Origin: Polyangiaceae bacterium | Lineage (GTDB): Bacteria > Myxococcota_A > Polyangia > Polyangiales > Polyangiaceae | Assembly: GCA_019637265.1 (NCBI GenBank) | Contig: JAHBVY010000002.1 | Span: 496,001-560,000, forward strand | Length of the DNA stretch: 64,000 bases | Direction of reading: 5' to 3' | Part shown: piece after piece, positions 1 through 64,000 of the stretch | Position numbering within the stretch: position 1 is the stretch's first letter | Layout of the letters: each line of letters starts with the position of its first letter | Notes under the pieces: generated by a model | What the model was told of the DNA's origin: nothing | Seen by the model: the letters and a program-made list of their open reading frames with translations, nothing else | The model's database searches: none | Position numbers and translations under genes: made by a program

Positions 1-773
1 AGCACGTCCACGTCGTCCGCGCCGAGCAAGGTGCGCACCGCCTCGCGCTCCCCCGCGTGCTCCGCCGCGTGAGTGTGAAACAGCGCGCCGCTCGCCTCCG
101 CGCGCTCGAGCGCCCCGCGGATCTGCGCCTCCGTGCAGGAGAGGATGAAGCGCGGGATCCACGCGTAGCGCACGAGCCCCGAGGGGTGCGCGTTCCAACG
201 CCGCTCGAGCTCCTCACCATCCCTCAGCGACGCCCGGGTGCTCTCCTTCAGCCGCCGCGGCACGCCCTCCCCGCGATCCATCAGGCTCTTCCCGCCGAAG
301 GTACGCATCCCTGACTTCACGCAGGCCTCGAACACCGCGTCTTGGTGGTGCACGCTGCCCAAATCCAAGATGCTGGTGACGCCGCCGAGCAGCATCTCCG
401 CGAGGCCCAGCTCGGCGCTCAGCCCCATGCTGTGCTCATCGTGCGCCGCCTCCAGCGGCCAAATCCGCTCACGGAGCCAGCTGAGGAGCGGCAAGTCGTC
501 CGCCATGCCTCGTAAGAGCACCTGACAAAGGTGCACGTGCGCCATCACCAAGCCAGGCAGCACGATCGTGTCCTTCGCGTCCACCACCTGAGCGCCCGCC
601 GAGGGCCGCACCTTGCCCACCTGCAGGATGCGATCGCCGCGCACCAGCACGTCCCCTTGGAGCACGCGATCTTCGTCATCACAGGTGACGATCGTCGCGC
701 CCCTCAAGAGCAGCTCGGGCGCTGAAGCCGTAGCGGAGCCACGCCGCGCCTGCTCGGACGCTGACGCCTTCAC
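1..773 (-). CDS. MtaD/SsnA-type amidohydrolase, C-terminus cut off by window edge
   Basis: Minus-strand reading gives a metal-dependent amidohydrolase of the 5-methylthioadenosine/S-adenosylhomocysteine deaminase and guanine deaminase group. A small N-terminal beta domain (LLLRGATIVTCDDEDRVL) leads into the metal motif GLVMAHVHL, then a LRGMADDLPLLSWL stretch typical of the group, and HTHAAEH, which should hold further metal and substrate ligands. The last metal-binding residues lie beyond base 1. The start is uncertain: GTG at 773 is used here, GTG at 827 is also in frame, and both give an N-terminal extension compared with the family. It lies about 95 bases downstream of a purine nucleoside phosphorylase on the same strand, so deamination of an adenosine-like nucleoside followed by phosphorolysis is a reasonable inference. 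Confidence 0.85.
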   Translation of the reverse strand, partial: MKASASEQARRGSATASAPELLLRGATIVTCDDEDRVLQGDVLVRGDRILQVGKVRPSAGAQVVDAKDTIVLPGLVMAHVHLCQVLLRGMADDLPLLSWLRERIWPLEAAHDEHSMGLSAELGLAEMLLGGVTSILDLGSVHHQDAVFEACVKSGMRTFGGKSLMDRGEGVPRRLKESTRASLRDGEELERRWNAHPSGLVRYAWIPRFILSCTEAQIRGALERAEASGALFHTHAAEHAGEREAVRTLLGADDVDV

Positions 774-822
774 GGAGCTTTGCTGCTTCGGCTCGGGCTG
801 AGCAGGCGTCTTTGCAGCGCCG

Positions 823-845
823 CGCACCGTCTTGCCAAACCCCCA
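823..845 (-). repeat. Dispersed G-rich repeat, TTTGGCA type
   Basis: On the minus strand this reads GGGGGTTTGGCAAGACGGTG. It lies just upstream of, and partly within, the possible N-terminal extension of the amidohydrolase gene. Confidence 0.6.
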
Positions 846-868
846 ATCCCCGATCGTGCGGCGCCTAT

Positions 869-1744
869 TCACGCCCTCTCACCTGCTCCGCTATTTTCCG
901 CGCGGACAAGCGCGCCGGCGCCCTCCACCCACGCCGCCAGCACGCCGGTGAAGGCGCCCCGCACGCGATCGGCCACCTCCTTCACCTCGTCGTGGCTGAG
1001 CTCGCCGCCGAGCCCCGCCGCCAAGTTCGTGATGCAGCTGAGCGCGCCCACGCGCACCCCACGGTGACGCAGCGCGATCACCTCGGGCACCGTGCTCATC
1101 CCCACCGCGTCAGCTCCCAGCGTGCGCAGCATGCGCACCTCAGCCGGCGTCTCGTAGCTCGGGCCCAGCACCGCGGCATACACCCCCTCGCGCAGCTCCA
1201 CGCTGGAGGCCTGCGCCGCCGCGCGCGCCAGCTGACACAGCTCCGGATCGTAAGCGCGGCTCATGTCAGGGAAGCGGGGGAACGGCTCCACGTTGGGGCC
1301 AATCAACGGGTTATTTCCCATCAGGTTCAGGTGATCGACGATCAGCATCAGATCACCCGCGCGAAACCCCTGTTTGATTCCGCCCGCCGCGTTCGTGATC
1401 AATACCGCGCGGCAACCCAGCTCCGCGAGCAGGCGCACCCCGAACACCACCGACGAGAACGCGTGCCCCTCGTACGCATGCACGCGCCCCTGTAGACAGG
1501 CAACCTGCGTTTCTCCGACGCGCCCCAGGCACAGGTTCCCCGCGTGCCCCGCCACGGTCGACTCCGCGAAATGCGGGATGCTCGCGTACGGCAGCCGCGT
1601 GAGCCCCTCCAGCGTGTCGCCGAACGCGCCGAGCCCCGAGCCGAGCACCACCCCCACCTCGGGCCGCGTCGTCACCGCGCCGAGCACCCGCTCCTTCGCC
1701 TCGCTCAGCTGCTTCGCTTCGTCCTTCGTCGCACCTTGCTGCAT
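869..1744 (-). CDS. Purine nucleoside phosphorylase, trimeric type
   Basis: Phosphorolysis of inosine/guanosine-type nucleosides to free base and ribose-1-phosphate in the cytoplasm. The 291-residue product has the hallmarks of the trimeric family in order: GSGLG near residues 35-39 (phosphate), a His within TVAGHAG, TNAAGG near 117-122, GPSYETPAE near 194-202, and GMSTVPE near 215-221 (purine site). The ATG at 1744 is chosen because CAGGA sits about 7 bases upstream and the length then matches the family; an in-frame start at 1858 would add 38 Arg-rich residues with no counterpart. It lies upstream of the deaminase gene on the same strand, suggesting a small purine-salvage operon. Confidence 0.93.
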   Translation of the reverse strand: MQQGATKDEAKQLSEAKERVLGAVTTRPEVGVVLGSGLGAFGDTLEGLTRLPYASIPHFAESTVAGHAGNLCLGRVGETQVACLQGRVHAYEGHAFSSVVFGVRLLAELGCRAVLITNAAGGIKQGFRAGDLMLIVDHLNLMGNNPLIGPNVEPFPRFPDMSRAYDPELCQLARAAAQASSVELREGVYAAVLGPSYETPAEVRMLRTLGADAVGMSTVPEVIALRHRGVRVGALSCITNLAAGLGGELSHDEVKEVADRVRGAFTGVLAAWVEGAGALVRAENSGAGERA

Positions 1745-2044
1745 GCGCGCATCCTGACGCGACCCCGCCGCCCTTGGAAGCACGCGCTCAGTCGGCAGCG
1801 TCGCAGGCCGGCCCAGCTCCCGAGTCGCCCCGCGGCGTTCTCGAGCCCTCACCGTCACACCTTAGGCACGCCAAGGTAGGCTAGACCGGACGGCCGACCT
1901 TCTCTGGCCGTCGCCTCCAGCTACCTCTTCTTCGGGTGGCGCGGTGCGCCCTTTCGCTGGACGGCGAGGGCTGCGCTGCTATGGTGCCGGCCCTTCCGCT
2001 GGACTCCCAGCTCACTGTTTTAGCTCACGTGGAGCACCCCCTCG

Positions 2045-2380
2045 ATGGCCACCAAGTTCGCTGAGTTCCTACAGACCCAGAAGATCGACCCCCGGCGTCT
2101 GATCGCCTCCAGCCGTCAGATCGAGCGGCTGCGCCCCGAAGATCGCGCTGCTCGGCTCTTGGCGCGCAGGAACCGTAAGAAGGAGTCGTCCGATGACGAG
2201 GGCGCCGATGGCGAGAAGGCCAAGCGACGCTCCGGGCGCACCATCACCCCGCGTCTCATCACGGGCGCGCAGAGCGGTAAGGCCGTGTCCGGCTCCGCCA
2301 AGACGCGCCTCTTGCGCGCGGTGAACCGCCTGCTCGAGCAGCGCAAGCAAGATCCGGTCGACCTCCGCGCGCTGTTCTGA
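2045..2380 (+). CDS. Small basic protein of unknown function
   Basis: A 111-residue cytoplasmic protein that I do not recognise. It opens with MATKFAEFLQTQKIDPRRL, has an Arg-rich helix, a short acidic linker (SSDDEGADGE), then a basic half rich in Lys, Arg, Ser and Thr with no signal peptide or membrane segment. The charge pattern would suit a nucleic-acid or ribosome-associated protein, but that is only inference. It is monocistronic: a Rho-independent terminator begins 49 bases after the stop. The last 15 bases of the gene plus the next 4 recur as a direct repeat at 2493-2511. Confidence 0.75.
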   Translation: MATKFAEFLQTQKIDPRRLIASSRQIERLRPEDRAARLLARRNRKKESSDDEGADGEKAKRRSGRTITPRLITGAQSGKAVSGSAKTRLLRAVNRLLEQRKQDPVDLRALF

Positions 2381-2511
2381 GCGCCACCCGTGGGGGGCCT
2401 GTGGGTGCCCTTTCACGCTGCCTCATGAGGGCACCCCTTGTGGGTGCCTTTTTCGCGTTCCCTCATCGTCAGGGCACCCCATGGACGCCCTTCGCGCGCT
2501 GTTCTGAGCGC
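2366..2511 (+). repeat. 19-bp direct repeat of the gene end, 127 bases apart
   Basis: CGCGCGCTGTTCTGAGCGC occurs at 2366-2384, overlapping the stop codon of the small basic protein, and again at 2493-2511. The block between carries four GGGTGCC/GGGCACC segments, so a local duplication is likely. Confidence 0.8.
2430..2453 (+). terminator. Rho-independent terminator
   Basis: GGCACCC (2430-2436) pairs perfectly with GGGTGCC (2442-2448) across a 5-base loop and is followed by TTTTT. It should end transcription of the 111-residue gene before the sigma factor. An upstream GGGTGCCCT (2403-2411) and a downstream AGGGCACCCC (2471-2480) could pair instead, which would break the terminator. Confidence 0.85.
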
Positions 2512-2605
2512 TGGTAGGGCATCCTCGTGATGCCTCCGCGTGACCTCACTGCGCTCGAGGCGCCGGCGATTGAATGCGCCTGGTTGAGCGCGCAACGGAG
2601 CGGGG

Positions 2606-3331
2606 ATGGGCACTGCCGGCGTCGCCTCCTGCGAGTGGTTGGACGCCCGTGTGCCAGCGCCGACGCCGCCCGTGGCTTGCGCTCGCCGGTCAGGCTCGCA
2701 AGCTACTCGTCGGGTGCCGGGCGGTGAGGATGTCGTAGCGCGCGCGAGAGCGGGGGATCCGCGCGCCTTCCAGCAGCTGTTCCGGCTGCATCGTCAGGCC
2801 GTGGCGCGCCTCGCGGCGCGCATGCTGGGGCCCGCGCAGCGGAGCGAGGTGGAGGACCTGGTGCAGGAGGTGTTCCTGCAGGTGCACCGGAGCCTCGCTG
2901 AGTTCCGTGGTCAAGCGAAGTTCACCACCTGGCTCTACCGCATCACGCTGAACGTCGCGCTGATGCACCGCCGCGCGCGGCTCTCACGGCCTCAGTACGC
3001 GGAGGAGGAGCAAGGCTTCACCACGGCGGATGGCGCGCCGCTGCCCGACGAACAAACCGCGCGGAACCGCCGGGTGCGCGCGTTCCACGCCCTGCTGAAT
3101 CGGCTGAGCGACAAGAAGCGCGAGGTCTTCATCCTGCATGAGCTGGAGGGCATGACGCCGAGCGACATCAGCGAGCTGGTGGGCGCACCGGTGCTCACCG
3201 TGCGCACGCGGCTCTTCTACGCACGCCAGGAGCTGGCGGCGCTAATCGCGCAAGATCCAGCGCTGGAGAGCCTGGCCGCAGGCTTCGAGCGGCGCCCCCG
3301 CGCGCGCAGCAGCGAGAGGAGCCCCGCGTGA
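2606..3331 (+). CDS. ECF-type RNA polymerase sigma factor
   Basis: A group 4 (extracytoplasmic function) sigma factor. Region 2 is clear: an ARAGDPRAFQQLFRLH helix, then DLVQEVFLQVHRSL and FTTWLYRITLNVALMHRR, which contact core polymerase and the -10 element. After a variable linker, region 4 runs from LNRLSDKKREVFILHELEGM through DISELVGAPVLTVRTRL, a helix-turn-helix for -35 recognition. ATG 2606 is preceded by GGAG, but the first 36 residues are not sigma-like and GTG 2714 is a possible real start. Its stop overlaps the start of the FecR-type gene by 4 bases (GTGA), so the pair is translationally coupled; the partner probably controls it. Confidence 0.92.
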   Translation: MGTAGVASCEWLDARVPAPTPPVACARRSGSQATRRVPGGEDVVARARAGDPRAFQQLFRLHRQAVARLAARMLGPAQRSEVEDLVQEVFLQVHRSLAEFRGQAKFTTWLYRITLNVALMHRRARLSRPQYAEEEQGFTTADGAPLPDEQTARNRRVRAFHALLNRLSDKKREVFILHELEGMTPSDISELVGAPVLTVRTRLFYARQELAALIAQDPALESLAAGFERRPRARSSERSPA

Positions 3332-4614
3332 CGCGCCGCGTGAATGATGGAGAGCCTGGGCGTGAGGCGCTTGAAGGCAGTGACGCTGACTTACGGCATG
3401 AGGCACCTGAGTACAGTGTCGCTGACCTACGGCACGAGGCGCACAGCGACACACACGACAGTAACGCTGACTTACAGCGCGAAGCCCCAGAAGACAGTGA
3501 CACTGACCCACAGCGCGAAGCGCCGGACCTCGACGCGCGCTTCCCCAGCCTCGACCCTTGGGTCGCCGCGCTGAAGCACGAGCCCGCGCTGGAGCTCGAC
3601 TGGGACTCTGTCGAGCTGAGGCTGCTCACGGAGCTACGAACCCCCGAAAAAACAGCCCCCCGCTCGCGCTGGCTCCGCCCGGCCGTCGCCCTCTCGCTGG
3701 CGGCCGTGCTGCTCCTCGCGTTGGGCTACGCGCTGCGCCCCTCACCTATCGTCAGTCCGCCTACCGAGCTGGTGCAGCGTCAGCCGCTGCAGGGGGAGTC
3801 GCTGGCGCTCGGGCAGCTGCTGGAGGCTGGTGAAGAGCCGCTCCACGTCACGCACCCGGGGCTCGCCGATTGGACGCTCGAGCGCATCCATTTTGCGCAT
3901 GAGAATGCAGAGCGAGCGGGCGCCGCGCCCGCAGAACGTTCAGGCGCTGACCGCGCGGCGCGCGCGCGCCTCGTCACGGCGCACCCACGGGTGACGCTGA
4001 GCCTCGAGCAGGGGAGCGTGAGCGCGGTGGTGGTCCCTGGCTCCGCCGAAGAGCGCTTCGTGGTGGTGGTGGGCGGCACCCGAGTGGTGGCGCGCGGCAC
4101 CGAGCTGCGAGTGACGCGAGGTGAAGGTGAAGTCGAGGTGGAGGTCACGCGGGGTGTGATCGCGGTGGGTCCCGCCGAGCCGCCGAATCGTGAGGCGGAG
4201 TGGGTGCTCCACGCGCCTGCCTCGGGTGTCTTCAGCCTGGATGGGGCCCGCTCCGGCACGCGCCTGGAGGGTCGCGTCATCGCGCCCACGCCGCCTCGGC
4301 CGGCTCCCAAGCCGCCTCCCCGCGCCCCCACCCCGAAGGGTGTCAGCGCCGAGCAAGCGCTCACGCGTGTCGCTCAGCTCACGCAGGCCTGCTTCGCGGA
4401 GCACACGCCCGCGCTGGGCGGCGTCCGGGTGACCGCCGAGGCCACGTTGCACATCGCCGCCGGGCCCGACGGGCGCCTGACGTGGCGCGCCACACCGCCG
4501 CTCGCCCCCGCCGTCACCGCCTGCGTCCAAGGAAAGCTCCCTCAGCTGACCATCAGCGGCGCAGCGCGTCAGGCATCCCGACGAGTGAGCCTGGGCCAGC
4601 TAACACCCGAGTGA
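3328..4614 (+). CDS. FecR-domain membrane protein, probable anti-sigma factor
   Basis: A 428-residue single-pass inner-membrane protein. Residues 1-115 are cytoplasmic and include degenerate acidic repeats with the core ADLRHEA/ADLQREA. One membrane helix lies near residues 121-139 (PAVALSLAAVLLLALGYAL). The periplasmic part carries a FecR-like beta domain (VTLSLEQGSVSAVVV, then VVVGGTRVVARGTELRVT) and a Pro-rich linker ending in a domain with two Cys. Gene order and the GTGA overlap with the sigma gene support an anti-sigma or signal-transducing role. The N-terminus lacks an obvious zinc-binding anti-sigma motif, so the mechanism of sigma binding is not visible. Confidence 0.8.
   Translation: MTRRVNDGEPGREALEGSDADLRHEAPEYSVADLRHEAHSDTHDSNADLQREAPEDSDTDPQREAPDLDARFPSLDPWVAALKHEPALELDWDSVELRLLTELRTPEKTAPRSRWLRPAVALSLAAVLLLALGYALRPSPIVSPPTELVQRQPLQGESLALGQLLEAGEEPLHVTHPGLADWTLERIHFAHENAERAGAAPAERSGADRAARARLVTAHPRVTLSLEQGSVSAVVVPGSAEERFVVVVGGTRVVARGTELRVTRGEGEVEVEVTRGVIAVGPAEPPNREAEWVLHAPASGVFSLDGARSGTRLEGRVIAPTPPRPAPKPPPRAPTPKGVSAEQALTRVAQLTQACFAEHTPALGGVRVTAEATLHIAAGPDGRLTWRATPPLAPAVTACVQGKLPQLTISGAARQASRRVSLGQLTPE
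3370..3530 (+). repeat. Degenerate tandem repeat inside the FecR-type gene
   Basis: Four imperfect units of roughly 36-45 bases share GCTGACTTACRGC.TGARGC and CAGTGACGCTGAC words. They encode the ADLRHEA-type acidic repeats of the cytoplasmic tail. Confidence 0.7.
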
Positions 4615-4719
4615 CGGCGCGAGCCAACGTCTCGCGGTGAGGCACGCGGCCAGCGCGGTCCGGCCGGCTGCTATTCGCTGCGGGGCGCGCGACGAGCGGG
4701 CAGCGCCTATATAGGTTCA

Positions 4720-4737
4720 GGGGGTTGGACGGCACCG
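4720..4737 (+). repeat. Dispersed G-rich repeat, TTGGACGGCACC type
   Basis: Exact GGGGGTTGGACGGCACCG, about 80 bases before the start of the next lipoprotein gene and in the same orientation. Confidence 0.75.
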
Positions 4738-4817
4738 AGCTGCTGCCCACCCGCGCGAAAAAAGGCATGTCGGGAAATTGCGTACAGTGTAGGTGCATCC
4801 CCTACCATTCGCATGTG

Positions 4818-5198
4818 ATGTCGAAGCTCGTCTCCGTCGCCCTCACCGCCGTCGTCTTCGCCACCGCCTGTGGCCACCCCGTCGAGCGCAAGCTCGAGGG
4901 TCGCTGGATAGGCAGCGCCGTCGAGAACTTCGACGACGACAAGCTCGCCGTGGCCACGGCGTGGGCCAAGGGCACCAGCATGGAGTTCGCGGGCTCGCAG
5001 CTCACGGTGATCATCCCGGCGGAAGATCCGCGCTCCGGCTCCTACGAGATCGTCCGCGCCCACCAGACCGACGTGTGGCTCAAGGTGGCCAGGCGCGCCG
5101 GCGGTACGGACCGCGTCCACTTCAAGATAGACGACGATCACTCCATCCGTTGGATGCTCGACGGCAGTCGCGCCATCGTGATGCGGCGCGAGCCCTGA
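4818..5198 (+). CDS. Small lipoprotein of unknown function
   Basis: A 126-residue predicted lipoprotein. ATG 4818 gives a clean export signal (MSKLVSVALTAVVFATAC) with the lipidated Cys at residue 18. The mature part begins GHPVERKLEGRWIG and alternates short hydrophobic and charged strands (FAGSQLTVIIPAE, SIRWMLDGSRAIVM), which suggests a small beta-sandwich or lipocalin-like fold. The LEGRW opening resembles periplasmic small-molecule-binding lipoproteins, but I cannot assign a family. It ends 6 bases before the next gene, so the two are probably co-transcribed. Confidence 0.75.
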   Translation: MSKLVSVALTAVVFATACGHPVERKLEGRWIGSAVENFDDDKLAVATAWAKGTSMEFAGSQLTVIIPAEDPRSGSYEIVRAHQTDVWLKVARRAGGTDRVHFKIDDDHSIRWMLDGSRAIVMRREP

Positions 5199-5204
5199 GC
5201 CTCC

Positions 5205-5852
5205 ATGGGCCCCGTCACCTCCAAGCAGCTGAGGCGCCTGGTCGAGAGCACCTGGCTCGAGCTCACCCCCTGGCTCGGCAACCGCGCCAAGCTGTTCGAG
5301 CTCCCGCACCCCGAACAGCAGGTGCTGTTCGAGCTGGGGTACAGGCTGCGCGAGAACATCCGCTCGCTCTCCAGCGACCCCAACTGGGACCGCCTCTACT
5401 TCGACGCCTCCACCGCCAGCTCACCCCTGGTGCACGCGCGCGAGGCGCCCGACCGCCGCCCGCATTTGCGCATCGAAACACGGAAGCTGCTCGGCGTGCC
5501 CCAGGCGAGCCGCGAGCACCCGGACCTCGCCATCGAGCTCGCCGTGCTGCGCGCCTGCCCGGAGCTGGTGGACTACGATGACGACGGCTACCCGCGCCTC
5601 CAACGCTGGACGCCGATCAGCATGCTGGCCCAGGGGCGCTCCCTCGACGAGAGCGTGGCGTACCTGACGCAGCTCGGCCGCCAAGGCGTGGAGGGTTACC
5701 TGTTCGTGCTCTACTCGAACCTCGCGGCGCGCGTCACCAGCGTGGACACCCGCAACATCGCCAGCTGGGCGAGCTGGCTCCCGGTGGAGGTGAACGGCGC
5801 GCGCGTGAGCGGCCTCACCTGGACCTCGAGGCACTTCAAGCCGCGCGCTTGA
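5205..5852 (+). CDS. Conserved-looking hypothetical protein
   Basis: A 215-residue soluble protein with no signal peptide or membrane helix, not recognised. It is Leu- and Arg-rich with alternating helices, and holds the acidic run LVDYDDDGYPRLQRW near its middle and two Trp pairs near the C-terminus (ASWASWLP, GLTWTSRHF). The ATG lies only 6 bases after the preceding lipoprotein stop, which argues for one transcript. Its average composition and codon use match its neighbours. Confidence 0.65.
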   Translation: MGPVTSKQLRRLVESTWLELTPWLGNRAKLFELPHPEQQVLFELGYRLRENIRSLSSDPNWDRLYFDASTASSPLVHAREAPDRRPHLRIETRKLLGVPQASREHPDLAIELAVLRACPELVDYDDDGYPRLQRWTPISMLAQGRSLDESVAYLTQLGRQGVEGYLFVLYSNLAARVTSVDTRNIASWASWLPVEVNGARVSGLTWTSRHFKPRA

Positions 5853-5895
5853 GGGCGGGCGAAACAGCGAGGCGCGCCGACAGCATGGCGCTGGC

Positions 5896-6798
5896 TCACC
5901 AATCCACCGCCACCGAGGCGCGCCACACGATGGATTCGTCGTGGCGCCCATGGAGCTCGTTCACCACCGGCACGCTGGCCCCCACCGCGAGCAGCCAGTC
6001 CGTGACGGGCTTCACCAAGAGCTCCGGTGACACGAACAGGATGGCGCCCCCCGAGTGCGGGTCGTCCATGCCGTGATGCGCCGAGCGCTGGTCGAGGCGC
6101 ACGTCGGGCCCCAAGCGCCACGCGAACCAGTCCAGTGCCTGATGCTGGAAGGCGGCGGTGCCGCGCAGTGACGCGCCCACCTCGTGGTGGCCCTCCGACT
6201 CACCGATGGGGTAGCTCGCGTTCACGCTGAAATAGAGGCTGAACGGCTGGAAGAAGTGAGCGTAAGAGACGCCGAGCAGCGCCGCCACGGTACCGAAGGT
6301 GGGCTGCGCCTCGATCGGCAAGGGCTCGCCTCGAGCGTCGTGCTCGAAGCCTGAGAGCGGCACGGTGGCACCCGGGGTGACGGCGATGAGGTGCCGCGGC
6401 ATGGGGCGATCTTTGTAAACGAAGAGCTTCGCGCGCAGCTCGAGATCGCCGAGCCCCGTGGTCTCCGCCTCCGCCCAGGTGGCGTCGCGCGTGTGACGGC
6501 GGAGGATGGGTAAGTTTCCCTGAAGAAATAGCCAGCTGGTGGGCGCCCACGCCACCTGCAGATCGAGCCGCTGCTCGGTGAGCTCGATCTCATCCACCCC
6601 GGGATCGCCCATGACATCCTCACGAGCGCTCACGCCGAGGCCGGTGCGCAGCCGGCCCGCGAACGGCTTCTCCGTGCCCATGCTCGTCAGCGTGGGATCA
6701 CCACAGCCGCACGAGGCGCAGGCGCTCGCCGGCGGTGCGATGGTGAGCGAGCCAGCTACGACGCACGCAGTACCTAGCCAAACCCCCAACCCATTCAT
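5896..6798 (-). CDS. Outer-membrane beta-barrel protein with CxxCGCGDPT motif
   Basis: A 300-residue protein with a signal peptide (ATG 6798, cleavage after PPASA near residue 26). The mature N-terminus is CASCGCGDPTLTSMG, five residues rich in Cys that could hold metal. The rest alternates aromatic-ended strands (WLFLQGNLPIL, LELRAKLFVY, FQPFSLYFSVNASYPIG, SIVWRASVAVDW), typical of a transporter-like outer-membrane barrel. The start codon lies inside a dispersed G-rich repeat, so the first residues (MNGLGVWLG) are encoded by that repeat and no ribosome site is visible. It lies downstream of a His-rich lipoprotein on the same strand; a joint role in metal handling is inferred. Confidence 0.78.
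   Translation of the reverse strand: MNGLGVWLGTACVVAGSLTIAPPASACASCGCGDPTLTSMGTEKPFAGRLRTGLGVSAREDVMGDPGVDEIELTEQRLDLQVAWAPTSWLFLQGNLPILRRHTRDATWAEAETTGLGDLELRAKLFVYKDRPMPRHLIAVTPGATVPLSGFEHDARGEPLPIEAQPTFGTVAALLGVSYAHFFQPFSLYFSVNASYPIGESEGHHEVGASLRGTAAFQHQALDWFAWRLGPDVRLDQRSAHHGMDDPHSGGAILFVSPELLVKPVTDWLLAVGASVPVVNELHGRHDESIVWRASVAVDW
6768..6788 (-). repeat. Dispersed G-rich repeat, TTTGGCA type, inside a signal peptide
   Basis: On the minus strand: GGGGGTTTGGCTAGGTACTG. It forms codons 4-10 of the barrel gene, so this copy is translated. Confidence 0.6.
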
Positions 6799-6819
6799 CA
6801 ATTGAACTGACGACTTGCC

Positions 6820-6905
6820 AGGCACCTGGGAAGGCTCCAGCCCAGTCGTTATGTTGGCTGACGACTTGCCAGGCGCCTGCGCGCGGCCAGGCGCCTGCGC
6901 GCCGC
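6820..6905 (-). repeat. Short repeats between two co-directional genes
   Basis: CTGACGACTTGCCAGGC occurs twice (from 6827 and from 6860) and GCCAGGCGCCTGCG follows again near 6889. The block fills the 137-base gap between the His-rich lipoprotein and the barrel gene. Confidence 0.65.
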
Positions 6906-6935
6906 CGAGCAGCGCGCGCGCAGCCCGAAGCGGCC

Positions 6936-7796
6936 TCAGTGCCACATCACCTCCACCGAGTCCCTGAAGTTCCTCCAGAAGCGCTGGAGCACACGGTCGC
7001 TCGTCGACTCCGCGAAGTCGATGTGATCGAACCAATGCTCGCCGTGGTGAACGATGTGAATCATCGCTTCGCGCCGGTCCTCCCCCAGCTCGAGCCGGGG
7101 CAGGTCGTAGAAGCCCTCGAACACCTCGTCCGAGCCGAGCTCCAAGAGCAGCGGCTCACTGAGCCCACCGCCGCTCACCTCGAGCGAGAGCCACAGGCTT
7201 TGCCCCACCTGGCTAGGCGCCGTGAGTCGCTCCGCGTCAGCGTCCGCCGGACCCAAGCTGTGCTGGAACGCACAGTAGGCCCCAGGCCGCAGCGCGAGCT
7301 CACCGAGCTCCCAGGGTGCGCCGCTCGGGCTCAAGAGATCCACCACGATGGGCGCCGCGAGCCGCTCGGCGGTGCCCGTGCTGTGCGCGAACGCGGGCTT
7401 CGGCGCGAGCCAGGCGCTGAAGCGCGCGGCGGCGTCCTTCACCGCGAGGCGCGCGGCGTCTCTCGACACGAAGCGTGAGGCATCTTTTACCGTATGGAAA
7501 CCTAACGAGTGGCCGTGATGAGGGTGGTCATCCGGGTTGCCCGCTCCATCACACCGATAGACCTCCAAGTGCTCCAGCACCACGAAGCCCTCCCGCAGGT
7601 GCACCTGGTAGCCCAGGTCCGTCTCGAAGCGGCGCCCCACCTCCGGCTCGAGCGAGGGCTGCTCGACGGGGGAGAGCGCCAAGGTCACGGTGATCCCTGG
7701 CTCCGTGGTGGAGCAAGCGACGGCTAGCCCCCAAGCGCTCACACCCAGCACCAAGAACGCGCTCGCGCGGCGCAGGAGTGAAGTTCGATCAGACAT
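6936..7796 (-). CDS. His-rich lipoprotein, possible metal-binding protein
   Basis: A 286-residue predicted lipoprotein (ATG 7796; signal ending WGLAVAC). The mature domain begins with a beta strand series (ITVTLALSPVEQ, GYQVHLREGFVVLEHLEVYRC). Two His clusters stand out: DHPHHGHS near the first third and HHGEHWFDHIDF near the C-terminus. Several short strands and an LRPGAYCAFQHSLG segment recall copper-binding periplasmic proteins of the MbnP kind, though I cannot prove membership. The next gene on the strand encodes a barrel with a Cys-rich N-terminus. Metal binding is inference from residue content. Confidence 0.72.
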   Translation of the reverse strand: MSDRTSLLRRASAFLVLGVSAWGLAVACSTTEPGITVTLALSPVEQPSLEPEVGRRFETDLGYQVHLREGFVVLEHLEVYRCDGAGNPDDHPHHGHSLGFHTVKDASRFVSRDAARLAVKDAAARFSAWLAPKPAFAHSTGTAERLAAPIVVDLLSPSGAPWELGELALRPGAYCAFQHSLGPADADAERLTAPSQVGQSLWLSLEVSGGGLSEPLLLELGSDEVFEGFYDLPRLELGEDRREAMIHIVHHGEHWFDHIDFAESTSDRVLQRFWRNFRDSVEVMWH

Positions 7797-8191
7797 GGCG
7801 ACTCGCGGCGTGGGGTTGGGGGTTGGCGTGGCGCAGGTGGCTCCGTGAGCCCTTCGACCGGCGCGGCGACTGAGACGCATGGTCTGCCAGGCGGCGCGCA
7901 CCCTGGCGCTCGCGTCTGCACATAGCGCGCCGTTCCTGGGTACGGGGTGCGGCGCGTGGTCACGCCTCGCACATCGAGCGCCACGAACGAGCGACCGATG
8001 GTGGGCCCCAACGAACGAGGGCAGCCCAAGCGCCGCTGCATCGCACGATATAGACAGATAATCTCACCACCATCGGATGGAAGACCGATGGGCGCTCGAG
8101 CGCCGTCAGCGAGCTGGACTGAGCGCCAGTCGTCCGCAGCGGGCGCAAGGCTTGCGTCGCAGGGCACCGCCGCCCTGCACGCGTTGCGCCG
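7797..8191. other. Intergenic region of 395 bases
   Basis: Lies between two minus-strand lipoprotein genes. Open frames here lack family features and are taken as shadows. It holds a G-rich repeat variant (GGGGTTGGGGGTTGGCGTGG near 7812) and an imperfect inverted repeat GTCAG...CTGAG at 8105-8122. No promoter is convincing. Confidence 0.6.
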
Positions 8192-9799
8192 TTAGAGGGG
8201 AACTACCTCGGCGGCGTGGCCTGCGATCCCGGCGTTGGAACCATCCGCTGAGCCGCCTGGGCCAGCGGCCCCCGCCTGACCGACGAGGATGTGCCCGCCA
8301 GTACGCGTTGGCGCGGTGCCCACGTGCAACACCCCCGCAGAGATCCCCCCAGCGCCGCCGCCGCCAGCACCTCCATCGCCGCCGCTCCCCCCTCGACCGC
8401 CCGTGCAACCAATACCCTTCCCTCGTTCACCCCCCGCGAGCCCTACTTGGCCTGCGTGCCCAGCCCCACCGTCACCCGCATCGGCGGCCGTCAGCTGCAC
8501 GTCCCTTAGCGTCACCGGAGCGTTGAACAGCAACAGGGCCACGCTGGCGCCACCACCCCCACCAGCCCCACCCGGCGCGCCCCCGCACCCCCCAGCGCCC
8601 CCGCCTCCACCGGCGGAAGCGGTGTTGGTCTCAAACATCGAGCCCCCGCCGCCTCCTTGACCCACCTGTCCGTAGCGCCCCGCCTCCCCCGATGCTGGCG
8701 TCCAAGCGCTCACGGTGAGGCGACCCCACGCAGCGGCGCCATCCCCCGACTCGCCAGGGGCTCCCGGGTTACCGGTCACGCCGCCGCCTTGTCCTTGTGC
8801 GCAGTATCCGTCTCCAGCGGAACCTCCGTCTGGGTTCGGCGAGTCCAGGGTGGGGAGGCCTGGGCTAGCTGGGATGTCACGATCCTGGCCTCGTCCCCCC
8901 GTCGTGCTCTCGCCGGTCCTGGTGCAGGTCGCTTCGACGCTCGCCCCACCGGTCCACAGCTTCCCGTCCCTACCATTGATATCCACCCCTTCGGGCGCCA
9001 AGTCAGCCTCTGTCACATCGCTGCGCTTCCCATCCGCCCCCTTCGCCCCCTCCTGCGCGATGAACTCCACCCGCTCGAACGACAGCGCCGTCGAATTCGC
9101 CACGAACCCCGCGATGCTGCTCTCCCCCTCCGCCACTCCCTGGGGCGCCTTGAACCTCATGTACTGAAACGAGCTCGCGACGTAGACGTCCTTCGCCGTG
9201 AGCGGCACCCCGCTCGTCGGTGCGACGGTCGCCCTCAGCGTCGCATCGAACCGCCAACCATCACACTTGAAGCCGCCCCACACCGCCACCCCGACGAGCT
9301 GATTGTCCAAGCTGAGGTTCTCGTCGAAATCGCCGCCATCGGCGCAAACGTAGAGCCGCTTCCCATCCCCCTTCGCCTTCGCCAGCCCAGCCTGCACGCT
9401 CCCCAGCGGATCAGCCTGTGTCCCAGCAGCGTCCGCTCGACCAGCTGGGCTGACGAACACCGCCAGCGCGTCGTCGATCACGCAGGACTCGTCAGCTGGG
9501 CTGGCTGTTGCATCACAGGTCGGCGTGGTGCCTCCCGCTCCCCCCGTCGCTCCCACCCCACCCGAGGCCCCCGTGCCAGCGGCCCCGCCTGAGCCAGCAG
9601 CCCCACCCGAGGCCCCCACACCAGCGGTCCCCCCGGTCCCGCCAACCCCGGCGGAGCCAGCAGCTCCGCCAGCCCCCGCAGAGCCAGCAGCCCCACCGGA
9701 CCCCGCAGAGCCACCCCCTTCGTACGGCTCTCCGCCACAGCCTGCGAGCAGCGCCACCAAGGCGCAGGTGAGGGTCGTCGTCACGGTCGAGCACTTCAT
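8192..9799 (-). CDS. Lipoprotein with Gly-Ser linker and beta-helix-like domain
   Basis: A 535-residue predicted surface or periplasmic lipoprotein. ATG 9799, preceded by GGGACGGA, gives a signal ending ALLAGC. About 70 residues of Gly/Ala/Ser linker (GSAGAGGAAGSAG units) follow. The middle part (VSPAGRADAAGTQADPLGS, then LYVCADGGDFDE and VAVWGGFKCDGW) matches the opening of parallel beta-helix proteins with DUF1565-like repeats. The C-terminal third is again extremely Gly-rich (GGGGGAGGCGGAP). No catalytic residues are evident, so a structural or adhesive role is more likely than an enzyme. Confidence 0.8.
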   Translation of the reverse strand: MKCSTVTTTLTCALVALLAGCGGEPYEGGGSAGSGGAAGSAGAGGAAGSAGVGGTGGTAGVGASGGAAGSGGAAGTGASGGVGATGGAGGTTPTCDATASPADESCVIDDALAVFVSPAGRADAAGTQADPLGSVQAGLAKAKGDGKRLYVCADGGDFDENLSLDNQLVGVAVWGGFKCDGWRFDATLRATVAPTSGVPLTAKDVYVASSFQYMRFKAPQGVAEGESSIAGFVANSTALSFERVEFIAQEGAKGADGKRSDVTEADLAPEGVDINGRDGKLWTGGASVEATCTRTGESTTGGRGQDRDIPASPGLPTLDSPNPDGGSAGDGYCAQGQGGGVTGNPGAPGESGDGAAAWGRLTVSAWTPASGEAGRYGQVGQGGGGGSMFETNTASAGGGGGAGGCGGAPGGAGGGGGASVALLLFNAPVTLRDVQLTAADAGDGGAGHAGQVGLAGGERGKGIGCTGGRGGSGGDGGAGGGGAGGISAGVLHVGTAPTRTGGHILVGQAGAAGPGGSADGSNAGIAGHAAEVVPL

Positions 9800-9997
9800 G
9801 AGATCCGTCCCAATCTGAGTGAACGAGGGCAGGGGGGTTATCTCCGAAAGGTCTTGTACGCCGAAGCGCCTCGCGTGCCCCTCGGCTGCCCTCCGCGGCA
9901 GTACAAGAGCCCCGAAGCCACCCTCATCGAGCCCGCAGTGTAACCCCTCTGTCAGCGCCAAGCACCTCCCCACTTCAGCCAGCGCCGCGACGTCCGC

Positions 9998-10969
9998 TCA
10001 CGGTGAGCGGCAGCAGCGCACCCCGAGGCTGTAGTCGTAGTATTCGCGCGGGTGCGCGCCGACCCGCGACAAGCACCCGTTCTTGGTGCTGCGTGAGAAG
10101 AAGCCACCCAGAAACACGCCGCGCTCATCCTCGATCCACTCGTCGAGGTTCCCCACCATGTCGTAGATGGCGTCGTCGCCCCACACGCTGCGACACGCTG
10201 GGGTCCCGCCGGTCGGGCGGAGCAGCGGCCCCTTGGAGCTCGACACCTGATTCAGTCGCGGGTCCAGGTGCCCGCGTGAGGCGTCGTCGTGCAGCACCGC
10301 CGCCGGGTGCGCCTCACGGAACACGTTGCAGGTCCCCCACTCGTATTTGTTTCCATAAGGGAATTGTTGCTGCGCCTCCCCCTGACACGCGGTGACCCAC
10401 TCCTGCTCGGTGCACAAGCGCTTGCCCGCGTTGGCGCAGGCGAGCGCCGCCTCGTGCCCCGTGACGTAGCCGTTCGGGATGACGCCCGGCGCCGACTCCG
10501 CCTTGGGCTCGTACGTTTCACTGACTTGCCAGCCGGGCAGCAGCGGCAGCGGCTTCGCCTGGGCCGAAGGGGAGCCGACCACCAGCGCCTCCTTGCGCCA
10601 GAAGCCTTGCTCCCGCGCGGCCTTGCGCCCGGTAGGTGAGTAGTAAGGCGACAGCGGGCGGCCCTGCGCCGTGTCGACGAGGCGCGCCTCGTAGCGATCG
10701 ATGCAGTAGCGCCCGGCGACGTCCACCATCTCCGCGGGGCAACGTGAGGAGCGGGTGGGCTGAGGCGGCGCTGGCAGGGATGGCGCGTTCGGGGGCGCGG
10801 CGGGCGGCGCCTGATCCCCACCGTCAGGCAGGTAGAGCAGCCGTGGCGGCGCCGCGGAGGCGAGCGCCGAGGCGGGAGGCACCACGAACAGCTGTGACTC
10901 CTCCTTCGGCGGCGCTTCCTCGCAGCCGAGGCCCAGCGCGACGGTCAGTGGAACGAACCACCACGCCAC
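9998..10969 (-). CDS. Lipoprotein with SUMF1/FGE-type domain
   Basis: A 323-residue protein. GTG 10969 gives a short signal ending ALGLGC, so it is probably a lipoprotein; a longer frame would overlap infA and is rejected. After a Pro/Ala-rich linker comes a formylglycine-generating-enzyme (SUMF1) fold: MVDVAGRYCIDRYEARLVD, YVTGHEAALACANAGKRLC, TEQEWVTACQGE, YDMVGNLDEWIEDE, FLGGFF and SLGVRCC. Many myxobacterial members are non-enzymatic. A Cys within STKNGCLSR is present in the active-site region but the usual paired-Cys spacing is not obvious, so enzyme activity is uncertain. Confidence 0.85.
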   Translation of the reverse strand: MAWWFVPLTVALGLGCEEAPPKEESQLFVVPPASALASAAPPRLLYLPDGGDQAPPAAPPNAPSLPAPPQPTRSSRCPAEMVDVAGRYCIDRYEARLVDTAQGRPLSPYYSPTGRKAAREQGFWRKEALVVGSPSAQAKPLPLLPGWQVSETYEPKAESAPGVIPNGYVTGHEAALACANAGKRLCTEQEWVTACQGEAQQQFPYGNKYEWGTCNVFREAHPAAVLHDDASRGHLDPRLNQVSSSKGPLLRPTGGTPACRSVWGDDAIYDMVGNLDEWIEDERGVFLGGFFSRSTKNGCLSRVGAHPREYYDYSLGVRCCRSP

Positions 10970-11036
10970 CGACGAGCGCCGCTCGGCCCTCGCAGCGGCG
11001 TCGACCCCGACCGCGGTATCAGCCCCTGCGGCTAGA

Positions 11037-11261
11037 TCAGCCCTTGCCGCGGTAAACGATGAGGCCGTGGCTGAGGTCATACGGCGAGACGGCCACGCGC
11101 ACGCGATCCCCCGGCAGCACTCGGATGTGGTGGCGCCGCATGCGCCCCGAGAGCTGCGCGCGCACCGTCGCGTCGCCCTGGTCGAGCTTGATGGTGTACT
11201 GACCGCCACCGAGAGCATCCTGAATGGTGCCCTCCATCTCCAGTAGATCGCCTTTACTCAT
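11037..11261 (-). CDS. infA: Translation initiation factor IF-1
   Basis: A 74-residue S1/OB-fold protein that binds the 30S A site during initiation. The sequence is characteristic: MSKGDLLEMEGTIQDAL, then RAQLSGRMRRHHIRVLPGDR and SPYDLSHGLIVYRGKG. GAGCGGG upstream of the ATG at 11261 can serve as ribosome site. It lies divergent from the HAD gene and upstream of the SUMF1-type lipoprotein. No other translation gene is adjacent. Confidence 0.96.
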   Translation of the reverse strand: MSKGDLLEMEGTIQDALGGGQYTIKLDQGDATVRAQLSGRMRRHHIRVLPGDRVRVAVSPYDLSHGLIVYRGKG

Positions 11262-11450
11262 ACCCGCTCGCGAAAGTGAACCTCAAGCCGCGGCGGACCC
11301 TGGCACAAGGCGGAGGGAGTTTCAAGCGAGCGATCCGGTTGCTCGGCGCGCCGGGTCGCTCTACAGCTCCAGCGCGTCGACGTGTGGCGCTGGCTCTCAG
11401 CGACTGAGCAGCGCCCGCGCGGTGGAGAGAGCCTCCACAGCGACACGCCG

Positions 11451-11470
11451 CGCCATGCCAAACCCCCAAC
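11451..11470 (-). repeat. Dispersed G-rich repeat, TTTGGCA type
   Basis: Minus-strand GGGGGTTTGGCATGGCGCGG between the divergent infA and HAD genes, 30-50 bases before the HAD start. Confidence 0.65.
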
Positions 11471-11501
11471 CCTACCCCCTTCTCCCCTGCGAAGAGCGCC
11501 C

Positions 11502-12194
11502 GTGTTCGCCGCGACCCTGCTCGACTACAACGGCGTCCTGATAGACGACGAGCGAGTCCACCTCGCTGCGTTCCAAGACACCCTGCGCCCGCTCGGCATC
11601 GAGCTGACGGAGGAAGCTTACTGGGAGCGCTACCTCGGCTTCGACGACGTCGGCGCGTTCGAGGCGGTGTTGGCGGAGCATGGCCAAGCGGTGACCCCAG
11701 CGCGCGTGCAGGAGCTGGTGCGCACCAAGGTGCCTCACTACCTCGCGCGCGCGGCGGCGGGGCTCGAGCCGTTCGAGGGCGCGGCGGCGCTGGTCCGGCG
11801 CTGCGCAGGGTTTGGTCCGGTGGCGGTGGTGAGCGGCGCGCTGGAGGCGGAGATCCACCTCGGGCTCCAGGCACTGCAGGTGGCGGAGCTGGTGCGCTTC
11901 ATCATCCCGGCGGAGGCGACCGGGCGCTCGAAGCCGGACCCAGAGGGTTACTTGATGGGGCTCGCGCGGCTCCGCGAGATTCTCCATACGGATATTGATC
12001 CGCGCGAGGTGCTGGTGGTGGAGGACTCGCTGAGCGGCGTGGAGGCAGCCAAGGCAGCCGGGCTGACTTGTGTCGCCGTCACCCACAGCTACCCGGAGCA
12101 GGAGCTCTCGAGTCGTGAGCCTGACCTCATCGTGAGCAACCTGGCGGAGCTCAGCTTGGAGCGGCTCCAGGCGCTGGCGTCGAGCAGGCAGTGA
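11502..12194 (+). CDS. HAD-superfamily hydrolase, phosphoglucomutase/phosphatase-like
   Basis: A 230-residue haloacid-dehalogenase subfamily I protein. GTG 11502 follows GAAGAG. Motif I is LLDYNGVLIDDE; the first Asp (nucleophile) is present but the second Asp, normally the acid/base in DxD, is Asn. A helical cap follows (residues about 15-80). Motif II is AVVSGA, motif III sits at GRSKPDPEGY, and motif IV is VLVVEDSLSGVEAAKAAG. The overall design resembles beta-phosphoglucomutase-like phosphatases. The Asn change could alter or abolish phosphoryl hydrolysis. It overlaps the next gene by 4 bases (GTGA). Confidence 0.9.
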   Translation: MFAATLLDYNGVLIDDERVHLAAFQDTLRPLGIELTEEAYWERYLGFDDVGAFEAVLAEHGQAVTPARVQELVRTKVPHYLARAAAGLEPFEGAAALVRRCAGFGPVAVVSGALEAEIHLGLQALQVAELVRFIIPAEATGRSKPDPEGYLMGLARLREILHTDIDPREVLVVEDSLSGVEAAKAAGLTCVAVTHSYPEQELSSREPDLIVSNLAELSLERLQALASSRQ

Positions 12195-13468
12195 AGCTCA
12201 CCATGACGCCGCGCGAAGGCGCTCCAGAGCGAGATCGGCCGAGGTCCAGCCAGCGACGCAACACGGCATCCAGGCGCGGGCTCGCCCTCGCGCTCGCTTG
12301 GTGTCTCTCCCCTGCGAGCGCCGGGGCGGCGCCGAGCGACGCCGCGCGGCTGATCCCGCATGAATCCGCGTGGCAATACTTGGGCCGAACCAGCGGACCC
12401 AGCGGCACCTGGCCCGCGCGCGGCGCGATCCGCGGGGTGACGATTGGCCCGATCGAGAGCGCGCTCCGCCCTGGCGTGGGCTACGGCACCGAGGCCTTCG
12501 AGCGCAGCCTGCACGAGACGGCGCGCCTGGGCGGCACTTGGGTCAGCCTGACGCCGTTTGGGCGCGTGTGGGATCTGGAGTCCACCGGGGTGGATCTCAG
12601 CTTCGAGGCGCCGTTCTCAGAGAACCGCGCCGCGCTGAAGCGCGCCGTCCAGACGGCGCACGCGCGCGGACTCAAGGTGATGCTGGTGCCGCACCTGTGG
12701 GTGGAGAGCGGCGGCTGGCGCGCGGAGATCGATCCCAAGAGCGACGCTGGGTGGGAGCGCTGGGAGGCGAGCTACGGGGAGTTCTTGCTCACCTGGGCGC
12801 GGCTCGCGGAGGAAGCTTCCGTGGATCTGCTGAGCGTGGGCGTGGAGCTCCGGAGCTGGGTCACCACGACGCGCGCGCCGAGCTTCAGCGCGCTGATAGA
12901 GCGCGTGCGCTCGGTGTACCGCGGCCCGCTCACCTACGCCGCCAATTGGGACGACGTGGAGCACACGGTGATCCTCGGTGAGCTCGACGTCATCGGCATC
13001 AACGCGTTCTTCCCCCTGACGGACCAAGAAGGCGCCTCCGTCACCGAGCTGTTACGTGGCGGCGAGCAAGTAGCAGCGAAGGTCGGCGCGTTGGCCAGCG
13101 CCTGGGGCAAGCCGGTCTTGTTCACCGAGATTGGCTACACCACCCGCAGGGACCCGGCGCTCCGCCCCTGGGAGTGGCCGGACTCGATGCAAAACGTGGT
13201 GGTCGATCAGCGCGCGCAGGCGGACGCCTTCGCGGCCTTGATCGCGCCTCACCTGGATGAGCCGTGGTTCGCCGGGTTCTTCGTGTGGCGCACCTACGCC
13301 GATCCGGATGACCTCTCTCAAGAGGCCGAGTGGGGCTTCAACCCCCGAGGCAAGCTCGCCGAGCTGGTGCTCCGCGACGCCTTCCGCGCGAGCTTCGCGA
13401 CCGACGGCGACGCCCCGCTCGGCGCCGCCCTCACCGCCCAGAGCTCCGAGCCAGTGGGGCGCTACTGA
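12191..13468 (+). CDS. Secreted GH113-like glycoside hydrolase
   Basis: A 425-residue TIM-barrel protein with a signal segment (RRGLALALAWCLSPASAGAA). The body resembles family 113 glycosidases: GGTWVSLTPFGRVWDLESTG, GLKVMLVPHLWVESGGWR, LLSVGVELRSW (likely the acid/base Glu) and GKPVLFTEIGYTTR (likely the nucleophile Glu), closing with FAGFFVWRTYADP. A beta-mannan or related glycan is the usual substrate of the family; the actual substrate is unknown. GTG 12191 overlaps the HAD stop, while ATG 12203 is an alternative start. Coupling to a sugar-phosphatase-like HAD gene suggests a shared carbohydrate role. Confidence 0.8.
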   Translation: MKLTMTPREGAPERDRPRSSQRRNTASRRGLALALAWCLSPASAGAAPSDAARLIPHESAWQYLGRTSGPSGTWPARGAIRGVTIGPIESALRPGVGYGTEAFERSLHETARLGGTWVSLTPFGRVWDLESTGVDLSFEAPFSENRAALKRAVQTAHARGLKVMLVPHLWVESGGWRAEIDPKSDAGWERWEASYGEFLLTWARLAEEASVDLLSVGVELRSWVTTTRAPSFSALIERVRSVYRGPLTYAANWDDVEHTVILGELDVIGINAFFPLTDQEGASVTELLRGGEQVAAKVGALASAWGKPVLFTEIGYTTRRDPALRPWEWPDSMQNVVVDQRAQADAFAALIAPHLDEPWFAGFFVWRTYADPDDLSQEAEWGFNPRGKLAELVLRDAFRASFATDGDAPLGAALTAQSSEPVGRY

Positions 13469-13509
13469 GCGCGGGAGCTAGCCGTTCGGAGCACCCTGCG
13501 CGAACGCGG

Positions 13510-13553
13510 ATGGGAATGGGAATGGGGATGGGGGTTGGGGTTGGACGGCACCG
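13510..13553 (+). repeat. G-rich simple repeat joined to a dispersed G-rich repeat
   Basis: GGATGG/GAATGG hexamers from 13508 run into GGGGTTGGACGGCACCG (13537-13553), about 100 bases before hisC. The strand has at least four G-tracts and could form a quadruplex. Confidence 0.75.
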
Positions 13554-13654
13554 CCCTGCGCAGGCTGCGCCGCGCGCGGCGCGCCGCGGAGCACCGCACG
13601 CCGGACGAGGCGCCGTGCAGCGGGCGTGCTAGGCAGCGCGCTCGGGAGCGCTTG

Positions 13655-14740
13655 ATGGATCTCTTGAGGCAGAGCGTAAGAGAGATGGTGGGCTACGTGC
13701 CTGGTGAGCAGCCGAAGGCTGGGAGTCAGCTCATCAAGCTGAACACCAACGAGAACCCGTACCCACCGAGCCCGCGGGTGCTCGAGGCGATCGCGGCGGA
13801 GCTCGAGGGAGGCGGTGAGCGGCTGCGGCTCTACAGCGACCCCCACGCGAGCGCGCTGATCACCGCCGCGAGTGAGGTGTATCAGCTCCCGCGGGAGAAC
13901 ATCCTACATGGGAATGGCTCCGATGAGCTGCTGGCGCTGCTGTTCCGCGCCTTCCTGGAGCCGAACGACAGCATCGCCTACCCCTACCCCACCTACGTGC
14001 TCTACCGCACCCTGGCGGCGAGCCTGGGCACCCAGGTAGACAGCTTCGATTTCGACGCGAGCTACCAGCTCCCACGCGCGCTGTTTGGCTCGAGCGCCAA
14101 GCTGGTGCTCGTCGCCTCGCCGAACTCACCTTCCGGTAACTCACACCCGACGGAGCTGCTGCGTGAGCTGGCGCGCAGCCTGCCGCGCGGCGTCTTGGTG
14201 GTGGACGAGGCCTACGCCGCCTTCAGCGATGAGGACGCGCTCAGCCTGGTGAGCACGGAGCCCAACGTGGTGGTGCTGCGCACCTTCTCGAAGAGCCACT
14301 CGCTCGCCGGCATGCGCGTGGGGCTGTGCCTCGCGCCGGCGCCGATCATCCTTGGCCTGAACAAGGTGAAGGACTCTTACAACCTCGATCGGCTGGCCAT
14401 CCTAGCGGCGGCGGCGAGCCTACGCGACACCGAGTGGGTGGAGGCGAACACGAGGCGTGTGATCGCCACTCGGGCACGCCTCGGCGCTGGGCTCCAGGCG
14501 CTGGGGTGGCAGCCGCTCCCCAGCCAGAGCAACTTCGTGTTCGCGCGCGCGCCGGGTGACAGAGAGGCAGCCGAGCGCACCGCGCGCGGGGCGTTCGAGC
14601 ACCTCAAGGCGCAGGGCGTGCTCGTCCGCTATTTCCCGGAGCGGCTGCTGGAGGCTGGCCTCCGGATCAGCGTGGGCACTGACGAGGCGATCGATCGCCT
14701 GCTAAAGCACCTGGGCGAGTACACTCGCGCCCAGCGCTGA
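13655..14740 (+). CDS. hisC: Histidinol-phosphate aminotransferase
   Basis: A 361-residue fold-type I PLP aminotransferase that converts imidazole-acetol phosphate and glutamate to histidinol phosphate in histidine synthesis. Features: IKLNTNENPYPPSP (substrate loop), GNGSDELL, ASPNSPSGN, VVDEAYAAF (Asp to the PLP pyridine), and RTFSKSHSLAGMRVG with the Schiff-base Lys. ATG 13655 has GGGAG six bases upstream; a longer frame begins within the repeat and is not credible. No other his gene is near. It is followed after 9 bases by the TerB-like gene. Confidence 0.95.
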   Translation: MDLLRQSVREMVGYVPGEQPKAGSQLIKLNTNENPYPPSPRVLEAIAAELEGGGERLRLYSDPHASALITAASEVYQLPRENILHGNGSDELLALLFRAFLEPNDSIAYPYPTYVLYRTLAASLGTQVDSFDFDASYQLPRALFGSSAKLVLVASPNSPSGNSHPTELLRELARSLPRGVLVVDEAYAAFSDEDALSLVSTEPNVVVLRTFSKSHSLAGMRVGLCLAPAPIILGLNKVKDSYNLDRLAILAAAASLRDTEWVEANTRRVIATRARLGAGLQALGWQPLPSQSNFVFARAPGDREAAERTARGAFEHLKAQGVLVRYFPERLLEAGLRISVGTDEAIDRLLKHLGEYTRAQR

Positions 14741-14749
14741 AGGGAACCC

Positions 14750-15112
14750 ATGGCTGACTTCGACTACGACGACCTGACTGAAGAAGAGCTCCTCGCCGCC
14801 ATCGCGCTGCTCAAGTTGCTGGCCGCGACGGATGGCGTGGTGACGCCCGGCGAGGCGCGCGAGATGCGGCTGTTCGCCGAGCAGATCGGCCCCGATCACT
14901 ACGACGAGCTGAATCGCAAGCTCGACGCGCGCGACCTCACCGCCGACGGCGTGAAGGCGCTCGCCGCGGGCATCAGCCGCCAAGACGCGCGCGAGCTCAT
15001 CTTCGCGGAGCTGTTCGAGCTCGCGGCGGTGGGCACCATCGACCAGCAAGAGGGCGCCCTGCTGGAGTGGCTCCGCGCCACCTGGAAGCTGGAGCCCGAA
15101 GACGCGAGCTAA
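14750..15112 (+). CDS. TerB-like acidic protein
   Basis: A 120-residue acidic helical protein resembling the TerB/DUF533 group: an Asp/Glu-rich N-terminus (ADFDYDDLTEEELL), LLKLLAATDGVVTPGEAREM, a second helix pair around RLFAEQIGPDHYDELNRKL, and LLEWLRATWKLEPED at the end. TerB-type domains are membrane-associated or metal-binding modules in stress gene sets. No signal peptide. AGGGAACCC precedes the ATG; the gap to hisC is 9 bases, so both are on one transcript, which ends at the hairpin just downstream. Confidence 0.75.
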   Translation: MADFDYDDLTEEELLAAIALLKLLAATDGVVTPGEAREMRLFAEQIGPDHYDELNRKLDARDLTADGVKALAAGISRQDARELIFAELFELAAVGTIDQQEGALLEWLRATWKLEPEDAS

Positions 15113-15131
15113 CGCGGATCCGTCAGGGCAC

Positions 15132-15167
15132 TGGACCGTTGGGGCGCATCGTCACCCCAACGGTCCA
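15132..15167. terminator. Hairpin between convergent genes, probable bidirectional terminator
   Basis: TGGACCGTTGGGG (15132-15144) pairs perfectly over 13 bases with CCCCAACGGTCCA (15155-15167) across a 10-base loop. There is no long T-run on either side, so it may work as a roadblock or as RNA 3'-end protection. Confidence 0.8.
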
Positions 15168-15174
15168 TCTGGCG

Positions 15175-16095
15175 TCAGCAGCGAGGGCAGCCGCAGGTGA
15201 TGCCGGTGCGGCCCGTGCTGTCACTGCAAGCGTCGAACAGCCCCTGGCAAGAACCACCGAGGCAGCTGCAGCTGTGGTCGTCACACGTCGGCGGCATGTC
15301 CACGCAGTGATACTCATGGCCGCGCTGCGTGTCGTAGGTCACGCAGGGGAGCGAGCCGCAAGCGGTGCACGAGGTCACCGACTCGCACTCCGTCACCGGA
15401 GCACAGCCACCCTGCCAGCAGGTGCCCTCCACGATGGGCACCTCGCCCGGCTTACAGTCCGGCGGCATCGCCAGGCAAACCACGGTGCGCGCGTCACACG
15501 AGAAGCCAGCCACGCAGCGCCCCGCGACGCAGGAAGCCGCCCGGATACCGTGGCTCTCGCACATGGGCATGACGCAAGCCTTGTCGCACTCCTTGGTGTC
15601 GGGCGCCGAGCCGGGCACCCCCTCACAGCGACAACAGTCCGACACGAGCTTGCAGTCGGAGTCCTTCTGGCACTCCGCGAACGCGCCACCCGTCCCCGCC
15701 GTGCCACCCGTACCGCCAGTACCTGGGCTACCCGCCGTACCGCCCGTGCCGGGGCTACCTGCGGTGCCGCCCGTGCCAGGGCTACCCGCGGTGCCACCCG
15801 TACCGGGACTACCCGCGGTGCCACCCGAGCCGGCGGTGCCAGCACTGCCGCTCGAGCCAGCGCTGCCACTCGAACCAGCGCTGCCGCCGAGGCCACCCGA
15901 GCCCGCGGTGCCACCCAAGCCCCCTGAGCCCGCGGTGCCGCCACTGCCGCTCGAGCCAGCACTGCCGCTCGAGCCAGCACTGCCGCTCGAGCCTGCGCTC
16001 CCCGCGTTACCGCCGTTGCTCGGCCCCTCATTCGAGTCGCTGCCACAGCCCACGGCCACCAACACCGCCGCCGCGATCACATAAGTCCGCATCAT
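15175..16095 (-). CDS. Cys-rich lipoprotein with Gly-Ser repeat linker
   Basis: A 306-residue predicted lipoprotein. GGAGG precedes two adjacent ATGs (16095 and 16092); the signal MRTYVIAAAVLVAVGC ends in the lipidated Cys. About 110 residues of repeats follow, first GSAGSSGSAG types, then four AGSPGTGGT units. The C-terminal 165 residues hold over 25 Cys in pairs (DCCRCEG, CDKACVMPMCESHG, SCSCLGGSC, ITCGCPRC), so the domain is probably disulfide-rich and extracytoplasmic. Function is unknown. Confidence 0.8.
   Translation of the reverse strand: MMRTYVIAAAVLVAVGCGSDSNEGPSNGGNAGSAGSSGSAGSSGSAGSSGSGGTAGSGGLGGTAGSGGLGGSAGSSGSAGSSGSAGTAGSGGTAGSPGTGGTAGSPGTGGTAGSPGTGGTAGSPGTGGTGGTAGTGGAFAECQKDSDCKLVSDCCRCEGVPGSAPDTKECDKACVMPMCESHGIRAASCVAGRCVAGFSCDARTVVCLAMPPDCKPGEVPIVEGTCWQGGCAPVTECESVTSCTACGSLPCVTYDTQRGHEYHCVDMPPTCDDHSCSCLGGSCQGLFDACSDSTGRTGITCGCPRC
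15700..15820 (-). repeat. 27-bp tandem repeat coding AGSPGTGGT
   Basis: Four consecutive units in the linker of the Cys-rich lipoprotein, differing only at codon third positions. Confidence 0.8.
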
Positions 16096-16175
16096 CGTTC
16101 CCTCCTCATCCTTTAAGTCACTCAGGCAACCAAGCTGCCTTGCGTCCGCACCACCGCGCTGAGCGCCATCCTCGA

Positions 16176-16266
16176 GCGCCGAAGGCGCCCAACCTCACAG
16201 GCGCTGAAAGCGCCCAACCTCACAGGCGCCGAAGGCGCCCCACCGAACCAGCGCCGAAGCGCCTCC
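16176..16266. repeat. 25-bp tandem repeat, about 3.6 units
   Basis: Units start at 16176, 16201, 16226 and 16251 with the form GCGCCGAAGGCGCCCAACC then TCACAG. Each carries the small inverted repeat GGCGCC-GAA-GGCGCC, so the array can form a row of hairpins. Units abut without spacers, so it is not a CRISPR array. Confidence 0.85.
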
Positions 16267-16416
16267 CTACCGGCCTCAGTGTGGCATCAAAGGGCGGCGT
16301 GGTCACGGGACGCGCTGCTCGCATTGGCTCGTTTGGCTAGCCATGGCGCGACTGAGTGCTACGCTGGACGGTTGCTCTCGAGCGCGCGCGGAGCTCGCGT
16401 GCAGGTGATCGCGGCG

Positions 16417-16434
16417 CGGTACCGTCCAACCCCC
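16417..16434 (-). repeat. Dispersed G-rich repeat, one-base variant
   Basis: Minus strand reads GGGGGTTGGACGGTACCG, 22 bases beyond the 3' end of the transglycosylase gene. Confidence 0.7.
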
Positions 16435-16455
16435 AACCCCCGAACGCGAAGCGCG

Positions 16456-18855
16456 CTAATAGGCGTCGTCAGGCACCTTGACGTCATTCGGGAGGCCGAG
16501 GGAGAGCTCGGGGACGGCGGACTCACCGCCCTTCAGGTAGGCGTAGCGCGCCAGGTTGCCGAGCACGCGGCCCACGTAGCCGCGCGTCTCCGTGTAGGGG
16601 ATGCGCGCGACGAAGACGTCGAGCGGCAGCTCATGCCCCGTCTTCAGCCAGCGACTGACGGCGCTCGGCCCCGCGTTGTAAGCGGCGAGCGCCAGCGGCA
16701 CGCAGCCACTGAACTGATCGAGCACCTTCTTCAGGTAGTAAGAGCCGAACTGGATGTTGAACGCGGGCACCCGGAGCAGCTCGGGCTGATACGTGATGTC
16801 GAGCTCTCGAGCGACGTTCTTCGCGGTGGGCGGGATGAGCTGCATCAGCCCCACGGCGTTGGCGGGTGAGACCACGGCGGTGCGGAAGGCGCTCTCTTGG
16901 CGGATGAGCGCGTACACCAGGTGCGGCTCGAGGGAGTTCTTCTCGGCCTCGCGCTCCACCGCGGCGCTGAACGGCTCCGGGTAGATGCACTCCCAGCTCC
17001 AGCGATTGGCCTCCGTGGGTGCGCGGGAGAGCGTCTGATGACTCACCGCGCGTTGCCCGACGCGGTAGCGGCGCTCGGCGCTGCCGAGCTGCTCATAGGC
17101 GCGGCACAGCGCCTCATCGCCACGTGGTCCGTGTGCCTTACGAAATGCCGCCTCTTGGCGCCCCAGCTCGGCCTCGGCCTCCAGCGCGAGGCCCGCCTCG
17201 TGCAGCAGCCGCACCTTGGGGGGCAGGCTCACGGCGAGGGGCGCGCTGCTACCCGGCGCAGCGGCGAGGGCGATGGGGGGCGGCGGCGTTTCGCCCAGCT
17301 GCTTCAAGCGGGCCGCGGCGGCGAGCGCCGCGAACGACAGCGGGTGCTCTTGGATCACCTGGCGGAGCTGCTTCGCCGCGTCGGCGCGCTCACCACGCTC
17401 GAGGCGCGCGACGGCGATGAGCTGCGCGAGGTTGGCCTCATCACGACCCTTGGCGTCCGCCAAGAGCGCCCTCAGCGCCTCCTCCGCCTGCGCCGGCTTG
17501 CCCCCGGCGAGCCAGCTCACCGCGAGCTCGTAGCGCGCTGAGGCGGTGTGCTGACCACGCGCCCCATGACGAGCCAAGTAAGCCTTGTACGCCAGCTCCG
17601 CGCCGGCCCAGTCGCCCAGGATGTAGCGGAGCCGCGCCGCGTTGTAGCGCGCGTGCTCAGCGAAGCTGCTGCCCGGATGGCGCTTCGCGAACGCCTCGTA
17701 CATCTCGATCGCACGCGCGTCGTCGTGAGCGCGGGAGGTCGCGCGCGCCGCGTAGTACGCGTCGCGGATCGCGTGCACACTGCCGAGCTCCGCCGCCTTC
17801 GTGAGCAGCGGCGCGGCCTCACGGTAGCGCCGCGCGACGTAGCGTGACCAGCCGCGGGCGTGCACCAGCTCACGCTCGGGGATGGCGGGACCGCTCGCGC
17901 CCTTCAAGAGCTCGAGCTCGGCCTCCGTCGCCTCCACGTCGCCAGCGTCCGCGAAGCGCAGCGCGCGCTCATAGCGCTGCTTGGCGCTGAGCTTCACCGC
18001 CTCGGGCGCGAAAGCACCGGTCGCGGGGGCCAGCTCAGGCACCTCGGTGGCGACCCAACGAAGATCAGCCTGCGCCTCCGCTTCTTTGCCCTCGGCGCGC
18101 TTCAATCGTGCGCGGATGATGCGCGCCTCCGCCTCACGCCGGAGCGAGGGGGGATAGAGCTTGTCACGCTCGCGCTTCTTGGCTTGGGCGCGCCGCGTCG
18201 CTTCGCGCGCGATGACTTGCTGAGCGGCGGCCAACGCCAGCTTGGCATCGCCACCGCGCTCATGGGCGAGCGCCGCGCGCAGCAGATCGCGCGAGGTGCC
18301 CTGCGCGGTGTAGTAGGCCGCGGCTTGATCGAAGGGGCCCGCCTCCAGCTGGCAGCTGGCGCGCAGCTCAGTGATTTCCGTACGCAAAAGCGTGAGGGGC
18401 TCCTCCAGCGCCGTGAGCCGCTCCACGCACGCGGCGTGCTCCCCGAGCTCGGCCGCGGCGTAGGCGCGCGCGTAGCGCGTGGTGGGGACCTGGCGCTCGG
18501 CGTCGGGCAGCGCGTCGATGACGCGCGCCGCCGTCTTGAAATCGCCGATACGCATCGCCACCCGGAAATCCTTGGGCAAGGCGGGCGGCTCCTTCGCCGG
18601 TGGCTCGACGGGGGCCGCGCTGGAGGGCGCGGGCTCCACGCGGGCGGCGCTGGTGCCGGCCTCGGGCGGTAGCCCCTCCCCCGCTTTCTGCTGAGCGCAG
18701 GCGACGCCGAAGAGCGGCGAGAGCACTGAAAGCGCGGGCAACAGCGGTACCCAGCGCCCGGCGCGAACGGACGTGCGCCCCCTCGTCTGCTCCGCTGCCT
18801 GCTTCACTCGCCTCACCACGCCTCCCCCAGGGGTAGCACGAGGCACCCGCATCAC
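16456..18855 (-). CDS. Soluble lytic transglycosylase-like lipoprotein (Slt70 type)
   Basis: Cleaves the MurNAc-GlcNAc bond of peptidoglycan with 1,6-anhydro product. The 799-residue protein has a signal ending LFGVAC, a Pro/Ala linker, then a long superhelical region of TPR-like pairs (residues about 100-560) as in Slt70. The catalytic domain follows: LIRQESAFRTAVVSPANAVG with catalytic Glu at residue 654, GLMQLIPPTA, AAYNAGPSAVSRWLK and PYTETRGYVGRVL. Two neighbouring ATGs (18855 and 18852) are possible starts. It sits alone on the minus strand, downstream of a small barrel gene with a 92-base gap. Confidence 0.92.
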   Translation of the reverse strand: MMRVPRATPGGGVVRRVKQAAEQTRGRTSVRAGRWVPLLPALSVLSPLFGVACAQQKAGEGLPPEAGTSAARVEPAPSSAAPVEPPAKEPPALPKDFRVAMRIGDFKTAARVIDALPDAERQVPTTRYARAYAAAELGEHAACVERLTALEEPLTLLRTEITELRASCQLEAGPFDQAAAYYTAQGTSRDLLRAALAHERGGDAKLALAAAQQVIAREATRRAQAKKRERDKLYPPSLRREAEARIIRARLKRAEGKEAEAQADLRWVATEVPELAPATGAFAPEAVKLSAKQRYERALRFADAGDVEATEAELELLKGASGPAIPERELVHARGWSRYVARRYREAAPLLTKAAELGSVHAIRDAYYAARATSRAHDDARAIEMYEAFAKRHPGSSFAEHARYNAARLRYILGDWAGAELAYKAYLARHGARGQHTASARYELAVSWLAGGKPAQAEEALRALLADAKGRDEANLAQLIAVARLERGERADAAKQLRQVIQEHPLSFAALAAAARLKQLGETPPPPIALAAAPGSSAPLAVSLPPKVRLLHEAGLALEAEAELGRQEAAFRKAHGPRGDEALCRAYEQLGSAERRYRVGQRAVSHQTLSRAPTEANRWSWECIYPEPFSAAVEREAEKNSLEPHLVYALIRQESAFRTAVVSPANAVGLMQLIPPTAKNVARELDITYQPELLRVPAFNIQFGSYYLKKVLDQFSGCVPLALAAYNAGPSAVSRWLKTGHELPLDVFVARIPYTETRGYVGRVLGNLARYAYLKGGESAVPELSLGLPNDVKVPDDAY

Positions 18856-18947
18856 CGCAAGTTTAGCGCCCCCAAGCGCACCTGAGCGCCCTCACGAGCC
18901 ACCCTCCGCGCCCTCGCCGTGCACCGGGGCGGCGAGATGGAGCGCCC

Positions 18948-19496
18948 TCAGAAGCCCCAGGTGTGCTCCACCCGGAGCAGCCCCGTGAAGTAATCCAGCT
19001 CCGACAGCGTGCGGCTGTAGCGGAGCTGCACGCCGATCACGAGGTCGCGACTCACGGCGTGATCGAGGCCGAGGATCAGCGACGCGCCGACGTCGTGCCG
19101 GCCCTCGTCGCCCCCCGGGAGCTCGGGCCCGGCGAAGCGCCCATGGTAGCCAACCAGCGCCCCCAAGTAAGGGATCCACTCGATGACATCCAGCTTGTAA
19201 GACAAACCGGTCGCTGCGCTGACGAGGTGTGAGCGGTCACTCACCTCCGGGTGCAGCGCGTGGAGCCCCCACGTGAGCTCGAGGCGCCAGTCGAAGACGT
19301 CACTGAGCCCATAAGCGGTGTGAGCGCCCACCACGGGCGGACCCAGCGACTCACCGAACGGCGCGCCCGAGCCTGAGACATCCGGTAGCTGCCCCACCCC
19401 CAAACCCACCCCCAAGTGCCACTGACGCTCGAACGCCTGGACGTCCGACGTCACCACGCCGAGCCCCACGCACACCGCCCACGCAGCCCATTTCAT
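18948..19496 (-). CDS. Small outer-membrane beta-barrel protein
   Basis: A 182-residue protein. ATG 19496 gives a signal peptide (MKWAAWAVCVGLGVVTSDVQA). The mature sequence is a run of alternating strands with aromatic girdles (QWHLGVGLGVGQL, DWRLELTWGLHAL, WIPYLGALVGYHG, LVIGVQLRYSRTL, LLRVEHTWGF) ending in Phe, the classic terminal residue of Bam-inserted barrels. An 8-stranded porin-like barrel of unknown specificity is likely. A longer frame from 19667 is Arg-rich and lacks features. Confidence 0.75.
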   Translation of the reverse strand: MKWAAWAVCVGLGVVTSDVQAFERQWHLGVGLGVGQLPDVSGSGAPFGESLGPPVVGAHTAYGLSDVFDWRLELTWGLHALHPEVSDRSHLVSAATGLSYKLDVIEWIPYLGALVGYHGRFAGPELPGGDEGRHDVGASLILGLDHAVSRDLVIGVQLRYSRTLSELDYFTGLLRVEHTWGF

Positions 19497-19668
19497 CGGC
19501 CCCGGGCTTACCACCCGTGAGCGGCGCGAGCGACCAGCAGGCTGCGGATTCTGTGAGGCTCTCAGTCGGGACGTGGCGCCCTGAAACGCGAGCAGCCCTT
19601 CGCCCCCGCGTGACGCCACGTCGCCCCGGCTGCCCATTCGAGCGCGACCAACGGAGACCGCGACCACG

Positions 19669-21989
<2,321 letters not shown>

Positions 21990-21993
<4 letters not shown>

Positions 21994-23198
21994 GAGCCGC
22001 GGAGCGCGAAGAACACCACCAGGGCGATCACCGCCAGCACCAACACCACCAGGGCGGGGCCGGGGCGCCGCGCGGGCGCGGGTGCCGATGGACGCACCAT
22101 GCCCTGAAGCGAAGGCGGCGATGGCTCGATACCCGAATCTACCCGGGCTGATAGGGCGCTCCCCGAAGCGCTCTCGGGAGGCGCCTCGAGCGCGGTCGCT
22201 GCCTCGCGCTCGAGCTCGCTCGCGCGCTGCTCCCGCTGCTGACGCCGCTCGAGGATCTCCGCGCCGAAGTGCTCCATCAGCCACTCGCCGAAGCGAAGCG
22301 GACTGGTGAGCAGCGAGGCCTTGGCGGCGTAGTCCTCCAGATCGCGGAGCGCCGCCTGCGCCGTGGGGTAGCGCGCCTCACGATCGCGGCTGAGGAGGCG
22401 CATCACGATCGCGTGGAGCTCCGCTTCATTCGGGTAGCCGCGCGCTGGCAGCTCCGGGATCTCGGCGCGCGCCGCTTGGTCCAGGGAGGGCGCCGCGCCC
22501 TTCGCCACGCGATACAGGCGACGCCCAGCGAGCAACTCCCACAGCATGATGCCCGCCGCGAACACGTCAGCCCGCGCGTCGAGCGGCTCCCCCGCCGCCG
22601 CCTCCGGGCTCATGTAGCCGGCCTTGCCCTGGATCGCCTCCTCCGGCACCTCTTCCCCGCTGCCCATCGCGCGCGCGATGCCAAAATCGCACAGCTTCAC
22701 CTCCCCCTCGAAGCTGATGAGGATGTTCGAGGGCGACACGTCGCGATGCACGATGTTGAGCTTCTGCCCGTCGTCCCCGCGCCGCCGATGCGCGTAGTCG
22801 AGGGCGCGCAGCGTCTCCCCGACGATCCACAGCGTGAACTCGATGGGCAGCGGGATCTGCTTCTTGGTGCACGCCTTGAGGAGCTCTCGCAGGTCGAAGC
22901 CCTCCACGTACTCCATGGCGATGTAGAGCTGCCCCTCCTCACGCCCGAGGTCGATCACCTGAGCGATGCTGCCGTGGGTGAGCTGCGCCGAGAGCTTGGC
23001 CTCCTCGATGAACAGCCGGCTGAACTCCGGGCTGCCCGAGAGCATCGGCAAGATCTGCTTCACCACCACGCGACGCGAGCCCCCGAGCTCCGTCGAGCGC
23101 TTCCCGAGGTAAATGCGCGCCATCCCGCCCTCGCCGATCTGATCGAACAGCAAGAACTGACCGAAGCGCCGAGGGAGCTGCTCTTCTGCAGAGGTCAC
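21990..23198 (-). CDS. Tail-anchored Ser/Thr protein kinase
   Basis: A 402-residue Hanks-type kinase. From GTG 23198: Gly-rich loop IGEGGMARIYLG, VVVKQ with the ATP Lys at about 47, IVHRDVSPSNIL with catalytic Asp near 153, DFGIARA at 171 onward, GKAGYMSPE, and a normal C-lobe. After about 90 residues of linker the protein ends in a membrane helix (ALVVLVLAVIALVVFFAL) and RGS, so the kinase faces the cytoplasm as a tail anchor. It precedes priA with a 4-base ATGA overlap. GTG 23198 has a weak ribosome site and the start is not certain. Confidence 0.9.
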
Positions 23199-23375
23199 GG
23201 AGGCTAGATCGCAGGGGACCGAGGTCTGGTCAAGCCTGCCCGGAGCGACGGGCACCGCTCTGCGTGGCACGCGAACCCCCACCCCGCTAAGCTCTTACGC
23301 CGCATCTCGCGAGATGCGCTCGAACGAGCACCCACGAAGGAGCGCCTGCGCTCCTCCTCAGTCTTGGGCCACCCT

Positions 23376-24638
23376 ATGCTGCGTCGCGAATTCCTCACCT
23401 CCTCCCTCGGTATCGGCGCGGGTCTCTTGCTCCCCGGCGTCATCGGTTGCAGCTCGGACAGCGAGCCCGCCTCGCCGAAGCCCCTCGACCTCGGGCCTCG
23501 TCACCCCGTGCAGAAGGGGCCCTACGTCCAGCTGGTAGGCGGCGGCCGCGCGCGGCTCCGGCTCGAGACCTCGTTCGACGAGCCCGCCCACGTCCTCATC
23601 ACCCGCGGCGGCAAGCAGGCGCTGTTCATCCCTACCCGCAACGCCGAGACGCTGGATTATTCCCGTACGGGATTGAACACCTCCGTCCCGGACGTCCCTG
23701 GGCTCCACGTGCTGCACGAGATCGAGATCGAAGATCTCGAGCCCGGCGAGGTGGTCAACTACACTGTCCCTCTGGAGGAAGGTGAGATCACCGGCTCCTT
23801 CAAGGCGCCGCCCGCGAGCGACGCGCCGGTGCGCATCGGGTGGATCGCGGACACCATGTTCCCCATGGCGGAGGAGCAGGTGGCGCTGCTCGCCTCCCAC
23901 GCGCCGGACGTCGTCCTTCACGGTGGCGACATCAACTACGATCCCAACCCCTTCGACACCTGGAACGGCACCATGGCGGGCTTCGCGCCGCTGTTTCGCC
24001 TGGCGCCGATGCACTTCGTCCTGGGCAACCACGAGTTCGAGTCGCAAGACGAGATCACGGTGCAGTACGAGCGCCTGTTCGCGGGCCAAGGGGATACCGG
24101 CAGCACCGCGCGCTACTTCGCCTTCAGCTATGGGATGGTGCGCTTCATCTGCCTGGACAGTGAGTCAGGTAAGCTGGCTGAGGTGGACCCACCGCAGCTC
24201 GACTGGCTCGACGCCGAGCTCGCGAGCGCCACCCTGGATCCAAACATCCGCGAGGTCATCGTCGCCTTCCACCGCCCCACCTACACCCTGAGCAAGCACG
24301 GGGTCTCCGACATCACCGTGCGAAGTCGGCTGCACCAGCGCTTCGTGGACCACGGCGTGCGGCTGGTGTTGGCGGGCCACGCGCACTCCTTCGAGCGCTT
24401 CGTGGTCGAGGGCGTCACCTACATCATCGACGGTGGGGGCGGCGCGCTGCTCTACGACCCCGATGAAGATCGCGAGAAGATCGAGGAGCTTCGGCCCGGG
24501 GAGTCGGCGCTGCGCGTGGCCGTCGATCGCTCCTACGGGATCACGCTGATCGACGTCACGGCGGAGGGGGCGCTGAAGGTGCTGCGCCAACGCAAGGACG
24601 GCGAGGTGATCGACGAGTGGGAGCTGCCAGCGCGCTGA
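23376..24638 (+). CDS. Exported metallophosphatase, purple acid phosphatase-like
   Basis: A 420-residue protein with a twin-arginine-like signal (MLRREFLTSSLGIGAGLLLP) ending in a lipobox (VIGC). Residues about 45-145 look like the fibronectin-like N-domain of purple acid phosphatases. The metallophosphoesterase domain has GWIADTM, LHGGDINYD, LGNHEFESQ, IVAFHRPTYTLS and LAGHAHSFER, with the last His pair completing a two-metal site. The first motif has a Met where a second ligand would be usual, which may weaken one metal. Transcribed divergently from the kinase-priA pair. Confidence 0.88.
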   Translation: MLRREFLTSSLGIGAGLLLPGVIGCSSDSEPASPKPLDLGPRHPVQKGPYVQLVGGGRARLRLETSFDEPAHVLITRGGKQALFIPTRNAETLDYSRTGLNTSVPDVPGLHVLHEIEIEDLEPGEVVNYTVPLEEGEITGSFKAPPASDAPVRIGWIADTMFPMAEEQVALLASHAPDVVLHGGDINYDPNPFDTWNGTMAGFAPLFRLAPMHFVLGNHEFESQDEITVQYERLFAGQGDTGSTARYFAFSYGMVRFICLDSESGKLAEVDPPQLDWLDAELASATLDPNIREVIVAFHRPTYTLSKHGVSDITVRSRLHQRFVDHGVRLVLAGHAHSFERFVVEGVTYIIDGGGGALLYDPDEDREKIEELRPGESALRVAVDRSYGITLIDVTAEGALKVLRQRKDGEVIDEWELPAR

Positions 24639-24654
24639 CTCATCGCTGGGGATT

Positions 24655-24790
24655 CGTCAGGTATCGTGACTGGATCCAGGGTGCGCATTTCTTCAGTGAC
24701 CGTGACTGGATCTTGGTGCCGCATTTCTTCAGTGACCGTGACTGGATCTTGGCCCCCCTGGTTCCGCGTTTCTTCAGTGATCAGCTCTTG
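24655..24790. repeat. 36-bp tandem repeat
   Basis: CGTGACTGGATC begins at 24665, 24701 and 24737, so the unit is 36 bases, flanked by TTCTTCAGTGACC. A degenerate fourth unit starts at 24772. Because 36 is a multiple of three, both strands stay open, giving 12-residue repeats (FFSDRDWILVPH on plus, EEMRHQDPVTVT on minus). No gene is called from it. Confidence 0.85.
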
Positions 24791-24852
24791 GCGCCGCAGC
24801 TCGTCAGCCAATCTGATGATTTGCCGCCGGAGTGCGCGACACGCGTGAAGTG

Positions 24853-25179
24853 ATGCTCGTCTGGATCTTGCTCGCCGCTGCGCTCGTCTTCGGGCTGTTT
24901 TGGCTCGTGATTCGGCGCCAGAACGAGCTCTTCTGTATCCGCGTGGAATCATCCAAGCTGCGCCTGGTGCGCGGCGCGGTGCCGCCACGCCTGAAGAGCG
25001 ATCTGGAGGACGTGGTGAAGCGCGCCCAGGTCGTGAGCGGGGAGATCCGGCTGGTGACGGAGGGTGGCGCGCCGCGGGTGCTCACCCAAGGCCTGAGCCC
25101 GGGCGTCGCGCAGCAGGTGCGCAACGTGATCGGCACCTGGCGCCTCCCGGCGCTGCGCAACGCGGGCCGCAGGGCGTGA
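24853..25179 (+). CDS. DUF3634-like small membrane protein
   Basis: A 108-residue protein. One N-terminal helix (MLVWILLAAALVFGLFWLVI) is followed by a cytoplasmic domain LFCIRVESSKLRLVRGAVPP, EDVVKRAQVVSGEIRLV and NVIGTWRLPALR. The layout (one helix, then a basic VRGxxPPRL segment) fits DUF3634. Function of that family is unknown. ATG 24853 is chosen because the helix starts there. The gap to the M13 peptidase gene is 25 bases. Confidence 0.72.
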   Translation: MLVWILLAAALVFGLFWLVIRRQNELFCIRVESSKLRLVRGAVPPRLKSDLEDVVKRAQVVSGEIRLVTEGGAPRVLTQGLSPGVAQQVRNVIGTWRLPALRNAGRRA

Positions 25180-25204
25180 AGCTCGAGCGTGATACAGTGC
25201 GAGC

Positions 25205-27256
25205 ATGCGGCGCGCGCGAAGCTGCCTGTGCCTCAGCCTAGGCGTCGGCGTGGCGCTCGGCTGCGCCGAACGCGGTAGTCAGCCTCGAGAACTGACTCCG
25301 CCCTCCGCAGCGCCTCCCACCGCGTCATCGGCCGCGCCGTCGCCGCTGGACGCGAGCAGCGGTGGGCTCGATCCCGCCGCGATGGATGTCCAGGTGAACC
25401 CTTGTGACGACCTCTATCGTCACGCCTGCGGCGGTTACCTCACGAGCGCCCAGGTGCCGCCCAACCGTCAATGGGTGGATCTGACCGGTGATGCCATCTC
25501 CGATCGCCGGCGCGAGCTCTCACGCGCTGCCCTAGCCCAATCGACAGCAGCGCGCACCGCAGCCGCTCGCTGCCAGGACGAAGCGAGCATCGAAGCCGCA
25601 GGCATCGAGCCGCTCCAAGGCCTCCTCAGCGTGATCCAGGGCGCGACCTCACGCGCCGGCTTCTCACGCGCGCTCGCCGCACTACACAGCCACGGCATCG
25701 ACGCCGTCTTCTCACTGAGCAGGGGGATCGATCGGGGGTTGGTAGCGCCGCGCGGCGCCCTCGCGGCACCACAGTCCCCGGGTGGCGCTCTCGTCTCCCC
25801 GCACCGCCTGCGCCTCACCCCCGCCTCGTCACCGCTCGAGGCGCTGAACGGCGACACCGAGCGCCTCACCACCCTCCTCACGGCGGCGCTCGGCTGGCTC
25901 CATCGCGCGGCGCCGAACGGCGCTTCGCCGTCGCCGCTCGAAGCCGAGGTGGCGGGCGCGCTGCGCGTCGAACAGCGGCTCTATCAGGCGATGCCCGCCC
26001 AATCGTCAGACGAACTCACCCAACCGGGCCGTGGATCGAATCCAGGAGCGGGCCCCGTCGATTGGTCCGTTTACATGACTTCTCGCGGCGTCAGCGCAGG
26101 CTCGGCGCGAGGCATCGAGCAGCGCGCTTCATGGTGGCCCGAAGTAGCGCGAGCGCTCACCGCGCTCTCGAGCGCCGAGCTCCAGAGCTTCCTCCGCTTC
26201 CGCCTGCTGCTCGGCGCGGAGCTCGCACTACCGCGGGAGGCCCGGAGCGCCTTGGGCGCGCTCGCCCTCGCGCCGGGTGAAACCGCCCAGCGCCCCCGCC
26301 GCGATCGCTGTGAGCGGTGGGCGGAGCGCGCGTTTCAAGGCGAGCTGGGGCCCGCCTTCGCCGAGCTCGCGCTCCCGAGGGCGGCGAACGCCGAAGCCAC
26401 CGCGCTCGTCGCCAGCATCCGCGCGGAGGCCGCGCGCCACTTCGATGAGCCCGACGCGCGAAGCCACCTCGCAGAGGTCGTCATCCAGCTCGGCGCCGGG
26501 CGCATCGAGCCTGAGCATTCATTAGCTAAGCTGACTGATGCTTCCTCCTTCGGTGAGCTGTGGCTCACGGTGACGCGCGAGGCGCAGGCTGGCTCCCTGC
26601 GTCAGCTGATGGCGCCGGTGGAGCGCGAGCGGATGCCGGTGCTCACCAGCACGCCCAACCTCTTCTACCACCCCGGGCTGCACGCGGTGGTGGCGCCGGC
26701 CGGCTACCTGCTCCCGCCCAACTTCGTGCCCGGCGCGGCGCCCGAGCAGAACTACGCGCGGCTCGGCTTCGGCCTCGCTCACGAGCTGGCCCACGCCTTC
26801 GACGCGCCAGCCACGGAGCCTGTATTGTTACCATACGGAAAAATGGACGCCGGCGACGCCAGCGCTGGGCGCGGCGCAGCGCGCGCCTGCCTCGCGAAGG
26901 CGCTCGAAGCCGAGGGCGCGCTCCCCGAAGGCGCGCTCGCCGAGCGGCGCTTGAACGAGGTCATGGCGGACATCGCCGGCATCCAAATGGCCTACGCCGC
27001 GCTCGAAGCCCAGCTCACACGTCAGAGCGAGGCGGAGCGCGCCGCCGCGCGCCGCCGCTTCTGGCTCCACTACGCTCAGTCCCACTGCCGAAAGACCACC
27101 GAAGCGGGGGCGCGCTGGCTCGCGGCGCACGCCGCTCACCCCCCGAACGCGCTGCGGGTCAACCTCACCGCGCGCCACGTACCCACCCTGGCCCGCGATC
27201 TGGGCTGCGCCGCGAGCGCGCCGCGCCCCGTGTGCACCTCGAGCGACGCGCCGTGA
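25205..27256 (+). CDS. M13 (neprilysin) family zinc metallopeptidase lipoprotein
   Basis: A 683-residue endopeptidase of the neprilysin/PepO family anchored in the envelope: the signal ends LGVGVALGC. Family hallmarks in order: NPCDDLYRHACGGYL near the N-terminus, PAGYLLPPNF (the loop before the active site), HELAH at residues 526-530 with both zinc His and catalytic Glu, NEVMADIAGIQMAY with the third zinc ligand, and ALRVNLTARHVP near the end. Substrates are short peptides. A Cys-rich N-terminal half with weak similarity to the family suggests lineage drift. It ends 65 bases from the convergent lysC. Confidence 0.92.
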   Translation: MRRARSCLCLSLGVGVALGCAERGSQPRELTPPSAAPPTASSAAPSPLDASSGGLDPAAMDVQVNPCDDLYRHACGGYLTSAQVPPNRQWVDLTGDAISDRRRELSRAALAQSTAARTAAARCQDEASIEAAGIEPLQGLLSVIQGATSRAGFSRALAALHSHGIDAVFSLSRGIDRGLVAPRGALAAPQSPGGALVSPHRLRLTPASSPLEALNGDTERLTTLLTAALGWLHRAAPNGASPSPLEAEVAGALRVEQRLYQAMPAQSSDELTQPGRGSNPGAGPVDWSVYMTSRGVSAGSARGIEQRASWWPEVARALTALSSAELQSFLRFRLLLGAELALPREARSALGALALAPGETAQRPRRDRCERWAERAFQGELGPAFAELALPRAANAEATALVASIRAEAARHFDEPDARSHLAEVVIQLGAGRIEPEHSLAKLTDASSFGELWLTVTREAQAGSLRQLMAPVERERMPVLTSTPNLFYHPGLHAVVAPAGYLLPPNFVPGAAPEQNYARLGFGLAHELAHAFDAPATEPVLLPYGKMDAGDASAGRGAARACLAKALEAEGALPEGALAERRLNEVMADIAGIQMAYAALEAQLTRQSEAERAAARRRFWLHYAQSHCRKTTEAGARWLAAHAAHPPNALRVNLTARHVPTLARDLGCAASAPRPVCTSSDAP

Positions 27257-27321
27257 AGCAAGCTCAGCGACTCAGCCGGTGACGACGCCGTGCAGCGGGC
27301 GCCTCCTAACCCCCAAAAAAC

Positions 27322-28557
27322 CTACTCCAGCTCGAGATCGTCGCGATCGAGGCCGAAGCCGGTGTGGAGCGCGCGCACGGCGAGCTCGGTGTACTTGCTG
27401 GCGATCACGCAGCTCACCTTGATCTCGCTGGTGCTGATGGCTTGGATGTTGATGCCCTCTTCCGCGAGGATACGGAACATGCGGCTGGCCACGCCGGCGT
27501 GGGAGCGCATCCCCAGCCCCACGATCGACACCTTCACGATGTCCATGTCGTACTCGATGGCCGCGCCGCCGATCTCACGCGCGCAGCGCTCGATGCTCTC
27601 CTTGGTGCGCGCGAGGTCTTGCTTCGGCACCGTGAAGGTGACGTCCGTGGTGTGCCCGCCTTCGCGCGAGGGGCTCTGGATGATCATGTCCACGGAGACG
27701 TTCTGATCCGCGAGCATCCCGAACACCGTGGCCACCACGCCGGGTTTGTCAGGGACATTGATGAGCTGCACCTTGCCCTCGCTCTTGTCGTAGGCGATGC
27801 CGGTGACCACCACCTTCTCGAGGCCCTCTTCCCCCGCCACGATGGTGCCGGGGCGATCGCTGAATGATGAACGCACGTGGATCGGTACTCCGTATTTCAT
27901 GGCCACTTCGACGGAGCGGATCTGCAGCACCTTGGCGCCGAGGCTGGCAAGCTCCAGCATCTCCTCGTAGCTGATGCGGTCGATCTTCCGCGCCTTGCGG
28001 CAGATGTTGGGGTCCGTCGTGTAGACCCCGTCGACGTCGGTGTAGATCTCGCACACGTCGGCGCGGATCGCCGCGGCGATGGCGACGGCGGTGGTGTCCG
28101 AGCCACCGCGACCCAGGGTGTTGATGTCGCCCGCGTCGTCCACCCCTTGAAAGCCAGCCACCACGGCTATTTTCCCGTTCGCCACGGTGTCGAGCAGCTT
28201 GGTCCCCTCAATCTCGAGGATGCGCGCCTTGGTGAAGGCGCCATCCGTGCGGATACGGATTTGAGAGCCGAGCAGGCTGCGCGCCGGGTGCCCCAGCTTC
28301 TGCACCGTGAGCGCGACCAGCGCCGCGCTCACCTGCTCGCCAGTGGAGGCCAGCACGTCGAGCTCGCGCGCGTCGGGCAGCGGCGTCACCTGCGAGGCGA
28401 GCCCGAGCAGGCGGTTGGTCTCGCCCGCCATCGCGCTCACGATCATCACCACCTGATCGCCCGCTCGCGAGGCCGCGATCGCGCGCTCCGCGACGCGCTC
28501 CATCCGCTCGAGGGAGCCGACCGAGGTGCCACCGTACTTCTGGACCACCAGCGCCAC
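27322..28557 (-). CDS. lysC: Aspartate kinase
   Basis: First step of lysine, threonine and methionine synthesis: phosphorylates aspartate with ATP. The 411-residue product has the amino-acid kinase start [11 protein letters not shown], the substrate region ([15 protein letters not shown]), [15 protein letters not shown], and two C-terminal ACT domains ([20 protein letters not shown] and [17 protein letters not shown]) that bind the feedback regulator. GTG 28557 is the start; the length fits the single-function alpha/beta type. Divergent from the FliO gene. Confidence 0.95.
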
Positions 28558-28649
28558 GAGGCGCGGCTAATGCCACCCGCCCGGCGCGTCAATTCCAGAC
28601 TCCCAAGCCTCGAGCCCACACCAAGCATTGAAGGAGCCGATGATCGTGT

Positions 28650-28669
28650 GGGGGTTTGGCAGGGCACCG
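28650..28669 (+). repeat. Dispersed G-rich repeat, TTTGGCA type
   Basis: GGGGGTTTGGCAGGGCACCG, just before the 49-base-spaced hairpin pair in the lysC-FliO gap. Confidence 0.7.
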
Positions 28670-28674
28670 CACTA

Positions 28675-28768
28675 GCACCACGCCTCAGGTAGGGGCAGCC
28701 CCCCGTGGCTGCCCTTCACTAGCGCACCACGCCTCAGGTAGGGGCAGCCCCCCGTGGCTGCCCTTCAC
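28675..28768 (+). repeat. Duplicated 45-bp hairpin element
   Basis: Two identical 45-base copies (28675-28719 and 28724-28768, period 49). Each contains GGGCAGCC-CCCCGT-GGCTGCCC, an 8-bp perfect stem. The loop CCCCGT recurs in a third hairpin at 31356-31375, which argues for a REP-like element family rather than a simple terminator. Confidence 0.85.
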
Positions 28769-28843
28769 ATACTGCACGCGGCGTCTGGAGCAACGCCTAC
28801 TCCGGCACACCTTCACCGATGAATCGGCTACCCTCGGCGCCGG

Positions 28844-29311
28844 ATGGCAAGCTACCTGATCGAGGCGGGGATCACGCTGCTCGCCGTGGTGGCGCTGGCG
28901 GTGGTGGTGCTGTACGCCGCGAGGCGCGCGGGCATCGGGCGCGCTGGGGGTCCGCTCGAGCTCACGGGGCGGCTGCCCCTCGACGCGCGCCGCGCGATCT
29001 ACTTGGTGCGGATCGGGAGCAAGACCTTGGTGGTCGGCGCGAGCGAAGCCGGGCTCACCCGGCTCGGTGAGCTCGACAACAGCGAGCTACCCGCGCCCCC
29101 ACCGGCGCGCCCCGATCCGTTCGCCGCCGTGCTGGCGCGCGCGCTGGGCCGCGCACCGCGGGACGCGCAGGGTGATGAGCGCGACGAGGCGCGGAGCGAC
29201 GACGCGCGGAGCGATGAGCCTGACGTGAACAGCGACGACGCGCGGAGCGATGAGCCGCGTGGCGATGAGCCTTCAAGCGACAAGCCACCGAGCAAAGAGG
29301 CCAACCCATGA
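28844..29311 (+). CDS. FliO-like export apparatus assembly protein
   Basis: A 155-residue protein. One N-terminal helix (AGITLLAVVALAVVVLYAA) is followed by the FliO-family core LELTGRLPLDARRAIYLVRIG then SKTLVVGASEAGLTRLGEL, the small beta domain placed near FliP. The C-terminal 60 residues are a hydrophilic Asp/Ser/Glu repeat tail (RSDDARSDEPDVNSDD). FliO helps stabilise FliP during assembly of flagellar and type III export gates. It overlaps the next gene by ATGA, so the two are a coupled pair. Confidence 0.82.
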   Translation: MASYLIEAGITLLAVVALAVVVLYAARRAGIGRAGGPLELTGRLPLDARRAIYLVRIGSKTLVVGASEAGLTRLGELDNSELPAPPPARPDPFAAVLARALGRAPRDAQGDERDEARSDDARSDEPDVNSDDARSDEPRGDEPSSDKPPSKEANP

Positions 29312-30063
29312 CGCGAGCGCTCACGCTCCTGACCGCGGTGGGCCTCACCCTCGTGCCCGCGCTCGCTCAGGCTCAGCAGCAGAACCCCGCCACCACGGAC
29401 GATCTGCTCACGCGCCCGATCGCCCTGGTGGTGGCGCTGGCGCTGGTGGCGATCCTCCCGTTCGCGTTCATGACCGTGACCGCCTTCGTGAAGATCTCCA
29501 CGGTGCTGCAGATCGTGCGCGGCGCGATCGGCGCTCAGGGCGTGCCGTCGAACACCGTGGTGATGGCTTTGGCAGCTGCACTGACGATGCTCGCGATGGC
29601 GCCGGTGGGGACGCGCATCGCCGAGCGCGCGGAGCCGCTGTGGGAGGGCGAGGCGGTGAAGGACACCCCCGTGCTGGTGGCGGGGCTATTCAAGGCAACC
29701 GTCGAGCCGATCCGCGACTTCTTGAAGGCCAACGCTTCGGAGCGAGAGCGGCAGCGCTTCTTCGAGCTCGCGCGCGCGGCGCGCCCCGAGGCCGAGCGCG
29801 ATCAGGTGGGGCGCGATGACCTGGTGGTGTTGATCCCGAGCTTCATGGTGACCGAGCTGCTCGAGGCCTTCGCCTTGGGCTTCGCGATCTACCTACCGCT
29901 CTTGGTGATCGATCTGGTGGTGGGGAACGTGCTGCTCGCCCTGGGCATGCAGATGATGAACCCCACCCAAGTCAGCCTCCCCTTCAAGCTGCTGCTGTTC
30001 GTCGCGGTCGACGGCTGGGGCCTCTTGGCGCAAGCGCTGGTGACCGGCTACGTGACGAGCTAG
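29308..30063 (+). CDS. Type III secretion/flagellar export gate protein (SctR/FliP family)
   Basis: A 251-residue membrane protein with an N-terminal signal (ends PALAQAQ) and the family core: LPFAFMTVTAFVKISTVLQI, VRGAIGAQGVPSNTVVMALA, the periplasmic loop, then LIPSFMVTELLEAFALGFAI, YLPLLVIDLVVGNVLLALGM and the final LPFKLLLFVAVDGWGLL. SctR/FliP forms the pentameric start of the export gate. AFVKIS and the lack of flagellar neighbours look more SctR-like. No SctS, SctT, SctU or SctV gene is in the window: a hairpin follows directly and the next gene is an unrelated operon on the other strand. Confidence 0.9.
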   Translation: MTRALTLLTAVGLTLVPALAQAQQQNPATTDDLLTRPIALVVALALVAILPFAFMTVTAFVKISTVLQIVRGAIGAQGVPSNTVVMALAAALTMLAMAPVGTRIAERAEPLWEGEAVKDTPVLVAGLFKATVEPIRDFLKANASERERQRFFELARAARPEAERDQVGRDDLVVLIPSFMVTELLEAFALGFAIYLPLLVIDLVVGNVLLALGMQMMNPTQVSLPFKLLLFVAVDGWGLLAQALVTGYVTS

Positions 30064-30108
30064 CGGCGGCGCAGGGGGCGCCCCCCGCGGGCCAACGACA
30101 AAACGACC

Positions 30109-30138
30109 CGTAGGGGCGCAGCATGCTGCGCCCCTACG
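30109..30138. terminator. Perfect 30-bp palindrome between convergent genes
   Basis: CGTAGGGGCGCAGCA followed directly by its exact reverse complement. It separates SctR (+) from the Gld-type operon end (-) and could act as a bidirectional terminator, but the perfect symmetry with a GCATGC centre is also typical of REP-like elements. Confidence 0.85.
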
Positions 30139-30189
30139 TGATCTGCGCGTGATTATCCGCGCGGCAATGTATCCTAGCGGATCGCGGCC

Positions 30190-31272
30190 TCAGTGACCCA
30201 TGCCGCCCAGGGCCTCGAGATCGAAGCCCTCCGGCAGGCCGCCCATCGCCGGCTCGCCGCCGCCCTCTGCCTTGGCGCCGGTGAACTTGGTCGGCTCCGC
30301 GGTGGCCCACTCGGCGGCCCAGGAGCTGATCTGGAAGATCTGATCGCTGCCGCTCACCTTGAGCCACACGTTGCTGCCATCCGCCTTGTCGCCCACCGTG
30401 ATGACATGGGTCGGCTTGCCGTCCTTCTGCTTCACGGTGAGCGTCGCGCGCGCAGGATCCAGCCCCACCTCGGACGCCTGCTTGCCGTCACCGAAATCGG
30501 CGGCGTTCAAGGCCTTGTAGGCCCGCAGCAGCTCATCCACCTTGCTCGGCTCGAAGCCGTCAATCTTCCCGGCGGCGAGCGCCTTCGGCTTCTTGTACTT
30601 CACCGTCCAGGCGCCGCTCGCCTTGGCGAAGCTGTACTCGCCGTGCTCATTCGTCAGCTCCACTGCCTCCACGTCCGCGTCCTCGAACTTCAAGATCGCG
30701 AGGTCGCGCCAGCCCTTCATGTCCCGATCGAACGTGAAGCTCGAGTAGTTCTTGATGGTGAAGACGCCCTCTTGCCCGCCGATGCGCGCCATCTGACCGC
30801 GGCTGCCCCCCTCACCGAAGCGCAGATCGGCCTTCGTCTCACCGCCAGCCGAGATCACCACGTGCAGGCCCTTGCCGTCAGCCACGCCGAAGCGCTCGTA
30901 TTGGTCAGTGCTCTTGCTGATGAGCTCCGAGGTCTTGAGGCGCTTCATCGCGTCGAGCAGCGACTTCACGTTGGCCTGATTCGCCGCGTAGCTGACGGGC
31001 TTCGTGAGCTTCCAGTTCTCCCCCTCCTTGGTCAGCTCGACCTCCGTCGCCGCGCCGCCGTCCCCATCGGCCGCCTTCTTCACCACGATCTTGTCGACCT
31101 TGCCGATGGTGTCCTCGGTGAAGCTGACGTCAGGCAGCTCCGCCGCGCGACCCTCCTGGGTGTACTTGGCTGCCTCTTCCTTGTTGCCCTTCATCTGAAG
31201 GTAAAGGCCCCCGCCCAGGACGGCCAGGACGCCCACAGCAACATAGAGCCTGGTCTCGGTGCTCATCGCCAT
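30190..31272 (-). CDS. DUF4340 protein of a Gld-type ABC export operon
   Basis: A 360-residue protein with one N-terminal membrane anchor (RLYVAVGVLAVLGGGLYLQ) and a periplasmic DUF4340 body built from repeated units of the form KVELTKEGENWKLTKPV, followed by DLAILKFEDADVEAVELTNE and GLDPARATLTVKQKDGK. DUF4340 proteins sit downstream of GldA/F/G-like ABC genes. The C-terminus ends in Gly/Met-rich GGLPEGFDLEALGGMGH. ATG 31272 has AGAGAGACG upstream. A gap of 141 bases with hairpins separates it from the GldG-like gene. Confidence 0.88.
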   Translation of the reverse strand: MAMSTETRLYVAVGVLAVLGGGLYLQMKGNKEEAAKYTQEGRAAELPDVSFTEDTIGKVDKIVVKKAADGDGGAATEVELTKEGENWKLTKPVSYAANQANVKSLLDAMKRLKTSELISKSTDQYERFGVADGKGLHVVISAGGETKADLRFGEGGSRGQMARIGGQEGVFTIKNYSSFTFDRDMKGWRDLAILKFEDADVEAVELTNEHGEYSFAKASGAWTVKYKKPKALAAGKIDGFEPSKVDELLRAYKALNAADFGDGKQASEVGLDPARATLTVKQKDGKPTHVITVGDKADGSNVWLKVSGSDQIFQISSWAAEWATAEPTKFTGAKAEGGGEPAMGGLPEGFDLEALGGMGH

Positions 31273-31355
31273 CGTTTCGTCTCTCTTTGCGGCTCGCCGT
31301 CACGCAGCGAGGTGGGTGGTTTCTGTCGGTCGGTGCGGTCACGCCCAGCATGAGG

Positions 31356-31400
31356 GGCAGGCCCCCGTGCCTGCCGGCGACGCGCGGTGAAGACCGCGCG
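31356..31400 (-). other. Two adjacent hairpins in the operon gap
   Basis: GGCAGGC-CCCCGT-GCCTGCC (31356-31375) and CGCGCGGT-GAAG-ACCGCGCG (31381-31400). No T-run follows, so they are more likely RNA-stabilising or processing elements than terminators; they may lower the level of the DUF4340 message. Confidence 0.65.
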
Positions 31401-31413
31401 CCCCGGCTCTCGC

Positions 31414-33276
31414 TCAGAGCTTGAGCGTCTCGCGCCGCGAGTTGCGGCGCTGCCAACGGATCAACCCGAGCGCCACGAAGAACAGCGGCATCCCGAAGAT
31501 CAGCGTGGACTGCACGGTCACCTGGAGCCTGCTCCGCGCTTCGTTGTTCTTCTGGGCCTTGGACTTCTGAGTCTCCTCGTCATCCGTCGGCTTGATGCTC
31601 TCGACGTTGGCGTCCTTGTAGCTGATGTTCGGATCGCCCATCAGCTTAGCGCTCGCCGCGAGCAGATCGGCGTCACCGCTCATCCAATCGAGGGTGTTCT
31701 TGATGCTGAGGATGGTGCTCGTGATGTAGCGCTGCGCGTAGGCCTGCCCCACCTGCTGGAGCTGAGGATCGCCGCCCATGCCGCCGAACATCGCGAACTG
31801 CCCGCCCATCTCTGGGCCGTTGCCGGAGTAGGCGAACGGGTTGGTGATGAACTGACTCGCGCTCACCACCAACACCCGCGCGTCATCCGTCTCGGCGGCC
31901 ATCTCGATGCCATCGCCAGCACCCAGCGCCGCCTTGAGCTTCCCCTTGCCCGGCTCTGCCTCCACCGCGACGCCGATGGTGAAGCGCTTGAGGTCACCCT
32001 CCGCGGTCCACTTCTTCAGCCCCGCGGAGCTGAACAGCGCCATGTCCACCGTCTCGCTGGTGGTCACCGAGGAGTCGCTGGAGGTGCGCACCACGGTGGT
32101 GAAGCTCGCCCCCGGCTGCTTGTCCTTCAAGACCTCGAGGCTCGACGGGTAGGGGAAGGCCATCTCCGGCATGCGGAAGAAGGCCGGGAACGAGGAGTTC
32201 AGCATGTTGCTGGCCTCATCCGAGTCGTCCTCGTTGATCGCGTGCACGATGCCCGGGTGGCCGATGGCCGCGATGCCGCTCTGCGTGAGGATGGGGAGCC
32301 GGAACTGGGCCGCGTGATCGAACACCGCGTCCTTGTTCATCTTCACCCCGTAGCCCTCGAGCAGCTTGTCCAACCCATGCAGGTTGAGGGTGGCGCTCAT
32401 CGAGGCGTCGTTCGGCTTCAAGCCCACCGCCGAGGCCCACACGACGAGCGACTTGCCTCCGCGCATCAGGAACTGATCGACGCGGCGGAGCTCCTTCTCC
32501 GTGTAGTCCTTGCGCGGCTGCGTGATGATCACGCCGCGGAACTCAGGATCGATCTCCGTCTCCCCGTCCTTCAAGTCGAGCTCCTCGAACTTGTAGAAGG
32601 GGAACGCGCTCGTGAGGATCTGCTGCATGCTGGGGCTCTGCTGCCCCTGCTGACGCGGGACCAGGTTGGTGTCCCCGAGCTTCAGCTCATCTTTCCCGGT
32701 GATGATGGCGAACTTGTACTCGTTGTTGTCCGCGCTATCGCGGATCTCCCGGATCTTGTTGCTGATCCAGAACTCGAGGCCATCCACCCGCCGGGTGTCC
32801 AGCGCCGGGATCACGAGCTTCTTGCTGCCGTACTTGAACACCAGGCCCATGTAGCCCTGGGTGATGGCGGCTGACTGACCCTCCGTCTGGCTGAGCTCCG
32901 CGAACGGCATGTCCTGGAGGCCCTCCTCCTTGGCCGTCTGCTTCTGCTCGTCCGTCTTCGCCTCGATGATGGTGAACTTGAAGTTCTCTCCACCCTTCTG
33001 CTCGTACTGCTTCAGCAGATCCGTGAGGTCACGGACGTAGGTGTCCAGGCTCGCGAGGCCACGCGTCACGTACGCATCCACCTGGAGCGGCCCCTTGAGG
33101 CTCTTCACCAGTCGCCCGGAGCCATCGCTCAGGGTGTAGCGCTCGTTCTTGGTGACGTCCTTCTGCCAGTAGGCACCGGAGCTGAGCACGTTCGCCATCA
33201 CCAGGATGGCGGTGATGACGATGAGGTAGAGCCCCGTCTGGGTCGCTGCTTTACGCCGATTATCCTGCGAACTCAT
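31414..33276 (-). CDS. GldG-like ABC transporter auxiliary protein
   Basis: A 620-residue protein of the GldG/ABC-type auxiliary family. One N-terminal membrane helix (TGLYLIVITAILVMANVL), a periplasmic domain with the family opening KNERYTLSDGSGRLVKSL, LASLDTYVRDLTDLLKQYEQ (coiled), and DQFLMRGGKSLVVWASA, then a second membrane helix at the end (TLIFGMPLFFVALGLIRW) followed by RRNSRRETLKL. In gliding bacteria the related protein works with GldA and GldF; here the role is inferred only from gene order. It starts 4 bases after the permease stop. Confidence 0.9.
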   Translation of the reverse strand: MSSQDNRRKAATQTGLYLIVITAILVMANVLSSGAYWQKDVTKNERYTLSDGSGRLVKSLKGPLQVDAYVTRGLASLDTYVRDLTDLLKQYEQKGGENFKFTIIEAKTDEQKQTAKEEGLQDMPFAELSQTEGQSAAITQGYMGLVFKYGSKKLVIPALDTRRVDGLEFWISNKIREIRDSADNNEYKFAIITGKDELKLGDTNLVPRQQGQQSPSMQQILTSAFPFYKFEELDLKDGETEIDPEFRGVIITQPRKDYTEKELRRVDQFLMRGGKSLVVWASAVGLKPNDASMSATLNLHGLDKLLEGYGVKMNKDAVFDHAAQFRLPILTQSGIAAIGHPGIVHAINEDDSDEASNMLNSSFPAFFRMPEMAFPYPSSLEVLKDKQPGASFTTVVRTSSDSSVTTSETVDMALFSSAGLKKWTAEGDLKRFTIGVAVEAEPGKGKLKAALGAGDGIEMAAETDDARVLVVSASQFITNPFAYSGNGPEMGGQFAMFGGMGGDPQLQQVGQAYAQRYITSTILSIKNTLDWMSGDADLLAASAKLMGDPNISYKDANVESIKPTDDEETQKSKAQKNNEARSRLQVTVQSTLIFGMPLFFVALGLIRWQRRNSRRETLKL

Positions 33277-33279
33277 GGC

Positions 33280-34017
33280 TCAAGCCCACCTGCGCCGCTC
33301 GAGGGCGCGGAAAGAGAAGACAAGGCACAGCACCGTGATGCTGAGGAAGAAGACGATGTCCCGAGTATCGATCACACCCTTGGTGAAGCCCTCGAGCCGC
33401 GAGCGGGTGCTGGCGTAAGCCAAGACCTCGCTCAGGGTGCCCTTGGTGTGCTCCGCCCCAACCCCCAGGATCCAGAGCGCCGCCAGGATCAGCAGCGTCA
33501 GGAAGAAGGCGATGGACTGAGACGTCGTCAGCGAGCTGATGAGGAGCCCGAGGCTGACCGCCGCGGCGCAGTACAGCACCAGGCCGAGGTAGGCGCTGAA
33601 CACCGGGTTCAGATCGATCGCCCCGAGGTTCCACGGCCATTTGAACATGGCAATGGGGTAGATGAGGGTGGAGGCCACCAGCACCAGCACCAGCCCGAGC
33701 GCCCCCAGGTACTTCCCCAGCACCACCTCACTGTCGCGCACCGGGAGGGTGATCAGCATCTCCAAGGTGCCGGAGCTCCGCTCCTCGGCCATCAGCCGCA
33801 TGGTGATGACCGGCACCAGCACGATCATCCCGATGGGCGCGAACTCGAACAGCCCCTGCAGGGTGGCGCGATCCACCTGCCAGAAGCCCTGCCCGGACAC
33901 GTTGGTGAAGAACACGACGCCGAGCGCCAAGAACCCCAGGCAAATCACGACGTACGCCAGCGGCGAGTCCCAGTAAGACCGGAACTCACGCCGCGCGATG
34001 GTGAACAGCGCGTTCAT
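33280..34017 (-). CDS. ABC-2 type permease (GldF-like)
   Basis: A 245-residue integral membrane protein with six predicted helices, opening with FTIARREFRSYWDSPLAYV, the typical ABC-2/GldF N-terminus that contacts the ATPase. Later segments include MLITLPVRDSEVVLGKYLG and LGLVLVLVASTLIYP. Its ATG overlaps the stop of the ATPase gene (TGATG), so translation is coupled. The permease plus the GldG-like subunit form the membrane part of the exporter. Confidence 0.92.
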   Translation of the reverse strand: MNALFTIARREFRSYWDSPLAYVVICLGFLALGVVFFTNVSGQGFWQVDRATLQGLFEFAPIGMIVLVPVITMRLMAEERSSGTLEMLITLPVRDSEVVLGKYLGALGLVLVLVASTLIYPIAMFKWPWNLGAIDLNPVFSAYLGLVLYCAAAVSLGLLISSLTTSQSIAFFLTLLILAALWILGVGAEHTKGTLSEVLAYASTRSRLEGFTKGVIDTRDIVFFLSITVLCLVFSFRALERRRWA

Positions 34018-35207
34018 CAGCCTCGCTCCTTCTCGTCGTCGTCATCGTCCGACTCGCTGTCTTCGTCATCGTCGTCATCCGACTCGTCGTCATCCGACTC
34101 ATCGTCATCATCGTCGTCATCGTCATCCGGCTCGTCGTCGCCCGCGGCGGCGTCATCGCCCGACTCGTCGTCGCCCGGATCCGACTCGCGGTCGTCCACG
34201 GGCTCCTCCTCCGGCTTGCGACCGCGATCCTTGGCCTCGTCCCCTTTGGTCAGGTTACGGAACACCATGTCGAGGCTCTGCGCGTCGCGCCGCAGCTCGA
34301 GCAACAACCAGCCCTGCTCGAAGGCGAGCTTGAACAGCTCCGCGCGGAGATCCACGCGATCGGAGCTGAGCACCTCGAAGCGGTGAGCCCGCTCGTCCGT
34401 CGGGAGCTCGCGCACCCCGCGCGCCTCTTTCAACGCCTTGAGCGCCGCGAGCACCTGCGCCGCCTTCGGCGCGCTGCCGCGCAGCGCCTGCTGCTCATCG
34501 ATGGTGATCGTGTAGCGGACCTGCCCCTGCCCGGCGCGGATGTCGTCGAGCACGCCGTCCGCCACCACGCGGCCCTTGCTCACGATGATGGCGCGGGCGC
34601 AGGCCTCCTCCACCTCGTGCAGGTTGTGGGTGCTGAGGAGGATGGTGCGATCTTTCCCGATGCGCTTGATGTACTTGAGGAGCTCCGCCTTCTCGTTCGG
34701 GTCGAGGTCGGCCGTGGGCTCATCCAAGATCAAGATCGGCGGGTCGTGGATCAGCGCTTGGCCGAGGCCCACGCGCTGCCGATAACCGTGAGAGAGCGTG
34801 CCGATGTCCTTGCCCAGCACCTGCGCCAAGCCGCACACCTCCACCACCTGCTTCAGGCGGTTGGTGAAGCTCGCGGCGTCGATGCCGCGGATGCGCGAGG
34901 TGAACTCGAGGTAATCCCACACCGTCATGTCGGTGTAGAGCGGCGCGCGCTGCGGCAAGTAACCGATCTTCTCGCGCACCGCGAGCGGGTCCTCGAACAC
35001 GTCGATGCCGTGCACCGTCGCCGAGCCGCTGGTGGGCGCGATGAAGCAGGTGAGGATGCGCATCGTGGTCGACTTCCCAGCGCCGTTCGGCCCCAAGAAC
35101 CCCACGACCTCACCCCGCCTGACCTGGAAGCTTACTTTATCTAGTGCTTTGAGATAGCCGAACCGCTTCCCCAGCGACTTGGCTTCGATCATCACGTCGG
35201 TTGTCAT
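34017..35207 (-). CDS. ABC exporter ATPase (GldA-like) with polyacidic C-terminal tail
   Basis: A 396-residue ABC ATPase. A perfect AGGAGGT precedes ATG 35207. The nucleotide-binding core is normal: LGPNGAGKSTTMRI, LPQRAPLYTDMTVWDY (Q-loop), TLSHGYRQRVGLGQ (signature), ILILDEPTADLDP and LLSTHNLHEVEEAC. After the usual ATPase C-terminal region the last 60 residues are almost only Asp, Glu, Ser and Gly (GDDEPDDDDDDDDDESDDDE and similar). The tail is not a normal part of GldA and may bind cations, basic proteins or the permease. Promoter and leader lie upstream. Confidence 0.92.
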   Translation of the reverse strand: MTTDVMIEAKSLGKRFGYLKALDKVSFQVRRGEVVGFLGPNGAGKSTTMRILTCFIAPTSGSATVHGIDVFEDPLAVREKIGYLPQRAPLYTDMTVWDYLEFTSRIRGIDAASFTNRLKQVVEVCGLAQVLGKDIGTLSHGYRQRVGLGQALIHDPPILILDEPTADLDPNEKAELLKYIKRIGKDRTILLSTHNLHEVEEACARAIIVSKGRVVADGVLDDIRAGQGQVRYTITIDEQQALRGSAPKAAQVLAALKALKEARGVRELPTDERAHRFEVLSSDRVDLRAELFKLAFEQGWLLLELRRDAQSLDMVFRNLTKGDEAKDRGRKPEEEPVDDRESDPGDDESGDDAAAGDDEPDDDDDDDDDESDDDESDDDDDEDSESDDDDDEKERG

Positions 35208-35258
35208 CCGACCTCCTTGTGCTCGGGCAGCGCTGCCACCCCACGTTGCGGTGAAGCG

Positions 35259-35276
35259 CGGTGCCGTCCAACCCCC
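35259..35276 (-). repeat. Dispersed G-rich repeat, TTGGACGGCACC type
   Basis: Exact minus-strand GGGGGTTGGACGGCACCG, 52 bases before the ATPase start codon and in the same direction as the operon. Confidence 0.75.
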
Positions 35277-35478
35277 TGAAAAATCCCACGCCACGTGGGG
35301 CGTGCCCGGTGGTCAGCTGGGCTGGCGGTTGGCGAGACACTCATCGGCTATGAACTCCACTCGGCCTCGCTGCGAGCACCCGCGAGGGGCGCCCCTGAGG
35401 TCCGCAACGACCAAGGAAGGCACCCCAAGCAGGCGCCAGACCCGAGAGAAGAGAGGGGGCCGGCACCGAGGCGGCGGC

Positions 35479-35506
35479 ATCCTAGCGGCGCGGATTCCGC
35501 TGTCAA
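35479..35506 (-). promoter_or_regulatory. Sigma70-like promoter of the Gld-type exporter operon
   Basis: On the minus strand TTGACA (35506-35501) and TAGGAT (35484-35479) are separated by 16 bases. Spacing and both hexamers fit a housekeeping promoter; the transcript would start near 35472. Confidence 0.65.
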
Positions 35507-35650
35507 CTTGGCTCTGAGCGGGCCGCGAGCGGCCCGGCGCTCAGAACCCGCGGCCCACTCGACTATTCCCAGGAGTCGCCGCGACGTCGTGAGTGGTTGA
35601 GACCCGCCCCCACGTCAGCTCAGCGGCCGGTGACCGGAGGATGGGTTCTT

Positions 35651-35668
35651 GGGGGTTGGACGGCACCG
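35651..35668 (+). repeat. Dispersed G-rich repeat, TTGGACGGCACC type
   Basis: Exact GGGGGTTGGACGGCACCG, 43 bases before the pheT start. Confidence 0.75.
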
Positions 35669-35711
35669 CACCGTGCCCCGCCATGACCCGCCGTGCTAAA
35701 GGGCGGCCCTG

Positions 35712-38180
35712 ATGCGGATCTCGCTGAACTGGCTGAAAGAGCTGCTGCCGGCGCTGGACACCACCGCCCAGGCCCTGGGCGATCGCCTGACCGAGGCGGG
35801 GCTCGAGCTCGAAGGCATCACCCGCTTCGGCGCGGGGCTGGAGGCGGTCCGCGTCGCCGAGGTGCGAGCGATCGAGCCGCACCCGAGCCGCGACAAGCTC
35901 AAGCTGGTCACGGTCTCGCTCGGCGATCGTGAGCTGACCGTGGTGTGCGGCGCGAGCAACGTGCCGGCGCCGGGTGGGCTGGTCGCGCTGGCGGAGAACG
36001 GCAGCTACCTGCCCGCGAAGGATCTCACGCTCGCTCCGCGGGACATCGGCGGCGTCACCAGCCACGGCATGCTGTGCAGTGAGGAGGAGCTCGGGCTCGC
36101 GGAGGAGTCCGAAGGGATCCTGATCTTGCCGCCCGGCACCCCGGTGGGCGCGCCGCTGCCGCAAGCGCTGCCGAGCTGCCAGGACTGGATCCTCGAGTTC
36201 GGTGTCACGCCGAACCGACCCGACGCGCTGGGTCACCGCGGCGTCGCGCGGGAGGTGGCGGCGCTGTACGGCCTCGAGTGGCTGCCGGAGACGCTCGAGG
36301 CCGAGCAGCCGTCAGACGAGCTCACGGCGCGGGTGTCGGTGGACAACCAAGCGACCGATCGTTGCCCTCACTATGGCGCCAGCTTGATCCTGGGCGTGCA
36401 GGTGGCGCCGAGCCCGCTCCCGGCGCGGTGGCGGCTGGAGGCGCTCGGCGTGCGCTCCATCTCCAACGTGGTGGACGTCACGAACCTCGTACTGCTCGAG
36501 TACGGCCAGCCGCTGCACGCCTTCGATCTCGCCTTGCTGCAAGGCCCCCGCGTGGTGATTCGCCGCGCCGCGGAGGGTGAGCCGCTCCGCACCTTGGACG
36601 GCGCCGAGCGCCAGCTCACGGCGGATGACCTCGTGATCTGCGACGCACAGCGCCCGGTGGCGCTGGCGGGGGTGATGGGCGGGGAGAACACAGAAATCCG
36701 CACGGAAACTCAAGACGTGCTGCTCGAGTGCGCCTACTTCACGCCGCACGGGGTGCGCCGGAGCAGCCGCCGGCATGGGCTCTCCACGGAGGCGAGCTAC
36801 CGCTTCGAGCGCGGGGTGGACTTCAGCCAGGTGCCGCTGGTGCTCACCCGCGCCGCCCAGCAGCTCACGGAGCTGGCGGGCGGCCGCGTGGTCCCCGGGC
36901 AGCTCCACGCGCGGGGTAAGTCTCCAGAACTACCTGAGATCACCCTGCGCCACGCGCGGCTCGAGGCGCTGCTCGGCTGCTCGGTGCCCTTCGACGAGGC
37001 GCTCGCGATCCTCGTCCGCCTCGGCTTCCAGCTCGTGCACCGCCAGGCGGAGCAGGCGCGGCTGCGAGGCGCCGCGCACCGCCCCGACGTCGCTCGGGAG
37101 GCTGACTTGATTGAGGAGGTGGCGCGCGTCCGCGGGCTCGATCGTATCCCCGCGAAGCTGCCCGCCATCACCCCAGCGCCCCCCAGGCCGCGCGGCTTGG
37201 AGCGCGAATTCTCCCACCACGCGGCGGCGCTGGGCCTCTCGGAGGCGGTGACTTACGCCTTCGTGGCGCCGCGCGATCTCAGCGCTTTATCAGCTCCACT
37301 GCCCATCGTCTCGCTGCTGAACCCGCTGTCCGAGGAGCGCTCCGTGCTGCGCACCAGCCTGCTCCCGGGGCTGCTGGAGGCCCTGGGTCGCGCTCGGCGC
37401 CGCGGGGAGCAGACGGTGCGGCTGTTCACCGTGGGGCCCCGCTTCCTCCCGAGCGCGGAGGGCTACGCCGGCAGCCCGGCGCGGCCGCGCCTCACGAACG
37501 ACGCGCCGCTACCGGAGGAGCGCCCTAGCTTCGCCGCGCTCTTGGCGGGGCCGCGCCCCAGTTACCTCACGGGAAAGCCCGAGCGCCACGACGTGTTCGA
37601 CTTGAAGGGGCTCGCGGTGGAGCTCATCGGGCGCGCGCTGCGGCGTGAGGTGGAGGTCGTCAGCGCCGCAGATGATCCGAGCGCCGCGCACCTGCACCCA
37701 CGGGGCGCGGGGACGCTCTGGGTGGAGGGCACCCACGTGGGCCACCTGGGGCCGCTGCACCCGGATGTGCTGGACGCCTACGATCTGGGCGCCGAAGCGC
37801 TGGTGCTGGAGCTGGACCTGAGCGCGCTCGAGGCGCTGGGCGAGCGGGCACCCCACTACCAGCCAGTGCCGAGGCTGCCGGCGGTGACGCGCGACGTCGC
37901 GCTGGTGGTGACCGATCGCACGCCCGCCGGCGACGTCACGCGACTGATCCGTGAGGCGGCGGGTGAGCTGTGTGAGTCAGTGGAGCTGTTCGACAGCTTC
38001 ACGGGGGGAGACGTCCCCGCGGGGCATCGCTCCTTGGCGTTCCGCGTGGTCTACCGCGATCCCAAGGCGCGTACGGATCCCGCCGCGGCCAAGACGCTCA
38101 CCGACAAGCAAGTGGACGAGGCGCACGCGCGCGCCGTGTCACGCGCGGGCGAGGCCGTGGGCGCCACCTTGAGGGCATGA
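35712..38180 (+). CDS. pheT: Phenylalanyl-tRNA synthetase beta subunit
   Basis: Large subunit of the alpha2-beta2 enzyme that charges tRNA-Phe. The 822-residue protein opens MRISLNWLKELLP, then the tRNA-binding OB domain (PHPSRDKLKLVTVSLGDREL, CGASNVPAPGG), the editing B3/B4 domain (GVTPNRPDALGHRGVAREVA onward), the B5 domain, the catalytic-like core, and a C-terminal anticodon-binding FDX-ACB domain (HYQPVPRLPAVTRDVALVV). The alpha gene pheS, usually just upstream, is absent here: the upstream neighbour is a divergent ABC operon. It overlaps the next gene by ATGA. Confidence 0.96.
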   Translation: MRISLNWLKELLPALDTTAQALGDRLTEAGLELEGITRFGAGLEAVRVAEVRAIEPHPSRDKLKLVTVSLGDRELTVVCGASNVPAPGGLVALAENGSYLPAKDLTLAPRDIGGVTSHGMLCSEEELGLAEESEGILILPPGTPVGAPLPQALPSCQDWILEFGVTPNRPDALGHRGVAREVAALYGLEWLPETLEAEQPSDELTARVSVDNQATDRCPHYGASLILGVQVAPSPLPARWRLEALGVRSISNVVDVTNLVLLEYGQPLHAFDLALLQGPRVVIRRAAEGEPLRTLDGAERQLTADDLVICDAQRPVALAGVMGGENTEIRTETQDVLLECAYFTPHGVRRSSRRHGLSTEASYRFERGVDFSQVPLVLTRAAQQLTELAGGRVVPGQLHARGKSPELPEITLRHARLEALLGCSVPFDEALAILVRLGFQLVHRQAEQARLRGAAHRPDVAREADLIEEVARVRGLDRIPAKLPAITPAPPRPRGLEREFSHHAAALGLSEAVTYAFVAPRDLSALSAPLPIVSLLNPLSEERSVLRTSLLPGLLEALGRARRRGEQTVRLFTVGPRFLPSAEGYAGSPARPRLTNDAPLPEERPSFAALLAGPRPSYLTGKPERHDVFDLKGLAVELIGRALRREVEVVSAADDPSAAHLHPRGAGTLWVEGTHVGHLGPLHPDVLDAYDLGAEALVLELDLSALEALGERAPHYQPVPRLPAVTRDVALVVTDRTPAGDVTRLIREAAGELCESVELFDSFTGGDVPAGHRSLAFRVVYRDPKARTDPAAAKTLTDKQVDEAHARAVSRAGEAVGATLRA

Positions 38181-39136
38181 TGCGGTTGTTGCAGCGGCAC
38201 CTGCTGGGCTTCGCGACGCTGCTCGTCGCGGGCGCCGCGGCGGCTCAGGCGCCGAGCGCCACGCCGAACCCCAAACCCCCCGCGAGTGACGCGGACCCAT
38301 CCGGAGCGGCCAAGCCCGCTACGGAGAGCGCGGACGGCGCCGCGGGCTCAGTCAGCGACGCTGATGATGCGGACGATGACGACGACGAGGAGGACGAAGA
38401 CGAGCTGCCCGGCGATCGACTGACGCAGGATCGCGACACGGAGCTCGACGTCTTGAACACGCTGCCTGAGCCCGCGGAGCCACGGGAGGGTGACCAAGCG
38501 GTGGCACCGCCAGCGCCTCCCTTCGGGCGCCTGCGCACGGTGGACTTCGGGCCGCTGTTCGGCGTCACTTGGCGCAAGGCGGAGAGCGCGCCCCAGAGCT
38601 ATGACGCGGGGTTCACGTGGGGCGCGTTCGCGCGGGTGGACGTTTGGCGCTTCCTGGGCGCGCGGGTGAGCTACCTGAATTCACGGCACTCGGTGGACGG
38701 CGCGCCCACCGTGGATGGCTCCGTGCGCGGCGCCTACCCCACGCTCCAGTCGTACTCGTTTCGCGCGACCTTGGAGCCGACCTGGGCGCCCAGCTTCGCC
38801 GCCGAGCAGCTCAGGCTGTTCGGCGTGCTGGGGGTGGGCTGGGGGAAGACGCGCATCGAGCACATCGAAGATGACGACGGCGCCCACCACCTCACCTCCG
38901 TTCGCGCCGGGGTGTTCCTCGAGTACCCGCTGGGCCTCGGCGTGAGCTACGACCTGCTCGACGGCTGGCTCAGCCTCGGCGCGCTGTACACCTTCGCGCT
39001 GCACTCACGCACCACGGGGCCCATCCACCAAGAGGCGCGCGGCGTCTCCCAGGGCGGTGAGCGCGTGAACATCGCAGGCCTCCCGGAGCCGACGCACAGC
39101 CAGACGCTGGCGCTCACCATCGCCGTGGTGTTCTAG
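38177..39136 (+). CDS. Outer-membrane barrel protein with acidic linker
   Basis: A 319-residue protein. ATG 38177 overlaps the pheT stop. A signal peptide (ends AGAAAAQA) leads into a disordered region with DADDADDDDDEEDEDE near residues 55-72, then a beta-barrel: TVDFGPLFGVTWRKAES, FTWGAFARVDVWRFLGARVS, LRLFGVLGVGWGKTRIE, LSLGALYTFALHSR and a final LALTIAVVF ending in Phe. Coupling to an essential tRNA synthetase gene gives it constitutive expression. Function unknown. Confidence 0.78.
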   Translation: MMRLLQRHLLGFATLLVAGAAAAQAPSATPNPKPPASDADPSGAAKPATESADGAAGSVSDADDADDDDDEEDEDELPGDRLTQDRDTELDVLNTLPEPAEPREGDQAVAPPAPPFGRLRTVDFGPLFGVTWRKAESAPQSYDAGFTWGAFARVDVWRFLGARVSYLNSRHSVDGAPTVDGSVRGAYPTLQSYSFRATLEPTWAPSFAAEQLRLFGVLGVGWGKTRIEHIEDDDGAHHLTSVRAGVFLEYPLGLGVSYDLLDGWLSLGALYTFALHSRTTGPIHQEARGVSQGGERVNIAGLPEPTHSQTLALTIAVVF

Positions 39137-39222
39137 CTCGCGTGGCTGACGACAGCGCGACACCACAGCGGCAGTTCATGGCGCCTCACAGACCGACGAG
39201 CAGCGCCCGAGCTCGCGACGCA

Positions 39223-39290
39223 GCTCTTTCTTTTTTTGGGGTTAGACGGCACCGCGCTCGGGTGCGCCGTTCGCCTCGCTGACGAACGGC
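39223..39290. other. T-run, G-rich repeat and hairpin between convergent genes
   Basis: CTCTTTCTTTTTTT (39224-39237) is followed by GGGGTTAGACGGCACCG (39238-39254) and an 8-bp hairpin GCCGTTCG / CGAACGGC (39266-39290). The T-run precedes the hairpin on the plus strand, so it is not a standard terminator. The G-rich element is a one-base variant of the common form. Confidence 0.7.
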
Positions 39291-39303
39291 TCCGAGCAAC
39301 CGC

Positions 39304-40908
39304 TCAGCCCTTGGGCGCGGCGGCCTTCACTTCGTCCGTCGCTTGGTCGGCGAACTTCGCGAAGTTCGCGACGAACAGCCCCGCCAGGTGCTTGGCCTTA
39401 GCGTCGTAAGCCGCCTTGTCTTCCCAGGTGTTGCGCGGGGTGAGCACCTCCGTGGGCACGCCGGGCACCTCCTTCGGCACCCCCACCCCGAACACCGGAT
39501 CGGGCGTGGTGGGGGTGTCAGTCAGCTGACCTGACAGCGCGGCGGAGATCATCGCGCGGGTGTGGGCGATGCTCATGCGCTTGCCCACGCCGTAGGGCCC
39601 GCCGGTCCACCCGGTGTTCACGAGCCACACCGCGGCGCCGCTCGCCTCGAGCTTCTCGCCCAGCATCTTCGCGTACACCGTCGGGTGCATCGGGAGGAAG
39701 GGGCCCCCGAAGCAAGCGCTGAAGGTGGCCTGCGGCTCGGTGATGCCGCGCTCCGTCCCCGCTACCTTCGCGGTGTAGCCCGAGATGAAGTGGTACATCG
39801 CCTGCGCCGGGGTCAGCCGCGCGATGGGCGGCAGCACACCGTAGGCGTCCGCCGTGAGCATGATGACGTTCTTGGGGTGCCCCTTGGCGACGCCGCTCAC
39901 CGACGCGTTGCGGATCCTCCCGAGCATGTAGGCGGCGCGCGTGTTCTCGGTGAGCGCCGCGGAGTCGAGGTCGAGCTCGCGCGTCCACTCGTCCATCACC
40001 ACGTTCTCGAGGATGGTGGCGTAGCTATGGACGGCCTGCCAGATGTCCGGCTCCGCCTCCTGCGACAGGCGGATCGTCTTCGCGTAGCACCCACCCTCGA
40101 AGTTGAAGACGCAGTCATCGGCCCAGCCGTGCTCGTCGTCACCGATCAGCTCGCGCTCCGGGTCCGCCGAGAGCGTCGTCTTGCCGGTGCCGCTCAGCCC
40201 GAAGAACACGGCGGAGTCACCCGCGGTGCCCACGTTCACCGAAGCGTGCATCGGGAACACGTTCTTCAGCGGCAAGAGGTAGTTCAGCACGCTGAACGCC
40301 GCCTTCTTGATCTCGCCGGCGTAAGCCGTGCCGCCGATGAGGCAGAGCTTGCGCTCGTAGTTGACGACCACGAAGCACTCGCTGTTGGTGCCGTCGATGG
40401 TCGGGTCCGCCTTGAACTCCGGGGCGTGCAAGATGGTGAACTGCGGGACGTGCGCGGCGCGCTCCTCCTTGGTGGGGCGCAGGAACATGGTGCGCGCGAA
40501 CAGCGAGTGGACGGCGCTGGTGCTCACCACCCGCAGATCGAGCGCGTGCTCCTTGGCGGCGCCGCCGCGGCAATCTTGCACGTAGAGCTCCTTGCCCTGC
40601 ATGTAAGCCGAGAGGCGCGCGTGCAGCAGATCGAATTTCCGCGTGTCAAACTCGCGGTTCACCTTGCCCCAGTCGATGCGATCGCCGCTGAAGGACTCCT
40701 TCACGATGAACTTGTCGCTGGGTGAGCGGCCGGTGTACTTGCCGGTCTCGATCACGATGGCGCCCGCGGCGCTCACGTGCCCCTCGCCGCGCCGCACCGC
40801 CTCCTCGAGCAGCACGCTGCGCGAGAGGTTCCAGTACACGCGCTTGGCGTTCACGATGCCGTGGTTCTCTAGGCCGTACTCACTACGGACCGGGCCGAGG
40901 TGCTCCAT
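39304..40908 (-). CDS. pckA: Phosphoenolpyruvate carboxykinase (ATP)
   Basis: Converts oxaloacetate and ATP to phosphoenolpyruvate in gluconeogenesis. The 534-residue product has RSPSDKFIV, GLSGTGKTTLSADPERELIG (P-loop and metal Asp), DDEHGW, FNFEGGCYAKTIRLS and YHFISGYTAKVAGTE. GGAGGAAGAAT precedes ATG 40908; a longer frame from 41211 has no family similarity. The strand carries the strong inverted repeat 39516-39536 within codons for LSGQLTDT. Divergent from the pseudokinase with a 486-base gap. Confidence 0.97.
   Translation of the reverse strand: MEHLGPVRSEYGLENHGIVNAKRVYWNLSRSVLLEEAVRRGEGHVSAAGAIVIETGKYTGRSPSDKFIVKESFSGDRIDWGKVNREFDTRKFDLLHARLSAYMQGKELYVQDCRGGAAKEHALDLRVVSTSAVHSLFARTMFLRPTKEERAAHVPQFTILHAPEFKADPTIDGTNSECFVVVNYERKLCLIGGTAYAGEIKKAAFSVLNYLLPLKNVFPMHASVNVGTAGDSAVFFGLSGTGKTTLSADPERELIGDDEHGWADDCVFNFEGGCYAKTIRLSQEAEPDIWQAVHSYATILENVVMDEWTRELDLDSAALTENTRAAYMLGRIRNASVSGVAKGHPKNVIMLTADAYGVLPPIARLTPAQAMYHFISGYTAKVAGTERGITEPQATFSACFGGPFLPMHPTVYAKMLGEKLEASGAAVWLVNTGWTGGPYGVGKRMSIAHTRAMISAALSGQLTDTPTTPDPVFGVGVPKEVPGVPTEVLTPRNTWEDKAAYDAKAKHLAGLFVANFAKFADQATDEVKAAAPKG
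39516..39536. repeat. 21-bp imperfect inverted repeat in pckA
   Basis: TGTCAG and CTGACA flank the perfect palindrome GTCAGCTGAC. It belongs to the GTCAG...CTGAC family seen elsewhere in the window. Confidence 0.75.
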
Positions 40909-41394
40909 ATTCTTCCTCCGAGCGGATGCGTGCGCGTTCTGATCGCCGCGGGCGGATCCGCAGACTTCGCTAGTGACGCTGGCCGCGCTGGCGGTCGCGA
41001 CGGATGACACTTCCTGAACCGCGGCGGCCGCCTTACCGGCATGGCATCGGCCTTCGGCTGCAAACCTGGAGGGGAGGACGACCGCGCGCCCTCCCTCTAG
41101 CTTCCGCGCACGAGCAAAGCAAGGCGGATGGCCTCGGGGATTCAGCGGCCAGATCACGGGCGCCGAGGAGCGCGCGATCCCAAAGCCCCCGCGCTGGCTC
41201 GTTTGAGCCAAAATCCGCGCCCGACCGTGCTATGGCAGCCTCAGCCATCGGGCGCTGTGCGGCGCTCTGAGGGCGCTTCGAAGGTTCCGCGCGGCGCGCC
41301 GTGAGGAGCCGAGCGGCAGGGCCGCACCGGGGTCGATGACGAGCCCGCAGGTCGGCGATCAGCCACCCCAAGCACGCGATGCAGGACGAGCCTG
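40909..41394. other. Divergent intergenic region of 486 bases
   Basis: Between pckA (-) and the pseudokinase gene (+). It contains the short hairpin GGCTC-GTTT-GAGCC followed by AAAA near 41202-41220. No promoter hexamers or ORF are convincing. Confidence 0.6.
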
Positions 41395-43890
41395 GTGCCC
41401 GGCAAAGACGACCCCAAGCCCTTGAGCGGGCGCTTCCAGTTCACGCAGCGGCTCTCGAAGGGCAAGGGGGCGATGTGGCTCGCGCGGGACGAGCAGAGCG
41501 GCGCGCGGGTGATCGTGAGCGCGCTCCCGAAGCCGCGCGCGCGCGGCCTCGAGCCGCTGGTTGGCTTCGATCACCCCCACGTCGCGCGGATTCACGCCGT
41601 GTTGGATCAGGTCTCGGCGGCGGAGCTCCCGGCGGACGTGGACGTGAGCCAGCAGTCGGTGGTGGTGGCGGAGTACATCGCGGGGCGCACCCTGGCGCAG
41701 CAGCTCGAGGGCGGCGCCATCCCCGCGCCGCGCGCCGTCACCTGGGTGATGCGCCTGGCGCGCGCGCTGCGCGAGCTACACCGCCGAGACGCGGTGCTCG
41801 GCGCCATCAGCCCGCGCACCGTGCTCGTGGTGCGCGACGGCGCGATCCCCGTGTTCACCCACCTGATGGCGCCGCCGAGCGGCGCCTACTGCTCGCCCAA
41901 GCGGGTGAAGGGTGGCGGCCCCACGCCCGAAGACGACGTGTGGGCGCTGTACGGCGTGCTGTTCACGGCCCTGACGAACGCGCAGCCGTTCCAGGGGAGC
42001 ACGCGGCAGGCACTGGCGGACGCCATCCTCGCGGGGGAGCTGAGCGCGCTGTCGGCGTTCGGGCTCGAGGACGCCGCGCTCGAGCGGATCTTGACGCACG
42101 GCCTCTCACCGAAATCCATCACCGACGCGGCGTGGCTCGAGCAGTCGCTCCTCGGGTGGATCCGCCAGGGCGCGGAGGTCGCCGCGCCGCGCGTGAGCAC
42201 CCGGCCGCCCCCACCCCAAGTCGCGGTGGACCTGAGCCGCACCGAGTGGCCGCCCGAGGTCGCGCCGCGACCACCTCGGCCGAACGCCGACTCGCCTGGG
42301 GGCGCCGCGCCCAGCCCACCTCGACCCGCCGCGCAGGGCTCGTCCCAGGCGCATCGAGTGGCCTCGAGCCCTGCCGCTGAGCCCGAATCCATCAGCGCCG
42401 TGAGCGCGCCGCCCATCGGCTCACCGGGCTCCTCGGAGTGGGATGATCCCACGCGCGTCATCGACTCACCCCTCAGCGCGCCGCCCTCCTCGGCGCTGAG
42501 CCAACCCTCGGAGTGGGAAGATCCGACGCGCGTCATGGACTCGCCCCTCAGCGCTCCGGGTGGCGACACCTGGGACGACAGCACGGCGCCGGGCGTCGCC
42601 GCTGACATGGCCAAGCTGGTCTCCCATGGGCGCGCTGTCGGAACAGCAAGCGCTGTTGGGGCAGCAGGCGCTGTGGGAGCAGCAGGCGCTGCGGGAGGGG
42701 CGCCGAGCGGCGCTTGGGGTACGGAAGGTCACCCTGCGCTGGGCGGCGCACCCGGGGGGCCGACTCACTCGTCGCCTTCCATCAGCGTCACCGGCTCCGT
42801 CAGTATCCCTGATGATGTAGCGAGCGGGCGTGGCTTGTTCGACTCCTTGACGGGCACGTTGGGGAGCGCGGAGGGAGGCGCGGCGTCCATCAGCTCAGGT
42901 GACGATATCGAAGGCCTGCTCGCGTCTCCCGTCAGCTCCACTGATGACATCGAGGGCTTGCTGGCGGCGCCTCCCCTCAGCCAAGCGAACGAGCTACCGC
43001 AGGCCCCAGCGGGGGCGCTCCAGAAGAGCGCGCCGCCGCCGCTCCCGGGAAGCGACTGGGGCGCCTTCGGCGAGAGCACTGCCAAACCCCCTACCCCCCC
43101 CCTCGGGTATGAAGAGCGGCCGAGCCAAGTCGCGGCGAGCCAGGTAGCCCTCCCCGCGCCAACGGCGAAGCGCTCCCGCACGCCCCTGGTGCTCGCGGCG
43201 GGGGTGCTCCTGGCGGCGGTCATCGGCGGCGGTTATTGGCTCAGCGCGCGCGCTGGAGCGCCATCGGCCACCCCTGAGAGTCCCACTCGAGGCCCCGAGC
43301 CCCGAGCGACGGCGCCCCCGGAGGCCACCACGAAGGACCCAGCCCCAAGCGACACGGCCACCCCCGAGGCGGAGGACCGAGCGAGCCCCGACGCCGGCGC
43401 AGCCCCCAAAGCGGCCGCGAAGCCCATAGGCTCGCTCCGCGAGTGCGTCGCCAAGCATTTCCCCGAGGAAACGTTCGGCGACCCCACGCAGGACTTCGCC
43501 TTCCTGTGCAGCACCAAGGACCCGCGTGAGGCCGCCAAGGGGATGCACCGTCAGATCGTGGTGGGCGGTCAGGGGAAGATCACGCCGGGCATGCGCGAGT
43601 GGTCGCTGTTCTCCTGGTATGAGCTCGCCGCGGTGGCCACGGTGCAGCACGCCTGCTGCGAGGGCGCTCGCCCGGAGCTCCCGAGCCACGAGGTGTGCCC
43701 CGCGCTCGCGGGGACGCTCACGGACGTGGCCGAGGCGCGAGACGCCGCCAGCGTGGATCGGCTCGAGGCGAGCATCATCTGCCTGTACGACAAGCAGGTG
43801 CCGCGGCCCTACCGCTACACCCCGCGCCCCGACTCCGGCAACAAGACAGCCTTCCTGAGCTTCATCCGCCGCGCCGCCGAGGCCAAGTAG
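41395..43890 (+). CDS. Large transmembrane pseudokinase
   Basis: An 831-residue protein. Residues about 12-265 follow a Ser/Thr kinase fold but lack every catalytic residue: VAIK is VIVSAL (no Lys), the HRDxxPxN stretch reads LGAISPRT, and DFG is VFTHL. Tandem repeats follow (SEWDDPTRVIDSPLSAP twice, then DDIEGLLA twice, and a run of AVGAAGAV units). One membrane helix lies near 596-618 (LVLAAGVLLAAVIGGGYWL). The extracytoplasmic domain has Cys pairs (ATVQHACCEGARPE) and ends without a tail. GTG 41395 follows AGGACGAG. Probably a ligand-binding sensor or scaffold rather than an enzyme. Confidence 0.85.
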   Translation: MPGKDDPKPLSGRFQFTQRLSKGKGAMWLARDEQSGARVIVSALPKPRARGLEPLVGFDHPHVARIHAVLDQVSAAELPADVDVSQQSVVVAEYIAGRTLAQQLEGGAIPAPRAVTWVMRLARALRELHRRDAVLGAISPRTVLVVRDGAIPVFTHLMAPPSGAYCSPKRVKGGGPTPEDDVWALYGVLFTALTNAQPFQGSTRQALADAILAGELSALSAFGLEDAALERILTHGLSPKSITDAAWLEQSLLGWIRQGAEVAAPRVSTRPPPPQVAVDLSRTEWPPEVAPRPPRPNADSPGGAAPSPPRPAAQGSSQAHRVASSPAAEPESISAVSAPPIGSPGSSEWDDPTRVIDSPLSAPPSSALSQPSEWEDPTRVMDSPLSAPGGDTWDDSTAPGVAADMAKLVSHGRAVGTASAVGAAGAVGAAGAAGGAPSGAWGTEGHPALGGAPGGPTHSSPSISVTGSVSIPDDVASGRGLFDSLTGTLGSAEGGAASISSGDDIEGLLASPVSSTDDIEGLLAAPPLSQANELPQAPAGALQKSAPPPLPGSDWGAFGESTAKPPTPPLGYEERPSQVAASQVALPAPTAKRSRTPLVLAAGVLLAAVIGGGYWLSARAGAPSATPESPTRGPEPRATAPPEATTKDPAPSDTATPEAEDRASPDAGAAPKAAAKPIGSLRECVAKHFPEETFGDPTQDFAFLCSTKDPREAAKGMHRQIVVGGQGKITPGMREWSLFSWYELAAVATVQHACCEGARPELPSHEVCPALAGTLTDVAEARDAASVDRLEASIICLYDKQVPRPYRYTPRPDSGNKTAFLSFIRRAAEAK
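43078..43095 (-). repeat. Dispersed G-rich repeat variant inside a coding region
   Basis: Minus strand GTAGGGGGTTTGGCAGTG in the pseudokinase linker, encoding TAKPPTP on the plus strand. Confidence 0.45.
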
Positions 43891-43930
43891 CCAGGTTGCT
43901 CGGGCGGCGAGCGCCGGGCTCCACGGCGCG

Positions 43931-43962
43931 CCCGTACATTTCCTTACGGATAAGTGTACGGG
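43931..43962. other. Hairpin with AT-rich palindromic loop between convergent genes
   Basis: CCCGTACA (43931-43938) pairs perfectly with TGTACGGG (43955-43962). The 16-base loop TTTCCTTACGGATAAG is itself a member of the TTTCC-N4-GGAAA palindrome family. Probably a bidirectional terminator or a protein-binding site. Confidence 0.75.
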
Positions 43963-44004
43963 TCGCGGCCGCCGCGTGGCTCACGACCGCCACATCGACC
44001 CCAC

Positions 44005-45714
44005 TTAAACCGGCAGCACGGGCAGCAGGCGACGGTAGCCATGCGCGCGCACGAAGTTGAGGTGCACCCCGCGGCAAGCGCCGTCATGCACGCACTCCTG
44101 ACAGCGACGACTCTTGGTGTAGTAGCGGTCGGCGATGTAGCGCCCCGTGTACTTCCCCATGTCCACCCGCGCGTCAGGCCCCAGCATCCCCATGTCGAGC
44201 TCCGAGCTCGCCGCGCGGGGCGGCTCACCGCCCAAGCACGCCGGGATGTTCTCCGTCGCGAGCGGCGCCGGGATCTTGCCGAGCAGCTCCTGCACGTCCA
44301 CGTCCTCACGGATTTGGTCCGTGACCCGATCGTAATTGGGCTGCACCAGCACCAACCTCGGGCGATGTTCCTCTGCCAAGTCCTCGATGACCGCGCGCGT
44401 GCCGCGGTTCAGGTACACGCACAGGTCGACGTCGAGCGTACCACCGGACGTCGCCGTGAGGACCGCCTCGAGCTGCTCCGCGGTGCGGAGGTAGCAGCGC
44501 GTCACCGGTAGACCCGCGAGGCGCTGATCGGGAGCCAAGGCATCGGTCAGGCCGGCGTAATTCTCGAGCTCCAGGTAGAGCTGGCTCGGCGCCCCCTCAC
44601 TGTCCGTCACCGCGCAGCTGAGGCCCGCGCCGCGCGCCGCTTGCACCGCCGCCAAGAGCGCGCGCGCCTCGGCGATGTCCTCCGCCACCACGCGCACGGC
44701 GCTCGCCGTCGGGAGCTGCCCGGAGACGGGCGCTGGCTTCACCAAGCGGAGCTCCCCCACGTGCGTGAGGCGCCGCTCCTCGATCGCCTGATCCAAGCCG
44801 TCGCACAGCTGGTTCAGGTAGCAGTAATGACAACGCTCGGGCTGACGGCAGCTGAGCTTCTTCCCCACGCTCAGGTAGCGGTCGAACTCCTCACGGCGGC
44901 CGCGCACCTCGTCGTTCATCTTGTAAGGGTCTTGGATCAGCTCCTCGAACCCTTCGGTGAACGGCGGTGGGAAGCGGTTCAGCCAAATGTGGACATCGGG
45001 GCGCCGCGAGTAGGCGAACGCGCGCCGCAGCGAGTCCTCGTTCCCCTCCAGGTCGTAGAACAAGTGCTCCTTGGCGGGGCCCCACGCATTCCCAAATGGG
45101 ATGATGTGCAGCAGATCGAACTCCTTCACGCCCCAGGAGATGAACGTCTCCAGCATCTCAGGGAGGTGCTTCACGTTCTGCTTGTTGATGACGATGTCCA
45201 CGTTGACGATGAAGCAGCCCGCGGCGAGCGCCGCCTTGAGCCCCCGCGACTCCTGCTCGAAGGCGCCGGGCGTCGCCACCAAGGCGTCGTGGAGCTTGGC
45301 GGTGTGGCCGTGGAGTGAGAACGTGATCTCATCCAGGCCGTTCGCCGCGGCGGTGTTCAGGAACTCCGGGTAGGCGAACATCCGCCCGTTGGTCACCGTC
45401 TGCACCTTCGGGTAACCAGCGCGCTTACCCAGCTTCACGAAGTCGAGGAAGTTGGGGTGCATGGTGGGCTCGCCGCCGCTCAAGATCAGGCGCGTCGCCC
45501 CCTTCTTCCGCCCCTCCACGATCTGGATCTTCACCTCCAGGTTGCTGCGCATCGTCCCCACGTGCGCCAGCGAGTCGAGGCAGAAGGTGCACTTGTTGTT
45601 GCAGTCGTAGCTGAGCCGCACCCAGTTCCGCTTCTCGTGCGCCGCCTCTTCGTGGTTCTGCACCTTCTGCAGCTCGTCCTCGGCGGACGTCACCTCGGCT
45701 TGCTGCATGCTCAT
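44005..45714 (-). CDS. Radical SAM enzyme with two SPASM-like Cys clusters
   Basis: A 569-residue radical SAM protein, last gene of the minus-strand cluster. The [4Fe-4S]-SAM motif is C38-N-N-K-C42-T-F-C45, followed by LILSGGEPTMH (residues 78 onward) and TNGRMFAYP. A first extra Cys group is C289-x5-C295-x2-C298-x5-C304-D-G; a second near the C-terminus is C538-x2-C541-x5-C547-x-G with NFVRAHGYRRL. Such auxiliary clusters are typical of peptide- and protein-modifying SPASM enzymes. A central 220-residue region between the two Cys groups has no clear family. The substrate is probably within the cluster. Confidence 0.88.
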   Translation of the reverse strand: MSMQQAEVTSAEDELQKVQNHEEAAHEKRNWVRLSYDCNNKCTFCLDSLAHVGTMRSNLEVKIQIVEGRKKGATRLILSGGEPTMHPNFLDFVKLGKRAGYPKVQTVTNGRMFAYPEFLNTAAANGLDEITFSLHGHTAKLHDALVATPGAFEQESRGLKAALAAGCFIVNVDIVINKQNVKHLPEMLETFISWGVKEFDLLHIIPFGNAWGPAKEHLFYDLEGNEDSLRRAFAYSRRPDVHIWLNRFPPPFTEGFEELIQDPYKMNDEVRGRREEFDRYLSVGKKLSCRQPERCHYCYLNQLCDGLDQAIEERRLTHVGELRLVKPAPVSGQLPTASAVRVVAEDIAEARALLAAVQAARGAGLSCAVTDSEGAPSQLYLELENYAGLTDALAPDQRLAGLPVTRCYLRTAEQLEAVLTATSGGTLDVDLCVYLNRGTRAVIEDLAEEHRPRLVLVQPNYDRVTDQIREDVDVQELLGKIPAPLATENIPACLGGEPPRAASSELDMGMLGPDARVDMGKYTGRYIADRYYTKSRRCQECVHDGACRGVHLNFVRAHGYRRLLPVLPV

Positions 45715-45794
45715 CGGTCACCACACGGCGCGCACAGGGGCACGAGCGCTGCGCTCCTCGACTGGGGGAAGCTAATCACTCCCCGGAGCATAGC

Positions 45795-46745
45795 TCATCG
45801 CGCCCCCAGGTGCTCCATCCGGAGCAGCCACTGATTGCTGGAACGGGGGCTCACCTCATGTGCCTCGAGCACCCGGAGCGGTAAGCCTTTGAGCAGCTCC
45901 CACGCCTCCGTGAGGTCGGCGTTCTGGTAGTGCTCGTGCTCCGCCTGACTCGACTCCGCGCGGCGCGCGTGGACCGCCAGCCGTACCAGCCCGAAGGCGA
46001 CGTTATCCACCACCGTGAGCGTGCCACCGGGGCGCAAGGCGCCGAGCAGCGCGGCGACGGCGCGCGCTGGGTCCGCCAGGTGGTTGAAGCTCCGCAAGAT
46101 GAGCACGTGATCGAAGCGGCGCCCCAGCTCGGGCGCGCGCTCCGCCGTCAGGGTGACGAAGCGCGCCGAGGGGTAGCGCGACGCGAGCACCCGGAGCCTC
46201 CCAGGGTCGGGATCGAGCCCGACGTAGCGGATGGCCTCCGAGGCCATCAGCGGCCCCAGCCGGTGAAGGTAAGGCGCGTCACCGCAGCCCACGTCCAGCA
46301 CGTCACCCCGAAGCCCCGAGAGCACCTCCGCCACCCGCTGATCGTCACGAGTGAAGACATCCGACCTGACCACTGTGTAGGCGCCGGGACAGCTCGCCCG
46401 CGCCGGGCAGCGGAGGCACATCGGGAGCTCTTGGAGCTTCGCCAAATCCGCGGCGAAGTCGTCCGGCGCGAGCTTGCGCGAGACATCAGCGTACAGCTGG
46501 CCGTGCTCATCCTTCACCCGGAGCAGCTCTTCATCGCTGAAATCCGCGGTGTCAGTCTCGAACAGGCGCGCGCGCCCATCACCTCCCCGAGGGCTCAGCC
46601 GCACGAAGACGCCCCGCGCCCGCGAGGCGAGGGGCGGCGCACCATACACCGGGCACACCTCAGGAGAGGGCCACCGCACGTCCCCCCTCGGCACCAAGTT
46701 GAAGGAGTTCGAGCGGAGCCGCGGGGCCACACCCGAGATTAGCAC
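45795..46745 (-). CDS. SPASM-type Cys motif fused to a SAM-dependent methyltransferase
   Basis: A 316-residue protein. GTG 46745 has GAGGAG seven bases upstream; the longer frame is encoded by a G-rich repeat and rejected. The N-terminal half resembles the back half of a radical SAM/SPASM protein: C31 (EVCPVYG), then C110-L-R-C113-x5-C119-P-G. The C-terminal half is a class I methyltransferase with VLDVGCGDAPYLHRLG (149-155 onward), YVGLDPDP, FDHVLILRSFNHLADP and LRPGGTLTVVDN. The fusion suggests methylation linked to a radical SAM product. It lies 80 bases before the radical SAM gene. Confidence 0.85.
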   Translation of the reverse strand: MLISGVAPRLRSNSFNLVPRGDVRWPSPEVCPVYGAPPLASRARGVFVRLSPRGGDGRARLFETDTADFSDEELLRVKDEHGQLYADVSRKLAPDDFAADLAKLQELPMCLRCPARASCPGAYTVVRSDVFTRDDQRVAEVLSGLRGDVLDVGCGDAPYLHRLGPLMASEAIRYVGLDPDPGRLRVLASRYPSARFVTLTAERAPELGRRFDHVLILRSFNHLADPARAVAALLGALRPGGTLTVVDNVAFGLVRLAVHARRAESSQAEHEHYQNADLTEAWELLKGLPLRVLEAHEVSPRSSNQWLLRMEHLGAR

Positions 46746-46786
46746 GCGCCGCTCCTCACTTCGCCCGACTACAAGGGTCGGGTTTT

Positions 46787-46804
46787 GGGGGTTGGACGGC
46801 ACCG
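46787..46804 (+). repeat. Dispersed G-rich repeat, TTGGACGGCACC type
   Basis: Exact GGGGGTTGGACGGCACCG, 42 bases before the methyltransferase start but in opposite orientation; on the minus strand it opens the spurious frame that begins MPSNPQNP. Confidence 0.75.
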
Positions 46805-46929
46805 CACCTCGCGTCGCTGCGCGAGTGCCCTGAAGCCATCACGGCACCTCCGGTGGCGGGCTCTGCTGTGGTCCCGAGCTCCGCGTGCGGCTGACACGCG
46901 GCCGCCCGCTGGTAGCGCTGTCCGCGCCG

Positions 46930-47331
46930 TCAGCTGCGCCGCTCGATGGTGATCCCCAGCGCGTAGTTGCACAGCTCATCGGCCAACATCTGCGCGCTGT
47001 GCTCGCTGGTGCTGGTCACCCGCACCACGTAGGCGTCCGCCTGACGCGAGAGCTCGAAGCGACCGAAGTCCCCGTAGAGCTTCACCGCCTCGTCGATGGC
47101 CTCACCCACGTAGAGATCCGGATCGAACTGAAGCTCGATGGCCTCGTCAGCCTCACTCACAACCACGCTCCCCTCGCTGCACTGCGCTTCGTTGCTACGC
47201 TGCGCTTCGTCGCTGCACTGCGCTTCGTCGCTGCACTGCGCTTCGTCGCTGCACTGCGCTTCGTTGCTGCACTGCGCTTCGTTGCTACGCTGCGCCGCTC
47301 GGCCACCTGACTCACGGCTTGGGCTCCTCAT
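46930..47331 (-). CDS. HxsD-like protein with Cys hexapeptide repeats (long form)
   Basis: A 133-residue reading. The C-terminal 76 residues (from GTG 47160, after GAGGGGAG) look like a small HxsD-type protein: IELQFDPDLYVGEAIDEAVK, LYGDFGRFELSRQADAYVV and ADELCNYALGITIERRS. If translation starts at ATG 47331 instead, overlapping the previous gene by 20 bases, the N-terminus carries seven hexapeptides of the form (N/D)EAQ(C/R)S with several Cys. Which start is used decides whether the repeat is protein or only DNA. HxsD proteins accompany radical SAM enzymes in His-Xaa-Ser systems; their role is not known. Confidence 0.7.
   Translation of the reverse strand: MRSPSRESGGRAAQRSNEAQCSNEAQCSDEAQCSDEAQCSDEAQRSNEAQCSEGSVVVSEADEAIELQFDPDLYVGEAIDEAVKLYGDFGRFELSRQADAYVVRVTSTSEHSAQMLADELCNYALGITIERRS
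47176..47301 (-). repeat. 18-bp tandem repeat, seven units
   Basis: Perfect or near-perfect units from 47176 in steps of 18. On the minus strand each reads AACGAAGCGCAGTGCAGC or a variant, encoding NEAQCS, DEAQCS or DEAQRS. Confidence 0.92.
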
Positions 47332-47788
47332 CCCGAGGGCTGCCTTGAGGATCGAAAGGGGTCGCCTTGCTGACCTTCTTGTACTTGTCCTCCCAGCTCA
47401 TGGCGATGCCGAGGGGGTCTTCGAAGGCGGACTCGTCGTCGATGCTCATGTCGAGCAGATCATCGAGCCCCGGCGGGCCCGCAGCGCCCGCGAGCGCCTG
47501 CGTGGTCACCTGCTCGATCAGCTCCCGATTCTCGTCGGTGATGAGCCGCCGCCAGGCCTGACCCAAGATCTCGTTCTCGAACTCCCCCACCAAGGCATCG
47601 AGCGAGCGCTCCGTCCCGGGCTTCAGCTTCAGCCGAACCACGATGCGATCCCCCTCGCGATCGAGCTTGACGTAGCAGCGATCGATGAAGATGTACGCCG
47701 CGCCGTACACCGCGTCCTTCGGGTACAGCGCCTCGTCGAACGCGATGGTCACCGCCCCATCCGCCGCCCTCACCTCATGGTCGCTCAT
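47312..47788 (-). CDS. HxsD-like protein
   Basis: A 158-residue cytoplasmic protein resembling HxsD of His-Xaa-Ser systems: AVTIAFDEALYPKDAVYGAA, YIFIDRCYVKLDREGDRIVV and RLKLKPGTERSLDALVGEFE, then LGQAWRRLITDENRELIEQ. The C-terminal 40 residues (DDLLDMSIDDESAFEDPLG) are acidic. ATG 47788 has GGGAGAGAG six bases upstream. It is the first of two adjacent HxsD-like genes, and the second starts before this one stops. Best read as an accessory or recognition protein for the radical SAM enzyme. Confidence 0.78.
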   Translation of the reverse strand: MSDHEVRAADGAVTIAFDEALYPKDAVYGAAYIFIDRCYVKLDREGDRIVVRLKLKPGTERSLDALVGEFENEILGQAWRRLITDENRELIEQVTTQALAGAAGPPGLDDLLDMSIDDESAFEDPLGIAMSWEDKYKKVSKATPFDPQGSPRDEEPKP

Positions 47789-47964
47789 GAGAACTCTCTC
47801 CCGTGGAAGTAGCTTGGAGTCAAGGCCCGACGCCCGCGCGCCCTTCAGCACATGGTGAGGGGTGCGGCGAATCCGCGCAGGGCCACTGACCAGCGCTCAA
47901 CGTGTGTGCCACCCGAGCCCCGGCGCGCCCTCGACCGAGCACGCGCCGCGGGCGCAGGCGAGAC

Positions 47965-49746
47965 TCACTGCGAGAAGGTCACCGAGAACTGCTCACACTC
48001 GGGGTTCGAGCCGCCGCCAGGGATCGCGGCACGACGGATGCGCACGATGACGGAGCCACCTGGGTTCGAGTTGTCCGTGCAGTTGCCCGAACCACCGCAG
48101 AGGATGGTGGTGCCCGACTTCAGGCGCGAGGTCGCGTAGTTCGCCACCCACTCCGTCACGTTGGTGGCCGTGACGGCCGGTCCCGTCCCACCCGGGATGG
48201 GGCAGGTCGCGGTCGTGGAGCAGTTCGTCAGGATGTCCATGCGGTACCCGCGACTGACCGACGCCGAGCTCAGCACGATCCGCGGGTTCCACGACTGGTT
48301 CACGTTGGGGTTCGGCCGGTTCAGGGTGACCCTGAAGTGCGACGCGCCGTTCAGCGTCATGATCGTCCCATTGATGGTGCCGTCCAACGTCGTCGGGCTG
48401 GCGCAGGTGTTCACGTAGGTGGTGGTGCACACCTGAGCCTCACACCCGTCGCAGATGTCGCCATTGGCGTCGACACGACCGGCAGGGCAGCTGCCCTGAG
48501 CGAACTCACAGCTGCCCGAGTTGCAGGTGAAGACGGGCGCGTTGGGGATCTGCTGTCCAGCGCCGAGGCGACCCCAGTCCTGGCAATTGCGAGTGCAGAG
48601 CGCCAGCGCATTGCCGTTGTCGACCGCCCCATTGCAGTCGTTGTCGAGGCCGTCGCAGCGCTCGTCGATGGGGGTGTTGATGGGGTTACACTGGAACGCA
48701 CCGCCGGCGCACGCCTGAGTGCCCAACGCGCACTGGCCCTGCGCACCACCCACGGTGCACGCGAGGCCCACCCCAGGCAGCTGCTGCCCGGGAGGCGGGT
48801 TGTCCGTGCTCCCATCGCAGTCGTTGTCCAGCCCATCGCACACCTCAGAGGTGGGGAACACCTGCTGGATGCAGGCGATCTGTCCCGCCTCACAGCGGCT
48901 CAGACCCTGCCGACACACCCCGAGCTCGGAGGTCACGGTGCAGGCATTGCCGCCACCAGGATCACCCTCATCGATCTCGCCATCACAGTCGTCGTCCAGC
49001 TGGTTGCACTGCTCCGGCAGCGTCCCAGGCTGCACCGTGGGCAGACACACCACCGTCGAGGTCGTCGTGTCGCACTGAGTGACGCCCACCGCGCACACGC
49101 CGGCCAGCCCAGTGGAGCAAGCCTGCCCGCCCTCCGGGTTACCCTCGTCGACCTGACCATCACAGTCGTTGTCGAGCCCGTCGCACACCTCGGCGGTCGG
49201 GCCCGTGTTGGGCTCACAGCGCAGCTGGCCGAGCCGGCAATTCAAGGTGCCCTTCGCGCACTCGCCCGCCTCGCCGGGCACCGTGCAGGGACCACCACCG
49301 CCCGGGTTGCCCTCGTCGATCTGACCGTCGCCGTTGTCGTCCAAGCCGTTGCAAATCTCCGGTGTTCCGGTCGTGCCGCCGGACCCCGCCGAGCCAGCCG
49401 ACCCCGCGGAACCGCCCGCACCAGCGAACGAGCCACCCGACCCCGCGGAACCGCCCGCGCCGGCGAACGAGCCGCCCGAGCCGCCAACGGACCCACCCGC
49501 GCCAGCGAACGAGCCACCCGAGCCGGCGAACGAACCGCCCGACCCCGCGGAACCGCCCGCGCCGGCGAACGAGCCGCCCGAGCCAGCGGCACCCGCGGTC
49601 CCACCGTTCCCCCCGGAGCCGCCCTTACCACCCTGCTGCCCTGTATCAGCGTCACCGCCAGACGCACAACCCGCGAGGGCAGCGAGCCCGAACGCCAACG
49701 ACGTGGACACTACGATGCGACGACCTGTGCTGATTCGACGAGTCAT
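47965..49746 (-). CDS. MopE-like lipoprotein with Cys-Asp repeats
   Basis: A 593-residue predicted surface lipoprotein. GAGGTG precedes ATG 49746; the signal ends AALAGC. About 95 residues of GSAGSGGSFAGAGGS linker are followed by five repeats centred on CDGLDNDCDGQVDEG (variants CNGLDDNGDGQ, CNQLDDDCDGE, CDGLDNDCNGA), each with flanking Cys. These resemble MopE and thrombospondin type-3-like calcium-binding units. The C-terminal 180 residues form a Cys-containing beta domain (FRVTLNRPNPNVNQSWNPRI). In this cluster it may be a substrate or a partner of the modifying enzymes; direct evidence is absent. Confidence 0.82.
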   Translation of the reverse strand: MTRRISTGRRIVVSTSLAFGLAALAGCASGGDADTGQQGGKGGSGGNGGTAGAAGSGGSFAGAGGSAGSGGSFAGSGGSFAGAGGSVGGSGGSFAGAGGSAGSGGSFAGAGGSAGSAGSAGSGGTTGTPEICNGLDDNGDGQIDEGNPGGGGPCTVPGEAGECAKGTLNCRLGQLRCEPNTGPTAEVCDGLDNDCDGQVDEGNPEGGQACSTGLAGVCAVGVTQCDTTTSTVVCLPTVQPGTLPEQCNQLDDDCDGEIDEGDPGGGNACTVTSELGVCRQGLSRCEAGQIACIQQVFPTSEVCDGLDNDCDGSTDNPPPGQQLPGVGLACTVGGAQGQCALGTQACAGGAFQCNPINTPIDERCDGLDNDCNGAVDNGNALALCTRNCQDWGRLGAGQQIPNAPVFTCNSGSCEFAQGSCPAGRVDANGDICDGCEAQVCTTTYVNTCASPTTLDGTINGTIMTLNGASHFRVTLNRPNPNVNQSWNPRIVLSSASVSRGYRMDILTNCSTTATCPIPGGTGPAVTATNVTEWVANYATSRLKSGTTILCGGSGNCTDNSNPGGSVIVRIRRAAIPGGGSNPECEQFSVTFSQ

Positions 49747-49772
49747 GTTTCACCTCTGAACAAGGCCACCCC

Positions 49773-50717
49773 TCAGGGAGCCACGCTGCTTTCCGCAGGG
49801 ATACTGCCTACCGCGTGCGCGGCGAGACCTTGAGCGTCGCCGCTTCCCCTAACAGGGACCTCAAGCACCCGCCCGGAGGCGGGAAGGAACGACGCCGAGG
49901 CTCCTGATGAGCTCGGCGCAGACTTCGACTGGACGCCCTCCGAAGAGGCGGCCTTCAATTGCGCTTCCGAACAGGCTTGCGCTTCCAAACAGGCTCGCGC
50001 TTCCAGGAAAACCCGATGCGCCTCTACGCGCGGCGCCCGATCCACCTCGAGGTGGAGCCCCAAGCCGTGAGCCACCTCGGCCCCCAACCGCAGCTGACGC
50101 GCCAAGAGCGCCCGCGGTGCGATCCAGCTCGGCGCCTCGGGGGAATCTGGCGCTTCAAGGAAACACAGCGCCTCCACCTCGGCGACGCGAAGCGTTCGTA
50201 CGCCCACCGCGGCGCACAGCCGGACCAGCTCCGTGATGTGCCGGTAGTTCGAGCGGGTGAGGATGGAGGTGACGATCACCTCGAGCCCCGCCGCCCGCGC
50301 GGCGCGCACCCCGAGCAGGGTGCGCCGGAAGCTACCTGGTGTTGCCGTATGGAAATCGTGCATCGGCGCGGTGGAGCCATACACCGGCACCTCGAGCCGC
50401 TGTGCCCCAGCGCGCGCTAGCTGCTCGGCAGCGCCCGCCTGACTCAGCAGCTCCGCGCTGGTCCCCAACGTCACCCGCAGGCCCCGGTCACTCGCCAGCC
50501 GCGTCCAATGCAGCAAGGCCTCGAGCCCGCACGCATCCACCCCGTCGAGCCCCACCTCGCGCGCCTCCGATCGGACGGCGTCGAGCGCCGAGATCGTACA
50601 GCTGGCGCCGACCGTCAGCGCAGCTCCGCCAGGCGCCACGCCAAGGCGCGCGGCGGCTGGACCCGAGCCGTCTGGATCCGGGCTAACAGCCGGGCTGACG
50701 AGGTGGAACCAACGCAC
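49773..50717 (-). CDS. Degenerate radical-SAM-like protein
   Basis: A 314-residue protein whose body matches the radical SAM barrel (LEVPVYGSTAPMHDFHT, GSFRRTLLGVRAARAAGLEV, TSILTRSNYRHITELVRLCA) but lacks the cluster. Where CxxxCxxC is expected it reads C40-T-I-S-A44-L-D-A47, and the GGEP motif is missing (DACGLEALLHW). It therefore cannot hold a normal [4Fe-4S] centre. The C-terminus carries LEARACLEAQACSEAQ repeats. GTG 50717 is preceded by GAGGGCACC and lies 9 bases after the previous stop. It could be a non-catalytic partner that presents substrate to the active enzyme, as inactive paralogs do in other systems; that is inference. Confidence 0.8.
   Translation of the reverse strand: MRWFHLVSPAVSPDPDGSGPAAARLGVAPGGAALTVGASCTISALDAVRSEAREVGLDGVDACGLEALLHWTRLASDRGLRVTLGTSAELLSQAGAAEQLARAGAQRLEVPVYGSTAPMHDFHTATPGSFRRTLLGVRAARAAGLEVIVTSILTRSNYRHITELVRLCAAVGVRTLRVAEVEALCFLEAPDSPEAPSWIAPRALLARQLRLGAEVAHGLGLHLEVDRAPRVEAHRVFLEARACLEAQACSEAQLKAASSEGVQSKSAPSSSGASASFLPASGRVLEVPVRGSGDAQGLAAHAVGSIPAESSVAP
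49955..50015 (-). repeat. 18-bp repeat encoding LEAQAC units
   Basis: TTGGAAGCGCAAGCCTGT and two near copies in direct succession. It shares the GAAGCGCA(A/G) core with the 18-bp array in the HxsD-like gene. Confidence 0.75.
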
Positions 50718-50726
50718 GTGGTGCCC

Positions 50727-51287
50727 TCAGCCTCGCTCGGTCAACTCGTGCAAGTAGCTCCGCGCCTGGCGCTGGTGTTTCTCTGCGGAAACGAAGCGCG
50801 ACACGTCGACCGCCTGCTCGTTGCCTCGGATCACCTCGGCGAGCGCCATCGCAGCCAAGCCCTGCTCCTCCGCCGTGGGCTTGGCGCCGTCGCCGTGGTT
50901 CATCACCATCACCTCGAAGTGATCGGTGACGCCCGGGCTGCGGGGCGACGCTGACCTCCGCACCACGTCGAGCTGGAACGCGCCGCTCGCGCTCGTGACC
51001 AGCACGCTGACCGCGCCGGCGTCCAGCGAGCGCACGCTCGCGATCTGCCAGCGACCGAGCTCCGCGCCCGCCGCGAGGGGCGCCACCAGTTGATCGGCCA
51101 GCGCACGCTCAGCGCTCACGACCGTTGCTGCTCCTTCGAGCGTGCCCGCGGCGCCTGCAGGTGCCGCCAGCTTCGCCCAGCCCGTCGCCAGCGCGGGGGA
51201 AGTGGATCCCACGATCGCCGCCGATGCAGCGACACCCGCTCCGATCACACACGTTGCCTCGCGACGGCTGAGTTTCCCGGTTTTCAT
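50727..51287 (-). CDS. Twin-arginine-type exported protein of unknown function
   Basis: A 186-residue protein, first gene of the cluster. ATG 51287 follows GGAGG with suitable spacing and a promoter. The N-terminus MKTGKLSRREATCVIGAG then VAASAAIVGSTSPALA has the paired Arg and Ala-rich region of a Tat signal, though the classic SRRxFL core is replaced by SRREATCVIG. The mature 145 residues form a mixed domain (QLVAPLAAGAELGRWQIASV, TDHFEVMVMNHGDGAKPTAE) with no family I can name. Position at the head of a radical SAM cluster makes it a candidate substrate or the product-binding protein. Confidence 0.72.
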   Translation of the reverse strand: MKTGKLSRREATCVIGAGVAASAAIVGSTSPALATGWAKLAAPAGAAGTLEGAATVVSAERALADQLVAPLAAGAELGRWQIASVRSLDAGAVSVLVTSASGAFQLDVVRRSASPRSPGVTDHFEVMVMNHGDGAKPTAEEQGLAAMALAEVIRGNEQAVDVSRFVSAEKHQRQARSYLHELTERG

Positions 51288-51757
51288 ATGGCAAGCCTCC
51301 AACCCGATTGTCCGCTTTGTCGCACCCCCCGTCAACGTTCATTCGGTCAAACGGTCGCAACCTGCACGACACGCTTGAGAAGATGGGGCCTGACGGCGGT
51401 TCAGGCTCCTTCGCGCTCAGATCGCCGCGCAGCGGAGCGGGGCGGAGCGGGGTTGGCGCGGCGATCAGCGGCCTTGCCCGAGGCTTTGCGCACCACGCCG
51501 AGCTACGACGCTCTACTTCACTTCCTCCGGGACTTCCTCCGGGCTTCTTCCGACGCTCTACTTCTTCTTCCGGGCCTCTTCCGGCGCCCTCCTCGCGACG
51601 CCCTGCCTCTTGCGACGCTCTAGCTTCTTGCGACGCTCTCGCACCAAGCCGCACCAAGCCGCACCCGCCCCCACTATCACCACCCCTCCAGGCGCCGCGC
51701 GTGTCGCGGGTGCCACGCGCGCGTCACCGCCCCGCTCTGAGACGCACCACCGCGCCC
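51288..51757. other. Intergenic region of 470 bases with low-complexity repeats
   Basis: Holds the cluster promoter (51307-51335). Beyond it, 51495-51645 is a run of imperfect CGACGCTCTA and TTCCTCCGGGCCTCTTCCGG words of low complexity. Short open frames here are Arg-rich and unsupported. Confidence 0.7.
51307..51335 (-). promoter_or_regulatory. Sigma70-like promoter of the 51.3-44.0 kb cluster
   Basis: On the minus strand TTGACG (51335-51330) and GACAAT (51312-51307) are 17 bases apart, an optimal spacing. The transcript would start near 51300, about 13 bases before ATG 51287, with GGAGG in between. This is one of the best promoter matches in the window. Confidence 0.7.
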
Positions 51758-54340
51758 TCACACCTCGAACAGGAAGCGCCCTTCGGTGAACCGCACGCGG
51801 ATCCGAGCGCCCGCTTGGAAGCGCCCCGAGAGGATCGCCTCGGCGAGCGGATCTTGGATTTCCCTGAGCACCGCGCGCTTCAAGGGGCGCGCGCCCAGCG
51901 CCGGCTCGTAGCCGAGCTCGACGAGGCGATCTTTCGCGGCGTCGTCGAGCTCCAGGGTGAGCCGGCGCTCCGCGAGCAGGCGCCCAAGGCGCCCGAGCTG
52001 GATGTCGATGATGCGCCGCAGGTGCTCTCGGAGCAGCGGGCGGAACACCACCACGTCATCGATGCGGTTCAAGAACTCTGGGCGGAAGAACTCGCCAAGC
52101 CGCGCGAGCAGCAAGTCGCGCAGCGCCTCACGCCCGGCGTCGCTCTCGAACAGCACAGCGTCGCTCTCCAAGATCTGCTGCGAGCCGATATTGCTCGTCA
52201 GGATGACTACCGTATTGGAGAAGTCCGCCAACCGCCCGCGGCCATCCGTCAGGCGCCCATCGTCGAGCACCTGGAGCAGCAGGTTGAACACGTCTTGGTG
52301 CGCCTTCTCCACCTCGTCGAAGAGCAGCACCGAGTAGGGGCGGCGGCGCACTGATTCCGTGAGGAAACCACCTTGCTCGCTGTCCGCGTAGCCGGGCGGC
52401 GCGCCGATCAGGCGCTGCGCCATGTGGCGCTCCGCGAACTCGCTCATGTCGAGCCGCGTGAGCGCCGCCTCGTCGTCGAACAAGAACTCCGCGAGCGCCT
52501 TGGCGAGCTCCGTCTTGCCCACGCCGCTCGGGCCGAGCATCAAGAAGGAGCCGATGGGCTTGCCCGGATCCCGCAGGCCCACGCGACCGCGCCGCACCGC
52601 GCGCGCCACCGCGCGCACGGCGTCATCCTGGCCCACGATGCGCGCCTCGAGCCGCGCCTCCATCTTGAGCAGCTTCTCGGCCTCCTCCTCCAGCATCTTC
52701 GCCACCGGGATGCCGGTCCACTCGGCGAGGGTGCGAGCCACCCCCGCCTCCGTGAGCGGCTCACTGGCAGAGGAGGCACCGAGCGCGCGCACCGCGGCCT
52801 CCGCCGCCTCGAGCCGCGCGCGGAGCGCCGGGATGGTCACGTGCTCGAGCTCCCCGAGGCGCGCGAACTGCCGCTCGGCCTGCGCCGTCGCCTGCTCCCG
52901 CAGCGCGACGGTCAGCTCCTGATCGATGGCCCGCACCGCGGCCACCGCGCCGCGGCGACTCGCGGCGCGCGACGTGAGCTCGGCCACCTTCGGGGCGAGC
53001 TCGGCGCGCTCCTTCGTGAGCGCCGCGATCGCGTCACGGCTCGCTGGGTCGTCGGCGCGATCGAGGCCGCGGAGCTGCGCGTCCAGCGACTCCAGGCGCC
53101 GGAGCGCCTCGTCCGTGCCGCGCGGCAAGCCGTCTTGCTCCACGCGGTAGCTCGCCGCCGCCTCATCCAACAGGTCAATGGCGCTGTCCGGCAGGAAGCG
53201 ATCTTGGAGGTAGCGCTTGGCGAGCGACACCGCGGCCACGATGGCGCCCTCGCTGATCTGCACCGCGTGGTGCTCCTCATACTTGATGGCGAGGCCACGG
53301 AGGACCTCGATGCTCTGCTCGGCGCTGGGCTCCGCCACCTCGATGGGGGTGAACAGGCGCAGCACGGCGCTGTCCTTCTCGGCGAGCCTCCGTTGCCCCT
53401 CGGGGGTGGTGGTGGCGAGCATGCGGAGCTCTCCGCGTTGCAGCGCCGCCGACAAGAGCTCCCCAACCCCCGATCCCCCTGCTCCCTGAGCGACCAACGC
53501 ATCCAAGTGCCGCACCACCAGCACGTTGTTGCCGCGCTCGTCCTTCAAGGAGCCGATCAAGCGCCGCACGCGCTCCTCCAGCTCGCCGCGGAGCCGCACG
53601 CCGGCGGTGAGCTGTGAGGCAGACAGCTCGAGCAGCCGCACGTCAGCCAGGCTGGTGGGGACGTCACCACGCCCGATGCGCGCCGCGAGCCCCCGCACCA
53701 GGGCGCTCTTGCCGGTGCCGGCCTCACCGATCAACAGCGGGTGCTGCTTGCCGCGGCGCTCGAGCACCGTGACCAGGCGCCGCAGCTCCGCGTCGCGCCC
53801 GATCATCGGATCGAGCGCCCCCGCCCGCGCGAGCTCCACCAGGTCGCGCGTGAAGGAGCCGCTCTCCACCACCGGCTTGAGCACCGGGCGTGGCACGCTC
53901 TCGAGCGCGCTGGTGTGCGCTCGCAGGCTGCCCGGGCGGATCCCCACGGCGGCGAGCAGCTCCCCGGCGGGGCCGCGGATCTCCTGGGCCATGGCGTTCA
54001 AGAGCTGCTCCACCCCCACCTCCGCCGCTTTGTCCCGCTGCCGCTCGCGCTCGGCACGCTCCAGCAAATCGAGCAGCTTCGCTGATAAAAACGCGGGTTC
54101 GCTGCCCTGACGTTGCTCACTCAGCGCGCGCTCCGCTTGCGCGAGCAGCTCGCGCGGCTGAGCGCCCGCGCGACGGAACACCTCGATGACGCCTGGGTCG
54201 CGATCCAGCGCGCGGACCAGGAGGTGCAGCGGGCTCACCTCGACGTGCTTGAGCTCATCGGCCAGCGCCTGCGCGCCCGCGACGAGCGCCTTGGCGTCGG
54301 GGCGGTAGCGCTCCAGGCTGAGGGTGGTGGTGTCGGACAT
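51758..54340 (-). CDS. ClpB-like AAA+ chaperone with degenerate first ATPase site
   Basis: An 860-residue Clp/Hsp100 protein: N-terminal repeat domain, first AAA domain with Walker A GEAGTGKSALV near 205-214, a middle coiled-coil region (residues about 400-510), and a second AAA domain with GPSGVGKTELA near 600 and VLLFDEVEKAHQDVF near 672. The D1 Walker B, normally hhhhDE, reads VLVVRHLDAL, so the catalytic Glu and Asp are missing, and the D1 arginine-finger region is LRLF rather than ERRF. D2 looks complete. It would disaggregate or unfold proteins with D1 in a non-hydrolysing state. ATG 54340; divergent from the glutaredoxin gene. Confidence 0.93.
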   Translation of the reverse strand: MSDTTTLSLERYRPDAKALVAGAQALADELKHVEVSPLHLLVRALDRDPGVIEVFRRAGAQPRELLAQAERALSEQRQGSEPAFLSAKLLDLLERAERERQRDKAAEVGVEQLLNAMAQEIRGPAGELLAAVGIRPGSLRAHTSALESVPRPVLKPVVESGSFTRDLVELARAGALDPMIGRDAELRRLVTVLERRGKQHPLLIGEAGTGKSALVRGLAARIGRGDVPTSLADVRLLELSASQLTAGVRLRGELEERVRRLIGSLKDERGNNVLVVRHLDALVAQGAGGSGVGELLSAALQRGELRMLATTTPEGQRRLAEKDSAVLRLFTPIEVAEPSAEQSIEVLRGLAIKYEEHHAVQISEGAIVAAVSLAKRYLQDRFLPDSAIDLLDEAAASYRVEQDGLPRGTDEALRRLESLDAQLRGLDRADDPASRDAIAALTKERAELAPKVAELTSRAASRRGAVAAVRAIDQELTVALREQATAQAERQFARLGELEHVTIPALRARLEAAEAAVRALGASSASEPLTEAGVARTLAEWTGIPVAKMLEEEAEKLLKMEARLEARIVGQDDAVRAVARAVRRGRVGLRDPGKPIGSFLMLGPSGVGKTELAKALAEFLFDDEAALTRLDMSEFAERHMAQRLIGAPPGYADSEQGGFLTESVRRRPYSVLLFDEVEKAHQDVFNLLLQVLDDGRLTDGRGRLADFSNTVVILTSNIGSQQILESDAVLFESDAGREALRDLLLARLGEFFRPEFLNRIDDVVVFRPLLREHLRRIIDIQLGRLGRLLAERRLTLELDDAAKDRLVELGYEPALGARPLKRAVLREIQDPLAEAILSGRFQAGARIRVRFTEGRFLFEV

Positions 54341-54458
54341 GGCGCCGACGCTACCTTGCTCCGAGCGGCGCCGCACCCCCACGTGAGCCAGACCCGCGAT
54401 CGGCCGCGCGCCGCGCGACGGGGCTGGCGGCGTAGCGCGTCGCGACGTAGGAAGGGGT

Positions 54459-54713
54459 ATGGCGGAGGTGCTGGTGTATCGGACTCGCTTTTGTCCTTAC
54501 TGCGTCCGCGCGGTGAGGTTGCTCGAGCGGCGGGGGGTCGCGTTTCAGGAGATCGACGTGTCCGGCGACGACGCGCGCCGCGCGTGGCTGCAGGAGGCGA
54601 CGGGCCAGCACACGGTCCCTCAGATCTTCATCGACCAACGGCCCATCGGTGGGTTCACGGAGCTCGCGGCGCTCGAGCGGAGCGGTGAGCTGGACCAGCT
54701 GCTCGCGGGCTAG
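54459..54713 (+). CDS. grxC: Glutaredoxin (GrxC type)
   Basis: An 84-residue thiol-disulfide oxidoreductase that uses glutathione. EVLVYRTRFCPYCVRAVRLL contains the active CPYC, followed by the cis-Pro loop TVPQIFIDQRPIGG. The length and motif spacing are those of Grx1/Grx3. Divergent from the ClpB-like gene with a 118-base gap, so both may respond to protein stress. Confidence 0.94.
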   Translation: MAEVLVYRTRFCPYCVRAVRLLERRGVAFQEIDVSGDDARRAWLQEATGQHTVPQIFIDQRPIGGFTELAALERSGELDQLLAG

Positions 54714-54781
54714 CCGCCGCTCGCGAGCCAGCTCAGGTGGCGCTAGGCCTACTCCCCTTCATTTAGTGTAGATTCGCGCGG

Positions 54782-55747
54782 TTGTTCCTGAGCGAGGTCC
54801 CCAAGAGCTTACTGCTCGCCTTCGCCATCCCGCTCGGGCTGGTGTTCGGCAGCTTCCTCAACGTGGTGATCTACCGCCTGCCACGCGGGGAGAACATCGC
54901 CTACCCAGGCAGCGCCTGCCCGGGCTGCGGCGCGCCGATCCCCGCCTACCACAACATCCCCGTCCTCAGCTGGCTCGTGCTGCGAGGCAAGGCGAGCTGC
55001 TGCGGCGCGCGGATCGGAGCGCGGTACCCGCTGGTCGAGCTGCTCGGTGGGCTCGCTGCCTTCGCCATCGTGGAGGCGGTGCTGCCGCGGCTGGCGGATG
55101 ACACCAGCGTGCTGCTCGGCGTGCTGGTGTTCGCGCTGCACCTCGCGCTGAGCCTCGGCTTGATCGCCGCGGCGTTCATCGACCTCGAGCACCTGTTCCT
55201 CCCCGACGAGATCACGCTGGGCGGGGCCGCGCTCGGGCTGCTCTCCACCTGGCCACGGGACGACGTCAGCTGGACTGACTCACTGCTCGGCGCGGCGATC
55301 GGCTTCGCCATCATCTGGGTGCCCTTCGACCTGGTCTATCGGCGGCTCCGGGGGCGCCCCGGGATGGGGCTCGGAGACGCCAAGCTGCTGCTCCTGGCCG
55401 GCGCCTGGTTCGGCTGGCCAGGGGCGCTGTTCGTGCTGTTCGCGGGCGCCACCCAAGGCACCCTCGTCACCTTGGCGCTGCTCGTCAGCCAGGGGCAGCT
55501 GAAGGAGCCGCCCGCCCTCGCGGAGCAGCGCGAGGAGCTTCAGCGCGCCATCGACGAGGCGGAGGGCGAAGAGCGCGAGGCGCTGCTCCGGGAGCAAGCG
55601 GCGGACCCCTTGGCGCAGGAGGCGGAGGCGGGGCTTGGTCAGGCGCGGATCGCGTTCGGCCCGTTCTTGGTGCTGGCCTGCCTGGAGTATCAGCTGTTCG
55701 GCCCTTGGATCACCTCCACCTATCACGCCTGGATGATGGGCCTATGA
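54782..55747 (+). CDS. pilD: Prepilin peptidase / N-methyltransferase (type IV pilus)
   Basis: A 321-residue polytopic membrane aspartic peptidase that cleaves and N-methylates type IV prepilins. TTG 54782 is the first start in an open frame. The N-terminal domain has the zinc-type motif CPGCGAPIPAYHNIPVLSWL, but the second Cys pair is changed: RGKASCCGARI instead of CxxC. The peptidase part has AAFIDLEHLFLPDE and GMGLGDAKLLLLAGA with both catalytic Asp, and an inserted acidic coiled coil (QREELQRAIDEAEGEEREAL). ATGA overlap with the next gene. Confidence 0.93.
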   Translation: MFLSEVPKSLLLAFAIPLGLVFGSFLNVVIYRLPRGENIAYPGSACPGCGAPIPAYHNIPVLSWLVLRGKASCCGARIGARYPLVELLGGLAAFAIVEAVLPRLADDTSVLLGVLVFALHLALSLGLIAAAFIDLEHLFLPDEITLGGAALGLLSTWPRDDVSWTDSLLGAAIGFAIIWVPFDLVYRRLRGRPGMGLGDAKLLLLAGAWFGWPGALFVLFAGATQGTLVTLALLVSQGQLKEPPALAEQREELQRAIDEAEGEEREALLREQAADPLAQEAEAGLGQARIAFGPFLVLACLEYQLFGPWITSTYHAWMMGL

Positions 55748-56136
55748 GCCGCGAAGTAGTCAGTCTCATAGTCTTTATGCTCGGCGTCGCCGGCTGTGGC
55801 AGCGAGCTCCGGCGCGCGCAGGTCCAGAAGCACCCCGCCAGCGCCGAGACCCTCCCGGTCGATTTCCCTCCGCCCGCCGCCGAGGTGGAGGAGCTCCCGC
55901 CCGACCCCGGCGAGCCCTGCGTGTGGGTCGACGGCCGCTGGGAGTACCTCAACCGCCGCTGGGAGTGGATCGGCGGCAGTTGGGTGAGGCCCAAGAGCGA
56001 GTGCCTCTACTCACCACCCGTGATGTTCTGGGCCAGCCACGAGCTGGGTGGGGATCTCCACTACCGCCCCGGCCGCTGGCACACGAGCGGCGGCGAGCCC
56101 TGCGACGAGCCCATCGCCTGCCGACTGCCGGACTAA
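55744..56136 (+). CDS. WxxxW-repeat lipoprotein
   Basis: A 130-residue predicted lipoprotein coupled to pilD by an ATGA overlap. The signal ends GVAGC. The mature protein holds aromatic repeats GEPCVWVDGRWEYL, NRRWEWIGGSWVRP and HYRPGRWHTSGGEPC, of the YXWxGxW/WxxGxW type, with four Cys. It resembles small surface or pilus-associated proteins of unknown role. Confidence 0.75.
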   Translation: MSREVVSLIVFMLGVAGCGSELRRAQVQKHPASAETLPVDFPPPAAEVEELPPDPGEPCVWVDGRWEYLNRRWEWIGGSWVRPKSECLYSPPVMFWASHELGGDLHYRPGRWHTSGGEPCDEPIACRLPD

Positions 56137-56254
56137 CGCGCACCCCGCGCATCAAATTTACACAAGGGAATTATGCCCAAGGGCACCTGCCGCGCGTGTC
56201 GGCGCGAGTCACCTCAGTTGCACGTATCCATATGGAAACACTCCAGCTCCACGC

Positions 56255-56932
56255 CTAGCATTCGGGTTTGGGGGTTTGGCAAGGCGCCTCAGCACCCCGG
56301 GCCTTCGCCACCTCCGCGAAGGAAGGCACCCGCGCGCCGCCGTACTGGCGGTACACGAGCACCCGGAACACGTGCAGCGCCCCGTCCAAGTCCACGTCGT
56401 CCGGATCGAGCTGCCACTGGAGGAACACCCCCTCCAGGATCGCCACGCAGAGCAGCGCCGAGCGCTCCAGCCGATGCACCGGCTCCGAAGGCAGCACCCG
56501 CGACAGCTCGCTCACCAGCGCGCGGCGATAGGTGCGGTAGATGTGTTGGAGCCTCTCACGCACCCCGGCGCCCACGTGAGCGCGCTCGACCGCCAGCTGC
56601 ATGATCAACCGCAGATCGTCCGGCTGGCTCATCATTTGGTCTCGCACGTCCAGCAAGAACACGTCGAGCTTCTGGAGCAAGGTGCGCTCCCCCTCGATCA
56701 GCGCCGTGAGCCGCGCCAGGTAAGCCGCGGCCGCCTCCTCCAACACCGCGACCAAGATCTCCTCTTTCCCGCCCTTGAAGTGCCAGTAGATGCTGGAGGG
56801 AGAGGCCGCCGCCAAGCTGGCGATCTGATCGATGCTGGTCCCGCCGTAGCCCTGGCTCGAGAAGAGCTCGCTGGCGGCGCGCAGCACCCGCGCCCTGGAG
56901 CTCGGGCGCGGTGGATGTGCGGAGCTAGCCAT
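56255..56932 (-). CDS. TetR-family transcriptional regulator
   Basis: A 225-residue repressor. The N-terminal helix-turn-helix is ARVLRAASELFSSQGYGGTS, DQIASLAAASPSSIYWHFKG. The rest is an all-helical ligand domain. ATG 56932. The last codons (GAEAPCQTPKPEC) derive from a G-rich repeat that overlaps the 3' end of the gene, so the repeat has extended the coding region. Divergent from the phosphomannomutase gene, which it may regulate. Confidence 0.9.
   Translation of the reverse strand: MASSAHPPRPSSRARVLRAASELFSSQGYGGTSIDQIASLAAASPSSIYWHFKGGKEEILVAVLEEAAAAYLARLTALIEGERTLLQKLDVFLLDVRDQMMSQPDDLRLIMQLAVERAHVGAGVRERLQHIYRTYRRALVSELSRVLPSEPVHRLERSALLCVAILEGVFLQWQLDPDDVDLDGALHVFRVLVYRQYGGARVPSFAEVAKARGAEAPCQTPKPEC
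56270..56288 (+). repeat. Dispersed G-rich repeat, TTTGGCA type, overlapping the TetR 3' end
   Basis: GGGGGTTTGGCAAGGCGCC. It provides the terminal codons of the TetR gene on the other strand. Confidence 0.7.
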
Positions 56933-57041
56933 GGGCGCAGCCTGCCAGAACTGGAGCGGTCGTTCCAGGCCTCCCGCACCGATGGCTCGAGGCGCTCGCG
57001 ACGGGCGCGCCCGTCGCCGCTCTCTGCTATGCCCCCCGCCC

Positions 57042-58415
57042 ATGCTGTCGCCCCACATCTTCCGTGAGTACGACATCCGCGGCGTCGCGGAGCGCGACCT
57101 CACCGATGACATGACGCGCCGGATCGGCGCCGGGCTCGCCGAGCTCCTGCGGCCAGCGAGCGGCGCCCCCCCCCACGTGGTGGTGGGGCGCGACTGCCGC
57201 GGCTCTGGCCCGCGCCTGTTCGAGGCGCTGCTGCTCGGGCTCACCGAAGGCGGCGCCCGCGTCTCGGACGTGGGGGTGGGGCCGACGCCGCTCGTCTACT
57301 TCGGCGTGCACCACCTGAACGCCGACGGCGGGGTGATGATCACCGGCAGCCACAACCCGGCGGACGAGAACGGCTTCAAGATCATGAAGGGGAAGGCGTC
57401 GTTCTTCGGCGACGACCTGCGCGCCCTGCGGGACAAAGTATTGTCAGGTGACCTGCTCTCGGGGGAGCACGGCGCGATCGAGACGGTGCCGATCGACGAA
57501 GCCTACCTGAGGCACCTGATTGACCACGTGAGCCTCGGGCCGCGGCGCCTCAAGGTCGTGCTCGACGCCGGCAATGGCGCGGGGGGACCGCTCGGGGTGC
57601 GCGCGCTCCGGGCCGTCGGCGTCGACGTGGTGCCGCTCTACTGTGACCTCAACGGCAGCTTCCCGAATCATCACCCCGACCCCACGGTGCCGGAGAACCT
57701 CACGGATTTGATCCGGCGTATGGAAGAGGAGGACGCCGACGTGGGGCTCGCCCTCGACGGCGACGCCGATCGGCTCGGCGTGGTGGACCGCGGCGGTGAG
57801 ATCATCTGGGGAGACCGGCTGCTCGCGCTGTTCGCGCGCGAGGTGCTGAAGCGTCAGCCCGGCGCGGCGGTGATCGGCGACGTGAAATGTTCTCAGCGGG
57901 CTTACGACGACATCGAGCGGCGCGGCGGGCGGCCGATCATGTGGCGCACGGGTCACTCGCTGATCAAGGCCAAAATGAAGCTCGAGGGCGCTGCCCTGGC
58001 GGGCGAGATGAGCGGGCACTTCTTCTTCGCCGACCGTTACCTGGGCTTCGACGACGGCCTGTACGCGGCGCTACGCCTGGTGGAGGTGCTGTCGCACGGC
58101 GAGAGCACGCTGGGCGAGCTGCTCCACGACTTACCGAGCGGGCACGCCACCCCAGAGCTGCGGGTCGACTGCCCCGACGATCGAAAGCAGGCGGTGGTAG
58201 CCCGGGTGAAGGCCGCGCTGACCGGCGACGGGGAGGTCAGTGACATTGATGGGGTGCGCGTCACCTACGCCGACGGCGCCTGGGCCCTGGTGCGCGCCTC
58301 GAACACCGGCCCGCTCTTGGTGCTGCGCTTCGAGGCGCCCACCGAAGAGCGCCTCGCGGCCATCCGCGGCCGGGTCGAGGCCTTGGTGGAAGCCGCGCTC
58401 CGCGAGGGCGCGTGA
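57042..58415 (+). CDS. manB: Phosphomannomutase/phosphoglucomutase
   Basis: A 457-residue alpha-D-phosphohexomutase that interconverts sugar 6- and 1-phosphates for capsule or lipopolysaccharide precursors. FREYDIRGVAERDLTDDM opens the protein; GVMITGSHNPADENGFKI carries the active Ser; LALDGDADRLGVVD is the metal loop; AGEMSGHFFFADRYLGFDDG binds the sugar. ATG 57042. It is followed by prmC after 103 bases. Confidence 0.94.
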   Translation: MLSPHIFREYDIRGVAERDLTDDMTRRIGAGLAELLRPASGAPPHVVVGRDCRGSGPRLFEALLLGLTEGGARVSDVGVGPTPLVYFGVHHLNADGGVMITGSHNPADENGFKIMKGKASFFGDDLRALRDKVLSGDLLSGEHGAIETVPIDEAYLRHLIDHVSLGPRRLKVVLDAGNGAGGPLGVRALRAVGVDVVPLYCDLNGSFPNHHPDPTVPENLTDLIRRMEEEDADVGLALDGDADRLGVVDRGGEIIWGDRLLALFAREVLKRQPGAAVIGDVKCSQRAYDDIERRGGRPIMWRTGHSLIKAKMKLEGAALAGEMSGHFFFADRYLGFDDGLYAALRLVEVLSHGESTLGELLHDLPSGHATPELRVDCPDDRKQAVVARVKAALTGDGEVSDIDGVRVTYADGAWALVRASNTGPLLVLRFEAPTEERLAAIRGRVEALVEAALREGA

Positions 58416-58518
58416 AGGCCCAGGTCGCCCGGCGCCCCGAGCCCGCGCGAGCAGCACGTGAAAGCGCCGGTTCGTGGCGAGCGGCTCGGCGCCCCGAGGT
58501 GACTTCGGGGCAGCGCCC

Positions 58519-59394
58519 ATGAGCGAGGCGCCCGAGGCGTGGACCGTCACCAAGGTGCTGCGCTTCGCGCAGGCTGACTTCCAGAAGCGTGACTTCGACT
58601 CGCCGCGCCTGGACGCCGAGCTGCTGCTCGGCGCCTGCCTGGGCCTGAGCCGGGTGGAGCTCCTGATGGAAGCCGCGCGCCCGCTCAGCCCGAGTGAGCT
58701 CGGCGCCTACCGGGAGCTCATCCAGCGGCGCCGCAAAGGCGAGCCCATCGCCTACATCCTCGGGCGCCGCGAGTTCCATGGCTTGGATTTCCGCGTGGAT
58801 TCACGGGTGCTGGTGCCGCGCCCCGACACCGAGGTGCTGGTGGAGGTCGCGCTCACGCGCACCCGCGCGCGCGACCAATTCGGTGAGGCGCTCGATCTTT
58901 GCACCGGCAGCGGCTGCGTGGCGATCGCCTTCCGCAGCGCGCGCCCCGGCTGGCGCGTGATGGGGGTGGATGTGTCACGCGACGCGCTCCGTGTGGCGCA
59001 AGAGAACGCGCTGCGGCTCGGCTGCGTATTCGGGATGTGCTGGCGCGAGGGGGACCTGTATGACGCCGTCCCAGCGCCGCAGCGCTTCGACCTGATCACC
59101 GCGAACCCGCCGTACATCCCGAGTCAGGAGCTCGCGGAGCTGGCGCCCGACGTACGCGACTTCGAGCCCAGGCTGGCGCTCGACGGTGGGCCCGATGGGC
59201 TCGACGTGATCCGTCGCGTGGTGGCTCAGGCCGGCGGGCGGCTGCGTAGTGGCGGCGTGCTCGCGCTGGAGGTGCACTACGACCAAGCGCCGCGCGTCGA
59301 GCAGCTGCTGAAAGACAGTGGATTCACGGAGACCTCACGGAGCCGCGACTACGGCGGCCACGAGCGCGTCGTCAGCGGACGCCGCGCGGATTGA
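58519..59394 (+). CDS. prmC: Peptide chain release factor N5-glutamine methyltransferase
   Basis: Methylates the GGQ glutamine of release factors 1 and 2. The 291-residue product has the PrmC N-domain (WTVTKVLRFAQADFQKRDFD, PRLDAELLLG), the substrate helix PIAYILGRREFHG, LDLCTGSGCVAIAF (SAM site) and NPPYIPSQEL, the catalytic NPPY motif. ATG 58519. prfA, a common neighbour, is not here. Confidence 0.95.
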   Translation: MSEAPEAWTVTKVLRFAQADFQKRDFDSPRLDAELLLGACLGLSRVELLMEAARPLSPSELGAYRELIQRRRKGEPIAYILGRREFHGLDFRVDSRVLVPRPDTEVLVEVALTRTRARDQFGEALDLCTGSGCVAIAFRSARPGWRVMGVDVSRDALRVAQENALRLGCVFGMCWREGDLYDAVPAPQRFDLITANPPYIPSQELAELAPDVRDFEPRLALDGGPDGLDVIRRVVAQAGGRLRSGGVLALEVHYDQAPRVEQLLKDSGFTETSRSRDYGGHERVVSGRRAD

Positions 59395-59507
59395 GCAATG
59401 ACTACCCGTCCAACCCCCTCAGGCCAATCCTCGATCGGCGTCTCGTCAGTATCCCAGACCATGAGGCACCTCGTCAGTGCTCCTCACCGACTCGCACCTG
59501 AATCTGC

Positions 59508-60218
59508 TCACGGGCCGCCGTAGAACGATCCGCGCAGGCCGAGCGTCACCAGGTGCGCCGTGATCGACCGGCTGTACACGTGGCTGTAGTCGAGCGCGGG
59601 GCCAAACGAGAGCTGCCCAGCGCGCAGGCCCTCCCAGAACGCGCCGAGCCCCATCACGCTCACCGCGCCACCATCCGCGGTGTTGCGCCCGTCCTTCTCC
59701 AGCTTCAGCTGGCCGATCCCACCCTGGGCAGCCAACCCGAAGTCGTCCCCGAAGCCGCTGCCGAACCACGGGTACGCCTCCACCCTGAGCAGCGCAGCCC
59801 AGGCGCGGCCCTCGTGACCGCCGCCTGACAACACGCTCTGGCTGTAGCCGACGCCCAGCGACATCCAATCGCGGAAGGCGAGCCCGATCATCAGCGTGGC
59901 GCCGCCACCCACCGCGAGCCCCGTGCTGGCCTCGTACGCCGGGACGTCGATCTCATCCACCTCGTTCCGGTAGCCGCTCACCGCCCCGAGCACCCCGCTG
60001 CCCGTGAGCGTGAGCATGAAGTCCGAGCGACGCTGGTACTCGATGTCGTAGTCCCCATCCCACACGTCGCTGTCCGCCGCGGGGCCCACGCCCTCCTCCT
60101 CCGCCTGAGCGAGCCCAGTGAACGCGCCGGAGGCCAACAGGAGACCCACGGAAGCGAGCGAACGAGTCACGGTGAAGGAGCGCCGTTTGGCGAGGCGATG
60201 GGTGGAGCGCTGAGCCAT
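59508..60218 (-). CDS. Outer-membrane beta-barrel protein
   Basis: A 236-residue protein with a signal peptide (SLASVGLLLASGAFTGLAQA) and a run of barrel strands (DFMLTLTGSGVLGAVSGYR, DWMSLGVGYSQSVL, AWAALLRVEAYPWF, LSFGPALDYSHVYS, LVTLGLRGSFYG). Function unknown. The ATG at 60218 directly abuts a 22-base hairpin (60219-60240, GGGACCC / GGGTCCC) on the message, with no ribosome site visible, so translation may depend on that hairpin or on a downstream start. Divergent from the large radical SAM gene. Confidence 0.75.
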   Translation of the reverse strand: MAQRSTHRLAKRRSFTVTRSLASVGLLLASGAFTGLAQAEEEGVGPAADSDVWDGDYDIEYQRRSDFMLTLTGSGVLGAVSGYRNEVDEIDVPAYEASTGLAVGGGATLMIGLAFRDWMSLGVGYSQSVLSGGGHEGRAWAALLRVEAYPWFGSGFGDDFGLAAQGGIGQLKLEKDGRNTADGGAVSVMGLGAFWEGLRAGQLSFGPALDYSHVYSRSITAHLVTLGLRGSFYGGP

Positions 60219-60240
60219 GGGACCCCGCTATGTGGGTCCC
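60219..60240 (-). promoter_or_regulatory. Hairpin abutting the barrel start codon
   Basis: GGGACCC (60219-60225) and GGGTCCC (60234-60240) form a 7-bp stem with an 8-base loop, ending right at the start codon on the minus strand. It could block or expose the initiation region. Confidence 0.55.
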
Positions 60241-60303
60241 GGAGGGGGGGTGGGTCAACCCGTAAACGCCAGCCCCCAGCGCGCTCATGCTACCCTCCTC
60301 GTC

Positions 60304-62640
60304 ATGGCGCGCGTCGCGGTGTGTTTTGCGCCCCTCAGCGTCTCCCGCGACTTCATCGATTACCCCTATTTCGCCGATCTGGGCGCGGTGCAGGCGGCTG
60401 CCGTGCTGCGCCGCGCGGGGCACGAGGTGACGGTGTATGACGCGCTGGCCACCCCCGGCGCCACCCTCACCCCCGAGGGGGACCGCGCGCTCCTGGGAGT
60501 GCCGGTGCCCACGCTGCTCCAGCACCTCCAGCCCTTCGATCTCGCGCTGGTCGCCTACACCCCCTTCCACCGCCCGCCCACGCGCGACGCGTTGCTCGCG
60601 TCCCTGCTCACGGCGCTCCGCGAAGCGGCGCCGAGCGCGCCCATCTTGCTCGCCGATCTTTATCAATCGGGGCAACACGTGGTCGACGCGCCGAGCCAAG
60701 CGATCCTGAGCGCCTACCCCGAGGTGCACGCGCTCTTGCGCTACGAAGCGGAGGGGTGGCTCCCCGAGTGGGTTCAGGAGCTCACGGCGCGGTGCCGTCT
60801 AACCCCCCCCCAAAACCCTCGCGAGGTCCGCGACGGCAACACGGGGCCTGCCATCGTCCTCGATGAGCTCCCGCTCCCCGCCTGGGACCTGGTAGACACC
60901 GAGGCTTACTTTAATTTCCATGAGGAAGTGATGGCCGGCCTCGGGCGGCCGCACTGGGCGTTCCCCATCAGCGGGCGTCACCTGCCCCTGCTCTCGAGCC
61001 GCGGCTGCCCCTTCCGCTGCGCCCACTGCTCGAGCAACCCGGGCCTGACGCCGGGGCAACCCAAGACCCAGCGTCGCTACTCCCGCGCGAGGCTCGCGGA
61101 GCACCTGGACTGGCTCATGCAGCGCGGCGCCCGGAGCGTGCACCTCTTGGACGAGCTCGCCAACGTGAACGAGCGACACTTCGACGCCCTGCTCGAGCTG
61201 CTCGCGGAGCGCGACCTCAGGTTCGAGATCCCGAATGGGCTACGGGCTGACTACGTGCTGCCGAAGCACCTCGCGGCGATGCGCGGGCGCCTCTCCACCC
61301 TCAGCGTGAGCGCCGAGAGCGGCGTGCAGCGGGTGGTCGATCAGGTGGTGGGCAAGCAGCTCGATCTGCGGCGCATCGTGGGCACCGCGAAGAGCGCTCA
61401 CGAGGCGGGCGTGCGCACCTTGGTGCACTACATCATCGGCATGCCGGGCGAGACGAAGGCCGACATCAACGGCACCCTGCGCTTCGCCCTCGACCTCTAT
61501 GAGAAGTATCGCGCGGAGCCGAGCGTCCAGTACGCCACGCCGCTCCCCGGCACGCGCCTCGAGCGCGAGGCCATCCAGCGCGGCGCCGCCCAGCTGCCCG
61601 TCGTCCCCGACTGGGGCCCGCATTTTCAAGCGAAGCCGAGCCTCGCCTCACGCGAGTTCGAGCTGAGCGAGCTCACGCGGTTCCGCGACAGCTTCGACGC
61701 CCGCCTCAGCGCGCTACGCGCGCCGCCGCCTTTGGTCGTGAACCTGACCTCCAGCTCCAATGAGCGCTCGCCGTTCAGCGAGGCGGTGGCTCCCACGCAG
61801 CGCGATCTGAGCGCCGAGGAGCAGCGACGGCTCGTCGTCCTGGCGCGCCAGCGTGGCGCCACCACGCTCGAGGTGACCGGTGGTGAGCCTACCTTATCAC
61901 GTGAGCTGCTCCCCCTCGTCCGCCTGGCGCGCCGCCTCGGGTACCAGTCGATCAAGCTCATCACCAACGCGCGCCGCGCCACCTACCCCGCCTACGCCGC
62001 GCAGCTCATGTCAGCTGGGCTGACAGAAGTGTGGGTGCGGCTGCATGGCGGTAGCGTCGCCTCGCACCAGGCCGTCACCCAGGTGCCAGAGTCCTTCGAG
62101 CAGACGCTGCTCGGGCTACGGCACCTGCTGGCGCATCGAGCGGGCGCGGTGGTGGGGGTGACGGTCGCGCTCCGTCGCGAGATCACGCGCGAGCTCGATG
62201 ACTTGTGGGCGAGGCTCATGACGCTCGGCGTCACGCGAGCGCGGCTGGAGCTGCCCCCGGGCCTCAGCGCCGCCGACCTGGCGCTCACCGGGGCGGGCTC
62301 GCTCGAGCTCGAGTGGGTCCACGCGCCCCCCTGTCAGGTCCCGCCGGGGCTCGCGGCGGTGCCCACCCCGCCCACGGTGGAGGCGATCAACTACCAGTCG
62401 GAGGCCGCGCGACGCTTCCTCGAGCCACCCCGCGTGCACCAGCCGGCGTGTGAAGCCTGCGCGCATCGCGCTGATTGTGAGGGTTTCTTCGTCGAGCAGG
62501 GCCTTCACCCGGGGGGGAGTCGCGAGGGGCAAACAGAGCCCCCGTTGGAGCCAGGCTCCAAGCAGGCCGCCGAGCAGCTCGGCCCCGGGGGCTTGGGGGG
62601 CCCCTCACCATCTTGCGCAAGAGCACGGTGGTCAGGCTGA
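60304..62640 (+). CDS. B12-binding-type radical SAM protein with a second serine-substituted radical SAM domain
   Basis: A 778-residue protein. Residues 1-170 look like a cobalamin-binding domain (PYFADLGAVQAAAVLRRAGH). The first radical SAM domain has C235-P-F-R-C239-A-H-C242 (SRGCPFRCAHCSSN), LLDELANVNERHFDALLELL and IIGMPGETKADI. A second barrel starts near 475: the segment NLTSSSNERSPFSEAV aligns with a CNxRCxFC motif but has Ser at all three Cys positions (S485, S489, S492). GEPTL, LITNARRATYP and GSVASHQAVT follow in normal order. The C-terminus has C716-x2-C719-x5-C725-E-G. The family resembles methyltransferase- or maturase-type B12 radical SAM enzymes. Confidence 0.88.
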   Translation: MARVAVCFAPLSVSRDFIDYPYFADLGAVQAAAVLRRAGHEVTVYDALATPGATLTPEGDRALLGVPVPTLLQHLQPFDLALVAYTPFHRPPTRDALLASLLTALREAAPSAPILLADLYQSGQHVVDAPSQAILSAYPEVHALLRYEAEGWLPEWVQELTARCRLTPPQNPREVRDGNTGPAIVLDELPLPAWDLVDTEAYFNFHEEVMAGLGRPHWAFPISGRHLPLLSSRGCPFRCAHCSSNPGLTPGQPKTQRRYSRARLAEHLDWLMQRGARSVHLLDELANVNERHFDALLELLAERDLRFEIPNGLRADYVLPKHLAAMRGRLSTLSVSAESGVQRVVDQVVGKQLDLRRIVGTAKSAHEAGVRTLVHYIIGMPGETKADINGTLRFALDLYEKYRAEPSVQYATPLPGTRLEREAIQRGAAQLPVVPDWGPHFQAKPSLASREFELSELTRFRDSFDARLSALRAPPPLVVNLTSSSNERSPFSEAVAPTQRDLSAEEQRRLVVLARQRGATTLEVTGGEPTLSRELLPLVRLARRLGYQSIKLITNARRATYPAYAAQLMSAGLTEVWVRLHGGSVASHQAVTQVPESFEQTLLGLRHLLAHRAGAVVGVTVALRREITRELDDLWARLMTLGVTRARLELPPGLSAADLALTGAGSLELEWVHAPPCQVPPGLAAVPTPPTVEAINYQSEAARRFLEPPRVHQPACEACAHRADCEGFFVEQGLHPGGSREGQTEPPLEPGSKQAAEQLGPGGLGGPSPSCARARWSG
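60790..60807 (-). repeat. Dispersed G-rich repeat inside the radical SAM gene
   Basis: Minus-strand GGGGGTTAGACGGCACCG, the same variant as at 39238. It encodes part of ARCRLTPPQNP on the plus strand, at the domain border before the first radical SAM barrel. Confidence 0.7.
62009..62025. repeat. 17-bp perfect inverted repeat
   Basis: TGTCAGC-TGG-GCTGACA within codons of the radical SAM gene (MSAGLTE); the clearest member of the GTCAGCTGGGCTGAC family. Confidence 0.8.
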
Positions 62641-62882
62641 GCACAGCCACGCCCTCAGCAGGCACACTGAACGGGGCGGGGGGTTGGACGAGAGTCCCCA
62701 CAGCGAAGAGCGAGCCCACGCTGAGCAGCGCCTCCACGGAGCCGTACAGCCCTGCGCGATGACGCGCAGCCCCGGTGAGCTCGGCGTCGAAGTGAGCCTC
62801 GCGCGGTGTTTGAGCTAGTCAGAGGACCGCGGTAGACTGAACCGTCGGGGCGCGAGCTGGGAGCTCAGGGGGCCCCTTAGCC
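62641..62882. other. Gap with a partial G-rich repeat and an antisense coding-like stretch
   Basis: GGGGGTTGGACG (62679-62690) is a truncated repeat. On the minus strand, 62815 to about 62620 reads as a hydrophobic protein-like sequence (GLYGSVEALLSVGSLFAVGT) with no start or family; it may be a gene remnant. Confidence 0.5.
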
Positions 62883-64000
62883 ATGAGGTCTCTTACGATG
62901 ACTGCTACCTTCCTTCGTCACATCAAGCAGGTGGGGCTGCTCTGCGGAGTCGGCGCCAGCGCCACCCTGGCGTGCAGCGTCTACGACAGCTCGCTCTTGG
63001 TGGAGTCCGATGGGGGCGCCGGTATGTCGGGGGCGAGCGGCAACGCCGGCAACGCGGGCTCAGGGGGCACCGCTGGGTCGGGCGGCACCGCAGGCTCGGG
63101 CGGCACCTCGGGCGCCGGCGGCACCGCGGGCACGGGAGGCACCAGCGACGGCCCGTTCTGGCACGACATGGAGGTGGGCGATCCGCCGCTTTGCCCCACG
63201 GAGAGCCGGCCCGACAAGACCATGCGCCCCAGCGGCACGGACACTGACGAGATCGAGCCGTTCTACGTCGCGTGGACGCGCGCCCGCTTCGGCGCGGTCG
63301 CGGGCATCGACGACTTCACGCCCGATCTGAACGCCTGGAAGGACATCGGCTTCAACCTGGACCGCGCCTGCAACAAGGCGACGTGGCCCGAGGGCGTGCT
63401 CTCGGGCGCCGCGGCGAACGACTGTCCTGCCGCGGGCATCAAGACCTGCACCAACGACTTCCAGAACGTGTTCGATGGCAACTACTGCCGCGACAACGCC
63501 ATCGGCAGGCTCTTCGGCCTCGCCGCCGAGTCGCCCATCTTGGGGCAGCCGTTCCGCCTCACGGAGGCCGACTGGAACTGCGCGATGCACCGCGGGTCGA
63601 TGTCGATCATCTTCAAGGTGAGCAACTACAACGGGCAGCTCAACGACGAGAGCGTCCGCTTGGATATGTATTCGTCAGTGGGGGTGACAGAAGCCGCCTC
63701 GTGGAGGTGCCGTGAGGACGAGAGCAGCGCGTCGCAGCTCACCAGCAACTGGCAGGCGCAGGCGCCGCAGCCGCTCACCAAGCGCTGGCAGTTCCCACGT
63801 AGGGATCTCGATCCGGCGGCGCTCGAGCCCGGCGGCACGCACATCAAGAACTCCAAGTGGGCCGACGCCACCGCTTACGTGCGGAACGGCTGGCTCATCG
63901 CGCAGCTGCCGGCCAACTCGGAGCTGTGGTTCAACGGCCTCAACGCCCACACGCGAGGCATCCGCATGGTCATTCAGAACACGGTGATCGCGGCGAAGCT
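62883..64000 (+). CDS. Lipoprotein with Gly-Ser linker, cut off by window edge
   Basis: At least 372 residues. Starts are ATG 62883 or 62898; the signal ends GASATLAC. A short GSGGTAGSGGTSGAGG linker precedes a Cys-containing domain (DPPLCPTESRPDKTM, FNLDRACNKATWPEG, DCPAAGIKTCTNDFQN, GNYCRDNAIGRLFGLAAE) followed by a beta-rich segment (GSMSIIFKVSNYNGQL). The later part (NELWFNGLN type) continues past base 64000. It belongs to the same linker-lipoprotein style as the genes near 8-10, 15 and 48 kb. Function unknown. Confidence 0.72.
   Translation, partial: MRSLTMTATFLRHIKQVGLLCGVGASATLACSVYDSSLLVESDGGAGMSGASGNAGNAGSGGTAGSGGTAGSGGTSGAGGTAGTGGTSDGPFWHDMEVGDPPLCPTESRPDKTMRPSGTDTDEIEPFYVAWTRARFGAVAGIDDFTPDLNAWKDIGFNLDRACNKATWPEGVLSGAAANDCPAAGIKTCTNDFQNVFDGNYCRDNAIGRLFGLAAESPILGQPFRLTEADWNCAMHRGSMSIIFKVSNYNGQLNDESVRLDMYSSVGVTEAASWRCREDESSASQLTSNWQAQAPQPLTKRWQFPRRDLDPAALEPGGTHIKNSKWADATAYVRNGWLIAQLPANSELWFNGLNAHTRGIRMVIQNTVIAAK

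Follow-up and report, generated by a model that had tools for sequence, protein, structure and literature searches.

The type III core genes of this Polyangiaceae genome are single-copy and dispersed: Only fliO and sctR are still coupled. This pair is very probably the nucleus of a non-flagellar type III gate, which it would form with SctS, SctT, SctU, SctV, SctJ, SctQ and SctN, all encoded by single genes at other sites, after an ancestral operon was broken up. The pair is found in the window, by which we mean the whole stretch of 64,000 nucleotides we have analyzed (contig C12, positions 496001-560000). The genome to which it belongs has 5.7 Mb in 21 contigs and is 98.5% complete.

The fliO-sctR Pair

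The first gene (28844..29311, + strand) codes for a FliO homologue of 155 amino acids, an export-gate assembly factor. It reaches 46.2 bits against Pfam PF04347, whose cut-off is 22. A single N-terminal membrane helix is followed by the FliO domain, which is conserved, and by an acidic tail, which is variable; the helix and the L-P-L-x-x-R-R core are kept in an alignment of 19 FliO homologues. The protein thus has both the N-terminal membrane helix and the PF04347 domain which define FliO, and its gene adjoins sctR.

The second gene (29308..30063, + strand) codes for SctR, the export-gate core subunit of the FliP/YscR family, with 251 amino acids. Pfam PF00813 gives 194.9 bits. Among the NCBIfam equivalogs, the SctR model TIGR01102 gives 209.5 bits, marginally above its cut-off of 208.6, and the FliP model TIGR01103 only 166.1 bits, under its cut-off of 217.45. 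The N-terminus resembles a signal peptide, and the TAFVKI and PTQVSLPFKLLLF motifs are intact. The sequence and the list of open reading frames place the stop codon of fliO and the start codon of sctR in an ATGA overlap (29308..29311, + strand), which is likely to couple the translation of both genes. In a comparison with the nearest relative (L046), SctR has an omega of 0.14 and FliO one of 0.47, about 0.5: SctR is constrained by purifying selection and FliO is fast-evolving.

A divergent aspartate kinase gene (lysC) is located 5' of the pair. On the 3' side there is a palindrome, and beyond it, on the other strand, are DUF4340-like, GldG-like, ABC permease and ABC ATPase genes, which we have named by reading their sequences; these ABC/Gld-type genes are therefore convergent with sctR. 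The original prediction had described a coupled FliO-SctR pair, isolated from other export genes and followed by a 30-bp palindrome and an unrelated operon, and all of this agrees with our results. Genome-wide family searches and reading of the flanks reveal no export genes near fliO-sctR besides the pair itself, and no complete type III or flagellar locus lies directly outside the window. Since only two export genes are visible inside the window, they might be the end of a clustered locus, lost to the window edge or to misassembly. The probability of this is negligible: The pair is central both in the window and in its contig (897 kb), its flanks lack export genes, and the equal dispersal found in two closed genomes, described below, already refutes it.

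The perfect 30-bp palindrome CGTAGGGGCGCAGCA|TGCTGCGCCCCTACG (30109..30138, no strand assigned), placed between the convergent genes, is possibly a terminator. It is a member of a REP-like family whose hairpins start with GTAGGGGC and are spread over the whole genome, with at least four core variants; 14 elements were counted in 333 kb. Two identical 45-nt copies in the gap between lysC and fliO (28675-28719 and 28724-28768) contain one GTAGGGGC hairpin each (28689-28714 and 28738-28763); these repeat copies are not part of the export system. In this genome, 5/8 type III genes have a GTAGGGGC hairpin at a distance of 150 bp or less (hypergeometric p 7e-5, a value to be read with caution, as the pattern was derived from the fliO-sctR locus itself and the counts are non-independent). 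In the relatives such hairpins accompany 1/85 type III genes (p 0.32), and the elements are few overall. Because hairpins are found near type III genes here and not in the relatives, we do not count the palindrome in the export system. A signal specific to the pair is rejected: The palindrome is one member of a REP-like family with no association in relatives. A search for sigma-70-like promoters found none.

Other Type III Genes in the Genome

The pair had been described as lacking the other parts of an export apparatus. This is not the case: The search which had been suggested for sctS, sctT, sctU and sctV finds each of them once, dispersed over the genome, and SctJ, SctN and SctQ are also encoded at other loci. 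According to a profile search, sctR (C12:525437) is the sole FliP-family gene of the genome. The same contig carries SctU (C12:65504) and the ATPase SctN (C12:648179). Contig C1 carries SctS (C1:732589), SctV (C1:926452-928296), the ring lipoprotein SctJ (C1:1118678) and SctT (C1:1528054), and the sorting-platform protein SctQ is found in C2:72526. All of these are single-copy genes. The five gate proteins SctR, SctS, SctT, SctU and SctV are thus encoded once each, above Pfam cut-offs, and they are accompanied by SctJ, SctN and SctQ, as in the systems called Myxo or T3SS*. The eight loci are separated from their neighbours by at least 120 kb or lie in separate contigs; the closest two are about 122 kb apart.

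SctU has an intact NPTH motif (VVVVNPTH), SctN keeps its Walker A motif (AGSGVGKST), and SctJ is a short protein (265 aa) with a lipobox. Unrelated genes surround each locus: For example, SctV is preceded by a FIST protein and SctU by an M48 peptidase, and a DnaJ-like gene is found near SctN. At the type III loci which we have read, no secretin, needle or translocon gene was noticed beside them.

Distribution in Related Genomes

We have searched for FliP-family proteins in 59 genomes, this one and its relatives, taking only full-length matches. Their scores form two groups: about 235-263 bits for flagellar proteins and about 156-215 bits for the SctR type described here. For co-occurrence we chose 27 Polyangiales genomes, 19 with this SctR type and eight without it. 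SctN and SctJ of non-flagellar type are found in 19/19 SctR carriers and in 0/8 of the others. Non-flagellar SctV is present in 18/19 carriers and SctU in 17/19, both in 0/8 of the other genomes, four of which have only flagellar versions and four neither type. These types were sorted by scores and positions and the genomes share kinship, hence the counts carry no strict p-value. There are exceptions: No non-flagellar SctV or SctU was found in G024, which is 92% complete, no recognisable SctU in G012, and no SctQ in G003 or G012. In G008 we have also observed a second FHIPEP-family frame, N-terminally short (C108:21673-22923), besides the full SctV in C52.

Since co-occurrence with SctR is strict for SctJ and SctN and near-strict for SctV, SctU and SctQ, a common machine is predicted. 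FliO and SctR alone, or with some of the gate proteins, might also have been put to a new use as a simpler inner-membrane pore: The pair is the sole coupled unit left, in 27/33 loci, and a FliO-SctR fusion exists. This is highly improbable, as non-flagellar SctR never appears without SctN and SctJ in the set of genomes. A new use of the gate had been proposed, but there is no need to assume one for the pair by itself. Another of the proposals, that the pair serves a remote system, is supported by the single-copy genes for SctS, SctT, SctU, SctV, SctJ, SctN and SctQ elsewhere in the genome and by the co-occurrence of SctV, SctJ, SctN, SctQ and SctU with SctR.

Two closed genomes show the same scattering. 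In G021 (a single contig of 12.2 Mb) the genes are found at 1.07 (SctR), 4.24 (SctU), 4.50 (SctV), 4.76 (SctJ), 8.14 (SctN) and 11.10 Mb (SctQ). In G048 (a single contig of 10.3 Mb) the order is SctU 1.96, SctJ 5.48, SctV 5.80, SctR 7.98, SctQ 9.10 and SctN 9.78 Mb. The closed genomes cover these six genes, and the dispersal of SctS and SctT is taken from our genome. Clustered loci with conserved gene order, of the Cystobacterineae type, are absent from this genome and from the closed ones. An assembly artefact as the cause of the scattering is rejected, the dispersal in both closed genomes being equal. We have also observed that SctV and SctJ are about 150-320 kb apart in five genomes (G000, the genome studied here, G011, G021, G022 and G048), as if slowly drifting.

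Synteny in relatives, another of the suggested checks, shows that neighbours are conserved locus by locus. Around SctR, FliO is kept in 27/33 related loci, lysC in 16/33 and the ABC operon in 14/33; upstream FliO was not detected in G048, G038, G224, G050 and G043. PP2C and ddl genes are each found near SctV in 5/10 loci, and DnaJ near SctN in 6/10. As the closed genomes are alike and the local neighbours are conserved, the dispersal is ancestral to much of the order, and related soil bacteria have maintained this arrangement.

Phylogenetic Position and Origin

In a tree of 46 SctR sequences, the non-flagellar clade is separated from flagella by a split with 100/100 support. In the SctN and SctV trees, too, the proteins of Polyangiales fall among non-flagellar systems and are separate from flagellar ones. 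All these trees used a small set of injectisome references, and M. xanthus is not present by name in the SctR tree. The Myxococcota SctR proteins form one group, with a support of 84/82, under the starred level, and are placed beside secretin-bearing systems of Sinorhizobium, Mycetohabitans and L059 (98/95). Abby and Rocha have described an early Myxo branch (PMC3459982), with which this placement is consistent. The type III genes of L059, which is an uncultured freshwater bacterium, are clustered and include one for a secretin-like protein of 608 aa; we have detected no FliO next to SctR in this cluster.

We have considered whether the dispersed genes might build a flagellum, as FliO is typical of flagella and some relatives have flagellar clusters. 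This is extremely improbable. Family searches find no flagellar-type FliF, FlhA, FliP or FliM/FliN in the genome: Its YscJ/FliF, FHIPEP, FliP and FliMN matches are single and all of non-flagellar type. SctJ is short and has a lipobox, and the SctR, SctN and SctV trees exclude the flagellar clade. A flagellar origin of the dispersed set is therefore rejected, by the trees and by the lack of flagellar-type proteins.

Polyangiaceae are usually described as non-flagellated. We have observed clusters of flagellar-type FliF, FliI, FliP, FlhB and FlhA in several Polyangiaceae (G004, G006, G013, G030 and others, for example the loci L060, L091 and L140), and some genomes of this family contain both flagellar and scattered non-flagellar sets.

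A relic had been considered in the original prediction, and the isolation of the pair and the high omega of FliO might suggest that a flagellum or a type III locus was lost and that the pair is decaying. We find this highly improbable: The key motifs are intact, the omega of SctR is low, all other gate genes are present once with open frames, and the position of the pair, including the association of FliO with SctR in most related loci, is kept across genera. Furthermore, the affinity of SctR is to non-flagellar systems and not to the flagella which some relatives also have.

The preferred reading, a gate whose genes were dispersed from an operon, is consistent with gene orders found in the phylum. 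Among the loci of our phylum search, the order fliO-R-S-T-U is intact in L238, L239, L241, L242 and L244; it is seen in the family f25, which we take to be Bradymonadia, and in G097, another Polyangia lineage. In G273 the set is partly broken, and in G193 and G167 only fliO-R is left. G134 has a natural FliO-SctR fusion (L240:8577-9686), one frame of 370 aa followed by SctS, SctT and SctU. As FliO is present in operons, in fliO-R pairs and in the fusion, we consider it a part of this non-flagellar lineage. The presence of FliO in non-flagellar systems of Myxococcota has already been reported for M. xanthus (PMC12403147). The fliO-R-S-T-U set was also observed close to rho-like and prfA-like genes in L236 (G154) and in L238 and L239 (two f25 genomes), a neighbourhood which may be the ancestral site of the operon.

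Proposed Function

By analogy with known systems, FliO would help SctR to fold and oligomerise in the inner membrane, acting as its chaperone: In Salmonella, FliO stabilises FliP and aids the formation of the FliP-FliR core (PMC5542435). SctR would then nucleate a SctRST complex, joined by SctU and SctV, with the SctJ ring, SctQ and the SctN ATPase, so that all dispersed components would assemble into one machine. The dispersed set would be the Polyangiales version of the Myxo/T3SS* lineage of Myxococcota, in which the ancestral fliO-sctR-S-T-U operon has presumably been disrupted, leaving fliO and sctR as the only genes still coupled.

The T3SS* of Myxococcus xanthus, which has neither needle nor secretin, lyses prey together with a Tad-like pilus (PMC12075869). 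There is about an even chance that the machine described here likewise exports proteins for contact-dependent predation. A more speculative idea, which we consider rather doubtful, is that a complete type III machine has its genes placed singly among housekeeping operons throughout the order, free of operon control, and is a resident inner-membrane exporter and not an inducible weapon.

A survey of 17 myxobacterial genomes found type III genes mainly in Myxococcales, where they are degenerate (PMC10196010). Our results add a full type III core set in Polyangiales, which is easy to miss and has apparently been overlooked because its genes are unclustered. We have found no published description of dispersed type III genes in Polyangiales in a literature search which was thin on subscription journals. 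The places to look for contact-predation machinery change as a result. The graded series from operon to partly broken operon, fusion and pair alone illustrates how the genes of a multi-protein complex are retained once they no longer form an operon. Our results also support the view that FliO has long belonged to this non-flagellar lineage.

Comparison with Known Systems

A close comparison is with the two M. xanthus systems, T3SS* (mxan_2434-2464) and T3SS(2) (mxan_5643-5654), which are also non-flagellar gates of Myxococcota, a predatory phylum. A FliO homologue is reported in both (PMC12403147), as is the case here. However, according to the published descriptions which we have compared, each M. 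xanthus system occupies one clustered locus (PMC12075869, PMC10196010), while here all genes are single except fliO-sctR. The Myxo family of non-flagellar type III systems (Abby and Rocha 2012, PMC3459982) likewise branches next to systems with a secretin, separately from flagella, as in our SctR tree. It was published from Cystobacterineae only, with a clustered and conserved gene order (PMC3459982), whereas the Polyangiales sets are dispersed. With respect to the needle-less T3SS* of Bradymonadia (PMC11509652), our presumed representative, f25, has a related SctR, which is preceded by FliO. Unlike Polyangiales, f25 retains the fliO-R-S-T-U operon.

Chlamydiales carry a secretin. Their working type III system is likewise split over several loci (PMC3459982), but the degree of dispersal is different: In Chlamydiales the genes occupy four or more loci, of which three contain core genes (PMC3459982), while here the loci are single genes.

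Follow-up and report, generated by a model that had tools for sequence, protein, structure and literature searches.

The window, a 64,000-nucleotide stretch of a Polyangiaceae genome, encodes a class I SAM-dependent methyltransferase, assigned as such by its profile match and its SAM-binding motif I, with four conserved cysteines in an N-terminal module. The protein is best read as the form, lacking a radical SAM (rSAM) core, of a Myxococcota enzyme in which such a core is followed by two cysteine modules (module 1 and module 2) and then the methyltransferase, and the distribution of this family across sequenced genomes ties it to the His-Xaa-Ser (Hxs) RiPP system. We put at roughly 60% the probability that the window protein serves the Hxs RiPP pathway as its SAM-dependent methyltransferase, carries a metal cluster in its module, and works, having no rSAM core of its own, with the rSAM protein encoded next to it; we infer both its substrate and its partner.

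The window gene and its cysteine module

The gene lies on the minus strand (45795-46745) and encodes 316 residues from a GTG at 46745. Its open reading frame (45795-46802, minus strand) may be extended up to another GTG at 46802; the start at 46745, which is preceded by a GAGGAG-type ribosome site, is the better one and is also that used in the initial annotation, and our residue numbers count from it. The G+C content at the three codon positions (0.75/0.50/0.85) supports the frame as a real gene. The methyltransferase domain takes up the C-terminal part of the protein (45798-46310, minus strand) and matches Pfam Methyltransf_12 with 49.7 bits (cut-off 30), as the proposal of a class I methyltransferase had led one to expect. 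Its motif I, D151-x-G153-x-G155, is kept almost throughout the 100 aligned relatives (D151 in 98, G153 in 100 and G155 in 99).

The N-terminal part of the protein (residues 1-145; 46311-46745, minus strand), which corresponds to module 2 of the fused relatives, contains the motif C110-x2-C113-x5-C119 (46389-46418, minus strand) followed by a glycine, G121, as the initial annotation had stated. The CX2CX5C spacing indeed recurs in the two rSAM proteins of the window to which it had been compared, at residues 295 and 538 of the protein at 44005-45714 and at residue 745, close to the C-terminus, of that at 60217-62640, and the window protein does lack a CxxxCxxC sequence and hence the rSAM core. 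Beyond what had been noticed, a fourth conserved cysteine, Cys31 (46653-46655, minus strand), lies upstream of the motif; the fifth and last cysteine of the protein sits in motif I of the methyltransferase. In the predicted fold of module 2 (pLDDT 88.2, pTM 0.78), a pair of strands and a helix separate C31 from CX2CX5C.

The C110-x2-C113-x5-C119 pattern appeared in none of 20000 shuffles of the window protein, and all four cysteines are present in 90 of the 100 aligned relatives, so that the motif is not due to chance. These relatives were chosen by similarity of the methyltransferase and not by their cysteines, and the 10 rows without the full set were retained. Taken singly, Cys31 is present in 90 rows and the three cysteines of the motif in 90, 91 and 93, and the 10 remaining relatives lack nearly all four; the cysteines are thus kept or lost almost jointly, as would fit ligands of one cluster. 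The "invariant" Cys110, Cys113 and Cys119 of the sets A1 and A3 do not count as independent evidence, since both sets were selected for CX2CX5C. Nine of the 10 cysteine-poor relatives form a single clade in the tree (L091, L093, L095, L150, L152, L154, L156, L157 and L161), and seven of these nine have MopE-like genes, in some cases very large ones, no more than 10 kb away.

The initial annotation had called the cysteine cluster SPASM-type, a label that our results support in part: the module has a SPASM motif but does not appear, from sequence comparison, to belong to the SPASM family. The SPASM signature comprises seven cysteines, with CX2CX5C continued by CX3C. The CX3C part is absent from the window protein, in which residue 123 is a tyrosine, as are the further cysteines of the signature. 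None of 40 members matched the Pfam SPASM model (PF13186), and the NCBIfam model TIGR04085 gave weak matches in 3 of 56 (best E 0.0056), the window protein not being among them. In profile alignments, module 2 could be aligned over only 22 columns (26%) with the C-terminal module of the 44005-45714 rSAM family and over only 27 columns (85%) with module 1 of the fused family itself, and it showed no significant similarity to the SPASM region of HxsB. When modules 1 and 2 were compared in pairs, 27 of 4800 pairs reached E<1e-4, but none of the 4800 reached E<0.01 once the motif was masked; the similarity is thus local, and module 2 may or may not have arisen by duplication of module 1. A PDB sequence search with the module 2 profile gave a single match, to a cytochrome (E 0.42). 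Searched against the PDB with Foldseek, the predicted fold had 13 matches, none at E<=0.001, and the best Z in VIA was 2.8; no SPASM/twitch entry stood among the matches listed for module 2 alone, though the module may still have such a fold. Given the weak or absent profile matches, the short alignments, the masked pairs and the missing CX3C, the N-terminal half shows no sequence similarity to SPASM proteins beyond some 25-60 residues around the motif; outside these residues, the result is the one that the initial annotation had named as refuting its reading.

We consider the module probably iron-sulfur-binding. It is the cysteine pattern that points to a bound metal, and the cluster would most likely be of the [4Fe-4S] type. 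A less likely but serious alternative is that the metal in the module is structural zinc, or that the module holds nothing redox-active at all, and that it serves an ordinary methyltransferase only as a domain for docking the substrate or a partner. In favor of this, module 2 finds no match to SPASM in Pfam or to a known fold and only weak ones in NCBIfam, the methyltransferase survives without the cysteines in 10 of 100 relatives, and the module survives without any rSAM core. Against it, the CX2CX5C spacing is typical of Fe-S sites, a few members weakly match EndoIII/MutY models, and module 2 of the fused relatives follows a CX2CX5C module that is attached to an rSAM core and to which it is locally similar.

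Fused relatives and the radical SAM core

Of 377 genomes of the phylum, 69 contain a match to the N-terminal part of the window methyltransferase. Scanning named genomes yielded 68 loci, nearly all under myxobacterial or deltaproteobacterial names (among them Polyangium, Plesiocystis pacifica SIR-1, Enhygromyxa, Minicystis rosea and Archangium), with a few labelled just bacterium or proteobacterium. The architecture counts cover 101 distinct relatives and leave out the loci of nine module-positive genomes. Judged by their motifs, 60 of the 101 carry an rSAM core (CxxxCxxC), cysteine module 1, cysteine module 2 and the methyltransferase in one frame, and 20 have the standalone, window-like form. 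The remainder comprises seven relatives without CxxxCxxC (some cut at contig ends), two without module 1, and 12 classed as "other", two of which (L086 and L112) have all four cysteines and look like standalone forms with over-long frames. The fusion of cysteine module and methyltransferase, for which a search in other genomes had been suggested, thus does recur, but mostly together with the rSAM core that the window protein lacks, which makes the window protein a cut-down version of an enzyme that has three parts.

The core motif of most fused members is Y-x-C-N-(E/D)-x-C-x-F-C-H-T, which differs from that of the 44005-45714 family. A model of the fused Polyangium protein (pLDDT 91.5, pTM 0.88) aligns structurally over its first ~290-355 residues to SkfB, SuiB, BlsE and anSME, and beyond residue ~380 to class I methyltransferases. 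Other joinings were also seen: at L079 (788-3160) the methyltransferase is fused with the rSAM domain from the C-terminus of the B12-rSAM protein, and at L085 (8132-11353) and L087 (7632-11087) to B12-rSAM-like sequence without module 1.

On a midpoint-rooted tree of 100 of the 101 rows (L158, cut by a contig end, was dropped), whose root is not fixed, the standalone label changes six times, with at least four of the changes forced by well-supported branches. The window protein falls in a standalone group of nine rows (support 93, not starred), within a set of 26 rows (support 96) that holds 15 fused proteins. We infer that the core was lost and not gained, because one core type runs through the fused forms. 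The rSAM half was sought in genomes with the standalone type, including that of the window, and was absent from all 13 (best scores 72-93 bits), as compared to 371-681 bits in 7 of 7 control genomes with the fused form; nor was there an rSAM remnant between the window methyltransferase and the HxsD-like gene upstream of it. Two candidates for the missing half were rejected. The separate 313-aa rSAM protein of the standalone group f27 (156-172 bits) sits beside HxsB and is therefore read as HxsC-like. The protein at 44005-45714 is not a split-off half, since its family coexists with the fused form as its neighbour (for example in Polyangium) and its core motif differs (FCLD versus FCHT).

Among the relatives the methyltransferase is retained more often than the cysteine set, and the cysteine set more often than the rSAM core, an order suggesting that methyl transfer is the constant function. 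That the window protein is a decaying remnant of the fused enzyme, heading for loss, is very improbable: CxxxCxxC has indeed been lost from two other rSAM modules of the region (49773-50717 and the second core of 60217-62640), but nine divergent standalone proteins, with end branches up to 0.77, retain the four cysteines and motif I, and the codon usage is gene-like.

Genomic ties to the Hxs system

HxsB was found in 66 of 69 module-positive genomes and in 60 of 308 module-negative ones (Fisher p 3e-34, a value that overstates independence because the genomes counted share ancestry). Within the family to which the window belongs the figures are 15 of 15 and 1 of 20, respectively. As for the three module-positive genomes without HxsB, one has a weak module match and two are 58% and 68% complete. 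The 60 genomes with HxsB and no module indicate that the methyltransferase is not essential to Hxs.

In the genome of the window (G000) the Hxs genes are dispersed over contigs C12, C18 and C19, with HxsD in the window itself. HxsB occurs once, on C18 (548.6 bits, over its cut-off), and HxsA4 once, on C19 (112.9 bits, cut-off 55), as a frame of 101 residues that ends with fourteen HGS repeats and a tryptophan.

The window methyltransferase probably belongs to an operon read along the minus strand, in the order Tat-signal protein, degenerate rSAM protein, MopE-like protein, HxsD, HxsD-like protein, methyltransferase and rSAM protein 44005-45714. The first gene (50727-51335) encodes a conserved protein with a Tat-like signal that adjoins the 49773-50717 rSAM family and is found within 10 kb in 8 of the 9 loci of the window's clade. 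The second (49773-50717) encodes an HxsC4-like rSAM protein without CxxxCxxC (PF04055, 22.6 bits, under its cut-off); its relatives at L040, L042, L056 and L155 keep CxxxCxxC, and that at L051 has also lost it. The MopE-like cysteine-rich protein (47965-49746; PF11617, 82.9 bits) has counterparts in 4 of the 9 loci. HxsD (47312-47851; TIGR03976, 63.6 bits in the window and 65.1 bits in the genome search, cut-off 50) is the only one found in the genome, and in 5 of 7 genomes searched from this clade the sole HxsD adjoins the methyltransferase. The HxsD-like gene (46930-47331; NF038315, 69.4 bits, cut-off 41) probably has its true start near 47170, past an 18-bp tandem repeat (6.8 copies, 47174-47295) that lies between the two genes and lengthens the open frame of the latter. 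The last gene (44005-45714) encodes the proposed partner, an rSAM protein whose core is HxsC4-like (CNNKCTFC; NF038332, 115.9 bits, cut-off 500) and which carries two CX2CX5C modules; against the HxsC model TIGR03977 it scores 89.6 bits (cut-off 267.9; this protein only). Members of its family lie within 10 kb in 7 of the 9 loci of the window's clade and in 22 of 60 fused loci. A plasmid search gave no match.

At all nine loci of the window's clade, HxsD and the HxsD-like gene lie no more than 10 kb away, and none of the nine has HxsB or an (HGS)n/HxsA4 gene within that distance. At the 60 fused loci, often bounded by contig ends, HxsD was found within 10 kb in 31, HxsB in 27 and an (HGS)n gene in 26; HxsD was absent within that distance from the other 29 and from all eight f27 standalone loci, partly on cut contigs. 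The fused gene of Plesiocystis occurs with HxsB (604.5 bits, cut-off 370) and HxsA4 (67.7 bits, cut-off 55), and its locus also encodes an aKG-HExxH peptide hydroxylase (99 bits, cut-off 40). At L101 a standalone gene occurs with HxsB (522 bits), HxsA4 (119.9 bits) and HxsD (56.9 bits). Peptide beta-hydroxylases of the aKG-HExxH type were seen near the fused methyltransferase of the Hxs locus L110 (5682-6887, TIGR04267 match) and, by similarity, near the standalone one of L101 (8706-9977).

Proposed role and known systems

In the mechanism that we favor, C31, C110, C113 and C119 would hold the cluster in the N-terminal module. The operon would supply HxsD and the HxsD-like protein, while two further components, HxsB and HxsA4, the precursor with (His-Gly-Ser)n repeats, would come from elsewhere in the genome. 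The methyltransferase would then methylate the Hxs peptide, or a His or Ser of that peptide which an rSAM step has first altered, with the cluster module docking on the peptide or on the rSAM partner, for which the neighbouring 44005-45714 protein, acting in trans, is the favored candidate. A more specific scenario, which we regard as distinctly unlikely in its entirety, is that the module and methyltransferase were freed several times from the three-part rSAM enzyme and now complement, in trans, an rSAM protein encoded nearby, with the cluster in an auxiliary or docking role and the His-Gly-Ser repeats of HxsA4 as the methylated target. If this were true, the neighbouring rSAM protein would perform the radical step and the cluster of the window protein would be its auxiliary cluster or docking site.

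The methyl group might instead go to a small cofactor or to one of two proteins of the operon, the MopE-like secreted one and the one with the Tat-like signal, which we hold to be unlikely though worth weighing. The MopE-like and Tat-signal genes of the operon, both recurring in the window's clade, speak for such a target, as do the encoding of HxsA4 on a different contig and the MopE-like genes adjoining 7 of the 12 relatives classed as "other". The genome-wide association of the module with HxsB and the (HGS)n genes close to many fused loci, however, argue for the Hxs peptide, and methylation within the Hxs system predicts a mass shift of +14 Da, or multiples of it, on a defined precursor.

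The name of the Hxs system was derived from genome sequences years ago. In the open-licence papers searched we found neither a known product of it nor an Hxs methyltransferase or a fusion of the present kind. The window's genome resembles the Hxs system (HxsA4/HxsB/HxsD; NF038313, TIGR03978, TIGR03976) in these genes, two of HxsD type being in the operon and HxsB and HxsA4 elsewhere; it differs in the spread over three contigs and in the methyltransferase, for which NCBIfam has no model (best, DVU_1556 methyltransferase, 39 bits, cut-off 155). The core of the fused form best matches HxsC4 (94 bits, cut-off 500). The NCBIfam TrsS rSAM protein and DVU_1556 methyltransferase, which probably pair genetically, are of related type, but they are two separate proteins, and the scores of the window region are far under cut-off. 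With the SPASM/twitch proteins SuiB, SkfB, anSME and BlsE, to which the N-terminal half of the fused relatives aligns, the window protein shares CX2CX5C, a further upstream cysteine and the modelled strand pair and helix between them; unlike them it has neither the rSAM core nor CX3C, and its family's NCBIfam matches are weak.

RebM, OvsM/OvoA, LahSB and CgnL, class I methyltransferases of natural-product and RiPP pathways, share with the window protein a Rossmann-type fold and an intact motif I; the window protein adds the N-terminal cysteine module, and these matches are at the level of the fold and do not fix a substrate. OvsM/OvoA methylate histidine derivatives, but we draw no substrate from this likeness because many unrelated methyltransferases score equally. 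The fused, standalone and cysteine-less forms provide a natural series for studying the role of an auxiliary cluster after loss of the rSAM core.

Elsewhere in the window, a B12-binding rSAM protein is encoded on the plus strand (60217-62640), and its second rSAM core reads SNERSPFS, as compared to CNNHCTFC in relatives, with serine replacing all three cluster cysteines.
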